Below are positions 1 through 64,000 of a DNA stretch of 64,000 bases, in pieces. The first letter of the stretch is position 1, and each line of letters opens with the position of its first letter. Source of the DNA: Polytrichum commune (lineage: Eukaryota; Streptophyta; Polytrichopsida; Polytrichales; Polytrichaceae); the NCBI GenBank assembly GCA_950295325.1, contig OX485804.1:1364001-1428000 (forward strand), read 5' to 3'. The translations under genes were made by a program, and so were the position numbers. A model generated the notes under the pieces. It had not been told where the DNA came from. It did no database searches and saw only the letters and a program-made list of their open reading frames with translations.

Positions 1-1
1 G

Positions 2-2114
2 GCGTTCATTGGTCACTTCTCAGGGTCAGATATCTACGGAAAGGGGACGTGGTGGAAGGATGTCAAAGGCGCTGACAACATTGTCAAGCGCTTAATCTGT
101 CGGTACGTTAGTTGGGACATCTTTTGTTCTCTTCATTTATTTCAATCCATTTGTTCTCTAAGTTGCTGATTGGCCTCACTCCTTGGTTGTCAAGGTACAT
201 CAAGCACGAGTTTTTCAAGAAGAAGGCTATCAAGAAGCTCCCTCCATTTCTTGACGCATGGTCAGATTCCTCTTCGCCCACATTCATATTTTCCCCGGCT
301 CAAAAGCGCAACTTCTCCCTCCCGCATCTCCGGGAGTGTTGCTAGTACGTGGAGTGTAAGAGGACGTGGCAACCGGATGAGGAGGCGGCGTTGAAGATTC
401 GACTCTCCGGTGGAGAGCCTCCACTGCCTCCTACTCAAAGCGATGAGGTTGTTCTCCTTGACAGTCAGCTTCCGGAGGCGGATGAGGTTGTTGCGACTCT
501 CGATGAGGCCAACACACAGAAGTCCAAGAGGAGGAAGCGTGCAACCCAAGACAAGTCATCACTGAAGAAACGTGCGAGGAAGCTCAAGACTGTGGAGGAT
601 GACCCCCCTGCTTCACCTTAAGCGACTGTTGCATCCCTGCAACTCTTAGTCAGGTATCTACTCTGTCGAGGCTGCCTCCACCGCCCGTTCTTTCATCTTC
701 CAGGCCTCCTCCGATTGTTTCAGAATGCATCTTGAATGCCTCCATTCTCCATCAGCGTCGTCATTTTCAGGTGGTTTCAGACTTCATCCTTTCTCTTCCA
801 CCCTCCCATACGCGGAGAGCTCTAGGCGTCAGGAGGTTAGATGTGAGCATGGCTGATCTTGTCATTGCTGACATCCCATAGAACCTGCCCGTGCCCAATG
901 TATCCGATCCGGCACATAGTGTTCCTTCCTGGAATGCACTAGATCCTGATTTCCTTGGTGAACTCTTCGATTTCGCGGACGAGATCATCCATGACGATGG
1001 AGCTCTCCTCCTCTTTCATCCAGTTGACAATGGTGCCTTCAAGGAGAGCATTCAAGACCACTTCCCTGCTTTTGGCTTCACCATCTTCAAGGAGTGGCTG
1101 GGAGTCAACCGTCTTTGCCTCCATTCAGCTAAGAATGTGGACAAGACCACCAACCTCTTCCAACTTGTACTACTTGTTCGTGCCACGAAAACAATCGGAT
1201 CCGACCTTGATAAGCGGCCCCGGCACTCGTCATTTTGCCTTCGCGATGCCAATGAGCTCAAGGCTCTTGGCATTGAGCTCGACATGGATGATGCCATTAT
1301 GAATTATACCACAACTCCTCTCATGGACGGCTCGAAAGCTTGGCGTGGTCCCCGTGAGAAAGATATTTCTTTCATGTCCTCATTGATCATGGCCACTACG
1401 GACATTGGGCACGTCGTGGTTGACGTTAATGCAGGCGTTGGTATGTCCTACTTCACTTGCCATCATATCCTGGTTTTCATTTTCTACGTTTGCTTTTATT
1501 TATCTTTGCTAACCTTTCCTTCGCAACAGGGACTTCTGTCCATGCATGCAGGCAGCTTGGGCGCCATATCATTGCTCTCGAGGAGGACGAGGACATCTTC
1601 AACCGTGTCCTTAAGCCACTTAAGAGTGTTAAGCCTCCGGTGAAGGCTCCATCCATTGTTGTTGCTTCCACGCAGGCTTCACAAGGCACGCAGAAGAGGC
1701 CGCCGGCCTTGAAGCGATCGAGACCAGAGTCCTCGCAATAAGTGAGTATGATGACCTTCTTTGCTTCTTTTCCTTGTCCACTCAGCTTTTACACTTTCCA
1801 TCCTCTTTCTTACAATTTTCATGCTTCTTTTCAGACTTGGCCTTGGAGCAGATGTGTTTGGTACTCCCACCATGGGATTCACTTTGCCAATCTATGCCCA
1901 TGATATGGCGATGGTGCTAGCGGCACAACCTTCTCCTACCAAAGCTAGTACCCCGTCTCCACGTTATGACCCCCGTGCCATAGACTTCTTCGAGCTTTTT
2001 GTAGAGGTGGATAATGAGTGCCATAGCTTAGATTCCACTTCAGATGAGGGCGGCCATGAGGGGAGTATCTTTGGAGATAGGGAATCTAGTAGTGACAACC
2101 TCATGTTTGATTGA
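2..2114 (+). pseudogene. Decayed N6/N4 DNA methyltransferase-like gene, copy 1 (5' part outside window)
   Basis: This is the C-terminal half of the family seen complete at 47766-54199. Exon pieces: 2-102 (protein includes GTWWKDVKGADNIVKR), intron 103-194, 195-621, about 655-1440, intron 1441-1529, 1530-1741 and 1835-2114. The intron at 103 has the same position and phase as in the other copy. The order is motif IV-like DLVIADIP, then DDGALLLF, then a C-terminal AdoMet loop VVVDVNAGVG TSVHACRQLGRH, the permuted beta-class order of bacterial N6/N4 methylases (family knowledge). Damage: TAG at 343-345 where the other copy has a Trp codon; TAG at 879-881 directly after ADIP, in the catalytic motif; TAA at 619-621 and 1739-1741. 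Unlike the other copy, an intron interrupts the AdoMet loop. It may be a pseudogene, or some stops may be spliced out. Family assignment is fairly sure, activity unlikely. Confidence 0.6.
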
Positions 2115-2468
2115 TTTTTGGTTTGATTGATTGGTATTTGGATTTATAAAGTGTGGTGTGGTTTTCAATATTCCAATTATCTCATTGAATGCATCTTTTC
2201 ATTGTTCTCAAATCACACTACACTTGGTGGTCGTCATACTCCAAAGAGAATTTAGTCCACCATCTTATCAACCATAGTGCATTTTCCCACGGTCATAGGG
2301 CCTCATTGGTAATTATAAGAAACTTTTTGGTTCTAGAAATTGGCCACTCCACAAATATAGGCCTTATAATTACAAAATTAAACTTGAAATATGTGCAAAA
2401 TCCACGGTCATAAGGGGCCTAACATTCGTTAAATGGAGTTTTAAATTATAATTTTCTGCTCACGAAAT

Positions 2469-2510
2469 CTGCTCATCGCTCACCGCTCACCGCTCACATC
2501 GTAGCATTCC
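2469..2510. repeat. Heptamer-rich terminal repeat of element copy 1
   Basis: The stretch reads as CTGCTCATCGCTCACCGCTC and further CGCTCAC units, then ATCGTAGCATTCC. It matches the right terminus of the complete element (59358-59439), where the same CGCTCAC/TGCTCAT heptamers precede AAGATAGCTTCCCTC. It marks the boundary of the first element; sequence to the right is unrelated. Confidence 0.6.
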
Positions 2511-4084
2511 TGTTGCCGATTGTTAAGTTGCGAATCTTCCCCCCTTCAGATCCGAATGTGTGGTGGTGTTGTCGCCTGCCGCAATGCAGCCACCTTCCTG
2601 TCTGGACTATAATGGTGCTCTCCCAAAACGCCCAGCTCATGATCCCTCCTCCCAGCTAGGAATCTCATGAAACTAAAAATGCGCAATCTGGGTGGCGTAT
2701 TCTCGCCTGGGCTCTCCCTAATGCCCTCCTCATTCTTGCCTTTTTCTTCTTACCCCTCGGCCGAATCTCCCATGGCAGCTCCCTGGCTGCCGCAACCAGC
2801 TTGAGGCGAGAGAGAAAAGGAGCGGAGGCTGAGAGCCTCCCTTGTCCGACTCCCTGGTCCGACTTTCCCTAGGGTGCTTGCCCCCACCTGCCCTTAAATG
2901 AACAATTATAGTGCTAAAAGCATCCTTCCCGGAACTCAGCCACCTTCCTAAGGCTAACAAGCCGTAATTAAAATCCTTAATAAAAATCTAATCTAATTCA
3001 CCCATAACTTACACACTAAAGTCCTAATCTTCTTAGTTTACTCCTAGTCTCCCTTAGGCTAGTGATGCTCACTTTGTATGTTTTCATATCTTGTCTGAGT
3101 TCGAATCGACATTTTAATGAGTTGTCCAGGTTAAGAACACATGTGGGCCCAAAATCGGGCTCACAATGCACAAGGGTAAGGCCGTGAGCTATGTGTAGCT
3201 CATGGCGTGGTAATTTTAGAACGCCCAAGATCACCTCAATCGGAGATTCGGAGGTGTGAGCTAAGTGTTATGGCAATTTGAGTGCAGTACAGCAGTGCCT
3301 GGGAGTGATTCCCGGGACTGCCAAGGTTTGAACAGGCATAACTTCCTTAATACTTGACCAAATGGGGCAAGTGAGGAGTTTATTGGCATCTACGTAAAGC
3401 GTAGATGAAGATGGAGTGGTTGGTTGTTAGCATCTGACATCATATAAGGAAGTTATGATGGTCTGAAGCTGCTGGGGGCTTCACGGCCCAGCGGCTAAGG
3501 GAAAGTGTCCACTTGGCCCCAACTCTTGGTAGAGAGACAAGAGGTTTCTTGACAGTGGGGTAGGGGCCCAGTGTAGATTCCTAGAGGCTTATATGGGTGT
3601 GGTGTGGCCTTACCCACCCGAGGCCGAACAGCACGGCCTCCATGGGCATTGGCCCAATGTGAGGCCATAGTTGCCTAGTATGGTTCGGGTTGTTGTAGTG
3701 TTGCTCCGGCAACGTGATGATCAACATAAGATTGGACTTCCATAGATGAAAGTCCACATCTAAGGATTGGCTACCGATTAAAGGGGTGAGTCCCGAAAGC
3801 AAAGTAGGAGGGTTGGTTCCCCTCCTATGAACTATAAGGTCCGGGGTGAGAGGAGCTAACCATTAGCATGGCAATATGCAAACGGTTAGCGACACGTAAC
3901 CTTTGCTAGAATTGCAAATTGGCAAGATTGTTAAGGGGGCTAGCAAGGGTTGCGACACTTGAGCACATTTATTTGCACTCTCGTCCTCACTTCCTCGTCT
4001 TTTCCCATAATGCATCGTCTTCATTTTTTATGCAAAATTCATTATTGGATCATAGCATTAAACTAGTCGAATTGTTAATCACAG
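2511..4084. other. Intergenic or upstream region of the FCP1-like gene; no gene recognised
   Basis: No coding frame here is convincing on either strand. Base composition is more GC-rich than most of the window. A short hairpin lies near 3290-3325 (GCAGTGCCTGGGA pairing with TCCCGGGACTGC). The stretch may contain 5' exons or an intron of the gene whose first visible exon starts at 4085: the acceptor there (AATCACAG) needs an upstream donor, but I could not place one. The 3216-3560 part resembles degenerate retrotransposon-type sequence; this is an impression only. Confidence 0.35.
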
Positions 4085-4852
4085 GACCCTCCAGAGATAG
4101 GTCGCAACCCCTCGACCAGTGGACCTCAGACCCGAAACAAACCGTTCATCGTGTTTGACCTCAACGGGGTGTTGTGTCACACCCAACACATCCCCAAGGT
4201 CCCCACGTGTCCCTTCCGTCACCCCGACGAAAGGGACAATGATGGCGAGCTCGACACCCTCATTAACCGCAAGGTTGTCCACGCCCGTCCCGGCTTGCGG
4301 GACTTCCTTCGCAAGGTGCTCGACCTAACTCACGTTATTGTGTGGAGCTCTATGGTCATGGAGAACACGGAGCCCATCGTCGACTACCTCTTCTGTGATC
4401 TCCCGAGCCCTTGCCTCGTCCTCGGCCAAGAGGAATGCGATGAATTGCTCGACGAAAAAGGTCTGCCGGTTCCAAAGTTTGGCGGTCGAGGCGGAGGACA
4501 ACAGTTCCTCAAGGTCCTCATGTCCAAACTGTGGCGAGGCATCCCCCGGCTGCAGGGGGTACCCCACGGGTGGTGGCCAACTCCTGAGAACACCATCCTC
4601 ATCAACGACAGCCCCACCAAGAGCGTCTTGAACCCCCAGAGCAATGTCATCTTCCTCGACACTTGGACCGGCGATAGGAACGACACATTTTTTGTCAATA
4701 CGCTAGCGCCTTACCTTAGAAGGTTTATGCTCCACGCTGGTAGCATCCCCTTTTTGGTTAGGTCCAACCCCATCGGCAATGTGGGGCTAAGCCCCCGCGA
4801 TAATGTATTTAAGAGCATCATGAGGCTCGCGAAATTCAGTAAATTGATTTGA
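4085..4852 (+). CDS. FCP1/NLI-interacting-factor-like HAD phosphatase domain exon
   Basis: An open frame of about 255 codons follows a 3' splice acceptor (AATCACAG at 4077-4084). The protein starts DPPEIGRNP, then has the HAD motif I region KPFIVFDLNGVLCHT, a conserved RPGLRDFLRKV helix, motif II VIVWSSMVMEN, and the late motif ILINDSPTKSVLNPQSNVI followed by FLDTWTGDRND. This is the layout of the FCP1/SCP/TIM50 fold (family knowledge), whose members dephosphorylate Ser/Thr, typically of the RNA polymerase II tail. The canonical DxDx(T/V) is DLNGV here, so the second Asp (general acid) is Asn. The frame ends at TGA 4850-4852, but a donor at 4805 (AAT|GTATTT, phase 0) could join the in-phase exon at 4965. 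No initiator exon was found. It may be a real gene, a retained fragment or a multi-copy transposon-borne gene. Confidence 0.6.
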   Translation, partial: DPPEIGRNPSTSGPQTRNKPFIVFDLNGVLCHTQHIPKVPTCPFRHPDERDNDGELDTLINRKVVHARPGLRDFLRKVLDLTHVIVWSSMVMENTEPIVDYLFCDLPSPCLVLGQEECDELLDEKGLPVPKFGGRGGGQQFLKVLMSKLWRGIPRLQGVPHGWWPTPENTILINDSPTKSVLNPQSNVIFLDTWTGDRNDTFFVNTLAPYLRRFMLHAGSIPFLVRSNPIGNVGLSPRDNVFKSIMRLAKFSKLI

Positions 4853-4964
4853 AATGCCTCCATGTCTGTGCTTGTTATCATGTGGTTCACATATCTAATG
4901 TTTGCTCCGTTTTTGGATGTCTTATTGTTGTTGTTGTTGTTGTTGTTTTTATTGTTGCCCATAG

Positions 4965-5919
4965 TCTGCCCCCATATGTGACGTCCATGTCCTCGACGGC
5001 CCTTCCCGTCCCCACTCGGCCCCTGGCTCCCCTTCCCGCGATGTGACGGACTTCCAAATGCCATCCCTCTACCAGTTCTCGGCGGTGGACGCAGCCTCGG
5101 CCGTGGATTACTCCCGGGACGTCGGGATCGACGACAGCGTCGTGAACAGCCCGCCCCCCAAACTTGTCGCTCGCGCATACGCCCCATCGCCCTCCCCTCT
5201 CCAAGGAGAAACGAACGTTCGTTCGGTTGGGACACCTGTCGCCCTCAAGGGACCACGGCCTCTCCGCATGGAAGGCCCCCGGTGGCACGCCTCCCCGACC
5301 AACTCCGTTCCTCCCCCCGCAACGTCCTCCGCGATCGTCGACCCTCCGCGCCTTAATTCCGACCCGTTATTCCACAGTGCCGTAGTACGATCCGGATACT
5401 CCCGTCGACGCCCCCCTCGTGCCCACCGTCCCCGGCATGGACGTCCCTAAAGCCAAGGTGCCCTCCTTAAACCCTAAACCCCTTTCCCGCCGTTGCTTTC
5501 CTTGTCTTGCATGTGCGTGCCGATAACATTACGAGCGCCCATCCCAAACCGTCCTCATTATTTTCCCCACTCCATTCTTATTCTTATCTTTCTATGGCGT
5601 TGTTTCATAGGTGGCTACCCGCTCGCTTGGTGGCCGGCCCTCCTCAACTTCTTCCTTGGATAGGCACGCCCTCAAGGCCGCATCATCCGAGTCCGATCGT
5701 TGTTTGGCCCTCCGCCGAAGCGCAAGACATTCCCTCTCGCAAACGCACTCTTATTCCACTCACAATACCACTTCGTACAATTCGGGAGCGCGTCAGGAAA
5801 TATGAAAGAACGACACATATTGCAGGCCAGTCAACAAAAATGGTTACAGCCGCGGGCCGGAGATTTTCAGAGCCATGGAGGCTGCCAAAAGCAAGGACAA
5901 GGCCGCAAAAAAAAAATAG
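4965..5919 (+). CDS. Candidate downstream exons of the FCP1-like gene (Pro/Ser-rich, basic tail)
   Basis: A T-rich tract of TTG repeats ends in CCCATAG at 4964, and an open frame starts in phase at 4965: SAPICDVHVLDGPSRPHSAP, then TDFQMPSLYQFSAVDAAS. The frame runs to 5450, rich in Pro, Ser and Arg. Near 5395-5455 another frame gives the more protein-like PDTPVDAPLVPTVPGMDVPK, so a frameshift is possible. A further acceptor (TGTTTCATAG, to 5610) opens VATRSLGGRPSSTSSLDRH, followed in a shifted frame by PPPKRKTFPLANALLFH, a possible nuclear signal. The last piece gives FRAMEAAKSKDKAAKKK and stops at TAG 5917-5919. GC content and codon use match the upstream exon. The join order is uncertain and the product may be degenerate. 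Confidence 0.35.
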
Positions 5920-5969
5920 TGGGACGGACTAGTGGGACTAGAAACGTACTAGTGGGACGGACTCCCTAA

Positions 5970-8734
5970 ATGCGATTAGGTGTAGAACATATTAGTGCTT
6001 GCTTTCTATTCTATTTCAAGTTATTCAAGACATTGATGGTATTTCCATTATATTTGTATTTCAATCCCATTGAATTCATTCAATTTCCAATCATTCTCCG
6101 CATCTTCCCTTCCATTCATAACAATTTCTCATTTCATACTCAACCATTTTCATGTATGCTTCACATTTTTGTTCACTTTGATGCCTTTATGTCTAATAAT
6201 TGTATCCAAAATTATACATATGGAATTTTTAGGTTGTCATTACTGGTCCAAATTTGAAAAGTGCGTCCTTAAATAATCTCATAATCAACAAAAAGTCTCC
6301 AATTACCGAATATAGTGTTAGGGGGTAAAAACCTGCCTCAATAGGTTTGTAAATGACTCGTTTAAATTCAAGAAATCATTTTGGAATTTGTGTCTCCTTG
6401 TTAAGGTTTAATATGTCTAACATAACATATAACTACATGTGCTCTACTAATGTAATAACTAACATTTTTTACCCTCCGCCTCGGTAGGTGTTATGAACCT
6501 TTACCTGTGCATCTATCAAGCTTTGCCCAACAATAAAATGAGATTGATTTTCAGTCGACAAAGCCAAAAGATTAGTAGTGGGTAGAAGTAGATCAAGGGG
6601 ATATCAAAATGGCTAACTTTCTAGAGTAACAAAGTGCAATGGCCTCTATGATATATCAACTAATATTTACTTGATCATCCAGTTGGAAGAAAGAATACAT
6701 CTTAAAAGGGGAAGGAAACATATTTCTATTGGAGGGAACCTATAGCCATGGACATGTACGTGGCTATGTAAGGTAGATGTGCTTTAATCCAAGACCTTCG
6801 ATAACAAAATGTCTACTTCAAAGTTGAATTATGATGGTCAACACCATTTAGGGGGGTTTGGAATCACATTCAACCTAAAGTGTAACCAAAATATCTCTAC
6901 CATGCAATCACCGCATTTTGGAAGTGAAGGTTCCCTCCAACCTTGTGAAGTATTATTTACCTCCTTGCATTCAATTGCAAAATTGCGCAAATTTCTCATA
7001 TGATATGTTTGGGGTGGATGAGCGTTGAAAATACGCAACATGTGGCTCAACATGAAAGTGACAGGAAGTTGCTTTAAGCAACAAAAGTGTTTCACATGGG
7101 ACCTACATGAATAATCTTTGCGAAAAAAAATCTTGTGTTTGTAAATTCATAGCAAATTCCCACAAACTTCAAATTAATATTGAATTTTTGCCACCTCTTC
7201 CGCACACACGAGAGGCTTCAATCTCATAAAGTATCCACTTAAGATACGTCTACCTTATCGGGGGTCATGATTTCCCATGGGGAGGGAACAAGCTAACGTG
7301 TAAGATCTTCATTGGCATTGGACACAAGAGATATCCTTGTTGATTTCTTGTCTACTTTTAAGATCTTTTATCTTTCAAAACATATCCAGATCCCCACATA
7401 TTATATTGTTACGAGGATCCATGAAATCTCCTCTCTGAGGTCCTCCAATGCTACATTATCAAGAAAAATCATGACATCTTAATATAATAGTATTGATTGG
7501 AGCCATCAAATCTCATGAGTATTTGGATTCTACTAGTATACTTCTACCCAAAAATACCCTCACATTCTCTCTCTCTCACACTCACACACGCAAGGTGAAA
7601 ATTGACTTGAGCAGATAGTGAATATACTCCATTGAAATCATCCCAGGTAAGGAAAATGATGCTTGAAACCTATACTCTAAATATTGTTATTAAACCATTT
7701 AAAAAATTTGGATGGATTTTGCTATAAGTTGACAAGATATTTCAACGCACCAAAGTATGTCGTATTTCAAATTTGTATGCAATTTTATAAGAGTTCGAAC
7801 TTCTATTGATAAATGATCTACAACCAACGTAGGATCATGATGATAATTTAGAATCATTGTGTACTTATCATGCAGTGCTTAAGAACCAAGTGCTAGTTAC
7901 AGATGAACCGGTGGAGTTTCCAGAAATAAGTGGTTGAAGTTCAAGAAAATCACCGTTTATTTTGGAGGAATCCATAGAATACACCTCAAATACCTAAAGT
8001 AAACCCAAAGAACACAACATGTAACTATTTAGACTTGGAAAGACTGGGACTTTGATTGATTTGAGTTGGGCCCTCACCAACATTGTTCAAGGTGAATGTG
8101 CAGTTAATCATATTATAGCAAGTAGTTTTTTGAAAATCGTAACTTGACTTCAATATAGCATTGGCTTAGGTTCCAAATTAGTCTAACGGGCGCCACTTAA
8201 GATAAAGCGGCCACATATATGTGAGGTCATGTTTTTACTAGACCCTCTTTACCTTGGTAAAATTGGTGGCAAGCCATTTCAAAGAGGTGGGTGTCTAACC
8301 CTACGCCTACATATACATAAACGATTTGTGTGTATGTGTGTATGTGTGTGTGTATAAACCATTTGAGCTTGTTACTCAACCATTCTAGTTTTGTCCCAAT
8401 CTTGATAACTCATTAAAACCTTCTCTAGAAAACTCTCTGTCCAATAATAACCTCACTTTTGGGTGAATGTTCATAACATCTACCAAAGAGGAGGGTAAAC
8501 TGGGAGAGAAGGGTGAAATATTGCTACTAAGAATTTAAAGGTAGTCTCCAAGTCCGATAGCATGCACGTCCCTTGTGTCTAATGGGCGCAATGAGGTTTT
8601 CATAAATTGAACTTCTCATCAATTCCTATGAAATCCTACTAGGTGAATCTGCCTATGAAATACTTTTCAAGGAGGAAATGTGGATCTTTACTTACACTGA
8701 ACATGTAAATATTTAGTACGGTCCACACCATTCA
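5970..8734. other. AT-rich gene-free stretch
   Basis: I see no gene or complete element. The stretch at 7880-8060 (starting near CAAGTGCTAGTTACAG) recurs diverged at 13535-13710, so it belongs to a dispersed repeat. Small CT/CA and TG microsatellites lie at about 7567-7590 and 8328-8352. Short open frames here have no protein-like composition. Confidence 0.5.
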
Positions 8735-11240
8735 TCATCAACCTACATTAAGGTAGATGTGCCTAATTTGATCACAATGATAATTTGGTCACCTAGTTGA
8801 GAGAAACACGTGGTTAGGTGTTGATCTGAGAACGTACAGCAAAGAGATATTTGCTTAAAAGGGATTGGACTACGTGCTCAAAATATGCTAAGCATTCTAG
8901 GTCCAATTGTCAAGGTATTCAAGAAAACCTATATGACCACTTAATGAACACATGAATCTTCACTTTGATAATGAATAAGACATCCATGTGAACTTAGCAC
9001 ATGAACTTAGCAAATTCCAATATTCTCACAACATCCTCTAATTTGACAAGATATTTACATAACATGCCATTAAACTATAGCCCCAAATAAAATATCCCTT
9101 TGATGCATATGGGTGGTGAAACCCTATAGGTACTGTAGTGAACTCCCTAGGCATGTACTATGTGTGCAATATGTTTACAACAAAAAATCTCATTTGTCTC
9201 ACTTACCAGTCATTTGTGTTTTTGAGAGTGGAGATTGTGGGTATCACACATGGACCACTTTATGGAGCTTCACACTTGAGGCGCACTGGATTTTGTACTT
9301 GTAGCACGTGGGTGCACAAAAAGGGTATTAATCATGACTATGGGTTACAAAATGTACATAGGATGGGATTATTCTTTCTTGGCATTCTAGATATATTATG
9401 CCCTATGGTACATTGAAACCCGTATGTAAATGTTCAATAAGATATACATATATAGGATACTACAAGAAGGTAAGATGATTTATAGAATCATTATTGCATA
9501 CAAATATTAGAGGCCTAATTTTCACTATTTGTTTTCCAAAGTACAAACACATGTGGTGTTACTTTCCCATACCTAGTAGAACAAGAAGGGAAAAGTGGGT
9601 CGCAATTAATATAAGGTATACGGGCTTATGTGGTCACTCGTTTAACTCGCATGCCTACATTTGAGTGGTATATGACAAGCTTTGTAGTTAAGAATATAAG
9701 ATTGAGAAAGACACATGTCAAAGTGAGGTTGGACTATGTCCTTGAACATCATCAGTCATTTCAGGTTCAATTTTCAACACGATTGGGAGGGCCTACAAGA
9801 ATGTTTAAGGAGGAAGAGAATTTTCACTTTGGCTTCTTTTGACTTTTGCATCTCAACTCTGACTATGAAACTTGGAATAAGAATCTTTGAGATCTGCAAT
9901 TACTATTCGGATGAGGTATTTCTCGGTTTCATCCAATCACCATGGTTTTCTTGTGAAGTTGGATGGCACATACTTTTTGCACCTTAAGGACCAAGTACAT
10001 GCTTTCACATGTGGTGTCACCAATTGCCCCCGCCACACCATTGTTGTGGATGGTTACCCCATGGTTACAAAATCCACCTCTTAGGATTTGTAGCTTATTT
10101 GACCATCTACCTAGTGGTTGGGGGACAAGAGTTGGCAACACCACACAATCTTGTAGTAGGAATGATAACGAACATATGTCTCTAACCCAATAGACTCATC
10201 CATCCGGAAGCCGATGGGCCACTCGGAGCACAATGCTCGCCTCCCTTTTCATGAGCGGTCGAGGTGGCCTCTTGCATTTATGCCATGAACAATGTCGGTT
10301 TGCATGTATACTTGGCCTTCGATTGGCCGACTCTTGTATGGGACCACACAAAAGTGGAATGAGAATCGCATGCATGGTGACCCCCCTTGAGTGAGGTAGA
10401 CCGGTGTTAACGTATGTAGGTTTATTCGGTTGCTTGTCTTAATCGGACATTTCTATTTGATTGGTGTGGCTAAGTGAGGACCAATGAACAAAAATCATAA
10501 AGACACTTGTTAAAAAGAGTTTGGATTACATTTTCAATTTTGATTAACTACTCTACATTCAATAGTGAACACAATCAAGAGGGCCTATGTAAGGAATCAA
10601 CAAATGTACACTTCCAATAACCATGTCTACATCAGATGAAGTTTGTTTTTTCAACGCGGTTCTTTGTTGATGTTTTATCATAGATTTGTTGTTTAAATAT
10701 TATTGGTAGAAGTTGGAGAACATGAAAACGAATTGAATTACATCCACCTACCTTAATCCAACATAGAAATAATTTGGACATCTAAATCTAAGTGGTATGT
10801 TGTTAGGTGTGGATCTCAAGAATGGACACCATAAAGATATATGTTTAAAAGAGGTTGGACTATGCACTTAGAATATGGTAACCAATCTACACCGATATGC
10901 GCAATTAGATCGTCCCATGTTAATTTATCAAACCTTTACATTGTGTGGATTACTTATTACCACAACAACAAAGTTCATGATTATGTTTTAATTTTGGTCA
11001 ATATATGGATGAATAAACAAAGTTATAATATTTTAAGGAGGGAAAAAGGACACCTATTTGCAAAGGCAACCTAGTTGCACATGTAAGACTAGTTTAACAA
11101 CCCAACATTAGGGGTGGGGGGATTAATGGGAATGATAATTCTCACTTTAATAATGAATCACATATTGATGTGAGCTCCAAACACTTATGAGGACAATGCA
11201 TATGGTCAAGGTTTGGATTAACTAACAATCTCACACTAAT
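8735..11240 (+). repeat. Cluster of four diverged copies of an abundant dispersed repeat
   Basis: Copies lie at about 8735-9010, 9607-9840, 10415-10640 and 10735-11240, all in the same orientation. Recurrent landmarks in order are: AAGGTAGATGTGCCTAA; GACACCTATTTGAGTGGTAT; GTTAGGTGTGGATC; AAAGACATATGTTCAAAAGA; TTGGACTATGTGCTC; TCAATAGTGAACA; GGGAGGGCCTATGTGACCA; CACTTTGATAATGAATAA. Further copies occur at 16.8, 18.1-19.4, 27.5 and 28.7 kb. No coding capacity, clean termini or target duplication can be seen, so the class is unknown. It could be the non-coding part of an old LTR element, a Helitron or a SINE-like unit. Confidence 0.55.
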
Positions 11241-12812
11241 ACAATCCTACCCCTTTAATATGACATGTTTGGGAAACGAGAACACCATTGTATTATGAAG
11301 GTGTCACATATTCAATGATATGACAAATCAGACCTCTTTGTCATAGTAAGAAGGTACTTCATGAGAAAAAAAACATTACATATTTTGTCACATATACAAA
11401 CTAAAATTTCTCTCAAATGTTTTTACAAATTTGCAAATTTTTCTCATGAAATCTATTTGGACTTGAAGAAGGAATCAATAGTCTATTGGTTTTGCCACTT
11501 CAAATTAGCAAAAAAATGTTGTATTAAGCTTCTCCAATATGGCCTGCAATCACAAATTTCTCTAACAGGTTGCCCATAAAAAAATGCATGATGTTGAGCA
11601 TGATGTTGAGCATCTGCCAGCTTCACAATAAGTGTAGGTCTCTCATCAACATCTAAAGAGTCTGAGGATTCTACTTGAAGGTCACACTTGTTGCAGAAGA
11701 GACATAAGCTAAAGAGTCTTTTGATTAGGTTTTGAGATACATAACCTAATTCTCTTAGTTCCCATGTTTTAGCATCACTTTTTTTTTTTATAAAAAAATC
11801 CACATTTCACATGTGAAATTACATACCTTTAATATTAACAATATACTTAGACATGTGTGAGACCCACCACATGTGCATTTATTACCAACTAGAAAGTTTG
11901 GTTTACAAAATTTGTGTCATTATATCGAAGTTGTTATATTATTGAGTGTCATATTAAAAGAAGTAGAGATTTGGGGTGGCTTAGAAAGGTTTAACTAGAA
12001 TCATGTGATCAAAGATATGGTGTATTTTAGTATTTGTATAGAAATCATAATATATTCAAGTAAGCGCATTTTAGATCTATTTAGGCTCAATTACTTTGGT
12101 AAGCATATTTTCTGGTTTAATTAGGCTTAATTATGTGTAATTACGTTCAATCATGCTTAAGTATGGTCAGTCAAGGTTAATAAGCTTAATTAAATGTATT
12201 CACACCTAATTAGTTTAAAAGTGTGTGAATACTTGTGTAAGTAGAAGGAATTAACTAAAATATTATTTTCAAATAGCACAATAATTGGAGTTTCATTTTA
12301 GAATAACAAAGGCGCTGTCAACTGCTTGGTTACATAAATTTGAAGTTCCCAAATGCTAATGAGGAATTTGTAATATTTTTTTATTTCCAAGTTAATTACA
12401 TGCGTTATTGAAGGTTTCACTTCGGGACTGAAACCCCAGTCAATTGCTTATTTACTAGGGGGAAGTGAACATAAATATTGGATTTTAAACCTTGAAGTTG
12501 AAGTGCATTGAAGATGAGATTTGTGGACAATCGACCTTCAAGAATGCAAAGGCAAAAAGAATTTGAAGTTGGGTGGGGTGGGCAACAATTTTTGGTTTGA
12601 ATCAATTCCATTTTTTTTTAAAGCAAGGTTATCAGTCATGCCGGATTGCAAACCCCGAACTAGACACCCCTCCCCTTGAAAGTTTGTAAATATATAATGG
12701 GGTCATGGCTTGACAGAATGGGGCCCATGCAATTTGGCATGAACTCTAGCCCTAGTTAGGTAATGAAGTCGATAACATACATACACCATTTCAACACTTA
12801 TCGACGTTACAT
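11241..12812. other. AT-rich stretch with one weak reverse-strand open frame
   Basis: A 106-codon open frame on the reverse strand (11483-11803) contains WELRELGYVSQNLIKR and an LCLFCNKC cysteine cluster, which looks slightly more protein-like than background. I do not recognise it, and a 12-bp direct duplication (GATGTTGAGCAT, twice) lies inside. The region 12060-12240 holds short degenerate TTAATTAGGCTTAATTA repeats. Nothing else is supported. Confidence 0.2.
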
Positions 12813-13490
12813 TTGTGGAGGCTTATCGGTACATGGGCCAAAAATAGTACACCAGTGGACATCTTCGTTTTGAAGTGCGCCCGTGACATTAGTGTGATCG
12901 CCCACCCAAGTATTGTACATGACATTTGTTTTAAGCGGGGCATTGCACACCATGACTCAACACACAATGGACATCTTGTCAATGAGAGGAGAACACCTCA
13001 ATTTATCCCTAAACTCGGACAACGTGGGTGCCGGTGGCCATCATCATCATCCTCCTCCTCCTCCTCCTCCTCCTCCTCCAATTCACTAAGACGTTCCATC
13101 ATGTACTTTGAAGTTCATTACTAGGGTGGCCCGTGCGGCCACCGCATTTCTTGTCTACGTTTTCATGAGGTGTTAGTGGGCCGTAAGTAAAGTACCCGGG
13201 GCTTGTCCATTCAATCACACACCCGCCCGTGCCCCTCCCCCACCGTACCTCTTCCATAATGACCACTACATATTATTGCAACGTAGCACAATAGGCATGG
13301 CCCGTAGGATCACTTGTACAAATGTTGGGGGCCAATCGCGGTGCCTCTAAAGGTTGCCTTCACATGGGTCGCACAAGGCAATTTAATCCGCAAATGGGAA
13401 GATGACAACGAGGCCGTCGTCCCTTCCAATCCACAACTAGCTTGGGTTTATCTTAAGGTCGAGCATGCTAAAACCAACACCTTAAATTCT
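12813..13490 (+). other. GC-richer coding-like island of unknown origin
   Basis: Two open stretches read as protein. The first, 12813-13040, includes LIGTWAKNSTPVDIFVLK and then runs into a CTC-microsatellite-encoded Ser tract. The second, about 13310-13490, includes LKVAFTWVAQGNLIRKWEDD and AVVPSNPQLAWVYLKVEH before a stop. Composition contrasts with the AT-rich flanks. I recognise neither fragment. They may be remnants of a captured gene or an old transposon protein; no start codon or splice structure could be assigned. Confidence 0.2.
13041..13079. repeat. (CAT)n(CTC)n microsatellite
   Basis: CATCATCATCAT runs directly into about nine CTC/TCC units. It generates an artificial poly-Ser reading frame on the plus strand. 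Confidence 0.9.
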
Positions 13491-15583
13491 TGAACAATAA
13501 GTACGTATTGAACTAGATAACCATGCATGTGGAGAACCAATTGCCAGTTACATATGAACCAAGTGAGTTTGGGAAATAACCAGTTGAAGTTCAAGACGTC
13601 AAGAAAATTGTCGACTGTTTTTGGAAATCTTTGGAGTAAGCCTCAAATAAGTAAAGGAAGACCAAAAGATGACAACATGTAACCGGTTGGGCTTGAAAAT
13701 ATTAGGGTTTTGACCAATTATGTCCAAAAAAAACCCTCGGACATTGTTAGATCATCAATGACAGGAGAGTGGTTGATGAACTCCAAGAGTGGAAATTATG
13801 GATGATATCATGTCTCCCATATGATGAATTATGATAACCATTGCGTTCTTGGATAAGCAATTGGTTATGAGAATGTCCAACACCTTAACGTCAAGTTCTC
13901 ATGCATGAATATGGAACTATATTGTTGGATAGATTCATGGGTTGGACATTTAACATGTTTTCATGTATACACGTGTGTTCAAAGGGTGGTTAAATGGGGG
14001 GGGGGGGTAATTTGGTGGACAATAGTATTTTTTGGACCCTTTCAATTCTTGAAATTTTTTTACTTTTAAGTTTAATGGTACCGTATATTTAGATAGGAAA
14101 AAGCACTAAATTTATTCAAGGGAATGTTTGTTAAAAGGAATTCCCCACCCTTGAAAGCACCACTCATAATCACCGCAAAAATGCATAGCACCATGGGATA
14201 GAGAACAATAGACCACACAAACCCAAAGACCACATAAATGAAGATGCACAACCCCTAGGGATGACGAGGAAGAAACATGTATAACAAAATCATCCATGAC
14301 AGTGGATGAAATGAACCATTCTCATTCGTCTTTATCCTTGTAGAGGGGACCGATTGTCACATGTAGGTACGGTTTCCCTCCCTTTTGTATTTCATACCCT
14401 TTGTTATTTTTGAGATATAAGAAACTATAAGCAATAATGAAACCCCTATGTTTTTTATACACATGACTCTCATATTTTTATTAGGGGTTTTCTTTCCCAA
14501 AAAAAATTCAAACAACTATCTCCAAAGAATATAAGGTGCCCTATGTTTGATCACACGTGGTTTTCTAACTTTTCTAACTGAACAACCTAGGGGTAGATTT
14601 ATGAATTTCTTAATGATGTAGGACAATTTTCCATTGATGCAAGATAATCGCCCAAGACTAATATGCTCGTAGTGCACTAATGTGATTTAAGACCTTTGAT
14701 TTGTGGATACATAACTCAACAAAGGCATACTTTGTAAGTGGGGATCTCCTTTCAATTGCTAACAAGAAACATCTAATATCATATAATGCACAAATGATAG
14801 ATACACTCAATAGTTAGAGCGACAATTTTAGCATCAACCACCTTAAGATCCGAGACCAAAGAAACTCCAAAATCAAATGATCATCTTGGTTGAGAAACAA
14901 ACATTGGACTCGAAGAGTTTCACAATAGGGTATGGGCCCAAATTTTGGAAAAATAAATAAGTAAATAAATAAAAAGATTGCACTAATATAGCACCATCAC
15001 TTGCCTACCAATAATTCTTCACATTTTTGTGTCTCAAATGTCCAATAAAGCTACTCCGTCCTTGTAGTGATGAGATTTTGTCATTTTGTCTCATCATTTC
15101 TCACATTTTGTCATTTCTCATCATTTTTCACAAATTCAACTTTGTCATTGCCTTTTCACTACAAGAATCACATGTTGTTGCCATTGGTTTTTTTTTACCA
15201 CTACAAAGTATATAACCAATTGGTGGTACTTAATTGATTTCAAGATTATACTAATGGGTAGCCCACCATAAAGTAAATTTTAGGTATCCAACTCTATCAT
15301 TTGTAACCAATTACTATTCCAATAGCTTCTAGTAAAACAATTGAACCTTGTGTACTAACTCCAAACACTACTCATATTATTTACCATGACCGATGAGCTT
15401 ACTTATTGATAGTTAGGATCTCCATGGATTCCCACACAAACACAGGTAAGGATGCTAGAACATAGCAAAATGATGAACATGCTCCTACAAAAGCTGTAGG
15501 GTAGCCACGTCACATTTGTTTTTGGGTTGGTATCACAACTATCTTAAATTGGTGTGCTTTGTTGTAGTTGATGACCGCATTTA
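13491..15583. other. Gene-free stretch with dispersed repeat
   Basis: 13535-13710 is a diverged copy of 7880-8060; both contain GTTGAAGTTCAAGA and later ACAACATGTAAC. Several long A/T and G homopolymers occur (for example G10 near 13999). No coding region is supported. Confidence 0.45.
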
Positions 15584-15870
15584 GGGTGAGTTTCCATGTA
15601 GGCCACTTGCCCATTAGATTTTGGTGGCAATAAAGACAAATGTAGATGAAATATGGTGGGGTAGTATTCTTATGTGCCAACCAACTATTGCTATTTCAAG
15701 TGTTTAGTGGGCACATACAAACCTAGTCGCCAACAACCACAAATCTTCACATTCTAAGTAGGCAGCCTTAATGCGATTGGTTGATCGCTTTTGTTTGTCT
15801 ACATGAGAACACCTCCAACCCACTATTATCTAAAATATAGTGGGCGAGCGGCCTACATGAAAACCTACCC
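15584..15870. mobile_element. Tourist-type (PIF/Harbinger) MITE, 287 bp, TTA target duplication
   Basis: The left end GGGTGAGTTTCCATGTAGGC matches the reverse complement of the right end, GGGTAGGTTTTCATGTAGGC, and similarity continues inward (CACTTGCCCATTAGATTTTG against CGCTCGCCCACTATATTTTA). TTA lies immediately outside both ends (15581-15583 and 15871-15873), the canonical Harbinger target duplication. A related terminus with the same CATGTAGGCC...CGCCCACTAGATT sequence and a preceding TTA starts at 31167. Confidence 0.7.
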
Positions 15871-16811
15871 TTACATGGATACCACCTACTAACATACTAC
15901 CATAAAATGCTACATGCACTCGTGTTCTTGGATCAATATTATAATTTAGAATGTGAAATTTGAGTGGTTTCAAGGAATGTAAAACTGCCATGTGGCAAAG
16001 CGTGAAGCTCTCTACGGTACTTATGAGGAAGGAAAAAGTGTGAGGATCTTCTTAAGCTTAACCTTTAAAAGTCCTTGAGGCCTATACTTGGATGCACGGC
16101 CCTCTCGCAAATGGCAATTGTTATTTGGTCATGTTGCAACTTATTCAGTTATAAATTGCATTCTTCTAAGAAGACCATCCCATACAAACATGTAACACAA
16201 AAATCTTGGGTCAATGGATGACCATAGTACAAACACATACTGCGGATATTTGGTTATCAAACATCACAAATTATCATATTCTAGGTCTCATAACATTAGT
16301 CAGCCATGTGGGTGGGTTCCATGACCTTGGAATATGTCACTTATATTCTGTGGGACCCTCGAACAAATTGAGAATATTCCTTTATTATTCATACATTGAG
16401 GTTGAACCTGGAAATTTGGGTGGAGTTATGCTCCCGGCACTATGTGTAGGAATAAATATTCATCCCAAGAATATTCGCATGAAACATTGTTCATCCCATT
16501 ATTAATCCCTAAATGCTATTACTAGCATAAATAAAATTAATAATATCAAAATTATTCAAAATATTTTTACTATTCAAACCAACACTAATCATTATTCGTA
16601 CCGACATCATTTTCTTCCTATTTTTTATGTTTCTCCCTAAGAAGGTAAGATAGTGGAACACAACCATGCAACTGAATAATGTTATGCTCTTTGAAATAGG
16701 AAGGAAAATATAAGATAAAATCATAGAAACTTCGATGTGTTGTGCAACGACATGAATGAAAGCCCGTTCACCTTGTACTCATCATGGTGTTCCATGATGC
16801 AACATAAGGGT
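15871..16811. other. Gene-free AT-rich stretch
   Basis: Open frames here (for example 16206-16505) lack protein-like composition and splice context. No repeat boundaries are evident. Confidence 0.4.
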
Positions 16812-17217
16812 TTCTTTGGAACTTAAATTAATCAAACACCTATATTTGAGTGGTATGGAGATGGTGTGTGGTATGGTATGGATACCACAAAGACATACAC
16901 GTGCTCAAAAGAGATTGGATTGTGTGCTAGAAGAAAATATGATAACCACTCTCAATTCAATAGTGAACATGATTGAGGAACCCTTTGCGACCACTTGATG
17001 AGCATGAGGATGGTCACTATGATAATCAACAAGCTCTAATAGTTGTGAGGAAAGGAGCTACGGCCTTCATTTTGGATGTGCTAACCATCTTGTATTAATC
17101 ACGTGTTTCATGTCCTAGGGGGAAAGGGTAGTCAAAAAAAAAAAAAAAAAAAACCATTTAAGGCCCATCTACCTTAGATAACTAGTGTGTACACATATCA
17201 TTCTTATGTGATGGAGT
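16812..17217 (+). repeat. Dispersed repeat copy, including first unit of a tandem duplication
   Basis: 16812-16995 carries the landmarks of the abundant family (GAGTGGTATGGAGATGG, ACACGTGCTCAAAAGAGATT, CAATAGTGAACATGATTG). 16975-17217 is the first unit of a 250-bp tandem duplication whose second unit is 17225-17481. Confidence 0.7.
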
Positions 17218-17224
17218 CATCATC

Positions 17225-17481
17225 GAGGAACCCTATGTGACCACTTGATGAGCATGAGGATGGTCACTATGATAATCAACAAGCTCTAATAGTTGTGAGG
17301 AAAGGAGCTACGGCCTTCATTTTGGATGTGCTAACCATCTTGTATTAATCACGTGTTTCATGTTCTAGGGGGAAAGGGAAGTAAAAAAAATTATTAAAAA
17401 AAAAAAAAAAAAAAAACCATTTAAGGCCCATCTACCTTAGAGAACTAGTGTGTACACATATCATTCTTATGTGATGGAGTG
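17225..17481 (+). repeat. Second unit of a young 250-bp tandem duplication
   Basis: It is nearly identical to 16975-17217 from GAGGAACCCT through ATGTGATGGAGT. The main differences are TTTGCGACC against TATGTGACC near the start and the length of the internal poly-A tract (about 20 As at 17137-17155 in unit 1, a longer interrupted run at about 17382-17417 in unit 2). The near-identity contrasts with the diverged surrounding repeats, so the duplication is recent. Confidence 0.85.
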
Positions 17482-18054
17482 GGTGTTCATCCTATATAAA
17501 CATCTAGGAGAATAAACATCTGAGGGACTCTTTTGGGCAGCTAAGTATTTAAGTTGAATCTTTGTAGGTTTCCACCGAAGATAGGGAACAATAAGACAAG
17601 ACCTTGCCACTTGACAATGCTTGGCATTCAAAAATGTCATCAAGCATCTTGTGTCTTGGATTTGTTATTGAAGCTAGAGCCTAGTATAGGAAGAGAACAA
17701 CATTACCAATGTTTACGAATGCTTTGCCATACAACACATTTTGGTGTTCAAAATAAGGTGTATTTTGAAGTTGATCAATTGAAGTTTATTTTTTGTGTGT
17801 ATGTGTCATCTGACACACTCATGTCATTGGTGTGCATCACACTAAACCACTTGACATGACTTGTGACGTATTTGTCTTTACAAACTAACATGTATGATAG
17901 GATTAGTCGATGCATTTAAGTGGATAAACAGTGGCTTATGGTCAATATATAGATGCATGGAACAATATAATATCACATGAAAATCCTATGATCAACATCC
18001 TAGCATATTCCCAAAATATTTTATTCATCATCTCAAAGAGTTGAATCAGAGGCA

Positions 18055-19390
18055 TGCAATTGTTGAGCCTGATTTGGTTACTTGTCATAAATGGACACCT
18101 AACTTGGGTGGTGCATCATTAGGTGTGGATCAAGGAATAGCCACCAAAAATATATGTTTTTTTAAAAAGAATTTGGTCTACGTGATCATAAAAATGTAAT
18201 CAATTCATATTTAATAGCCAATATAGTTGGAAGGGCCTATGTGACCAAGTTATGGCTCCTTGACTGCCACCTTTGAAAGTTCATATCAATTTAGGTGAGC
18301 CCCAAATTTCTCCATGATTGAAACATGGCTTCTCTCCCACATTCATATGAGCCAATATTGAAGGTAGAAGGTGCTCGAACCAACCCTTTGGTTGATTTGG
18401 CTTATTTTTGGAGTCCATTTGGATTAGTGGTACGCATATTAATTGGCTTCTTTTGATATGCATTTTTCTTCTCTTGTCTTTTCTTACCTACATTGAAAGG
18501 CCGTATTTGGGATGGATAATAAAAGGAGGAGTCATCTAAAATTCGAAACTCCCGAGTTTTATTTAATTTCAAGTTTGAATAAGGTAGACGTGTCTAAATC
18601 CAACATAGCAATAATGTGGACACCTATTTTGAGTGGTATGCAGTTAGGTGCAAATCTAAGAACCCTAAACCCAAAGACATGTATTTAAAAGCTATAGGAC
18701 TACGTACTCAAATTATGCTAATCATTCCAAGCTCAATAATTAACATCATTGGGGAGGGGGTACTTATGTGACCATTCAATGAGCACGAGAATATTCACTT
18801 TGATGATGAATAAGATACTCAAATGAGCTCCAAAATTTAGGAGACAAATGGCTACTTGCACGATTTGAATTTGTAGATCAAGGTAAATGTGCTCAATTTG
18901 GTGTTTGGTTTTAAACAAACACCTATATTTAAGTGGTGTATGGTTGGGTGTCAACTTAAGATTAGACACCAAAAATAGACATGTCTCGGGTAAGTGTTGA
19001 AAGAAGATTGGACTACATGCTCAAATTTTGTCAACCATTCTAGGTTTAATGATGAGCATGTCAATTGGAAAAAAAATTGATCATTAATAAGAAAGACGTA
19101 ACATTACTCAACTCCTTGGACAAGAAAAAGTTTCCTTTAATTCCAAGATCCCCCGATTATGGGGAGCACTCAAGCTTCACGTACTCTAGACTTTTTGAAA
19201 AACATATGTAATTCATCTATTTTTTTCCAATCCCAACCTCTTTCTTTGGGGAGAGACCATTGTTTAGCTGTTGTTATGAAGATTTATGTTCATTTTGACA
19301 ATGATTAGTATACTCATATGAACCCCAAAAACTGCAAGGAAAATGACTACGGGCGCTATTCATATTTGCAAAGCATCTAGCACTACACTG
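18055..19390 (+). repeat. Three further copies of the abundant dispersed repeat
   Basis: Copies at about 18055-18260, 18580-18850 and 18880-19390 share the family landmarks GACACCTA, TTAGGTG, ACATGT...TTGGACTA and ATGATGAATAAGATACTC. The last seems interrupted around 19080-19290 by unrelated sequence, after which family sequence (TTCATTTTGACAATGATTAG) resumes. No coding capacity. Confidence 0.5.
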
Positions 19391-19820
19391 AACATTTTAT
19401 TTAGTGTCATCAATACTATTTGTAAACTTTTTCATCAAAAGTATCACTAAAAAAGGTAACACAATGACATAAAATGATACCATATGACACCAAAATACAA
19501 TATTCAATACATGTAGTGGTTATATCCTACAAGAAATGGGAGTGGAGAGAAAAAAAAATCCGAATCACACATACCCTCAAAGCGTCTCACTTACCCTCAA
19601 AGGGGATGGCGCCAAGAACCTTCTCGGGCACAAATACCTCTAGCCATGTAATAAGTTACTAAGTTGTCCATGCAATAAGTTAATAAGCCGGCCGGCCTTC
19701 ACAACATCAGTCCTTGTTAGGAACATCAAACTCACTTCATGGTGGGTCATTTTCATGCACTTAAAAAAAGAAGTCCTGGGTGAAAAGAAATATAAATATT
19801 CTAATGTACAATCCACTTAT

Positions 19821-20312
19821 GTACATTCTACCTTATTTTTGCCTAATTAGTGTGGGTTGCTTTTCGGAGTTACGTGTTGCAATATTTTTTTACCAATATT
19901 ATCATTTTTTACCAATCAAGTCAAATAAATAACCAACGTCGGGCAATCCGACGTGAATTTGAGCATGTTGGTCCTACCCTGCTCAAGAATCTTCTTGGCG
20001 AAAGGTGGGGTTTACTGCCTACCTTGCGGTGGGTGGGCTCTTGGCTTCCTACTTATCTAGCTAGTTTATTTTCGTCAAGTAGAGAGAAGATTTCATAACA
20101 AGAATCAAACCGCCAACCACTTCATTTGGAAATGGGTGCCTCTCCACTATCACCCAATAGTTTAGGGTCATCTCGGATTGAGTTATATCATATTCTTCGG
20201 TGTGCACACTAACTACTTATGTTATTTGGGTAAAAATGATACTCTCAGGAAACTGCTATAGCAATGCATCGTTTCGAATGGTAACCCACACTAATTAGAC
20301 AAAGTAGTGTAC
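19821..20312. mobile_element. Inverted-repeat element, about 490 bp
   Basis: 19842-19885 (CCTAATTAGTGTGGGTTGCT, then TTCGGAGTTACG and TTGCAATA) is an inverted match to 20256-20299 (GTCTAATTAGTGTGGGTTAC, then CATTCGAAACGATGCATTGC on the reverse strand). Outer GTACA-type sequence is also shared, so the ends may lie at 19821 and 20312. No clear target duplication. The interior (19935-20100) is GC-richer and gives REFEHVGPTLLKNLLGERWG in one frame, unrecognised. A smaller relative lies at 36388-36623. Confidence 0.5.
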
Positions 20313-20524
20313 TTAACCCCGTGAGGAGAGAGGCCATTATGTTGTGTGTGAGCGTCCCTCTCATTCATCTACCATAAAGCCAAGAAATATTAAGTAACCT
20401 GGATGTTACTTTTTAAAGGTGATTTGGCACTAGAATTACATTGATTATCCCATATAGTGCTTTTGGTAGTGACTCTTGAAACACACACTATTTTGCCAAA
20501 TCTCAAAACTAGTGAGGGTTGAAG

Positions 20525-20905
20525 TTTTCACTGAGTAATAGTACACTAAATATGGCATTTAGTGTTATATGGCACTTTATGTCACTTGGGTAACTTTTTG
20601 AATGACGGTGCTTATGAATAAGTGAACAAATATTGTCATGGATGATAGATGTGTTCATCCATTGCCCAAACCCTACCTTCTCTTGTCAGGAACTTGTGAT
20701 AAAATATTGTCATGGATGATTGAAATTTGGATGAAAAATCACTTGGTAAGTAACAATCATTACAACACTATAAATCTATAATCCCCCATAAATTTGACAA
20801 GGAATGAAAAATAATGTTGGATTGACATTTAGTGTTGGTGACACTACACTGTGGTTTACAATGAATATTCAACAAGACAATTAGAATTGGTAACACTTAT
20901 TACAT
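20525..20905 (+). repeat. Dispersed repeat with palindromic TTTAGTGT ends, copy 1
   Basis: It starts at CACTAAATATGGCATTTAGT and includes TGAATAAGTGAACAAATATT, TTCATCCATTGCCCA, CTACCTTCTCTTGTCA and AATGTTGGATTGACATTTAG. The same order is found at 62870-63235, and the 3' part at 31930-32105. Non-coding, class unknown. Confidence 0.55.
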
Positions 20906-20994
20906 GCTCATCTACCATATATATGTCAAGAAAAATAATGCATGCTCTAAGATGTTTGTAGAGTGCATGGTTTGTTTTGGTGAGCTTGAAAAGG

Positions 20995-21023
20995 CTTCTT
21001 CTTCTTCTTCTTCTTCTTCTTCT
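20995..21023. repeat. (TTC)n microsatellite
   Basis: About nine uninterrupted CTT units. It produces a spurious poly-Arg frame on the reverse strand. Confidence 0.9.
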
Positions 21024-23314
21024 CAGTCGGTGCCACTCACCATTTGAGACATCTCCTAACACTAAGAAATTCAAGAGAGCTTGCATTGAGAGGTTCTAGT
21101 ACTTTGTCACTTTGGCCTCCCAAAAATCCTGGATCTTTTGGTGGCACTAATTTCATAGCATTAAGAAATTTAACATCACCTTCACTAATCTCCCACACGC
21201 ATTATTAGCCCCACCTCACTAAATGTGATAATCCATGTAGCTTTAGAGACCCCTAATTAGTCTAGTCGAGGTCATTTGACAAGAATCAACAACAAGCCTA
21301 TATGTGGTCAAGTTTTTATGTTGGATGGATGAGAGGTACATTTGTATATGACGATTCCTCTCTCCCTCTATGAGGGGTCTTGTGAGCCCAAGGTTGGTGT
21401 TGTATCATCTTCTTTTTCTTTTATATCTTTCAAGTATCTACAATGATGATTTCACATTTTTAGATACTATTAGGGTGTGGAAATTTGATGATTTTTTTTT
21501 TTTGGTCCAATACTATTCGGGTCTATACATCATGAACAAACCTTGATACCTAAGCAATATCGTCCCAACATTATTATTCATTAGAATGGTATTGACCCAA
21601 ATAATAACACAAGTACACATAGCTTCACTCACTTTGACATACCCACCAAATATCAATAGTTGATTGGTATTACAATTTTGATACCCACAATTAGCTTCTT
21701 TGATACTATTAGTAATGTTGATTGTTGATACCATGCCATTGCCTATATAACATACCAACATTGGTCTTGCCCTATCAATGCCCTAACAAAAATGAGCAAA
21801 AACGGGTACATCATATCTATCTACTTATCTATCTATGTAGAGTATAGCCATGTTGTGATATGGTGTACAACACCTTGACTCAACAAGACTCTTATTGGGT
21901 TTTGTATTTGTGTTGTCATGATGACTTTTAAGTTAATACCTAAGGAAAGGGATCATACATTAAACTCTCAACAATTTATGAGTGCTTTTGAACTAATGTT
22001 GAAGTAATGTTGGACCAGTGTGTAGGTGAATGAATGACACATAATAATCAACATTAGTAATGATATCAAAGAATCAACTCATGTGTATTGATATGGTAAT
22101 GCCAATCAATTATTGAAATTTGGCGGGTATCTCAAGGTGAAAGAATATTGGATATTTGACTTATGAGTTGGGTCGATACCATTATAAAACCATATTGATA
22201 CTAGGGCAACCAATATCTTATCACGTGGGGGTCACGAGCCCGGGGTGCACCCTTTTTCAAGTCATAAATCATGTGCATGTCTCATTTTCAATTTGACACT
22301 CCTATATACTTAGTTTTGGTAAACAATAACAAGGATACATACATTGTACTTATTTGGCTAACAAATAAGAAAAATGGAAACATAGATAGATAGAAAGATA
22401 GATGTGTGTGTGTATGCGCACGCTTGCGCGATATAATTTGAATTAAAGAGTATAGAACATAACATTTATGCATAATGATTTGTCTCAATTTATGTGTGGA
22501 AATTTTTTTCAACCCTAAACCCTAACCCAAAGTTGAAAGTAATACCCCTCATGTGCATCCACATGCTATGAACACAATCAATTCAGGTGCATCCCAAAGG
22601 GTTGTGATGCCAAAGCTTGTGCTCTACTACCAGATCATCATTCATGAAGTTCAATGTCTATAATTTCACATAGACTAAAAGCAAGACCCTTGAAAGCAAC
22701 ATGTCTATGATGTATGAAGCCAAGTCAAGCCTATGGTATTCATATTGGTACACCCCAATATTGGGGGCTCTTGGACTTTAAAGTTAAGGGCATGTTTATG
22801 CTAGTGACCATGAAATGTGAGGAGAAAAATAAAAATAAAAATATGATTGTCATGGTGATGGTGATGGTCATTAATCCAAAGCCACAAGAAAGGGGGGGAG
22901 GGGTCATGGTCATGGTCATTAAAAATGAATTCATTTAATTATCATTTTTAATTATGATAATTAAATAGATTATTTTTTTCCTTCCCATTGTAACAGTTAA
23001 ATTCAACCACAAAGAAGAGCACATCACCCCCGGACTATGTTTACATGCTACTTATTATGTGGACAATCACCTGCTTCATTTTTGTTGAGACGACTGAAGA
23101 AGTGATATTTAAGTAAGCTAGACTTATACCAAGTCCCAAATCATAAGATGTTGAATTCTATTATAGGATCATATGATAAGATTGCATGGTAGAATCCTTC
23201 AATAACACGATATTCAATATTTTGAGAGAGTGGGATCCTCTCAAAATAATATTGGCCATTTGGACACCTAAAAGTCATGTTAGGTTGATAAATACTAGAT
23301 TATACTTCAGACGT
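21024..23314. other. Gene-free AT-rich stretch
   Basis: No coding region or element with clear ends is seen. A two-unit telomere-like CCCTAAACCCTAACCC stretch at about 22515-22529 is too short to signify. 22840-22925 holds ATGGTCATGGTGATGG-type short repeats. Confidence 0.45.
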
Positions 23315-23924
23315 GTAGTTTTCATTAAAACGAGAGTATGTTAAGCTCGGAAATCGACTGATTTAGGTTGAGTTGACCTAAATGAGGACAATATTTTTTC
23401 AATTTAAGTTGAGTCGACCTAAATGAGGACATTATGTTGTCAATTTAGGTTGAGTCGACCTAAATGAGGACAATATTTTATCAATTTAGGTTGAGTCGAC
23501 CTAAATGAGGACAATATTTTTTCAATTTAAGTTTAGTCGACCTAAATGAGGACATTATGTTGTCAATTTAGGTTGAGTCGACCTAAATGAGGACAATATT
23601 TTGTCAAGTTAGGTTGAGTCGACCTAAATGAGGACATTATGTTGTCAATTTAGGTTGAGTCGACCTAAATGAGGACAATATTTTGTCAAGTTAGGTTGAG
23701 TCGACCTAAATGAGGACATTATGTTGTCAATTTAGGTTGAGTTGACCTAAATGAGGACAATTATGTTAGTCAATTTAGGTTGAGTCGACCTAAATGAGGA
23801 CAATATGTTAGTCAATTTAGGTTGAGTCGACCTAAATGAGGACAATATGTTGTCAATTTAGGTTGAGTCGACCTAAATGAGTCGATTTCCCAGCTTAACA
23901 TACTCTCATTTTAATGGAAACTAC
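23315..23924. mobile_element. Foldback element with 45-bp terminal inverted repeats enclosing a palindromic satellite
   Basis: 23315-23359 and 23880-23924 are inverted repeats that differ at only 3 of 45 positions; the shared core includes GAGAGTATGTTAAGCT and GGGAAATCGACT (left copy CGGAAATCGACT). Everything between them is a 42-bp tandem array, so the element is essentially TIR-satellite-TIR. I see no convincing target duplication and no coding capacity. High TIR identity suggests recent activity or gene conversion. Confidence 0.75.
23361..23879. repeat. 42-bp palindromic tandem array, 13 units
   Basis: Each unit contains an imperfect palindrome, TTTAGGTTGAGTCGACCTAA plus A, followed by TGAGGACA and a short AT-rich spacer. 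Spacers alternate between ATTATGTTGTC and CAATATTTTGTC; units 6-9 form two identical 84-bp dimers, a simple higher-order structure. The last unit is cut at the right TIR. Two late units are 1-2 bp longer. Confidence 0.9.
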
Positions 23925-25365
23925 GGCGGAATTTACAGCGGAAAATCAAATGTTATTTTTTTACTTGTACTCTACAACTTTCCAGTGGTTTTCATTTCAT
24001 TCTTGGATTAATAATTTGCTTTATGTACTCTCAATTCACTTGAAAACTCTCATTTTAATGAATATTATGTTCAATATAACATGCACAATTGATTATGGTA
24101 ATATTATAGCATTTGTTATTATTATATTTTCACTATTCGTTATTTAATTATATATTTAATGCAAAATTGGATATTATATTATATTATATCATATTTTGAT
24201 AGTATAGGATTCAAGCAATCACTAAGCATTGACATACCTCCAATAATATTTAGGTATGTTGGAAATTTATGAATGGATACGCCCATAGAATTGAAGCAAC
24301 CAAAATGTCCATATATTTTGAATGTTCATATTTACTTAAATATGAGTCAAAGGTAAAGAAGTTTCTCTATTATAGAGAATTACATCTTTAGCAATGTAAT
24401 CCCATAAAAATTACCCGTCAATATTTTCATATTGTAAATAATAATAAATCAAATAAATCAAATAAATATGTATATATATATATATATATTGACATAATGT
24501 GATTAGCTATGAATTTTTTGAGTGTTATGCTAGGGTGGTGTATGTTAGATCTAGTGGGACATTATGCCAGATAATAACTAAATCCCCCTTCAGTGGAACG
24601 AATAGACACTTCATTCACGTCGGCCTCCTAACGGAGACCGAAGTTTCTCTTCTTAAATCCCCCTTCATATATTTAATGAATCTCATGTAGTTATCTATTG
24701 TTGTTTATGATTAAATAGTATTTCCCCTCTAGCTTCAACTATAATGTTACATGCTCATCATGTATCTTGCAAGCTAATTATAGAATAACTTGACTTCAAC
24801 TACCCTCATCATGTGGCTTGAAATCGAGCTCCTCAAAACAATCAAAGTATTGCTAGAACCAAACATGGTAATGAAAAAGGAAAGGGGATTTCTTTGACCT
24901 TGAAACATGTGCATCTTGCCCCTCAAACCATGCATAGTGTTCAAGGGTGAAGTCCTCACATGCATTTCAAATTGAAGGGCACTAGAATCAATGCACTTCA
25001 GGTGAACTTAAAATTTTGTACGAAAGCCCTTCACGGAAAAAATCTTGTATTATTACAATAATTTGTCAACACTATCAAAGATTTGAATACAAATATACCA
25101 GCCCAATCTGGAACTAAAATGCTTTCATTGACAACCAATTTTGCATGTTCATCAAGTATCTCAAAGTCTCCAATTAAACCTAATCGAATGTTAACATTGC
25201 CAATAGGAATGGACAGTTGCAACTGCCATTAAATTAAGAATGAGATTGGGATAAGCAATAGTTGAGACCAAGTTGGCTAGGATAGCATGATGAACCTCCC
25301 ACATTTGGGCATTCAGTGCATTTTACAAATGACGTGTGGCACAATACAAGGAGGATTGAATTCAT
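23925..25365. other. Very AT-rich gene-free stretch
   Basis: 24040-24200 is almost pure A/T, and a TA dinucleotide run lies at about 24470-24489. 24585-24670 holds a short direct duplication (TAAATCCCCCTTCA twice). No gene is supported. Confidence 0.45.
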
Positions 25366-25430
25366 CCGATATCGTAGGTGCAAGAATTTACTTCACGGGC
25401 GAGGTCTCTAGTTCAAGTCCAGGATAGCCC
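25366..25430 (+). other. Nuclear plastid-DNA fragment: 3' part of trnI-GAU (intron end plus second exon)
   Basis: GGGCGAGGTCTCTAGTTCAA followed by GTCCAGGATAGCCC (25397-25430) matches, from memory, the 3' half of plastid tRNA-Ile(GAU), with two differences (plastid has CTGGTTCAA and GATGGCCC). The preceding GTAGGTGCAAGAATTTACTT fits the plastid sequence just upstream of that exon. The T-arm TTCAAGT is intact, but there is no 5' half, so this is not a functional tRNA gene. It is best explained as an old plastid-to-nucleus transfer (NUPT). Confidence 0.65.
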
Positions 25431-27489
25431 TTAAAGGGATTATTTTAAGGGATTCCAAATAAGGAAGGAACCATTAAAAGTAGACAATTCCATTACAATT
25501 TAAGTAGATAGGTACAAAATGTGAGCCATTACTTTTTAGTAGAGATTGATATAGGGGTTGAATTATGGGATCTTAGGGATTTCTAACAAATAAACATTCC
25601 TTTTTTTCGGGTTAATACACGTGCACTTTTGTAGAGCATGTGTAGTTTATTTATTGATAAGGTTGTGTATGACATGCAAGTGTGATATGGTTATGTTTTG
25701 TTTGATGTAATTGATTGATATGTTTGCAAGTGTTTGTCTTTCTTTATGCATCATTTTAAACCAGTTGCAAGTATTGTATATGTAGTCTTCATGGCTGAAA
25801 TAATTTTGTAGTTATGATGTGTGAACATGTACATGAGAGTCATAATTTTTGTTCTAGGATTGTATTATGTAGCCAAATAATGTTGTTGTGTTTTGTAATA
25901 TGATACTCAAGCAAACGTTTTTTTTTTTGCACTGGCTTGTGTGGAACCATGTTTGCAATAATATGTATGGTGACAGGTTTTGTATGTATGCAATGGTATG
26001 TATGGACGTGGTTTTATGTATGAACATGGATTACTTCTTAAAATTTAGAAGAAATATGGGCTATAATAAATTGCATTGGCATGGGAAATATTGGTAATGG
26101 TAGGGTGCAAATAAATAGGTCATGTTAGATAATTAGATAATTAGATAATTATAGGTAACCTTTAAATTATGCATTGGAAGTCAATAGCCCCTAAAAAAAA
26201 TACCCCCCTACAAGTGGTGCACAAAAACTCCTATAGAGTGCCCAATCATTTTGAGAAACTACACCGTTTACACCTACTATTGTGTGCTGAAAGTTAGTGT
26301 GGTTAGAAAATATCATGACCCATAGTAATTTATGTGTGGGCTGAAAATTGGGGTGGCTTAAAAGTTATTAAATAAGTAGTATAAATAATAATAAGATATG
26401 AAGTGAGAAAATTTTAACCAACAATTGATATTATATTTTCAACCCATGGTACTTTAGATTTGCATAGAAATATAGATTTTGTATCCCTAATTTTTTAACA
26501 AATAATGTGAGTTTAAAATTGGCGTGATTCAAGAAAATTTACATTGACCAAAATTATCGTGGAATGACAAAAAAGTTGGGGACCATAATAATAGTTGCAA
26601 ATGCCATAGCTGAGACAAATGTTTTTGAATCCCATTCAAGCTAGTCTAAGGAAAGCTTGAGGACAAGCTTAGGGAGAATTTGTTGGATGACAAATACATA
26701 CTTGAGTAAGGTTGAATGTTGAAGCGGGAATGTAATTCTATTTGAACTTGAAGTTGATTAATTGAACCCAAGTCTCATAATTGTCTCAGGTGAAAGTCTT
26801 TTTGATAATTTGTTATAGTTCGGATGAGCTTCAAAGACCCCAAACTAGTTAAATATGACACGTTTGAAATGAATTAATCACAAACTTGTAGAAGTCGTAT
26901 TATGTTATACATAAATACGGGTGGAGGACAAGTAGCATGTTTGGATGCGACACATTCCTCTTGTTGTGAAATGGTGAAGGACATTTTTTCAATGATGGTT
27001 CTTCACTGTGACATTCTTGAAGTCTGAGATGACTCTAAACTACCGAATGATAGTGGAAAGGTATCCAAATTGAACGGAGTGGTCGGCGGTTTGATTCCCG
27101 ACTGTGAAATCGTTTCTCTACTTGATGGAAAATTAGCAGGTGGTCAAGCACCTCCTGTGTTCCAAAATTGTATTTCCAACACACAAAAAACTACAATAAT
27201 TTTAAAAAAAAAAAACCTTGTGGCATTCTTACAATTTTTTTTGCATAACTTTGTGAAGGGAATGTTGCATGTGACATACATTGAAGCCTTCAAAACATAA
27301 CACAAATCATGCACACCTTGGCAAAATTAAATAGATTGAGTTCTCATTGATGCTACTTACCTCTCCTATGTTACACTTCAGTGGTTCTAGATTCCCTTAA
27401 TAATTATGTGCACCACCTAATCTGACGCCATGCTCCCTCATTCGGTCCATTGCTTTGGGAGGTTTGGGAACCCTATGAACGTCTTTTCT
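25431..27489. other. Gene-free stretch
   Basis: No protein-like frame. AGATAATT is repeated three times at about 26127-26150. Sequence at 26330-26360 (GGGGTGGCTTAAAAG) resembles 11970-11985, suggesting another old dispersed repeat. Confidence 0.4.
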
Positions 27490-29130
27490 TAATTAAGGTA
27501 GGTGGGTCTTAAGTGGCTCGTTTTCTTAATCGGACTCCTATATTTGATTGGTATGGGGTTTGGTGAGGATTAAAGAACAAGCATCATAAAGACACATGTT
27601 CAAATGAGATCAGATTGCGGCTTCGAATATTTATAACTAAGTTACTCTCCACTCAATAATGAACACAATTGGGAGGACCTATGCATCCAATTAAGAAATT
27701 GACAAACATGCACTTCTGATAATTATAACTTAATAAGAGGAGGTTTGATTTTCAATATGGTTTTTGTAGATGTTTCATCGTAGATTTGCTAATGCAATAC
27801 AAGTTTTGTTTGTATAAATCTAAATGGAGAACATAAAAAAGAACCAAATAACAACCACGTACCATATTCCCCAAAGATTTGTGACAAACATCTCCTCTAG
27901 AATTATGGCACTCTACCTTGTTTGGGTGTCCTCGTACAAAATCAGGTTACCATATTCACCAAATCATATCCATTCTAGGACATGTATAGATCACTTTCTC
28001 ATCCGTTCTCTAATATGATCAATTTATTTCTGGTGACTTAGCATGAACAAGAAGTGGATTTTCCACTCATTACTCAACCAATGAGGGAATTTTGAAAGTG
28101 GTGGCCTTTGATCAATATGGTACATGTGCCTAAAAGTGACATTTCCAACAAGTTTCTATCTTTTGGTGACTTTACGATGATAATAAAATAATTTATACAA
28201 GTTTTGTAGCACTACAAACGTATGAAAAGTGCACATAAGAAAATAAGAAAATAAAAGATAATGTATGGCTACATGAATCCGCTAAAACACTTCATGGTTT
28301 TGGCCTTGTATTGTCAAGTAAGGAGTTCCATTCCCACATATGTTTGCACTAAGAACCTCCCTCTACATGTGTACCATGTTAGATGTAACCAACCTAGATT
28401 AGATGGGATCCACAATAGTATTGCAAACACATGGAGGACCAAAACTAGATGTTGGCAAAAGGCTTGTAATAATCTTAGGCACTCGTACCTTGGTGTAAAC
28501 ACGCCCTAAGAAGATCTAGTGCAATTGTAACCTACCATGTCCTTAAGATAGTTTCCATCTTTTGAGGTTCTATGTACATTGATATGTGCAATTTAAGTTG
28601 CGAATAGATTGCCTCTTTATACATGCAAATTACCTTGAGTTAACTTTCTATTATAAAAACTCACAACTTTGTTTGTTCATTTGTATAGGTAGTGACCTTG
28701 GTAAAAAGAACTCAATGTGTTTTGTTACCGTGGTGATAAACATTCACAATAGTGTGGAATGTTGATAAATTAGGGTGGGACAACCTAATTGCACTTAGCA
28801 GTGTACAATATGATGGTGTTCTTCAATTCCTTTTCTTAATCAAACTCTTATGTGTGATTAGTGCATGGTTCAGCAAGGATCAAAGGACAAACACAATAAG
28901 GATCAATTTCAAAAGAGAGTGGACTATGTCTTTAAATTTTATTAACTGCTCACACTCATTAACAAGTGAACACAATTGGGAAAACCTATGTATGCAATCA
29001 AGGAATCAACAAACATGCACTTCAAATAATCATAACTAAATCAAGTGAGGTCCAATTTTCCATCCAATTTTTGCTAATGCCTCATCATGAATCTGCTAAC
29101 AAAACACAAATTTTGTTGTGTAAATCTAAT
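27490..29130 (+). repeat. Two diverged copies of the abundant dispersed repeat
   Basis: Copies at about 27490-27740 and 28745-29130 share landmarks such as CTTAATCGGACTCCTATATT, CATAAAGACACATGTTCAAA, CAATAATGAACACAATTGGG and ACAAACATGCACTTC with the copies at 8.7-11.2 kb. The intervening 27741-28744 holds no recognisable gene. Confidence 0.5.
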
Positions 29131-30067
29131 TGGTGGAAGTTAAAGAAAACGAAAAACAAACCAACTAACACCCATGCCTCAAGTGCGTCAAGCAATTGTA
29201 CCAATGAAGACTGGTATGTGATTATTAAGGGAGAAGCATTATAATACAAACTACCCTAATATTTGTAGAAGCTAGCTCATGTCAATCTACACATGTTTTA
29301 ATATCCACATAGGGCTTAATGCGGAGACTGTAGAGGTGGTCATAATAAGCAGCCGTGGGGCTTTAATGTTGGACTGGTATATAGGTGACTGTGAATGCAT
29401 GGATGTCAATAATCAACATCCATAACAGTACCAAAGAAGCTACCTATGAGGGATGGTTCACACTATGGACCATGAAGTCGAACCATGGAAGATGGCCTTT
29501 GTCAATGGTCCGAGTTCATGGTCCGACTTCCATGGTCTGACTTCATAAAAAATAATTTTGAGAGCCATGGGCCCTTCACTAGGTGTAAACTGAATGTGGA
29601 CCAAGAAGAATGATCATGTACCAAAAAGTGAAGGTGCTGATTTTTTTAATACATGCCCAAAAAGGGCAATTTTGAGAAAATTCAAGTTTGACCATTCCCT
29701 TGTCTTCTCTTGGGCTTCACTTGTCTTCATTTCTTATTAAATGTGTCGAAGATGTGGCTTGCAAATCTTCTTGCAACAATTTTTACAAAAAAAATGAGCA
29801 ATTTAATTTGTACATGTTCACTATAATTTACATGTGACATGTACCTTGTGTTGTCACTACACTACATAGGATATTTAGTGTTTGATTATATTTAATGTTG
29901 TTACCACCCTACCTTGCTCAACACTAAAGTTCAATTCTTTGATAATTAGTGTTGGAAGATTTCCCATTGCGGTTCTTTTGACCACCCTGATCTGCAGTCA
30001 CTAAATGACTACAGATTTTTCCGTTTTCGTTTTGCAACTGTAATTTTAGAAATATTAGGGGCATGTA

Positions 30068-30112
30068 ATATACCGTTGGAAAGGTGTTTTCAAGACCTTT
30101 CCAACGGTATAT
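30068..30112. repeat. Perfect 18-bp hairpin inside the Harbinger-like element
   Basis: ATATACCGTTGGAAAGGT is followed after nine bases (GTTTTCAAG) by its exact reverse complement. Such a perfect stem in an otherwise diverged element suggests recent formation or a conserved role. It is not a factor-independent bacterial terminator (no T tract, wrong organism). Confidence 0.9.
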
Positions 30113-30477
30113 GACAATCCCCCAAATCATAAATATTGAAGTTAGTAGAGAAAAAAAAATCTCCACTCAAATTCTTGAGTTTTAATATGTCCCACATTGT
30201 TTGGTGAGACAGGTGGGAGCCGGTTTAAGGGGTAGGCCAAGGTAGTAATGATATATGTCATGGGCTATGATATGATTAAGGCACATAGAGGGTAGATTCA
30301 TTAAATTTTTATTAAAACGGCATCTCTTTTTGTCATGGGCCTTGCCTTTTTCTACCAAACCACCTCTCTTGCCTCTCTCACCGCAGAACCTGTTGGACCA
30401 TTACAGTGCCTTAAAATTTGTATTTTGGGGGCCTCGACCTTCATGGTCCCTTTGACAAATTTTCCTTAGTGTAAATC

Positions 30478-30499
30478 GAAGTTGTCCCGGGACAACTTC
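30478..30499. repeat. Perfect 22-bp palindrome
   Basis: GAAGTTGTCCC is followed directly by its reverse complement GGGACAACTTC, close to the right end of the Harbinger-like element. Its function is unknown; it may be a subterminal transposase-binding site. Confidence 0.85.
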
Positions 30500-30564
30500 A
30501 ACAGCCAATCATTTGCCTGGCAGAGCCCGGGTCCAACTTCATGGTCCATAGTGTAAACCGGCCC

Positions 30565-32107
30565 TGAGTATCAATTTTGTAATACCAATTAAATGTTGAT
30601 TTTGTGTTGGGTATGTCAAGGTGAGAGAATCTTGGTATACCCAAGTTATGATTTGGGTGAATACCATTCTAAACCATATTGATGCTAGGGCAATTTTGTC
30701 TAGGTACGAAGGTTCTTGCATGGTTTATGGATCTAAATGGTAATGAAAACAAAATATGTCTACTATCCATACCCTGATGGTATCCTAAAATATGAACTCC
30801 TCATTATAGGTGCCCAAATGATACCATACCAACATTATTTTGAACCAACACGAGGGGAACTTGATGTTAAGCTCAATGTTAAGCCTCTTCAATAGATACT
30901 TATAGTGCAATAGGTAACTTTAGTACTTTTAGGGTGCCAATGTTGGTTTTGGACGGGGTGTTGGTTTTAACTCAACATTCTCTATGACCCTATTGTGTTT
31001 GAGTTGATTTGCTCAGGGAGAGGTGGGAGATTCTCATCAGTCCCTAGATTTTAAGTAATAGAGAGTTGATGTAAATTTAGGGTGAAGGAAGGAATGACGA
31101 AGTCCTTATTTATAAATCCAATTTCATTGCTCATCAACATCAAAAAATTCTTCAACACCTAACTTAGGGTGCATTTCCATGTAGGCCGTTCGCCCACTAG
31201 ATTCTAGATAGTATTGGGTTGGAGGTGTTTTCATGTGAAATGAATTTTAAAGTCATGAAAGCCAAAAAGACTAATGGGACTGAAAGCACATCATGATGGT
31301 TTCAAACCAGTTAATTATGTAGAGTGGCGGAGTGCGGTAGCACGCCCTGCCAACCAACCACATTTTGGTGGCCTATTAGAATGTGGTAGGCCATGGACAT
31401 GGGCCGTTAGACTTCCATGCACGCACTAAAGCACTTCTTAGTGCGCATAGTAGGAAAGTATTCCATGGCTAGCTTGATGTAGGCTTTATTAACACATGAA
31501 AATTAACACAATTCTAACATAAGATGTTGGGAAAGTGCTACATCATCTATGGTATTTAGATTTCACATGTGTAATAGTGTCACTTACCCTATTTTGAGGC
31601 GTATGCTAGGTTACACTAATGATCAACAACTTCGTCATTGGTGTCACCTCATGACACTTGGCTTTTAAGTGCACTTACTAATATCTTGGCATGGGTAGGT
31701 TCAATATTGTTATGAGTTACACAATGTCTCCAAGTTGACTAAAGTGTACACAAATGACACTTGGCATGAGTATGTTCAAGAATATCCTCCTCTTGCACAC
31801 TAAAATGTAAACACATAACACTTGCCATTAGTATGCCCAATAATATGTAAACCACAAAATTATCATCTAAAGTATCCCAATGTGCTACATGAAATGTCAT
31901 AAAGTATATAATTCTTCACTTGAGAAAGTGACTTATGTGACTTATGTTGACACTAATTGCAACACTAGAAATCTATAATCCCCCATAAATTTTACAAGGA
32001 ATGATGAATAATGTTGGGTTGACATTTAGTGTTGGTGACACTATACCATAGATTTCAATTGGTATTGAGCAAGATAATTAGAATTGGTGACACTAAATAC
32101 CATATTT
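30565..32107. other. Gene-free stretch with repeat fragments
   Basis: 31164-31270 starts with TTA then GGGTGCATTTCCATGTAGGC and matches the Tourist-type MITE at 15584-15870; its right end could not be located. 31930-32105 is the 3' part of the TTTAGTGT-ended repeat also found at 20525 and 62870. No coding region. Confidence 0.45.
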
Positions 32108-32545
32108 AGTATACCTTGTCCATTCTTGTTAGGGTTTGTATTGGAGTTTGAGGTTTTACGAATTAGTGGCTCTTGGAGTGCTCATGGGCTCCCTTGAGTT
32201 TTTCTCTTTGGAATTTGGCTAAGTTATTGTGTTCTTGTCTTTGTTTGTTTGATGCAATTATTGAGTTACATGCTATGAGTGAAAGAAAAAATTAACGACT
32301 TTCTCATTGGAAAGTAAACTTGAATTTTTAAGTAATAAGGGCCTTTTTAATTTGCATATGTAGTGGAGGCATTTACCACATTAAATTGAAAATATTACTA
32401 GAATTATATGACTCCATTTTTTAGCTTGCCATTAGTATGTATACATTGGTGTTTCTTTATAAACTTCTCGCATATAGGGAGTCTAATTTCATAGTGACCC
32501 ACGCACATCATTTAAGTTTCCAATGAAAAGTCCACCTTGGGGTGA
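32108..32545 (+). repeat. Segmental duplication, copy 1
   Basis: It shares a colinear run of landmarks with 33183-33622: TACCTTGT...ATTCTT, TTAGGGTTTG, TTTGATGCAAT, GACTTTCTCATTG, ATATGTAGTGGA, TTTCATAGTGACCCAC. Divergence is moderate and contains indels. Non-coding. Confidence 0.65.
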
Positions 32546-32962
32546 ACATGGACAAATAAATCAAGCCCCAAACTATCCTTTGCAATGTTGATGTACATGC
32601 ACATTGCAAAGTTACAAATGTTTTAAATAAAATAAAAGTAGAATGATTTGATGACAATCCCAATTATACACATACTTTAAGAACCCACATGGTTGAAACA
32701 CCATTGTAGACGAGTCAATTTTCCAATCAACACAATGTACCCAAAACATGTTCACATTAAAGAGATGTGGTCCAAATCTAAAACAGTGTCTTATTGCAAA
32801 TGCCTATTAACAACTTGGTGAGAAATGGGAATGAGAAAATTAGAGTGGAAATAACTAGTGTGTTGCATGCCCCACACTAATTTTCTAGGTCTGGGGGGTG
32901 GACTGTTCATACAACACACGAACTAATGTGAGTGTAAGAAGTGGTATTATTTGAGACATTAG

Positions 32963-33010
32963 TGGGGAGGGAGGGAGGGAGGGAGGGAGGGAGGGAGAGA
33001 GAGAGAGAGA
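32963..33010. repeat. (GGGA)n(GA)n microsatellite
   Basis: GGAG/GGGA repeats pass into GA repeats. The tract lies between the two units of the segmental duplication. Confidence 0.9.
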
Positions 33011-33182
33011 TTATTATCCTTTAGTGTGTACATTTAGAAAGGCTATTAAGAAATTTTGAAGTAAAGGTAAATGTACAAAAGGGGGCCCTAAGATCTAGAG
33101 AAAAAATTGACAATATATGTGTTAGTTTCATCCAATTCACATTTTCATCTAGCGTTGTCATACAATAATATTCCTACATGAT

Positions 33183-33622
33183 TACCTTGTACATTCTTAT
33201 TAGGGTTTGCATTTGCGTTCTAGGTTTTACATCTTGAAGCGCTCATAGGCTCTGTTGAGATTTGCTCTTTGGAGTGTGGGTAAGTTCATGTGTCTTGTCT
33301 TTGCTTGTTTGATGCAATCATTGAATAACATGTTATGGATGAGAAATGATCACTGACTTTCTCATTGTAAAGTGAAAGTGGATTTTATTGCTAATAATTG
33401 CCTATTTAATTCATAGTTCTTATTTTGTATATGTAGTGGAAGCATTTATCATATTAAATTACAAAGCTTAGTAAAACTAGATGAGTCCATTTTCTAGCAT
33501 TCCATTAGTACATATACAATTTTTTTGTTCTTTAAACTTCTCTTATATGGGGGGGGGGGGGGGTTTAATTTCATAGTGACCCACACACACCATTTAAGGT
33601 TCCAATGAAGAGTTCACCCCCC
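33183..33622 (+). repeat. Segmental duplication, copy 2
   Basis: Second copy of 32108-32545 at a spacing of about 1,075 bp. It contains a long G homopolymer (about 33549-33563) where copy 1 has ATAGGGAGT, so the run arose after duplication. Confidence 0.65.
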
Positions 33623-34231
33623 AAGTTTCTAGGTAAGCTAGAATTACCATGGGTCCAAGACCCCAGGTCTTCCCCTAAGTCTTCATGAAGACATCTGACA
33701 AACACTTTACATGAAATAGATAGTCATCTTACATCAAAAGTAGTGCAAGAACAAACAATTACTATAGCTCACTCTAATTTTCTACTAGAAATTTAGTGTG
33801 AGTCCAAAATTAACGTGACCCAAATTACTTGTCATTATGAGAATTATCGTGGGCTCTAAAAATTTATTATGACCCACATTAATAAGACTATGTAATGTAG
33901 TAGTGTTTGGTGACCTACTTTCGAAAGATGCCATACTGAATGATTTGGTCAAATTAATCAAAATCGTTTTGTAACTACATTTTGGTGTGTATAAATTTAT
34001 ATAGGATCCGCTGCCCCTCAAAAGATCGATTTATCAAAGACTTGACAATGATATCTTAAAAATTAAATAAACATAAAAAAAACAATAAGAAATTTCTTGA
34101 AGTCACAAAAACCGAGCCTAATTGGATACAAGTGATAGGATACATAGTTTGAAACCCAAGTGGACAATGTATGGCAAAATTGCCGCTCTCGTGGATGGTG
34201 GACCTCAACAAGCTGAATGTATATCACCTGG
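33623..34231. other. Gene-free stretch
   Basis: Nothing beyond short AT-rich frames. GTGTGAGTCCAAAATTAACG-type sequence near 33800 echoes 26330 and 11940. Confidence 0.35.
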
Positions 34232-35344
34232 CAATGTTTCAGACCTTGGAGAACTAACCAACTAATACAACTGTTAGTTAACTAGTTGCCTTTTTGTAAC
34301 TATAGTTGTTCGTGAATTGACCTGCCAAAAAATATAGTTAACTATAGTTGTTTTAATTTTGGTCTACTGAAAAATCTAGTTAACTACAGTTATATCTAGT
34401 TTACTAAAGTTGAGCGCAACATGTATTGTAGTATCAAGACAAATCAAAGCATCTATATCTTTTCCTTTTTCTTTTATTCATAATTTTAAATTTGGGACCT
34501 AATTACATTTGTGGCTCAAACTCAATCAACACCCAATGAGCATGACATCATTGTTTATAAGTAACTTAAAATATAATGGGTTCAACTACTGCAAGGAAGT
34601 ATTCTATTCCTTCTGGGACGGGCCAACATGGTTGACAAGCAATGATTCTAACATAAGGTTTATTTAAAAATTAATTATTAAATATTTCATTTCACTTTTT
34701 GAGATAAATGAAAGTACTCGCTGGTTGGCTCCCTCAGGGCAATCACACCCCCTTACGTTTCATAACCACGTGCGATAAAAGTTTGCTACCCTATATTATA
34801 AATTATGTATAATTTAAAATTTTATGATATTTTTTAACACATACATAATCATTGATGATATTTTTGAAAATTTTAGTCATTTTTATTTTTGTAGTAATTG
34901 TTTTAGTTCAATTTTGCGTCATTTAGTTAGACACGGTATGTTTTATATATTAAATAAAATTTGGTAACCATCTTTTACGTTGTGATAAATACCGTGTATA
35001 TCTACTCATGAAAAAAAATTGATAAAATTTTGACCCATTTTGATGATGCTTTATGTAAAAAGTAGATTTTGTTTTATCGCATGTGGTGTTCAACTTGACA
35101 ATGGAGTGCACCCCCTGGGTTGGCTCCTTACAAAATTTGGGACTCTCAAGTTCTAGTTGTCTAAATTTTTTCTAGTTAACTATAGTTGTTTTTGAATTTG
35201 GTCTTAAATTTTTCTGGTTAACTATAGTTGTTCTTCAAATCGGTTTGAAAAATTTATAGTTAATTATCGTTGTTCCCTAAAATGTTTTGAAAAAAATATA
35301 GTTAACTATAGTTATTTTGGTAGTTGTCTAAGGTCTACAATGTT
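34232..35344. mobile_element. Inverted-repeat element with subterminal GTTAACTATAG motifs
   Basis: 34232-34265 (CAATGTTTCAGACCTTGGAG, AACTAACC) is an inverted match to 35321-35344 (CATTGTAGACCTTAGACAAC, TACC on the reverse strand). AGTTAACTATAGTTG motifs, palindromic at GTTAAC, occur several times near the left end (34270-34400) and again near the right end (35165-35320), as subterminal binding sites often do. A second MITE (34733-35117) interrupts the middle. No transposase, no clear target duplication. Confidence 0.45.
34733..35117. mobile_element. Nested MULE-type MITE, 385 bp, 10-bp target duplication
   Basis: The direct repeat GGTTGGCTCC lies immediately outside both ends (34723-34732 and 35118-35127). 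The left end starts CTCAGGGCAATCACACCCCC and reaches AACCACGTGCGATAAAA; the right end on the reverse strand starts CAGGGGGTGCACTCCATTGT and reaches CACCACATGCGATAAAA. A 10-bp duplication suggests Mutator-like transposition. The interior is AT-rich and non-coding. Confidence 0.65.
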
Positions 35345-36387
35345 TGAGTTCTTATGGGACGGTTTACATACCGTATGATTTGGGTCCAAGAGACTTGGGG
35401 TCGAAAACACCCTTTCATGGAGTTTGGACCTTATCTTTGGACTCTAACAAGATTGAACTCAAGCTTGAAGATTGGGTTCTCAAACTTGGAGAAGTATTCT
35501 CTTGATTGAGGACCACCGAGATTTGGTAGGAAAGTAATAGACACCACATTAACATTGGACTTGACTTTTTCATATCTTGGACCCATAACGTAGTGTAAAT
35601 TATATGTTCGGTTCAAAATGACTATGCTCTTGACCAATTATATAGGATTGTTGGACTTTGGAGCATCCTTTTTGGTCTTGAATCCTAATGTAAAACCAAC
35701 ATGTTTTCAACTCACTTAATTATAGCTTTGATTTCCAACACACATATATAACATTACTCAACAACAATGTGCACTATGGACTGGCACAAATGTTCAAAAT
35801 TAAGCCCCTCCTTTGGTTTGAGAAGAAAAAGAGAACACATTGAACTTGACACCCACTTGACATTGCCTAGTGAATAAGGTAAGCAGTATACCCCACCTTG
35901 CATCAAGGGGATTCTTGAACATGGTAGGACCAACATGCTTAAATTCACATCGGATTGCCTAACGTTGGTTTTTCTTTTTTCTTTTTCTTGCCAGGCGAAT
36001 ATATAGAACATGTAGTACCGTGGAGGAGGATGAATTGAGGGAGGGGGAAGGTGAAAACGTTGCTTATTATTGTAAAGCCCGAGGATTCTTCATTCTAACC
36101 AGTTAAATCCCTATTAAACTAGGGTTGGAGACATGAAATAATCTAGTGAGCTTAAATTTGAATGAGATTAGTTTAACATATAGGGATCAGTTTCTTTACG
36201 CTCCCCTCGGTAAGTGTTGTGGAGCAGAATCCAAACTTGCTTCTTATAATGCTATGGAGGTCCATATGCTTGGTGGAAAGATCATACGTGCCTAATGTGT
36301 TTTCTAAGGTCCTAGGTGCAATGCCAGTTAACTTTGACTAATATTAGGGACTGCTACGGTGGAGACATGTCAGTTTAGGTATAGTTA
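35345..36387. other. Gene-free stretch
   Basis: No convincing gene. The reverse-strand frame at 35754-36011 has no recognisable motif. Confidence 0.4.
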
Positions 36388-36623
36388 ACTACATTGATGA
36401 TCCCAATTAGTGCGTGCTATTATTCAGAGTTATGTAGTGCTGTAACTATTCATTGATGAGAATGTTTAAATATTTTACCGCGTAAAGATCATTCATACTC
36501 TATAAATTTCAAACAACCTATTAAGCTTTTGTTAATAAAAATTAAACTCCTGAGTAAGATGTTATTGAGATTGTGTAACTCTGAATAGTAACACCCACTA
36601 ATTGGGATAATCAGTGTGGTAGT
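36388..36623. mobile_element. Small inverted-repeat MITE, about 236 bp
   Basis: The left end (ATTGATGATCCCAATTAGTG, then CGTGCTATTATTCAGAGTTA) is an inverted match to the right end (ACTGATTATCCCAATTAGTG, then GGTGTTACTATTCAGAGTTA on the reverse strand). The AATTAGTGNGTG core links it to 19821-20312. Exact ends and target duplication are unclear. Confidence 0.6.
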
Positions 36624-38090
36624 CTCATGACCACCTAGGTGGTCAACACAACTCTTAACTTTCACTACATTGTTTAAGGCACTCCATGTGGCTTTATTTG
36701 GAATAACACAGTGCGGCTCTAACTCATTAACTTCTTACTTACTGGGAATTTTTTCTTTTTTTCTTACCAACAAAGATTGATTACGTTGTATTGACAATAT
36801 AGAAATATATAACATGCTTTACTTGGTAAATATTTTCATTCTATTAAGTGAACGTTAGTGCATGAAGATTGTGTTAGTATGAATGATAAAGGACATCAAA
36901 CACCCTGCACAAAATAGTCAAGCTAGGTATAACTCCTCCTAACATGGACTATGACTAGGCTCTAGAGAGCTGGAGAGAATCTTGGTTGTGGTATATTATT
37001 CTTAGAATATTCTAATTTGAGGTAAGCCTGCTAGGTATTACTTCAAATTCTAAACTCAACTTTAGCTTACCTAAATATATCATGATAAATATTATGGATC
37101 GGCACATTGTTGAGCTGAATTTCACACTAAAAATATTGAGGATAATATTATGGGTGCCAAACCACAATTTTTAGCATCAAAGGTCCACATTGTAGATTAT
37201 AATAGTTCCATTGGATTGAATATGATGTGCATTTGAACAACTTCTAACGCACGAGAAAAAAATGGATATATCATGGGGGCATGACAAGTGTAACTAGGAT
37301 TTCACACTATTTTCTTGTGTGATGGTATAGATGTGGGTCACAATATAAGACTCCCATAGGGCTACCCAAGATAAGTCACACCATAAATCTACCCACACTA
37401 TACCATAAGTAGTGTACACTATCACGGCCAGGGCTTTACTCGACCACTACATAAAAAGTTTAATGTAGTGCGGAACCGTTAAAATAATTGGACCATGTTA
37501 ATTAAAATGATCTTTGTGACTTGTCATGTAGTCATCATTGGGAGGTCCTATTGATACGATTGATGTGGGTCAATGATGAATAATGTGGGCACACTGAATC
37601 AATTGTTTAGCATACCAATGTTGTCAAAAGAAGGAACTCAACATGATGAAGTTCCAATATATTTATTTTTTTACTTCTTCTTCCAAAGTTGCCATGAAAG
37701 CTGTCGAGACTTATCGGGGACTTATCCGCTCCCTCCTTTCCACAACAACGACCATGAATGTAGAAGCCAACGAACCACTCGGCTTGCCCCGTTTGATTTT
37801 CTTTTCCATCGGAAGTTGTGACTTTGGACTTATTAGTTCAACCCACTCTTCGCATACATCATTTTGAGTTCCCACCTTTGTCATAAGTTTGCAACTCTTG
37901 TGACGTCTTATTACAGGTATGTAACTGAGCTCATCCACCAAGCTGCTCGCTCTCATCATTGTCCTAGTGGACGCAAGGAAAGGACAGGCGGCAAATAAAA
38001 CACACACACACACACACTCGCGCTCTCGACTCACGTAAACTTAACTTGCGTTCTCGCGTGCGCAATGGCACGATCACCATCCCCAAAGCA
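36624..38090. other. Gene-free stretch upstream of a candidate transcription unit
   Basis: 37325-37411 contains a loose foldback (GGTATAGATGTGGGT against ACCCACACTATACC). From about 37690 the composition becomes more balanced and short open frames appear on both strands, none recognisable. This may be the distal promoter of the unit starting near 38.1 kb. Confidence 0.35.
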
Positions 38091-38098
38091 TATAAATA
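38091..38098 (+). promoter_or_regulatory. Candidate TATA box
   Basis: TATAAATA within CAAAGCATATAAATACCCTA is a strong plant TATA match. About 30-60 bp downstream come CTCACCACATTCTTCC and then GA and CA repeats (38138-38170), typical of plant 5' leaders. No long reading frame follows, so a non-coding transcript is the likelier product. Confidence 0.45.
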
Positions 38099-38934
38099 CC
38101 CTAACCCTCACCACATTCTTCCATAATTACAGAGTTAGAGAGAGAGAGAGAGACACACACACACACACATGCCCTCTTGTTGATATGGTAGCAGCTACAG
38201 TTCTTGATGTGATCCATGTGAAGGAGATCTTGCATGCCTAGCTGAGGTTGGCTGAACTTATGAAACTTGCTCCTCCTGTTCTCTCACGACTTGCAGATGT
38301 CGCTCAATGTTGCCTGTTGTGTCTCTGTAGCTAGTGGCATGTACAGTTAACTTGACACTGATGTTATGGTTCTTATTCACTCTTCAAGGTGTGCAGACAT
38401 GTCGACCAGAGTTTGCAGAGTCTTCTCTGAGCCAGCTTGGGTCGGCTTGTCTTCTAAAGTCATCCCACTAGCTAGCTTGTTCATTCTAGTGGTGTTTCAG
38501 AGCTTGTTTAGCAGACTTGTTGTTATAGTGGGTGGTTTTTTACATTAGAGTGACCGTGTTTCAGAGTTTCAAGTTGTTTAGGCTGCGGTGAGGACGTTGC
38601 ACGAGAGGCTGCTTCTCAAAACGGTGAACCTTGGAGGTAGGATCTGGCAGATCGTCGAAACCCTGAGAAGCGGTGTCATGATTTGGATCTGTGATACTGG
38701 GTTCTCTGAGGGTTTGAGGAAGGTTTTTCATTCTGCAAGAGTTTGTTAAATCTAGCTGCAACCTCCGTGGCTAAGTTTCCCATATGATGCTCTCGATGGT
38801 AGATGCAAGCCTTCCGGACAACTGTTGGCTAACCACGGTCCACCAGCTGTTGTTGTTGTTAGTTAGTCTAGTGGTAGTCCAAAGCGGTGAAAAGTGACAT
38901 AGAATATATGATGCTTACAATATTGATGTAGTTA

Positions 38935-39018
38935 GACGGAGGGCTGTGTAGACTGTGAGCCAGGGGTAGACTCAGATTCTGCAACCAGTGGATCACAGTC
39001 TGCACAGCTCTCTCTCTT
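38935..39018 (+). ncRNA. MicroRNA-precursor-like hairpin 1
   Basis: GCTGTGTAGACTGTGAGCC (38943-38961) pairs with GGATCACAGTCTGCACAGC (38990-39008): 19 positions with one G-U wobble and one mismatch. Pairing continues outward (GACGGAGG against TCTCTCTC with one mismatch), giving a stem of about 28 bp and a loop of about 28 nt. Hairpin 2 has the same arms with a different loop, as expected for duplicated MIR genes. I do not recognise the mature sequence; a faint resemblance of the CTCTCTCTCTT region to the miR529 star strand is not convincing. It could be a small foldback transposon. Confidence 0.45.
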
Positions 39019-39052
39019 CCTCCCTCACCTAATTTCGATCCCGAGTTGCCTG

Positions 39053-39098
<46 letters not shown>

Positions 39099-39106
39099 GT
39101 CATCGT
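39053..39106. repeat. (CAT)n microsatellite
   Basis: About 15 CAT units followed by CGTCATCGTC. It lies just downstream of hairpin 1. Confidence 0.9.
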
Positions 39107-39702
39107 CAAGAAGGCAGCCAACTGCAGTGAATATAAGGTGCAGGATAGGAGGTATTTCCTTTGTTGTGAACCGTTGTCACCTGAAACCTCATAATTTTCA
39201 TTCCAAGCCGTGACAGGAAACCGATTTCTTATCTTGCAGGGGAGGGGTGAAAGGTACGTTGTACTTAGTACCTAGATAATTTATTTTTATTTAGTTTATT
39301 GTTTTTCCTTCTGAAACCCGATTTGTAAAATATGCACTCTCAAAATCTGCAGTGCGCACATCCAACCGACTTTGACAGTGCAGATTTGACCCTTGAGAAC
39401 AGTCTTATCTAACAAGCCATGTCACTGTCAAAATCTGAGTAATATGCTGTGCTGGCGTACACGTAAGAACCTCGGTACTTAGTGCATGTTGATGAAAGCA
39501 CTAAGTTGGACTAATATCTGCAGGCACCGTGTCGACTGACGTAATATGTATACTCTACTTTGATGACCTTCTTCGGGTCTTGTTGGAGTGCACCACAAAA
39601 TGAGATTTCTCTTTTTTGCACTCAGGTCTCGCAGTGTTAAAGATCTAATTGCTTGACCACATCGCTGCTTCCCAGTCATATACCAATATAATTGCAACTC
39701 TA

Positions 39703-40130
39703 ATTAAGCTTAAGGTCTGGAGGGTTGAAGTAGTAGACTGGCTAGTTCTAACTGGCTAGTTCCAATCATTTTGTCAAAAAGTATTATCCTTTCGTGACTG
39801 CAGACTGCAGTAATTAGAAACCCTCCGAAGAGTTTGTTATTCATGTGTACGAAATAATTAGATTAGATTTTTGCTCCTTGCTCTAATTTCTTGACATGCC
39901 ACCGGCCACTTCAGTGCTTCCCATTGACAAAATGATATTGCAGTAATTAAGCTTAAGGTTTGGAGGCTTGAAGTGGACTAGTTCCAACTTCTTTGAAACC
40001 TTTTATCAGAAAATATAATATTCCTTTCGTGACTGCAGTATTAAAAACCTTCCTAGAGGTTGTCATTCATGTGTACTAAATTTGTTATATTTAGATGAAA
40101 TCTTGCTCCTTGTATGTGATTCAGATGTAG
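39703..40130 (+). repeat. Tandem duplication of about 240 bp inside the candidate non-coding unit
   Basis: 39703-39900 and 39944-40130 share TTAAGCTTAAGGTYTGGAGG, TGAAGTRG, CTAGTTCCAA, TTCCTTTCGTGACTGCAG, TTCATGTGTAC and TTGCTCCTTG in the same order, with diverged spacers. Confidence 0.7.
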
Positions 40131-40142
40131 ATACATACCTAC

Positions 40143-40177
<35 letters not shown>

Positions 40178-40367
40178 TATATCACTAGTATACATATGTT
40201 GCTGACTCAGGGGTGTGGTATCATGGTTGAATCTGTTGCGAGAGATGAGGTGGTTTTGGACTACTTACTTGCAGCAAGCTCTGTGCTCACAGTCTAAGTC
40301 TTCTTCAATTGGATGGATGGAGATTGATGAACAAGATGATGTACATGTCAAAAATCAAGGCTGACAG

Positions 40368-40580
40368 GGGAAAGAGACAGTGAGATGGAGGGCTGTGCAT
40401 GGTGTGAGTGTGGTGCATGGTTTGAAACTTGGGAGGCAATTTACTTATTAATACGATTTATGGTGTTCTAAATGATCACATAGGATAATATTATAGTATT
40501 ATTGGATGCCTAGCTACCTAGTACCTGCACATCAGCCCATACTCACAGCCTGTACAGCTCTCCCTCTTTCTCTCTCTCTA
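40368..40580 (+). ncRNA. MicroRNA-precursor-like hairpin 2
   Basis: GCTGTGCATGGTGTGAGTGT (from 40392) pairs with the stretch 40538-40558 (CATACTCACAGCCTGTACAG, C): 21 positions with two mismatches and two G-U wobbles. Outward pairing is helped by GAGATGGAG against CTCTCCCTC. The loop is about 125 nt, longer than in hairpin 1. The 3' arms of the two hairpins are close (TCACAGYCTGYACAGCTCTC) and the 5' arms share GGAGGGCTGTG, while the loops are unrelated. Precursor-like, but expression is unproven. Confidence 0.4.
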
Positions 40581-41100
40581 TTTCGACTGACCTTTAGGCT
40601 TGCAAGAGAAGCTTTGTACAGATTTTCTACAAATGACTACCCACCATGATTCATCAACTAGTAAGCATTCTGATTCTTCCAGCATGGAAGTTAGTACAAC
40701 CGGATTAAGAAATCGTTTGTGATTATCAAATCTGTTGGATAGTAATACAAAAGTTTTCCTAAGTGACCTTGCAGAGGTTGGGTCACTTTGCATGCATGCA
40801 AAGTAGAGAAACTTGAAGATAATAGAATTTGATATAATTGTTTTTCTACTATTGTATAGTTTCATGTTTATGCAGATTACTACTGGTGACTACTGGTATT
40901 AACTTGAATGAAAAATGGCACAAGTCCAGATTACTACATTATTATGTGAATCCAATTCTGAAGCTTTATATCCAGAGCATCATGGCTGCAAGGCACTCAG
41001 TGCATTCTTCTCCAAACTTGTCGTTGACAAGATCTAACAAAGTAATCATCAAGTAAATTAGGGTTTACTTGATGAAACCCCAGTACATGCATACTTAATT

Positions 41101-44100
41101 GGTACAATAGTATTACCCCATTACAATATATGTCCCAACTCCGCAGCTATTGGCACAAAGGTTATAGGGGGCATTCTATCTCAACTTTACTGGTGCCAGA
41201 AAGTAGTAGTTTCATGGGGATTAAGTGGATCTCGGTCAATGTAGGAATAGCACGTAGTAAAACTCAAGTAGAATTGCATTTTTGGTTGGGTTCAGAAATT
41301 GGAATTTTAGAACCTTCTACGGTATCTGGCTTCAACTCACTAAGTACTGGTAACTGCAAACATGTACTGGATTTTCATTAGCGTACTCTACAATGATCAT
41401 GGGCACTGTTATATCTTATTCTCGTATTAAAATCATGCTTTGATCACTCATGGTGTATTAACCCCAGATTATAGTAGTAATATCCAGTGCAATGCATATA
41501 AATTTTAGAACTCGTCTTCATAACCTATCACTTAGCTCTGTATAGTAGGTGAAGCTGTAATCATAATTACAAAATATCGATCAGCTCAAGTCCCAATATT
41601 TCCTCATGAGACACCTGCAAGAAGGGATATTTATGAACATTTTTAGCCATGTCATGACACAATTTGTGAATTGGTGTGCCAAGGCTGTAAGTTACAACAA
41701 CTTGCCATACCTTATATTCTTCCACAATTTTTATATTTATATGTGTGTGTATATATATGTGCGTGTGAGAGAGAGACTGAAGTATAGTACCATTGCGTTG
41801 AAGCTTGTTACTTTGCCTTTCAAGGTTCATGAGTTTACTATCAATCGGACTTGCTTGAAATGAGTTGTTGGGATGAGAGCTCAAGTTTGGCACATGTGAA
41901 TCAGATCAAGTTGCTTAATAAGCCTTCTGTTCTTCTCTCTGTGGGATGTCGCTTCAGATGAAAGAACCAAGAAAGTTTAGGAACAGGTGTTAAATGTCAA
42001 TGAGTAATAATGGCCTTGGTGAAGAAAATGTAGAAGTTTGAGGTCAAATCCCACCAAACTCATTTCAATGTATTCCAGTGAAGATTTGGCTTAAGCACGA
42101 GTATGATAGATCAAGACATGGATTTAAATGCCACAACAGGAGGTTGATAGATTGAGTTATAATTGGCAACGTCCATTCCAAAATGACAACCATTATTCAG
42201 CTCAAATTCACATCGTGGTTGTTGAGAATTGATCTGCTATAATGTATGATGTGCTCTTACTGGACATGCATATTTTGCCGCCCAAGGATTAGCATTCTTA
42301 TTAATAACATTGTCATTAATAATATTCAGGCGTTGTAGTACTTGTCTACAAACGTGATGGTTTGAAAATAAACACAAAGTTAATGAAGGCTTTCACTTCA
42401 GCATCATTGGGTCTTACTGTTTTAAGATGCAAGTAAATGGTACGTTGTGACGAATAAATTTGGAGGCAAATATGTCAATGTTCTAGTATTTACCAATGTT
42501 GGAAGGGTATCCATATCCAACCCAGGTATGGATAAGGTGTGTCTGATCCGCATCACAATACATCCTTTAAAACCAACATTGAATTGACTTGGTTTTTTCA
42601 CATGTGGTTTGTGTGTCCTATTACACGGAAAATAGCGGACACCCTAGGAAATGACTGCATGTAAAGACATAGAGACCTCTCCCTCCTCTCAGATATACAA
42701 CACGCACACAATTCTATATTGGCATGTGAGCCACCTATCCGCAATGCAAAACGTCTCAAAATCCTATGAAACTTCCTTAACAAAGACCACAAAAGAAGGA
42801 AATTGACCTAGCCAAAATATATATACATACGTCTGAAAAGGTGCTCTAGTGAAAAAACCAATTATTAACTATCAAACCTTTGTTAGAAAGCAAAAGGCAT
42901 AAAGCACATACATATCACACAAACATTAGAAATCTAGATATGCACATTATAGAGAATATATATTCTAGCCACTTATGCACATTATGTTAATGTAATGATA
43001 GGGACACATGGCCACACCTCCTATCCACATGCACAAACCAACACATCAAAGGACTAAGAATAGCGAGATACAAAAAAGCCAATCACTCCATAGCCCAAAC
43101 ACCACAAGCCAATAATTTCACTAGATTTCTCACAATAGTAAATGCCGGAACCAATAATAGCATACCTCGATACATAATAGTCCCAAACTAGCTACTCGCA
43201 TGCACATGTGGTTCGCCACATGCCATTGTGTAGCACGACTAAAACCTGACACATTATGTGTGCTTGGAGCCCCTAACAAAAGCCAAAACACCAACAACTC
43301 CTCTCCCTCCACCATGATTCAACTCATTGAATTCATTTGCATATTGTCACGACCAACATCCACATACAACCATCACAAGAAAACACACTAACTGCAACCC
43401 CTTAATACATGCCTTGAAACAACGGGTGCAACCATGGTCAATTGGACCATTAAGTTGGTCAAGTATATGGAAATCACACATTTATTGGCTATAAAGTAGA
43501 ACCAAGATCTGTTTTATGTTGATTTTTCTATTCATGAAGCCCTTTATTATTGTTACAAGTACTCAAATCTATAACATCAAAATGACAACATTTCTCTAAA
43601 ACTATGTCCACAAACAAATTACTATATTTGGTTCTATAAGCTACTTTTATAACCCTAAATGTTTTAATTTTGAGCTAGTTTTTAATATACCTTGAATTCA
43701 TGATGAACTTGTGGGCTCCATCACTTCCAACTCTCAACAAAAGATCAATATAGTGTATTTTAAGCTCACTTTGTGCAAACCTTCTTGACTCGGCACAAAT
43801 TGTTTTTCAATATGAGCTACTTTTACCATCTTCAAAGTATGTGCTTATTCCTTTTAAGGGCTTTTCTTCAAAACAAGTTGTTTGATTTTTTGAAACACCA
43901 TGTTTTCTAAGACGGATTTAGGATGGAATTTTTTTTATAAATATAGTGTGCATCTTTGAATCTTCTATTGGAGCGTACACTTTGGTCCACTTGACCTTGT
44001 TTGTACCCCAACATAGAGAGAAAATAAATCCATCAATAACCATCAAGGCCAAAGTAAGAGGAGCTACAAATTTACAATAAAAACTCACAAACCTCCACAT

Positions 44101-47100
44101 CCCCAAACCAACTATCAGAACCTAATGAACTCTATACATCAAAATGCCATAAAATATCTTAAACAACTATTCAAATAATTTTGAACTTTTTGGTCAATTC
44201 TGGACTAAATTACCATCATATGTGTGCTTTAATATCTCCACTATAATATCAAATGTCGGCACACATGTATCATGCCCATAGTCCTTTAGTATACAATCAC
44301 CTACAAAATGGTTGAATAGCGGGTCAAATAACAACACTTGAAGCATGTGTGTTCACATTTCCAAAAATTGCTTTCTTATTTCTTAATATTAAACAAAGAA
44401 AACTAAACAATTGGTAGGCTTTGGTGACACACCACCGTAGAACCCCCATCACTATAATAGCCCACCCTTTGAAAGGATGGAATTATCCCTTACTTTGCAT
44501 CATGGTTAATCATGATAAACTTAAGGGCAATGGGCTCACATTCACGTAGAACCCTAAAGACCGACATTTTGAGTTTTTTTTCATTTCTTTTCTTGGCTTA
44601 TTATTATGCATTTATGACCATATAGTTGTGTGTTTGCACTATGTTATCATTTGGTATCACATAATGTGTGCATTATTCCAAACTATCTAGGAGACTGGAA
44701 TTACCTTAATACCAATTCCAGTTAAGTAAGTGCAAACCCTTGTCTTAAGCTAAGAGAGTGGAGAGACTTGGAGGGAAGCTAGCATACAAGTAGTGAATAG
44801 TAACACGTGAACAATGAGGATTAACATGAGATGTAAGTTTTCATTTTTTAATTATATTCCATAACAATCAAACGGTTTGGCTATAAATGAAACACAAGGG
44901 ACCATTTTGACATTTGAAAACTAAACACTATGTAATCAACATAATACTTGCATATCTAGAAATAAGTCTTAATATACTAAGATAGCTTGAATGTTAGTAA
45001 ATGAAACTCAAAATAGCTAAAATTACCTACATATATTGAAATTTCATAAATTTATATATCAATACACGGGGCGGGGGGGGATTTAAGAATACACATGTGA
45101 GAACCCTTTATTTAATTTGGGGGGGGGGCATTCACCTTCCTTCGTTGAACATTTTCCACCCTATAAGCACTTAAATTTCTATTGGATGGTATTTTTTAAC
45201 ACCCTATCATACTATATAAATTTTAGAGGCGCATAATCATAATCACCCTATCTTATTTATAATTAATAGAAATTCCATGTGAATAATCTACACATACATT
45301 AGGCATACAAGACACTAGGCATACATTACACTACAAGATATTACTCTGCACATTACACACATATAACCATCACACTATAAACTTTAGCATATTGTGTATG
45401 GTTCTTGAACCCCCAGGAAACCCTAAATAAGCCAACTAACCCTTTTATCACTGGAAGACAATATTTTTCATCCAAAGGCGACCGTTTCAACAAATCCATC
45501 CACATGTCCACATACATTTTGCCTATTACTCAAATAATGTCACTAATGGCATATGATTTATGTTGAACCTATAAATAAAAATCTAGACTTAATTTCATTT
45601 ATGCTACTTCACATCAAAAAAATAATTTAAATACCATAATTTAAACCACACCGTCCATTATATATAATTCCAAATTCGCACTTAGAGGATCCTATTGTGT
45701 ATCTAAGAAAAATATAAAAATTATGTGTCTTGAATGAAATCCACCCTACATTTTCTCGCACATGTTTTCCTACATTTTTGCCAGTGCTCTAGTATCAACA
45801 ATGTACTAGCATCACGTCTTGATTATATATTATTGGCTATTAATGATTGACAATAATTGAAACCCTATATCATTTGGGTATGATGCGCATGACCTTGTTG
45901 TAGTTCAAAATTACAGTTGCGTACATGAAGGTATTCACCATCATGTAGTCCACCTTGCATATAGATACATGAATACATGATACACATGTGTTTGTAATGT
46001 AACTTATTGGAATTTCTCCTCCATCCTGGAATACGTTGTAAGTGTTCTACTCTCCATTTGTTCCTATCCTTTGCAATATGTGCATTTGGATTGTGCCAAG
46101 TTTTGGAGTTGGAGACCAACATCTTTTAGATTAAATATCTCATCCCAATGTTTGCTTACAAATTGAATACCTCATCCCTAGTTCACTTTCACTTTCAAAT
46201 TTGAGAAAAGGTTAAAAGATTAATTCATCTATGTAATGTAGCTCATGAGAATTTGACCATGCAACATGCGTCATTGAAGCTAGGGAAATGATAGAATCTA
46301 GATTTGCAAACAAATAATCATTTAAGTCATAAGGTAGGCACAAATACTATCGAATTTTTATTTTTTATTTAAAAAAACTTTAGGGATTGTGATTTGCACA
46401 TTCACCTCTACTTTAGGATTCACCTCTACTTTAGCCATGATCTCTATAGACAACAACAAACTATAGTAAATAGTAACTCCCCTTTACATATTTTATGTAC
46501 ATTAATGTCATCTATAAATTTGGGTGCATTAAAATCAAGATCATGCACGTTATACTCCCTTGACACATATGTATACCACAACACATACTCATTGTCCTCT
46601 TAAGAACCTACCAACATAATGTGACCAATTTATTGTTTGTAACAAAAAGGCTACAATCTCATTTGTTTGAAAGATTGTGGAAGCTTTCGTATATGGCCAC
46701 ACTAGAATATAACCACCACCATAGAGCAACATGGTATCACATTTCAACACCCTCCATTGCATTGTGTACATCTAATCCCCTTACAAGGTTTTTGTGTTGG
46801 AACTGGAGCAAGAATTGTATGTATTTTTGGATGATCTTGTTGATGTTAGCAAACACCTTAAAAAATATTTACATTCAAGATTACCTATGAGAACAATGTA
46901 AACATTAGAATTGTAAAATTTACATGTTGCGATTCACTTCACATGGGCATTGTCCAACATGAATATCTAAAATTTCACATAGAGTACACCATTCTTAGTC
47001 ATTCTATCAAAGTGGATATTCCAAATCATAGTTGCGTTGCAACATCTTTGAATTGCGTATCACAACAATCAACCATTAAAATCGTATTTTATTTGCTATT

Positions 47101-47613
47101 GCACCCATGGCATGAGATTATGGTTTATCCTCAGATTTTGGCCATTGTCACATCTTGCCCAAACTTCAAGGAAATACCAGTCATTAAAGACCATGATACA
47201 AGCGATCCATCATTCCCGTACCCATTGGAATGAAATGATTGAACTGCTAAACATGTCCAAGGTCAACATCAAAATTTATGCATGAACATAGTTTTGTTTT
47301 GTAGGTGGCCATAAAGGAAAGCTTCCACATAATACTTGTCATTGTGCAAGCAATCATTATCAAGAAACTTAGCAAAGATGAGATATATGTATGTCTTACC
47401 TTCAAATATCCTAATAACAAGAAATATCAACCACATTTGGGAATATTGTGTAGCGCTCAAATCTTGGTCTTTAGAAACTAATTTAGGGAGCTAGAATAAT
47501 TATGGTAGATCAATAAGGGAAAAAATGCATAATCACGGGTGGAAGGGTTATAATGTTGCCCATATAAGAGGGAGTATATTGATAGATACATTATTTAAGT
47601 AGTGTAATGATAT
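41101..47613. other. Long gene-poor AT-rich stretch
   Basis: No gene is supported across 6.5 kb. Many short frames occur on both strands, but none has recognisable motifs, splice structure or GC contrast. TG/TA/GA microsatellites occur at about 41740-41780, and G homopolymers near 45068 and 45119. The reverse-strand frame 45865-46122 contains AKDRNKWR, which faintly recalls LINE proteins but is too short to use. Confidence 0.4.
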
Positions 47614-47623
47614 GGTTAAATTA
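47614..47623. repeat. Left target-site duplication of the 11.8-kb element
   Basis: GGTTAAATTA directly precedes the element's first base; an identical 10-mer directly follows its last base at 59440-59449. Length fits the 9-11 bp duplications of Mutator-like elements. Confidence 0.85.
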
Positions 47624-47692
47624 GGGGAGTGCTATCTTATGAGCGGTGAGCAATGAGCGGTGAGCGATGAGCGGTAACTTATGAGCAGTGAG
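47624..47692. repeat. Left terminal inverted repeat
   Basis: After GGGGAGTGCTATCTTAT come tandem heptamers GAGCGGT, GAGCAAT, GAGCGGT, GAGCGAT, GAGCGGT, then AACTTAT and GAGCAGT. The array probably offers multiple transposase contacts. Confidence 0.85.
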
Positions 47693-50600
47693 GAAGATGA
47701 AAATTTTGGTAATAGGGCCACCAATATCCTATAACCGTGGAATTGTGGCCTTAAAAATGATGATTTTAGGGTTTTGTAATAAGAGGGTTGAGAAGGATAA
47801 ACAACATGAAGTCCAAAAATTTATTCATCAGTAGTAGCACTAGACATGAAACTATCTTTGCCTCGTCATCTATATATATTCGAGCACCTTTGCATTGCGA
47901 ATTGATTTTGGAACTATAACAAGATTCTTCATTTGGATCCGAATCTTCGAGATTCAACATTGCAATTGCAACATTCTCGGCATATGATGGGAGACGCGGG
48001 CTACGGCTTGGACTTCGTAGGAATTGTCTATGTGCCCAAAACGGGAGACATGTCCTCTTTCCAATCGTATTCCTGAAATCAAATCGATGAAACATGTAAA
48101 TAATGTGAAGAAATAAAAATGAACCAATGAATTGAATGAAACGAATGAATTGAATAAAAATTTATTGTATCAAAACTTACTCACACTCAAATTCAAGCAT
48201 CTCCTCATCCGAGAGGTCATCATCTTCTTTTGTGAGATCTTGTATATTCTCCTTAGATGACCCCTCTTTCAAAACCTTTTCCAAAAGCGGTTTCAATATG
48301 TGCTCAAACATGTCATTATCACCCTCAAATGCAAGAAGATGTCTGCCACATGCGCGTGTTGCTAGGATAGAAGTTCCAGTGGAACATGTCAAATTAACAA
48401 CGCGTCCATTTGATGGTGTAAACAATTCAATAAGATCTTGAAAAAAAACGCGGCGATTTTTGATATGGCCCCCTCCAAGGTCTTCCCGATTTTTTAAGAA
48501 GCGTGTTTTTTTCATCCACAAAATTGAAAAGCAAGTTTTTGCTTTTCAATCCAGTGCCGAAAAAAGTGGAGTTTGGTTGTCTCGTAGATTTTGTGGTAGT
48601 AAAATCCCTTACCAAGACATGAGCCATAAATGCCGGAGTCTACAAAAAAATGTAAATTGTGTTAAAACTATATACAATGCAAATAACACCAAAATAATTA
48701 AATAGAAACAATTGTGATGTGTTATACTTACGGTGTAGGTTGGAGACTCCGGATCCTTGAACACCATGTACGAATTGAGGCAAATAAAAGTCCTAAGAAC
48801 TTTCATGTTGCCGTTGTGTAAGGTTGAATTCAAAACCTTCTTGGTTTGCATATCGATAGCAGAAAATACTACGAGAACGCCATCATCAGACAAGATGGAC
48901 TTGCACAAGGACATTGTTGCAACCATCCAGTTCTTGTCATATTTATTTCAAAGAGAAATTTCAGCAGGTCTATTGGAGAGGTTGAAGTCAAAACCGTCCG
49001 GAAATTGCAGAAAAACCAAGTCAACGGCAAATGGAGTCGGACTTCCCATGACATGAAATTCGCGATTGTCTTTGACCTAAAATACCACAACATATCACAA
49101 TATAAGACACAAAATAAAATCCAAATGAAAGTAAGAACATTACAGAAAATACAAAATGAAGATTACTTACATTTTCAAGAAATGCCCGTCATTGGATCCA
49201 CTCAGGAGGGCCTACTTCAACCCCTTCAGACTTGTTCTTGACAGCAGTAGATCGAGCAAACGAGAGCGTGAGAAAGTTCTTCAGTATGAATAACTCTTTT
49301 CTCAAAACATTCGTTGGCGCACGATGAATAGCGTCATAGGTGCTGGAATAATGAAATTCCAATACATCGCACCCGGATTTTGAACTTTCGCCTCCAAGTG
49401 TATTCTTATCCAAATCATTGGAAAGAACAAGCAATTCTTCATGTTGTGAAATTTCCGATTCACCTTGTATTTTGGTTTCAGGAACATGTTTTCTCTTACG
49501 ACGTTTTGTCTCTTTTGGTTCTGGCTCTCTAAGTTTAAGCTGCACAATTTGTGCTTGCAAAATTGCAGTATCACGAGGATCTACATTTTTGGCATCATTT
49601 ATCTGACGGATTGTCTTCTCACTTGACGGACATGCATCCTTAGGACAATCAAGATACCAACCACAATTCTCATAGTGTGGGAGCGACCAATCCAAACAAA
49701 TCTCAGTAGTGAACATGCATGAGTCTTCCGCACCAGTGTCACGCCAATTTGGAAAAAAACGAGGTTCTCCTATAACGTATTTGTGCGGAATCAAAACATA
49801 TCGAAAATACCTACACACAAAAATATTATGAGCCAAATATTGAATGAAAAGTAAAATGTAATGAAAAAATATCAAGAAATAGTAAAGAATAAGTTGTACC
49901 TGTATAAAACACGCTTCATAGCAAGATCAATATTCGGTTGCTCATCCCAAACGTTGTGTTTTTTTACTTTTCCACTTTTGAATTCACGATAGAATATTGA
50001 ATTGAAAGCCGCAAACTTCCAGGTTTGGATATATTCGGAGAGACTAGGCACATCTGCAGACAATTGAAGAGGAGATGAAAGAATACTTTGAAGTTCTTCA
50101 ATAACTTTTTTCTCTAACTGTGCCCAATATGTAGCCTTTGATAACCAATCATCAAGTGCAGAATCAGAGAGGGGTGATTTTGGGAAATGCAATGCATCTT
50201 TGTCAAATCTATTGCCATTCCAAAGCTTGAGCCATCCGACTTTGACATCTGGATCCACATTACTAACAGCAACACGATGAAGTTTCTCTTGTAACATTTC
50301 AGGCACCGAAAATGAACCCCAATGGTGCTTAACTTCTTCAAGAAAAGCAGGGGTGAGGTTGATGTCAGCAATTGCTAGTTGTTTTGTAAAACTAGAAGAC
50401 AACATTGCACGTTTTTTGTTGACAGCTGCGGACATTGCTTTAGAAACTCCTTCTGAAGTTCGTTCAAGAGGATGGGTTTCATTGTAAAGGTTGAGAGCAA
50501 TATCGCTAGCCTCGGCAAGTTCTTGCTGAAAAATCAAACAAAATCCAAAATTAATAAGTACATATAGATGTGATGTAAATGAAAGATAAATAAACATTAA

Positions 50601-51810
50601 AAACATAGTAGGAAATGCTAGAAAAACTTACACTGTACATATAATCAAGATAAATTGGCCGCGTCAAAGAATACCAAGTTTCAACGGACTTCTCCTCACA
50701 TCGCTTATAACTTCTAGGATCCAGTTGTTTTTTAAAAGAAGTCAAAGGCATGGTGCCGATACAAAGTATGCACCAAATTGGTAGAAACGTGAGAATTTTC
50801 TGTTGACCTGAAAAAATATTGAATTCATGGATTTAGGATGATATAATTCAAATAACAGAATACAAACCAGAAATAAATAAAAATAAAGAAGTAAGAACAT
50901 TACTTGTTGATGTCGTGCATAGCAGTCAACAAACTTGGAATGTCATCAAGCTCGGGCGCCAAAATGATGGAATCCACAAAGACATGACGCTCGTAATCGT
51001 CGGTATGCAAGCGGTCAATATATCTTTTCTAAGCAAAAAATCTGTGATTACCATCCCATATGAAGGATCGGCATCTAATTCAGTTTCAAACACCGCATTA
51101 GCTTGAGCCCAGTTTGGGCTCCAAGATGCACGAACCTCGTCATCCACAAATTGAAAATTTCCCTTAGAGTCGGTAGCCGATAGATAAAACACACGGTCAC
51201 CATCACGATAACCATTGAAAAAGTCAGCCTCCAATTTAGTGATGTCGCCTTTCAAAGCAGGACGCACAATAGGCATCGGAACCATGCGACATAAGGGTAC
51301 ACGCAAACGAGATTTCGGTCAAGCACGGATTGAGGAAATTGTTGAAGTGGAATTAACCTTTCGCTTGTCCGTAAGCTCCCAGACTTTCTGTTGATAGGTT
51401 TTATTGTCACCATCATTATCTTCATCCGAGTCAAAATCATCGAGATATTCATTTATTTTTTTCTTTTTCTTATTATGAAGATTTGACGATATTTCCTGAT
51501 GAACATGAACTTGTTGAGATGGACGATCTTGAGTTGAATGCATTGTAGAATCATCACCAGTAGAAATAACAGTCGTTCTCTCCAAATCCATTGATTGGTC
51601 CTAAAACAAATGAAATAAGTTTCATAAATATTTCAAAACCAGTAGAAACACATTAGCAATAACATTACAAAAACAACAGCAATAGCAACAACAATAACAA
51701 CAGAATACCACGAACACAGGGAAGAATAACAAAATTTAATCTAGACACTACCATTTGCACCTTTAAATATTGTACGATTAGGGTGGCCGCTCACCCCAAA
51801 ACTACAAGGG

Positions 51811-51840
51811 CAGACCCTGTGCGTTAACGCACAGGGTCTG
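51811..51840. repeat. Perfect 30-bp palindrome
   Basis: CAGACCCTGTGCGTT is followed by its exact reverse complement AACGCACAGGGTCTG. It is a solitary copy of the core used in the 64-bp array. Confidence 0.95.
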
Positions 51841-51877
51841 TGTGTCCAACTACAGGTCTACAAAAGTTGGGCGCGAG

Positions 51878-52197
51878 GTTTGGGTCGAACGACCCAAACT
51901 GTCCACGCGGTTTCGATCGAGCGACCCAAACCGCCTACAGCCAATTTAGGTCGAACGACCCAAACCATGCTCACAGTTTGGGTCGGTCGACCCAAACTAG
52001 GCGGACAGTTTGGGTCGAGCGATCCAAACTACACGGACAGTTTGGGTCGAGCGATCCAAACTACACGGACAGTTTGGGTCGACCGACCTAAACTAGGGTG
52101 ACAGCTTGGGTCGGTTGACCCAAACTAGGCGGACAGTTTGGGTCGCTCGACCCAAACGAGGCGGACAGTTTGGGTCGACCGACCCAAACTGCCCGCA
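51878..52197. repeat. 32-bp palindromic array, ten units
   Basis: Each unit is GTTTGGGTCG, two variable bases, CGACCCAAAC, then a 10-bp spacer (often TAGGCGGACA or TACACGGACA). Units start at 51878, 51910 and every 32 bp after. The two central bases vary (AA, AG, GG, CC, CT and others) while the arms are largely kept, which suggests selection or homogenisation of a dyad binding site. Units 5 and 6 are identical. Confidence 0.95.
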
Positions 52198-52410
52198 ATT
52201 TACGCCTGATTATGCGCAATTACCTTGTCATCACGAAAGTGCAAACAAACCTTGTACTGCACCTGTAGATGAGAGAGCTTGCAGCGACGAGCTCCGGTCC
52301 GATAGATGAGAGAAAAAAGACTGAATGCTTTGAAGGTGTGGCAATTTATACTACTCGTCCCTGCGGCCATATTTAGCGTGGCTCTTCGTGGCCCCGCTTA
52401 GCCGCTAGAT

Positions 52411-52530
52411 AGTTGCCAGCGCAGACCCTGTGCGTTAACGCACAGGGTCTACTTGCCCAACTTTGTGAAGCCTCTAGCTAGGCAAGTAGACCCTGTGCGT
52501 CAACGCACAGGGTCTGCGCTAGCAACTTTG
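52411..52530. repeat. Foldback with nested palindromes
   Basis: AGTTGCCAGCGCAGACCCTG and on to CTACTTGCC (52411-52457) is inverted at about 52482-52528 (AGTTGCTAGCGCAGACCCTG on the reverse strand), separated by about 25 bp. Each arm itself contains the GTGCGTTAACGCAC palindrome (GTGCGTCAACGCAC in the second). Two more diverged copies follow at about 52535-52580. Confidence 0.85.
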
Positions 52531-53039
52531 AGGCCACTGTGCGTTAGCGCATAAGGCCTGTGCGTTAATCGCACAGGGCCGAGACATGAATTTGCTAAAA
52601 AGTTTTTTTTTTTAATTTGAAGAAAAGTTTCTGGAATTGGTAGATTTGCCAAAACTTATAAAATCTGGAAAAAATGCTAATGGGGTCCAAAAATATATAT
52701 ATATATATATATGCTATATTATCTAAATCTCCGTAGCTACAAAATCTTCTTATATTTTGTTTTGGTTTGAAATCATTTTCTTTTCTCATTCTTCTATCTA
52801 TTTCCTTGTTTTGGGCCACCTCGTAGATTTTGGGTTTCGGGGCAAAAAAAAAATTTTGCTATTTTGTGTCATTTTCTAGCTCCTATAACGTATTGCATAA
52901 ATACTTGAGTAGACATATTTCTCATTTCTTGCATTCTAACCCCGTTTTGAATGGTTTTTTTGTTCCTACGCTCTGAAAATCGATTTAAATTCATACAATA
53001 GATATTTGTTTACTTTTAGGCTCTCCTAGTCGTTTTACC

Positions 53040-53880
53040 TCCTAACTTTTGGCCTTCCTAAGTTGCTCTTACAAACCCTGTGCGTTAACGCACAGGGTTT
53101 CTCCTCCCAACTTTTTGCCTCTTAAGTTGCTCTTGCAAACCCTGTGCGTTAACGCACATGGTTTTTCCTCCCAACTTTTTGCCTCCTAAGTTGCTCTTGC
53201 AAACACTGTGCGTTAACGCACATGGTTTTTCCTCCCAACTTTTTGCCTCCTAAGTTGCTCTTGCAAACCCTGTGCGTTAACGAACAGGGTTTCTCCTCCC
53301 AACTTTTTGCCTCCTAAGTTGCTCTTGCAAACCCTGTGCGTTAACGCACATGATTTTTCCTCCCAATTTTTTGCCTCCTAAGTTGCTCTTGCAAACCCTG
53401 TGCGTTAACGCACATGGTTTCTCCTCCCAACTTTTTGCCTCCTAAGTTGCTCTTGCAAACCCTGTGCGTTAACGCACATGGTTTTTCCTCCCAACTTTTT
53501 GCCTCCTAAGTTGTTCTTACAAATCCTGTGCGTTAACGCACAGGGTTTCTCCTCCCAACTTTTGGCCTTCCTAAGTTGCTATTACAAATCCTGTGCGTTA
53601 ACGCACAGGGTTTTAGCTCCCAACTTTTGGCCTCCATAAGTTGCTCTTATAAACCTTGTACGTTAACGTATAGGGTTTTACCTCCAAACTTCTCGCCTCC
53701 TAAGTTGCTCTTATAAATCCTGAACGTTCTCCTCCTGACTTCTAGCCTTCCTAAATTTCTGTTATATACCATGTGCATTAACGTATAGGTTTTTTACTCT
53801 CCAATTTATAACCTCTATAAATTGCTACTACATGATATGTGAGTGAACGTACAAGGTTCTCCGTCCTAACTTACAACTTA
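53040..53880. repeat. 64-bp palindromic array, about ten clear plus three decayed units
   Basis: Each unit contains AAACCCTGTGCGTT joined to AACGCACAGGGTTT, followed by CTCCTCCCAACTTTTTGCCT and CCTAAGTTGCTCTTGC. The central GTTAAC starts at 53084, 53148, 53212, 53276, 53340, 53404, 53468 and 53532 (exactly 64 bp apart), then 53597 and 53662 (65 bp). Several units have GCACATGG instead of GCACAGGG in the right arm. The right-hand units decay, so the array was probably expanded from its centre or left side. Confidence 0.95.
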
Positions 53881-54199
53881 TGCACTATCAAATTATGTGA
53901 ACGTTGAACTGACTTACCTTTTTGTTTGTCGTCTTCTTTGAACCCGTCTTCAATTCGGACTCTGATATACGATCATCTATATCTTCTTTGTTCTTTGCAC
54001 CTTCATCATCCTCCATCGCATCAAAATCCAGTGTCTTCACAGTTTCTTCTACCGTACTCAGCAAGTTTCTTTTCCCTTCCTTATTTGCATTCTTCTTTCC
54101 CACACTCAGTCTAAACCTCTTTTTCTCGGAAGTGAAATACAAAGCTTTCCTACATCTTCTCTTCGGCCTCACGGGTGTTCTCTCTACATCGTCCACCAT

Positions 54200-54721
54200 C
54201 GTTGGTGTCTATGATATGTTTTCTATCAAGTACTATCATTTATTCTTCCAATGTATCTATCTCACAAAATCCGGCGTATATTACGATCACATGTTGTAAT
54301 TGGCGCTCAATGAGCGAGATATTTCGACGCGTTTGTTATTATGTGTTTATTTTTGTTATATCCGCCAAAATTTTCTAACACCTACTTTGTTCTATTCATA
54401 ATGAGCAATAATTTATTTTTCCAACCAATTTTAGTTCTTTCGACATCTACGTCAGTCCACACATATATATTTTTGTTTTCTACCAATACTTTTAGTATTT
54501 GACGCCATTTTGTGTATATCTTGCTCGTAAATATTCTCTGACTATTATTGTGTTATGTCCACTTCTGTATTATTAGATGCTATATATCACACGCTTTCAT
54601 CTCCATCCATTATTGTATCACACGTTTTCATTTCCATTCATTTCTTCACACAACTCTATACAAAACCAACATTCACCCCATATTTTTGTGATGTGTTGTT
54701 CATATGTTCTTTTGATTTTCT
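54200..54721. promoter_or_regulatory. Shared divergent promoter region of the two element genes
   Basis: The two genes start back to back about 520 bp apart. The stretch is AT-rich and contains a duplicated TATCACACGYTTTCATYTCC motif (about 54585-54640). No single TATA box stands out. Divergent layout would let one regulatory region control both genes. Confidence 0.45.
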
Positions 54722-56877
54722 ATGACTACCATTAGAGCTCATGGATCTTTTGTTCTCTTCATCTTGCCACTCCAAGATGATGGTCATGTGAGTGTTTCAG
54801 AGGATTTAGTTAGTTTGAGATTCAACCTCCAGATAGGAACCATGTATTTAGAGCATGAGATGTACTCTGCAGATGGAGAGGTGTATGAAACGATTTTGGT
54901 TCCAAAAAATAGAACTGATGTTGGTTTTATGTGGATCTTAGGACCTGGTTCATTTAGGGTGATAGGACTTTCTGAGTCTCAGATGCAAGCTTGAACTGTC
55001 ATTTTGACAAACGAATCCGGTACATCCACAGTTCAAATTCCCTCTATCGCACCTGTTAAGGTGGAACCCCTTGATGATAGTGTGTTTGTGCTATCAGATT
55101 CAGAAGATGACATTTGTGCATCTGTTGATCTTTCAAACATATCGTCATTTCCATTTAGAAGTGTGCATTCTACTCCTTCCCAACTTCCTATACATGTAGC
55201 CAAATGCCCTTGCGGTCTTATGTACAAGAAGGTGGTTCCCCAAATCTCACCTTCTCAACGTCCTCCACTACACCCTTTATCTTCATCTACAGGGTTGACT
55301 ATGGTTGATGCCTTGAAGCTGACAAAGTCAAAAAAAGATCAAAGTCCGATCTTGCATCCATTGATTTTGACAGTATAGATGTTCGTGAAGTCAAGTACTT
55401 ACCATCTTCTTTTAATGGTGATGTTTTGTTTCTCTTGCCTCCTGTGGCACTCAAAGCTCCAAGTACGTATGGTTGCTCAATGGACGGCATGGACAAGATG
55501 TGCGACGGTCATCCTTGGTGCACCACCAAAACCACGAATATCCAAAATGACTTTGGACTGTCCTTCCGGCGCTCTACTTGTGCTGGTCATCTCCAATGTC
55601 ATAATGACTACTGTGATTACATGAATCACAATGGGGGCCTCCGGAACAACACTGAATGGGCCGGTTCAACTCCTATCCCATTTGCTGTGGGTGTTGTTCC
55701 CCCTACTAAGTCCACTGTCGAGTGTAAGGTATGTCGGTCCACACCTGTGTGCATTGCTTTGTGTAATACTCGAATCATATACATCCACTCCACATCCGTT
55801 GGAATGTCCAGGGCTTGCATTCATCTTGGTGTACATGATCACCCTGTGGCCAATGGCACATGCCGTGAATCATTGGACATGGCATACCAATGCGTTGCAA
55901 ATGAAGTATTGAAAACACCCACAGCAAAAAATTTAGCCATAGTTATGGCGGCGAGCAAACAATTCTTGGCCGATTACCTTCTCAAATCTCCCGCAAATGT
56001 CGAAGGCCATCACTTGGTTGGTTCATCCCTAGAGGTCGTCATGGACAAATTCAGCACTCTTGCGTCTCCAAATTGTCGTAACTTTGTATCTGGATCAAAG
56101 CGTTTTTTGCGTAGTGGAATGGAAACTATGGATAGTATTATGACGCTCAAAGACCACTCTGCTTTCAAATTCGTCCATGGTAGTCGGTTCCCAGGGCAGT
56201 CAAAGGACAAAGTGTTTGTTTTCAAGACGTCTGTAGACCTTCCAGGAAGTGGTGTGGAGCTTGTGAAGAGGATGCAAGTCGGTGGGGATATGGAGAATTC
56301 ATGGATTATGTTTGACCATGTCAAACGTTTGAAGGACTGGACGACCATGGCTTGCCATGTGTACGACAGTCGATATTGTAAAGTGTTAACTATTGCGTGT
56401 TGTGACATGCAATCTGAAGATGGTGCAGCACAAATTCTCTTTTGGGAAAATTTGAATGTTGTCATGGCAGAAAATGGTGTACCATACGTAAACTTCAAAG
56501 GGTTTATGGCTGATAGTGCTCAAGCTAATTGGAATGCGGTGAGGGCGATTTACGGGGATGGTGATCCAAGTCTACCCATGGTTGCACGTGAGCGTACATG
56601 TCTTTTCCATTGGTCCGCAAGCTTGGATAAGGTGACCCAAAAGTATATCAAACCATCCTTGCAATTTCAACACAAACAAATATGCAAGGATTACAAAGAC
56701 GCGAAAACAATGGACGACGCTGAGACCAAGTACCATGTGATTCGTTCTTGGTAGTTGTCATCTGGAGCTGCCTCCGAAGAAGGCATCCTTGGCCTTTCAG
56801 AGTGGTTGGGATTTTGGCACTTTCGTTACAGACAATGGAGTGGCCATATGCTACTTGTAAGTACATATCAAACTTCA

Positions 56878-57253
56878 TTACTCAATGTAATATATCTTAT
56901 GTTTTCTTATCTTTGTCTTTCTGTATTGTTCATAGGATATGACAATAGACGAGCGTACGGGAATGCCAACATGCAACCTTGCAGAGACTGTACACAACAA
57001 ACAACAAATAGTTTGGGTCGTTCGACCCAAACCTTGTATGCAGTTTGGGTCGAACGACCCAAACGTGGCAGGCAGTTTGGGTCGTTCGACCCAAACGTGG
57101 CAGCCATTTTGGGTTGAACGACCCAAACCTAAATATATAATCTATCTTATGTTTGTCTTATCCTTGTATTTGTGTGTTGTTCATAGGATATGACAATAGA
57201 AGAGCGTGCGGAAATGCCAACATGCAACCTTGCAGAGACTGTACACAACAAAT
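56878..57253 (+). repeat. 251-bp duplication of an intron end and exon start, with an array between the copies
   Basis: The intron 3' end and first 22 codons of exon 2 occur twice: the GATATGACAATAG start is at 56936 and at 57187. Both have TTGTTCATAG acceptors and encode MPTCNLAETVHNK, the candidate catalytic-Glu segment. After the first copy the sequence runs into the four palindromic units at 57011-57128. The second copy continues into the open exon. Confidence 0.85.
57011..57128. repeat. 32-bp palindromic array, four units, in the transposase gene
   Basis: Units start at 57011, 57043, 57075 and 57107, with the same GTTTGGGTCG...CGACCCAAAC arms and the same 32-bp period as the intron array 5 kb away, but with different spacers (CTTGTATGCA, GTGGCAGGCA). 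With the upstream acceptor used it would be translated; otherwise it lies in the intron. Confidence 0.95.
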
Positions 57254-58495
57254 GGCTCCAACAGTCCGGCAACAAGATGACTTGTTTATATGAAGCTACA
57301 GTGGACGACATGATCCGTGCCTTCATGCAAATTGCAAATTACCGGACATGGTTGAAAGGGGGGTCTGATGGTAAAGGTCCTGATTCGGCATCCTTGAAAC
57401 TCAAAGCGGCTGTAAGGTGTGGAGATCCAAAAATGTTGACCGATGCCATGAAGTCTTATCCAGGGGCAGAAGACGTCAACACTAGAGATTGTGCATTGGA
57501 AGGGTCAGAGCTCTTTGGTTCCACCAAACGCAAACTCAACCTACCACCGGGTGCTGATTGTGACTCTCATCGACCCGACAAAGTGAACTATTCCATTCCC
57601 CGTCCGAACACCCAAGCAACTCGTCAACGCATAGAGGAATCGTTAAGTTCTGCAATTCATGGTGTGGCTCATACTACATCCGTGTTAGAGACTGATTGTC
57701 TTGCTTCCAACTGGCACATTGCAAGATTACCACCCAACTCAGCCAAACGATGTTGGGCACTGCAGGCCATCACAGGGACTATGTGCAATGCCAAAGTCGG
57801 GACTGGGAAACATGGCACACCTGCTCCAACATACAAAGGGCTCAGGAAGGAATTTCGCTCTCCCAACAATGTGGAGTATGAATTTTGGTTTTGCCCTGAC
57901 GACATCAAACGTTGTGTGAGTGGCAGTAAGAAGAAATATGTGTTGGACTGGCCTATAGTACCTAACACGTGGCCGGTGAAGATAGGTACCAATCTATCGC
58001 GAGAGGAGGTTTTGGCACTTGAAGATGCTGGATTTCAACTACAGCAGAGGGAGGCATTGTCCCCTCGTCGTAGGCTTTCAACAATCGCAACTCTCCCCAT
58101 CCCTCGCTCGCATTTTTCTATGCCACCAAACCCGGACGCCCACCCTACATTCAGGTTTGGGAAGACAGTGCGTCGTAATCCAACAGCACCGCTAGCGGAT
58201 CACAAAAACAAATGGGAGAGCGCCGGACTCATGGAGGGTTACTTTGTGGTTGGGGTCACTGCCATTCCATATCCGGGCTTTGGAGTGATAATCAACATTG
58301 TCTCCAAGCAGGATATCACCTATCATGTCACAATTGGCGACATCCCGCATTGCACATGCCCGGATTTCACGAAAATGTCCTCTCATGCATTGGGAAAGAA
58401 AGGAAAATGGGTATATTGTAAACATCTTTATTATGTGTTTAGATTTTTGTGCAAGGTGGATTACGAGAGTGACAAGTTCATTCATGCACCTACAT

Positions 58496-58700
58496 ATACC
58501 TATAACGAGGTCATGCGACTACTTGAACTTGCTGGTATCGTAGAGTGTGAGTAGTATTGCAAATGGTCTATTAAGTACCATATATTTGAATGTCAAAATA
58601 TGACATGTTTTGGTTTGGATTTTTATAATAAAAATCAGCAATGGGCTGGAAGTATTTCAAATGATTCAGTACGACCCAACCGTGAGCGGTTTGATTGATT
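58496..58700 (+). repeat. 3' end of the transposase gene, duplicated downstream
   Basis: The last codons and 3' flank (from GCACCTACATATACCTATAA through TTTTGGTTTGGAT and AATAAAAATCAGCAATG) recur at 59041-59227. The copy still encodes YNEVMHLLELAGVVECE and a stop. Confidence 0.85.
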
Positions 58701-58739
58701 GACATGGATAAATAATAACAAGTTTCTAAAAATAAAAAA

Positions 58740-58935
58740 TAATTGAGAAGATTCTACGTACATCCGCGTAGTAACGTCTTCTTGGTATCCGCCTATAGAT
58801 TATTCCTACTTTATCACTAGCTCAATTTGGGATAGCACCAGTCAATATAACCAACCGGATTCGAACCCGGGTTGATACAGACCTAATACCAATCTCTTAC
58901 ACAACTCGCATCCACAGGCGGATGTCTCAAAACCT
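58740..58935 (-). mobile_element. Possible tRNA-derived SINE
   Basis: On the reverse strand GGGTTCGAATCCGG (B-box GGTTCGAATCC at 58868-58858) lies about 40 bp after GATGCGAGTTGTGTAAGAG, a loose A-box. The strand ends towards an A/T-rich tail (58718-58745). It lies between the two copies of the transposase 3' end. No clear target duplication, and tRNA pairing is incomplete, so it is not a tRNA gene. Confidence 0.4.
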
Positions 58936-59040
58936 AGTAGTTACCTACATATTGACTATTTCTAATATCTAATTTCCTTTCATTTGTAGATTCTGGGCCT
59001 TAATTCAACCCGTGAGCAGTTTGAGTGGCTCACAATTATG

Positions 59041-59227
59041 GCACCTACATGTACGTATAATGAGGTTATGCACCTACTTGAACTTGCTGGTGTTGTGGAA
59101 TGTGAGTAGTTGTGCAAGTGTTGGTTGTAACTACATGTATAAGGATGTCAATAAATGACATGTATTGGTTTGGATTATTATAATAAAAATCAACAATGAA
59201 TTGAAAGTGTTTTAAATGATCCATGGA
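59041..59227 (+). repeat. Second copy of the transposase 3' end
   Basis: Duplicate of 58496-58700 about 545 bp downstream. It is preceded by CGTGAGCAGTTTGAGTGG, similar to the CGTGAGCGGTTTGATTG that follows copy 1, which implies a tandem duplication later split by the SINE-like insert. Confidence 0.8.
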
Positions 59228-59357
59228 AATAGGGCCCTTTCACTTGTGCTTCATTTAAAATATTGGCAATTTACAATTGAAAATATGCAATTAATTTGTC
59301 AAAATTTTGGTTGTGTACCCTAAACCCGTGTGTCTTTACTAAGTTTGGAATCATTGC

Positions 59358-59439
59358 TCATATGTTACTGCTCATTGCTCATGTGTTACTGCTCACCGCT
59401 CACCGCTCACTGCTCATCGCTCATAAGATAGCTTCCCTC
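59358..59439. repeat. Right terminal inverted repeat
   Basis: Read outward: TGCTCAT, TGCTCAT, TGCTCAC, CGCTCAC, CGCTCAC, TGCTCAT, CGCTCATAAGATAGCTTCCC, TC. These are the reverse-complement heptamers of the left end. Confidence 0.85.
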
Positions 59440-59449
59440 GGTTAAATTA
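59440..59449. repeat. Right target-site duplication
   Basis: GGTTAAATTA, identical to 47614-47623. Confidence 0.85.
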
Positions 59450-60286
59450 GGTCAAATTATGAGGTAGTGCACCTATGAATCTCGACCAATGTCGAGGTGT
59501 GGGCAGTACCAATACAACCTTCAAGGTACTATCAACATTAACATGGTCGTAATAAGGTCTGGGTGGAAGGATAGCATAGACTAGAAGGGTTAGCTAACAA
59601 GGGTAATAGAGAGAATTCCAATTGAGTTCCTGACCTTCTTCAATTGCAATATTGCATGAACCCAAACTATGTAAGTAGATGTGTCATGGAGAGGTAGACC
59701 ATAAAAAATCCAAAGTCTTCGCGATTTTTAGTATAGATGTTGAGTAAACCAAAATCAATTATTGATGCTTATGTATCTACATGAGAATTTGATTTTTAAT
59801 GTAATTGTAGATTTCAAACATTGAATAAAATTGCTATGTCTATGTGGATTGCTCCTGCATATTTTCATGCTAACTAGTGTAGTAGCGTTACTTCATCGCA
59901 TTCGAGAGAGACTTTGTCATATTCAATGCCATCTTGGCACCATCGTACCATAAGTACCCACCTCACATCATGGTGGCGGCAAAGATGATCTCCCTCGATA
60001 ACGATGAAGAATATATTTGAAAATCTTTCACAAAGTCATGATGGACTACGTAAGTTTGCTATTTGTTTGATGAAGTCATTCAACATGTTATTTTCCAAAT
60101 AATGAGGGCTAATAAGATTCTACAGTTGTCCTCTCGCTTAACAAGGGTGACGGTATACCGCCAACATCGTGTGGCAATTCTTTGCCAAAAGAGGGAACCT
60201 CAGCCCGCGAAAATCATTTTCTATGATGCAATGCCTTTTCAATCAACATTTGTGCAAGACACTTAAAACGGATTAGTTGCATCTAG
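59450..60286. other. Flank of the large element; no clear gene
   Basis: Short frames only. 60063-60266 gives RANKILQLSSRLTRVTVYRQ and IIFYDAMPFQSTFVQD in one frame. This directly precedes the LINE remnant and might be part of it, but I do not recognise it. Confidence 0.35.
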
Positions 60287-60582
60287 TTCTTCTTGAGGAG
60301 TGATCTTCCGTGGATTATATAGCGCCAACGGAATGATCTTTTGTTTAGTAATCAACAATGGCCCATTGAGAAAACATGTCAAGTCTTTTGGGATGCCCTG
60401 CAGGAGTATAATAGGATTGAGTGGAAATGGACTCTCTTGGATTTGGAATAGGCCCCAGACGTGGCCTATCATGATGTTCTTAACGAATTCGATGCAACTT
60501 GGGGGGTCAAAAGTCTAGGACTTACTAGAGTAACTTAGTAGTCACATGGATGGTTAGGCCCCAAATGGGTATTATTTCTTGA
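60287..60582 (+). pseudogene. LINE ORF2 C-terminal fragment
   Basis: Frame reads LRSDLPWII, stop, RQRNDLLFSNQQWPIEK, CQVFWDALQEYNRIEWKWTL, LDLE, stop, APDVAYHDVLNEFDATWGVK, then after a frame change LVVTWMVRPQMGIIS and a stop at 60580-60582. The W-x-RQRNDLLF and IEWKWTL patterns fit the zinc-knuckle/RNase-H-side end of plant non-LTR reverse transcriptases, and I associate this version with mosses from memory. The first stop (TAG 60320-60322) sits where Trp is expected. It is a dead 5'-truncated copy. Confidence 0.6.
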
Positions 60583-61299
60583 TTTCCCCTCGGTTTGCGT
60601 TGGTTCTCCCAAGGTGGTTGTATTTTGGTTCCTTTCTTGCATTTGATTTTTCAATTTGTGTCCCCCCCAACAAAAATGAACTAACCTTTCTATAATTTAT
60701 TTCTTATGAAAATGAGAAATGTGTTGTCCCCTCGCAATTGCATAATTATCTCATTACATGCAAAGGCAATCACGAAGGTTGTGGTTGCAACCTCAACACT
60801 GTCACATCAAAGCAATTCGTCGTGTAAGATCATTGCATCCTGCCATTTGTAGATGTTGAGGTGGAGGAGCGTATTGAACATGTTAATAACAAAGTGGAGG
60901 AGGAGGGAATGGAAAACGATATGAGTAGTTATGGAGCTTCCTATATATGGTTCTATATTTAATGTGCTCATAAATTTTTGGACATTGAAATGAGCAATTT
61001 CTTGTTGTACTTCCATCTATCCCCAAAACCTTTAGTTTCTAAAAAATTTGCAATGCCTTTATCAATTCATTTCTAAAAAGTACATGAATTCTGGAAATAT
61101 AATCTAGAGCATGCTCAATACTTGGAATGTGCTTGCATTTCTTTTTTAAATAAATGTTGAAGTGATGTTGGATCTAATGACAATATTTTAATCATTTTAA
61201 AATTCTCATGCCAAGCTTGCCATTATTGATTTTAAAAGTAAAGTAAGGCATTCATTAGGTTGATTGCATATTATGTCAACTCAACACTCATATTATTAT
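60583..61299. other. Gene-free stretch
   Basis: It includes the 3' flank of the LINE fragment and AT-rich sequence; nothing else is supported. Confidence 0.4.
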
Positions 61300-61437
61300 A
61301 AACAAAGATGTCATTATTTATGCCAAAATACCACGGTTATGGGATACTAGTGGGTATATCTCCAAATATTTTGCCTCTCTCATCACTCACAAGTTACCAC
61401 TCATCACAAACTGCTCACATGCATGATAGCACTCCCC
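61300..61437. repeat. Relic terminus of a third large-element copy
   Basis: CCACGGTTATGGGATACTAG, then TATCTCCAAATATTTTGCC, ACTCACAAGTTACCACTCAT and finally GATAGCACTCCCC match the reverse complement of 47624-47760 (CCACGGTTATAGGATATTGG, CCTATTACCAAAATTTTCAT, ATAAGTTACCGCTCAT, GATAGCACTCCCC). Only this methyltransferase-side end is present; no partner terminus or coding remnant is visible nearby. Confidence 0.65.
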
Positions 61438-62869
61438 GAGAGACAAGTTTGCATGTAGCTGATGTACTTCTAGGATTTTTTACATGCGTTAGGCAAGGCG
61501 GAGGTGTGTGAATGCATTCCTCCCCGTTGTTTGGCAATGAAGATGATGAGGAATTGGACCTTCCAGCCATTGGTAGTGCAATTTCACCTACATATAACTA
61601 GATTGTGTGAAGCACACATTGATTTGTCACTTCATCATGATACAAAGACCTAAATCATATAATAAAGACAATCTTGGTGGGTGAGGTACCTTAAAAGGTG
61701 TTGAGATAAATTACCATAAGTGGGTGGGGGAAGTGAATTGTGTGGGCAAGGTGGCATATTCTCTTTAAATGATCACATACCCCTTCCCAAATAAACCTAG
61801 GATGGTGGAATATATATTGAGCATATGCTAGCCCAATCTCATCATCATGCATAACATTTTTTTGGTGTCCTACAAATTGATGACAAGCCTTGCCATATTC
61901 CACCCAAATATAGGTGTTGCATTGAGAAGAGAGACCACAAGGCCCAACTACATTATACCTTTGGCCATACAATAAGTGGGTTATTATACTATTTTTAGCA
62001 CACAACTAGGTTTTAAGTAAGTCTAGACTTATGCTTGAATTTTGTTTATTTGATCTTGTGTGTACAATGTACATGTAGTTTCTATCGGCAGACTCCATGA
62101 TGAAAATCACATTAGTTAATCCTAGATGTGGAGTGCATCCCCAGGGTGGTAACTCTCCCTTTTAGAATTGTTGTTTCTAAATAACTTCTTATACTCAATC
62201 TAATGAATTGATGACTTGTTCAAGTTCACAATTTTCAAGATAAACACATTGCAGGAGGGCATTGAGAGGTATCCATTGATATGGTTTTTGTTTGAATTTG
62301 AGAAGGGCTACAAATTTCAAATCTCATGCTTAGAACTAGATAGAAGCATTTTTATTTCTCTAAAATGGGGGTTACCATGCAAACCCCCTAGTTGTTGAAT
62401 TTCATTTCCAAGAAATTATAGTCTTAAAATTGCTTATAATGCAAAAATAGCTTTCAATATATGTTTCGTAGGAATGGTCTAGCAACTCCAAACCATGTTT
62501 TTAAAATAATGAACCTTGTGACTGGTACAAATTGTTGTCACCTCATGAGTGCATCTCTTGAGTCACCTTTTATTGAGAATGTGTTATTTGGAGTGCAACT
62601 TGATGTTTGAATACATAGTGTTGGGTATCTTCCATGAGTCACAAATTGCAATAGAAACTAAATTGGCTTTCCCCTATAGAGCCATTTAATGAACAAAATC
62701 TAATCAAAAGTGTGATCATTAATAATTATTGTTGGAGAAATCCAACCATAAATGGTTTGCAATGATCCTCAACTACTGGATGATTGTAGAGAGGTACCCA
62801 AAACTAAAAGGAGTGGTTGGCAGTTTGATGTGTCGGCCTTGAAATCTTCTCTTTAACTTGATGAAAATC
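61438..62869. other. Gene-free stretch
   Basis: Frames on both strands (for example 61691-62005 reverse) lack recognisable motifs. GTGGAGTGCATCCCCAGGG at about 62127-62145 resembles the right end of the MITE at 34733-35117 and may be a truncated relative. Confidence 0.4.
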
Positions 62870-63235
62870 TACATAAAATATGATATTTAGTGTCATATGG
62901 TCTATTATGTCACTGAGGTATCTTTACAGATGACACTTCTTATGAATAAGTGAACAAATATTCTCATGGGTGTTGGATGAGTTCATCCATTGGCCAGAAC
63001 CTTACCTTCTCTTGTCAACAACTTGTGATGCAATATTGTCATGGATGATGGAAATTGAGATGAAAATTCAATTGATAAGTGGCAGCAATTGCAACACTAG
63101 AAATCTATAATCTCCCCACAAGAAATGATAAATAATGTTGGGTTCAAATTTAGTGTTTGTGACACAATACCATGGTTTCCGAACAGTATTGAGAAAGAGT
63201 ATAAAAGTAGGTGACACTAAATATCATATTTAGTG
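62870..63235 (+). repeat. Dispersed repeat with palindromic TTTAGTGT ends, copy 2
   Basis: Colinear with 20525-20905: ATGAATAAGTGAACAAATAT, AGTTCATCCATTGGCC, TTACCTTCTCTTGTCA, GAAATCTATAATC, AATAATGTTGGGTT. It ends GACACTAAATATCATATTTA, GTGT, an inverted arrangement of ACACTAAATAT. Confidence 0.55.
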
Positions 63236-63301
63236 TAGATAGGTGGCCACGTGTTTCCTATATTCCATTTAAAGAAAAGAAAATTCCAATTGTAAATGTA
63301 C

Positions 63302-63440
63302 AGTCTAACCTCAATAATACGACACCTTGATTATACAACACATTTATGTCAATAAATTTTTCTAGTGTTAATTTACTCCAATAATATGACTACAATGCTC
63401 GTAATATGACTTTTTAAGGCCCGATTTGTCATCTAATAGA
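63302..63440. mobile_element. Possible pogo/Tigger-like terminus
   Basis: CAGTCTAACCTCAATAATAC followed by GACACCTTGATTATACAAC, preceded by TA, resembles the CAGT..AACCTC..ATA.CGAC ends of pogo-type elements (from memory). No matching right end was found, so it is truncated or coincidental. Confidence 0.2.
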
Positions 63441-64000
63441 GGTAATTAATGTGTGCATGTGGTGGGATTCACAGTGAGATTTGTCTTGGGATCAGTGAGT
63501 ACATGGTAAATCATCAATTGGTTAACTAAAATTAATTGTTTTAAACCTCGGTATCAAAACATACATTACACTTTTGAGTCTTTGGATTTGGATGGAGGTT
63601 GAAGGGTTTAGTGATTGTTGGATGTGCAAATTAGAATTATGAAGTTGTTGATTTGTCTACTTAATTTGAAATTTGTCCTCACACCTAATTCTCAAATATT
63701 TTAGATTAGAAATTTCACTCCTTGCCGACTTATACTCCTAGATTTGCCCATTTCACTCTTTCATTTCTTGGCTCTGGAGGTGATAGTAGTCTTGAGTGGC
63801 AGATGCTTTTCATTTTGGGTATAATTTCAACAATTTCAGTTTTGATGACCACATCTCCACACAAAACAATTTGCACACAATTTGGTAAGCATTGATCTCC
63901 TCCGCATTGATTATGGCACCATAAGATGTTGACAACAAGGATGAGACTATTTTATTTTATCATGCCCAACCAAACAAGACACAAGGAAAAGTTTGTGGGC
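63441..64000. other. Gene-free window end
   Basis: No supported feature to the window end. Confidence 0.35.

Follow-up and report, generated by a model that had tools for sequence, protein, structure and literature searches.

The Element and Its Transposase

The window, a 64,000-nucleotide stretch of Polytrichum commune contig OX485804.1, contains a transposable element at 47624-59439 that carries two divergent genes and palindromic arrays. The element is flanked by a perfect 10-bp target-site duplication, GGTTAAATTA, at 47614..47623 on the left and 59440..59449 on the right (no strand). Its left terminal inverted repeat (47624..47692, + strand) consists of GGGGAGTGCTATC plus GAGCGGT-type heptamers, and the right repeat (59371..59439, − strand) is the complementary arm. 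The 62-nt arms at 47631-47692 and 59371-59432 are 89% complementary and rich in heptamers, so both the perfect duplication and the heptamer-rich ends noted in an earlier, sequence-only reading of this DNA are present. Mutator-like elements (MULEs) have 8-11 bp target-site duplications and terminal inverted repeats, and the element has both. Counting both strands, the 408-Mb genome contains 337 occurrences of GGGGAGTGCTATC, compared with 2 of a reversed control. In a second copy, L039/L040, the duplication is again 10 bp long and perfect but differs in sequence, ATCCTACAAG; it is thus perfect in 2/2 copies examined at both ends.

The transposase gene (54716..58554, + strand), which in intact copies consists of two long open frames separated by an intron, encodes a SWIM-like zinc finger toward its 3' end. 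The earlier reading had described a DDE/SWIM transposase. The SWIM-like C-x-C...C-x-H is visible by eye (PF04434 at E 0.076, below cut-off). For the MULE DDE domain PF10551, a Pfam search reaching to E 10 matched none of the six members, one from each subfamily, that were compared. Read by eye in these six, D365 and H433 are invariant, and D401 and C430 are each kept in five.

The copy in the window is dead, with stops and frameshifts in both genes, and better copies lie elsewhere in the genome. Its transposase is interrupted by a TGA (54992-54994), a frameshift near 55336 and a TAG (56752-56754), and its partner gene by in-frame stops at 51319-51321, 49189-49191 and 48948-48950 and frameshifts near 51060 and at 48442-48545. 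Among other frames read by eye, we take 4079-4852 to be FCP1/NIF and those of L047/L048 to be protein kinase.

The Partner Gene and Its Methyltransferase-Like Domain

The partner gene (47824..51591, − strand) begins with an ATG at about 51591, ends near 47824 and diverges from the transposase. It had been described as a divergent gene of eight exons; the divergent, multi-exon arrangement stands, and the intact copy L039 is modelled by eye with seven exons encoding 1076 aa. Exon 1 (50903..51591, − strand) encodes a conserved N-terminal domain with DGNHRxxAW and HDIN motifs. DGNHRxxAW raised the idea of a ParB/sulfiredoxin domain and hence of parS-like palindromes. The likeness is by eye: ParB is absent from the Pfam matches of six partner members, PDB searches gave no support, and genome-wide PF02195 matches fall only on the small contigs C10, C12 and C23 (four first-look candidates), none at partner loci. 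A PHROG ParB-like match to this exon reached only E 0.14, and the identity stays a lead. A viral origin was also considered, and alignment A1 against viral contigs found no relative. Profile searches of the partner found no DNA-binding domain, and an NCBIfam search returned nothing useful.

Exons 5-6 (48177..49062, − strand) encode a domain resembling beta-class amino-methyltransferases, with the motif order IV (QFPDG)-V-I. The N6/N4 methylase-like order seen at the C-terminus in the sequence-only reading now has profile support. The fam1 region alone, from the family of the window element, gave no match in the PDB. A multi-family profile was needed; it matched DpnA (5hfj, E 6e-4) and, across the whole domain, CcrM (6pbd, E 0.0015), and of the 17 matches it gave up to E 10, the five below 0.05 are all beta-class amino-methyltransferases. 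Pfam N6_N4_Mtase matches were obtained at E 4.9e-5 (in L048) and 0.013, both under the curated cut-off, the match in fam1 spanning the whole domain. By profile, then, the C-terminus does match a methyltransferase fold, and the domain that closes the partner can be described as a beta-class amino-methyltransferase-like one that has degenerated. The partner resembles the N6/N4 DNA methyltransferases DpnA, CcrM and RsrI in motif order and profile match; it differs from these in its degenerate motif IV, its long N-terminal half and its gene, which is eukaryotic, intron-bearing and located in a transposon.

The catalytic motif IV of beta-class amino-methyltransferases is (D/N/S)PP(Y/F/W). In the partners it reads D-[ILY]-P-[DE]-G in L044, L046, L047/L048 and L049 and QFPDG in fam1, so that DPPY/F/W is missing from 5/5 readable cassette types, a count that leaves out fam2 (cut by a stop) and L045 (not readable). 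The aromatic residue is gone in all five, and fam1 has also lost the leading acidic residue. N4-cytosine methylation occurs in Marchantia. A partner active as a 6mA/4mC methyltransferase, marking or protecting the palindromes of its element, would fit both the profile matches and a largely retained SAM-binding motif I; the state of motif IV makes such an enzyme quite improbable. DNA methylation by the partner is therefore unlikely, and the earlier suggestion that the element's DNA is marked or protected in this way is not supported. Rather than being an enzyme, the methylase fold would most likely act as a module that binds DNA or a cofactor.

Palindromic Arrays

Array A (51878..52190) is built of a 32-bp unit, TTTGGGTCG-NN-CGACCCAAA, and array B (53032..53712) of a 64-bp unit, CCCTGTGCGTTAACGCACAGGG, with isolated array-B copies near 51817, 52428, 52493 and 52537. 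A second array-A block (57010..57130) lies within the transposase intron, between duplicated intron/exon borders of ~100 bp (56902-57001 and 57153-57252); none of the arrays has a strand. The intronic block is also present in copy L040. At the transposase loci of six other subfamilies it has no exact match, and L053 and L054 each have one match at <=4 mismatches, a setting at which shuffled palindromes yield 0.135 hits per locus and pattern.

A CG-N(2/4)-CG centre is common to all seven main palindromes (shuffle product 1.2e-7, post hoc). Palindromic repeats without it occur at L043 (GCACCGAGGGTGC) and in the window at 23361-23881. The fam1 B and L048 palindromes have TGTGCG-N4-CGCACA in common, which explains why the L048 pattern matches fam1 arrays at <=4 mismatches.

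In fam1, L044, L046, L047, L048 and L049, the region between the divergent genes is where the arrays are found. This placement, with one further fam1 array in the transposase intron, would suit a partner that binds palindromes in the divergent promoter and represses or balances both genes as a form of copy-number control, as a phage or plasmid repressor does, and palindromes suit a dimeric repressor. Simple autoregulation, however, needs neither large arrays nor rapid turnover of specificity, and the closest described parallel, VANC, employs such repeats for anti-silencing. We regard autoregulation as unlikely.

Partner and Palindrome Occur Together

The sequence-only reading had proposed a search for other copies with both genes. 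Across the genome, 89 transposase copies were listed, and for 65 of them a fam1-type partner exon lies 2-7 kb upstream, always on the opposite strand (65/65). Another 13 of the 89 have partners of other types, eight of the L049 type and five (L044-L048) read directly. First-look partner-gene candidates in this one genome number over a thousand and are mostly unscored.

Palindrome type follows partner type. In a zero-mismatch comparison of 18 partner-side loci, 16 carry the palindrome of their own cassette alone and two (L045 and a short fam2 end) carry none; three of the 16 (L058, L059 and L061) owe their assignment to the palindrome alone, and where a type has a single locus the agreement is by construction. 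An L049-type partner lies near 18 of 21 L049 palindrome clusters and a fam1 type near none (0/21). Among the first 50 listed of 444 places of the fam1 palindrome, on chromosome C1, a fam1 type is near 10 of 11 clusters and an L049 type near 0/11. Clusters with no listed partner nearby number 3/21 for L049 and, in that same C1 set, 1/11 for fam1. The palindrome can also be retained where the sequence around it has changed: the L056 partner exon shares 72% identity with its L049 counterpart and comes with an identical palindrome, and L060 combines a partner of fam1 type (78-88% aa) with the fam1 palindrome in a 53-bp unit rather than 64. By position, palindrome type is tied to partner type, with L045 as an exception: it has a partner, whose first exon is 58% identical to that of L046, and no palindrome that could be recognised, only a ~360-bp tandem repeat.

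Both lie in one physical cassette, and part of the pairing could therefore be linkage. Taken to its extreme, linkage by itself would yield the pairing if the palindromes were selfish satellites, unrelated to the protein and merely travelling with it. The palindrome nevertheless persists while the surrounding unit changes in L060, an array-A copy sits in the transposase half, and both the shared CG centre and the placement between divergent genes in five cassette types speak against unrelated satellites, an explanation we hold to be improbable. Of the roles first proposed for the partner, recognition of the element's own DNA is the one that the evidence favours.

Two Modules of Different Age

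The transposase half is conserved, at 80-91% aa identity between subfamilies and dS as low as 0.08, whereas the partner and palindrome half is largely unalignable between subfamilies, compared partner exons being 26-45% identical with dS mostly saturated. Between fam1- and L049-cassette elements, transposase dS is 0.077-0.186 and the synonymous sites of partner exons have reached saturation. A dN/dS comparison of copies covered 28 of 30 loci, the remaining two being left out because they differ in length. Strong DNA similarity between cassettes starts only at the transposase. The two modules thus differ in age.

Low transposase dS beside high partner dS would also be expected if no module was swapped and gene conversion homogenises the transposase among old, stable lineages. 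Transposase divergence is graded, however (dS 0.08 to 1.6), and its tree is resolved, placing one transposase from a fam1 cassette as sister (0.96) to those from L049 cassettes. Gene conversion without exchange is rather doubtful, though a serious contender; because conversion and exchange are both recombination, it alters the route more than the outcome. As judged from divergence and tree, the transposase and partner-palindrome halves appear to have been exchanged as cassettes.

The left element end can be aligned between the fam1 and L049 cassettes and the palindromes cannot. This bears on whether the partner aids transposition itself by acting in synapsis, target choice or integration, a role proposed for mudrB; the palindromes would then be the sites inside the element to which it binds. 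Passages of PMC6446971 describe MULE accessory genes with such roles; here, the end at which a helper is expected to act is the alignable part, and cassette-specific sites are ill-suited to a common transposase, which leaves this role very improbable.

Comparison with Known Systems

According to PMC5735166 and PMC10398659, Arabidopsis VANDAL elements encode an anti-silencing partner, VANC, from a fast-diverging family beside a far more conserved Mutator-type transposase, and carry family-specific short motifs in non-coding tandem repeats (intergenic, in introns and upstream). VANC carries DUF1985/DUF287, and the VANC21 motif, YAGTATTAY, is arrayed in one orientation (PMC5735166, PMC10398659). 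The P. commune elements are alike in their partner beside a conserved transposase, its fast divergence and the family-specific non-coding repeats. Partner-specific repeats lie in non-coding regions here too, by position and with L045 as an exception, and would be the partner's binding sites. The association of partner type with palindrome type strengthens the VANDAL analogy drawn in the sequence-only reading. The differences are as clear: Pfam finds neither DUF1985 nor DUF287 in the fam1 partner at E up to 10, the repeats are long palindromes with a common CG core rather than a motif in single orientation, and cassettes of partner plus palindromes, with a putative anti-silencing role, appear to have been swapped on transposases that are closely related to one another.

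Other eukaryotic systems share single features. Fungal DNA transposons reported to carry TET/JBP dioxygenases (PMC12730594) likewise bring their own DNA-modification-type protein, from a different protein family. Bdelloid rotifers are eukaryotes with amino-methylation machinery of bacterial type, an N4-methylcytosine system described as an epigenetic mark (PMC8885841); the partner gene of the P. commune elements lies in a transposon, and its catalytic motif is degenerate. Titles and abstract openings of the best literature matches, mostly from outside subscription journals, mention no MULE with a methyltransferase-fold partner.

Model and Implications

On the best reading of these comparisons, the partner would be a sequence-specific DNA binder that addresses its own element family, VANC-like in action without VANC domains. 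It is somewhat probable, in our judgement, that the elements combine a conserved transposase module with an exchangeable partner/palindrome cassette by which the partner addresses its own family. The right module would comprise the conserved transposase plus the right end. The left module would be the exchangeable cassette: a divergent partner gene, accompanied in the majority of the cassettes read by a palindromic satellite of its own within the promoter region common to both genes. The partner, probably dimeric, would bind the palindromes of its own cassette; a conserved protein surface would contact the CG-N(2/4)-CG core, and the outer half-sites would be recognised by variable surfaces. 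The partner may coat only the control region of its own family and there counteract host silencing or otherwise control those promoters; since no other family would be coated, a change of cassette would be a move to a new, private address.

A broader proposal, which we put forward tentatively and at slightly less than even confidence, is that a eukaryotic transposon superfamily evolves by exchanging 'address cassettes', each pairing a non-catalytic partner derived from a prokaryotic-type amino-methyltransferase with a private palindromic satellite on a common transposase. It would constitute a second, independently evolved sequence-specific anti-silencing system. To our knowledge, VANC is the main plant example of how transposons escape silencing without wrecking the host. 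The cassette system resembles this Arabidopsis 'address label' system and looks independently evolved; if the proposal is true, it would offer a modular route to switch specificity at one stroke. It also suggests that eukaryotes can employ a bacterial-type DNA-methylase fold for sequence-specific binding. Related transposases in this one genome carry several cassette types, and every type supplies both a protein and a site that it may bind. This amounts to a natural experiment, in which specificity, co-evolution and escape can be tested directly with matched and mismatched pairs.

Structure and Family of the Element

The genome searched comprises 408 Mb in 64 contigs, and the window spans C2:1364001-1428000. 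The element occupies window positions 47624-59439, and its perfect flanking 10-bp duplications GGTTAAATTA and heptamer-rich inverted arms (62 nt, 89% complementary) bear out the target duplication and ends proposed by the sequence-only reading. Genome-wide there are 337 occurrences of the end sequence GGGGAGTGCTATC, compared with 2 of a reversed control. Duplication length and inverted repeats are those of a Mutator-like element (MULE); the MULE Pfam profile reached the transposase in none of six subfamily members at E up to 10. In this copy both the transposase and the divergently transcribed partner gene are dead. An additional GGGGAGTGCTATC end with diverged heptamers, for which no partner end was identified, lies 2 kb to the right (61425-61437, minus strand). 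Just left of the element, transposase-like fragments at 46668-46850 and 47023-47124 (minus strand), ~40% identical (E 3e-9 and 0.086), read as an old relic.

Searching the genome with the transposase core yielded 89 scored copies from 2344 first-look candidates; the match is free of stops in 51 of these copies. Mean dS is 0.036 and dN/dS, as a ratio of means, 0.40 (28 of 30 loci); the family therefore moved recently and was under constraint. All three copies read across the whole partner side (L039, L041, L042) contain the partner gene and both palindromic arrays, A and B; the L039 partner is open through seven exons (1076 aa), and those of L041 and L042 are interrupted.

The two genes do co-occur in other copies, in line with the pairing described by the sequence-only reading. 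Partner exons of the window element's own family (fam1) lie divergently upstream of 65 of the 89 scored transposases, on the opposite strand in 65 of 65, while 8 of 89 have exons of the L049 subfamily and none of the 65 has both. Among the 16 copies with neither type, L044-L048 have other partner types; L058, L059 and L061 carry the L048-type palindrome, with no partner exon found within 3.5-kb slices; and C6:9373857 adjoins an L048-type palindrome. By eye, 3 of the remaining 7 have a fam1-type exon among those listed, 15-41 kb upstream.

The Partner Protein

The C-terminal 200 residues of the partner match beta-class amino-methyltransferases, supporting the methylase-like C-terminus suggested from sequence. 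Pfam N6_N4_Mtase matches the fam1 partner (E 0.013, profile positions 30-218 of 221) and the L048 partner (E 4.9e-5, motif I end only), both scoring under the Pfam cut-off, and a multi-family profile matched DpnA (whole-sequence E 6e-4, motif I end), CcrM (E 0.0015, whole domain) and RsrI (E 0.024) in PDB. Motif I retains D and a G (e.g. DLTCSTGAS, DFSVGTGAS). Active amino-methyltransferases have DPPY as motif IV. The partners, excluding L045 (unreadable) and fam2, the distant family at the window's start (interrupted by a stop), have D-I-P-E-G (L044), D-L-P-E-G (L046), D-I-P-D-G (L047/L048), D-Y-P-D-G (L049) and Q-F-P-D-G (fam1). Having lost DPPY, the partner is therefore unlikely to methylate DNA.

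The N-terminal exon, conserved across cassettes (the partner and palindrome halves), carries DGNHRxxAW and gave no accepted profile match in Pfam, PDB or a genome-wide ParB_N search. ParB_N matches above cut-off lie within long open frames on small contigs C10, C12 and C23, which are probably bacterial contamination. Two long open frames (1820 and 1823 codons), at C5:32575091 and C5:17579664, contain the partner's middle domain at ~60% identity to L049 and may represent a fused form or one lacking introns.

Of the 150 matches scored for the L046 first exon (1347 first-look candidates), well over half show, by eye, 51-57% identity, and many have uninterrupted frames of 192 or 193 codons; large young partner families thus exist beyond those studied. 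At least 19 exons of the L049 type (79-87% identity) have a TGA and a frame of 159 codons in common; some, at most ~1.3 kb from terminal repeat GGGGAGTGCTATC, resemble a shortened non-autonomous derivative. In L047 and L048, open frames between palindromes and first partner exon (GRGSYGMVWK ... HCDLSFTNILFHF) appear protein kinase-like by eye.

Palindromes and Their Pairing with Partner Type

Every cassette type read has its own palindrome, L045 excepted: CCCTGTGCGTTAACGCACAGGG and TTTGGGTCG-NN-CGACCCAAA in fam1, AATAAGGGTGGCCGTTAACGGCCACCCTTATT in L049, AATAGGGGTTTCGGTACCGAAACCCCTATT in L046, GGGTATTGGCGG-NN-CCGCCAATACCC in L044, TTTGTGCG-N4-CGCACAAA in L047/L048 and ATTTACGAACG-NN-CGTTCGTAAAT in fam2. 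The L045 cassette has a ~360-bp tandem repeat instead of a clear palindrome.

When no mismatch is allowed, 16 of the 18 partner-side loci carry their own type's palindrome only, three of them (L058, L059, L061) typed from the palindrome alone, and 2 carry none. At up to 4 mismatches the related L048 pattern also matches fam1 arrays, and fam1 A matches once each in L053 and L054 (shuffled control, 0.135 hits per locus and pattern). Genome-wide, the L049 palindrome occurs at 49 places in 21 clusters, 18 of them within 6 kb of an L049-type exon and none near a fam1-type one. The fam1 B palindrome occurs at 444 places (control 0); the first 50 listed, all of which lie on C1, fall into 11 clusters; 10 of these have a fam1-type partner nearby and none an L049-type one. 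The L048-type occupies at least 20 places in at least 8 clusters, 5 of 8 upstream of a listed transposase by eye. L060, with fam1 partner and palindrome, has a 53-bp repeat unit replacing the 64-bp one: the palindrome is retained where the unit changes.

All seven main palindromes are centred on CG-N2-CG or CG-N4-CG (shuffle product 1.2e-7, post hoc test); two further palindromic repeats, GCACCGAGGGTGC in L043 and a 41-bp satellite (23361-23881), do not fit. Arrays A and B have CpG observed/expected ratios of 1.17 and 0.66; the ratio is 0.77 over the element as a whole and 0.40 in flanking DNA. The satellite, a tandem array of imperfect palindrome ATTTAGGTTGAGTCGACCTAAAT, resembles array A except for one decayed CG; a tblastn search using the known partners found none nearby.

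The end of the fam2 element lies at 1-2510 and L043:7600-10000. Its first partner exon is 40% identical to fam1, its methylase-like domain spans 855-1621, its heptamer-rich end lies near 2470-2510 and its palindrome upstream; no fam1-like transposase was found within the 10 kb read. An open frame in a GC-rich stretch (4079-4852) resembles, by eye, an FCP1/NIF-type phosphatase.

Exchange of the Partner Module

Six transposase relatives (83-89% identity) were selected and 8 kb upstream of each read; all six have a homologous divergent partner. Identity of partner exons between cassette types is 26-45%, and their synonymous sites are saturated or give dS > 1.6 (first exon: fam1, L046, L047/L048, fam2; middle exon: fam1, L044, L048, L049); L045, left out, shares 58% identity with L046 in its first exon. 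Measured against fam1, transposase dS is 0.19 for L049, 0.48 for L048, 0.54 for L047, 0.65 for L046, 1.2 for L045 and 1.5 for L044. Even between L039 and L042, both with fam1 cassettes, dS is 0.04 for the transposase and 0.54 for the first partner exon. At the DNA level, alignment of L049 with fam1 covers ~150 bp of the left end, resumes weakly within the 0.8 kb preceding the transposase, and is strong (91-96%) from the transposase onward. L046, L047 and L048 add one match, the first partner exon (58-60%); L044 and L045 have no alignable part of the partner side. A tree built from 22 transposases joins C2:39333020, a fam1-cassette element, with the three L049-cassette elements as their sister (0.96); its transposase, at dS 0.077 from L062, is separate from other fam1-cassette transposases. 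This grouping, with the contrast between partner and transposase divergence, indicates that the left module was exchanged, at least once on present evidence.

A Model for Partner Function

The element is modular, its palindromes are paired with partner type, and its partner's methylase-like domain is degenerate. Among the best matches listed in literature searches that covered few subscription journals, none is an element of this kind. No DUF1985 or DUF287 was found in the fam1 partner (Pfam, E up to 10), and the element is therefore not classed as VANDAL, although it appears to work as VANDAL does. The partner would bind its own palindromes as a dimer and would, through this binding, limit its action to copies sharing that address. 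By analogy with the VANDAL protein VANC (PMC5735166, PMC10398659), the benefit to the element is likely to be local anti-silencing. The main rival explanation is that the same binding serves repression or copy control.
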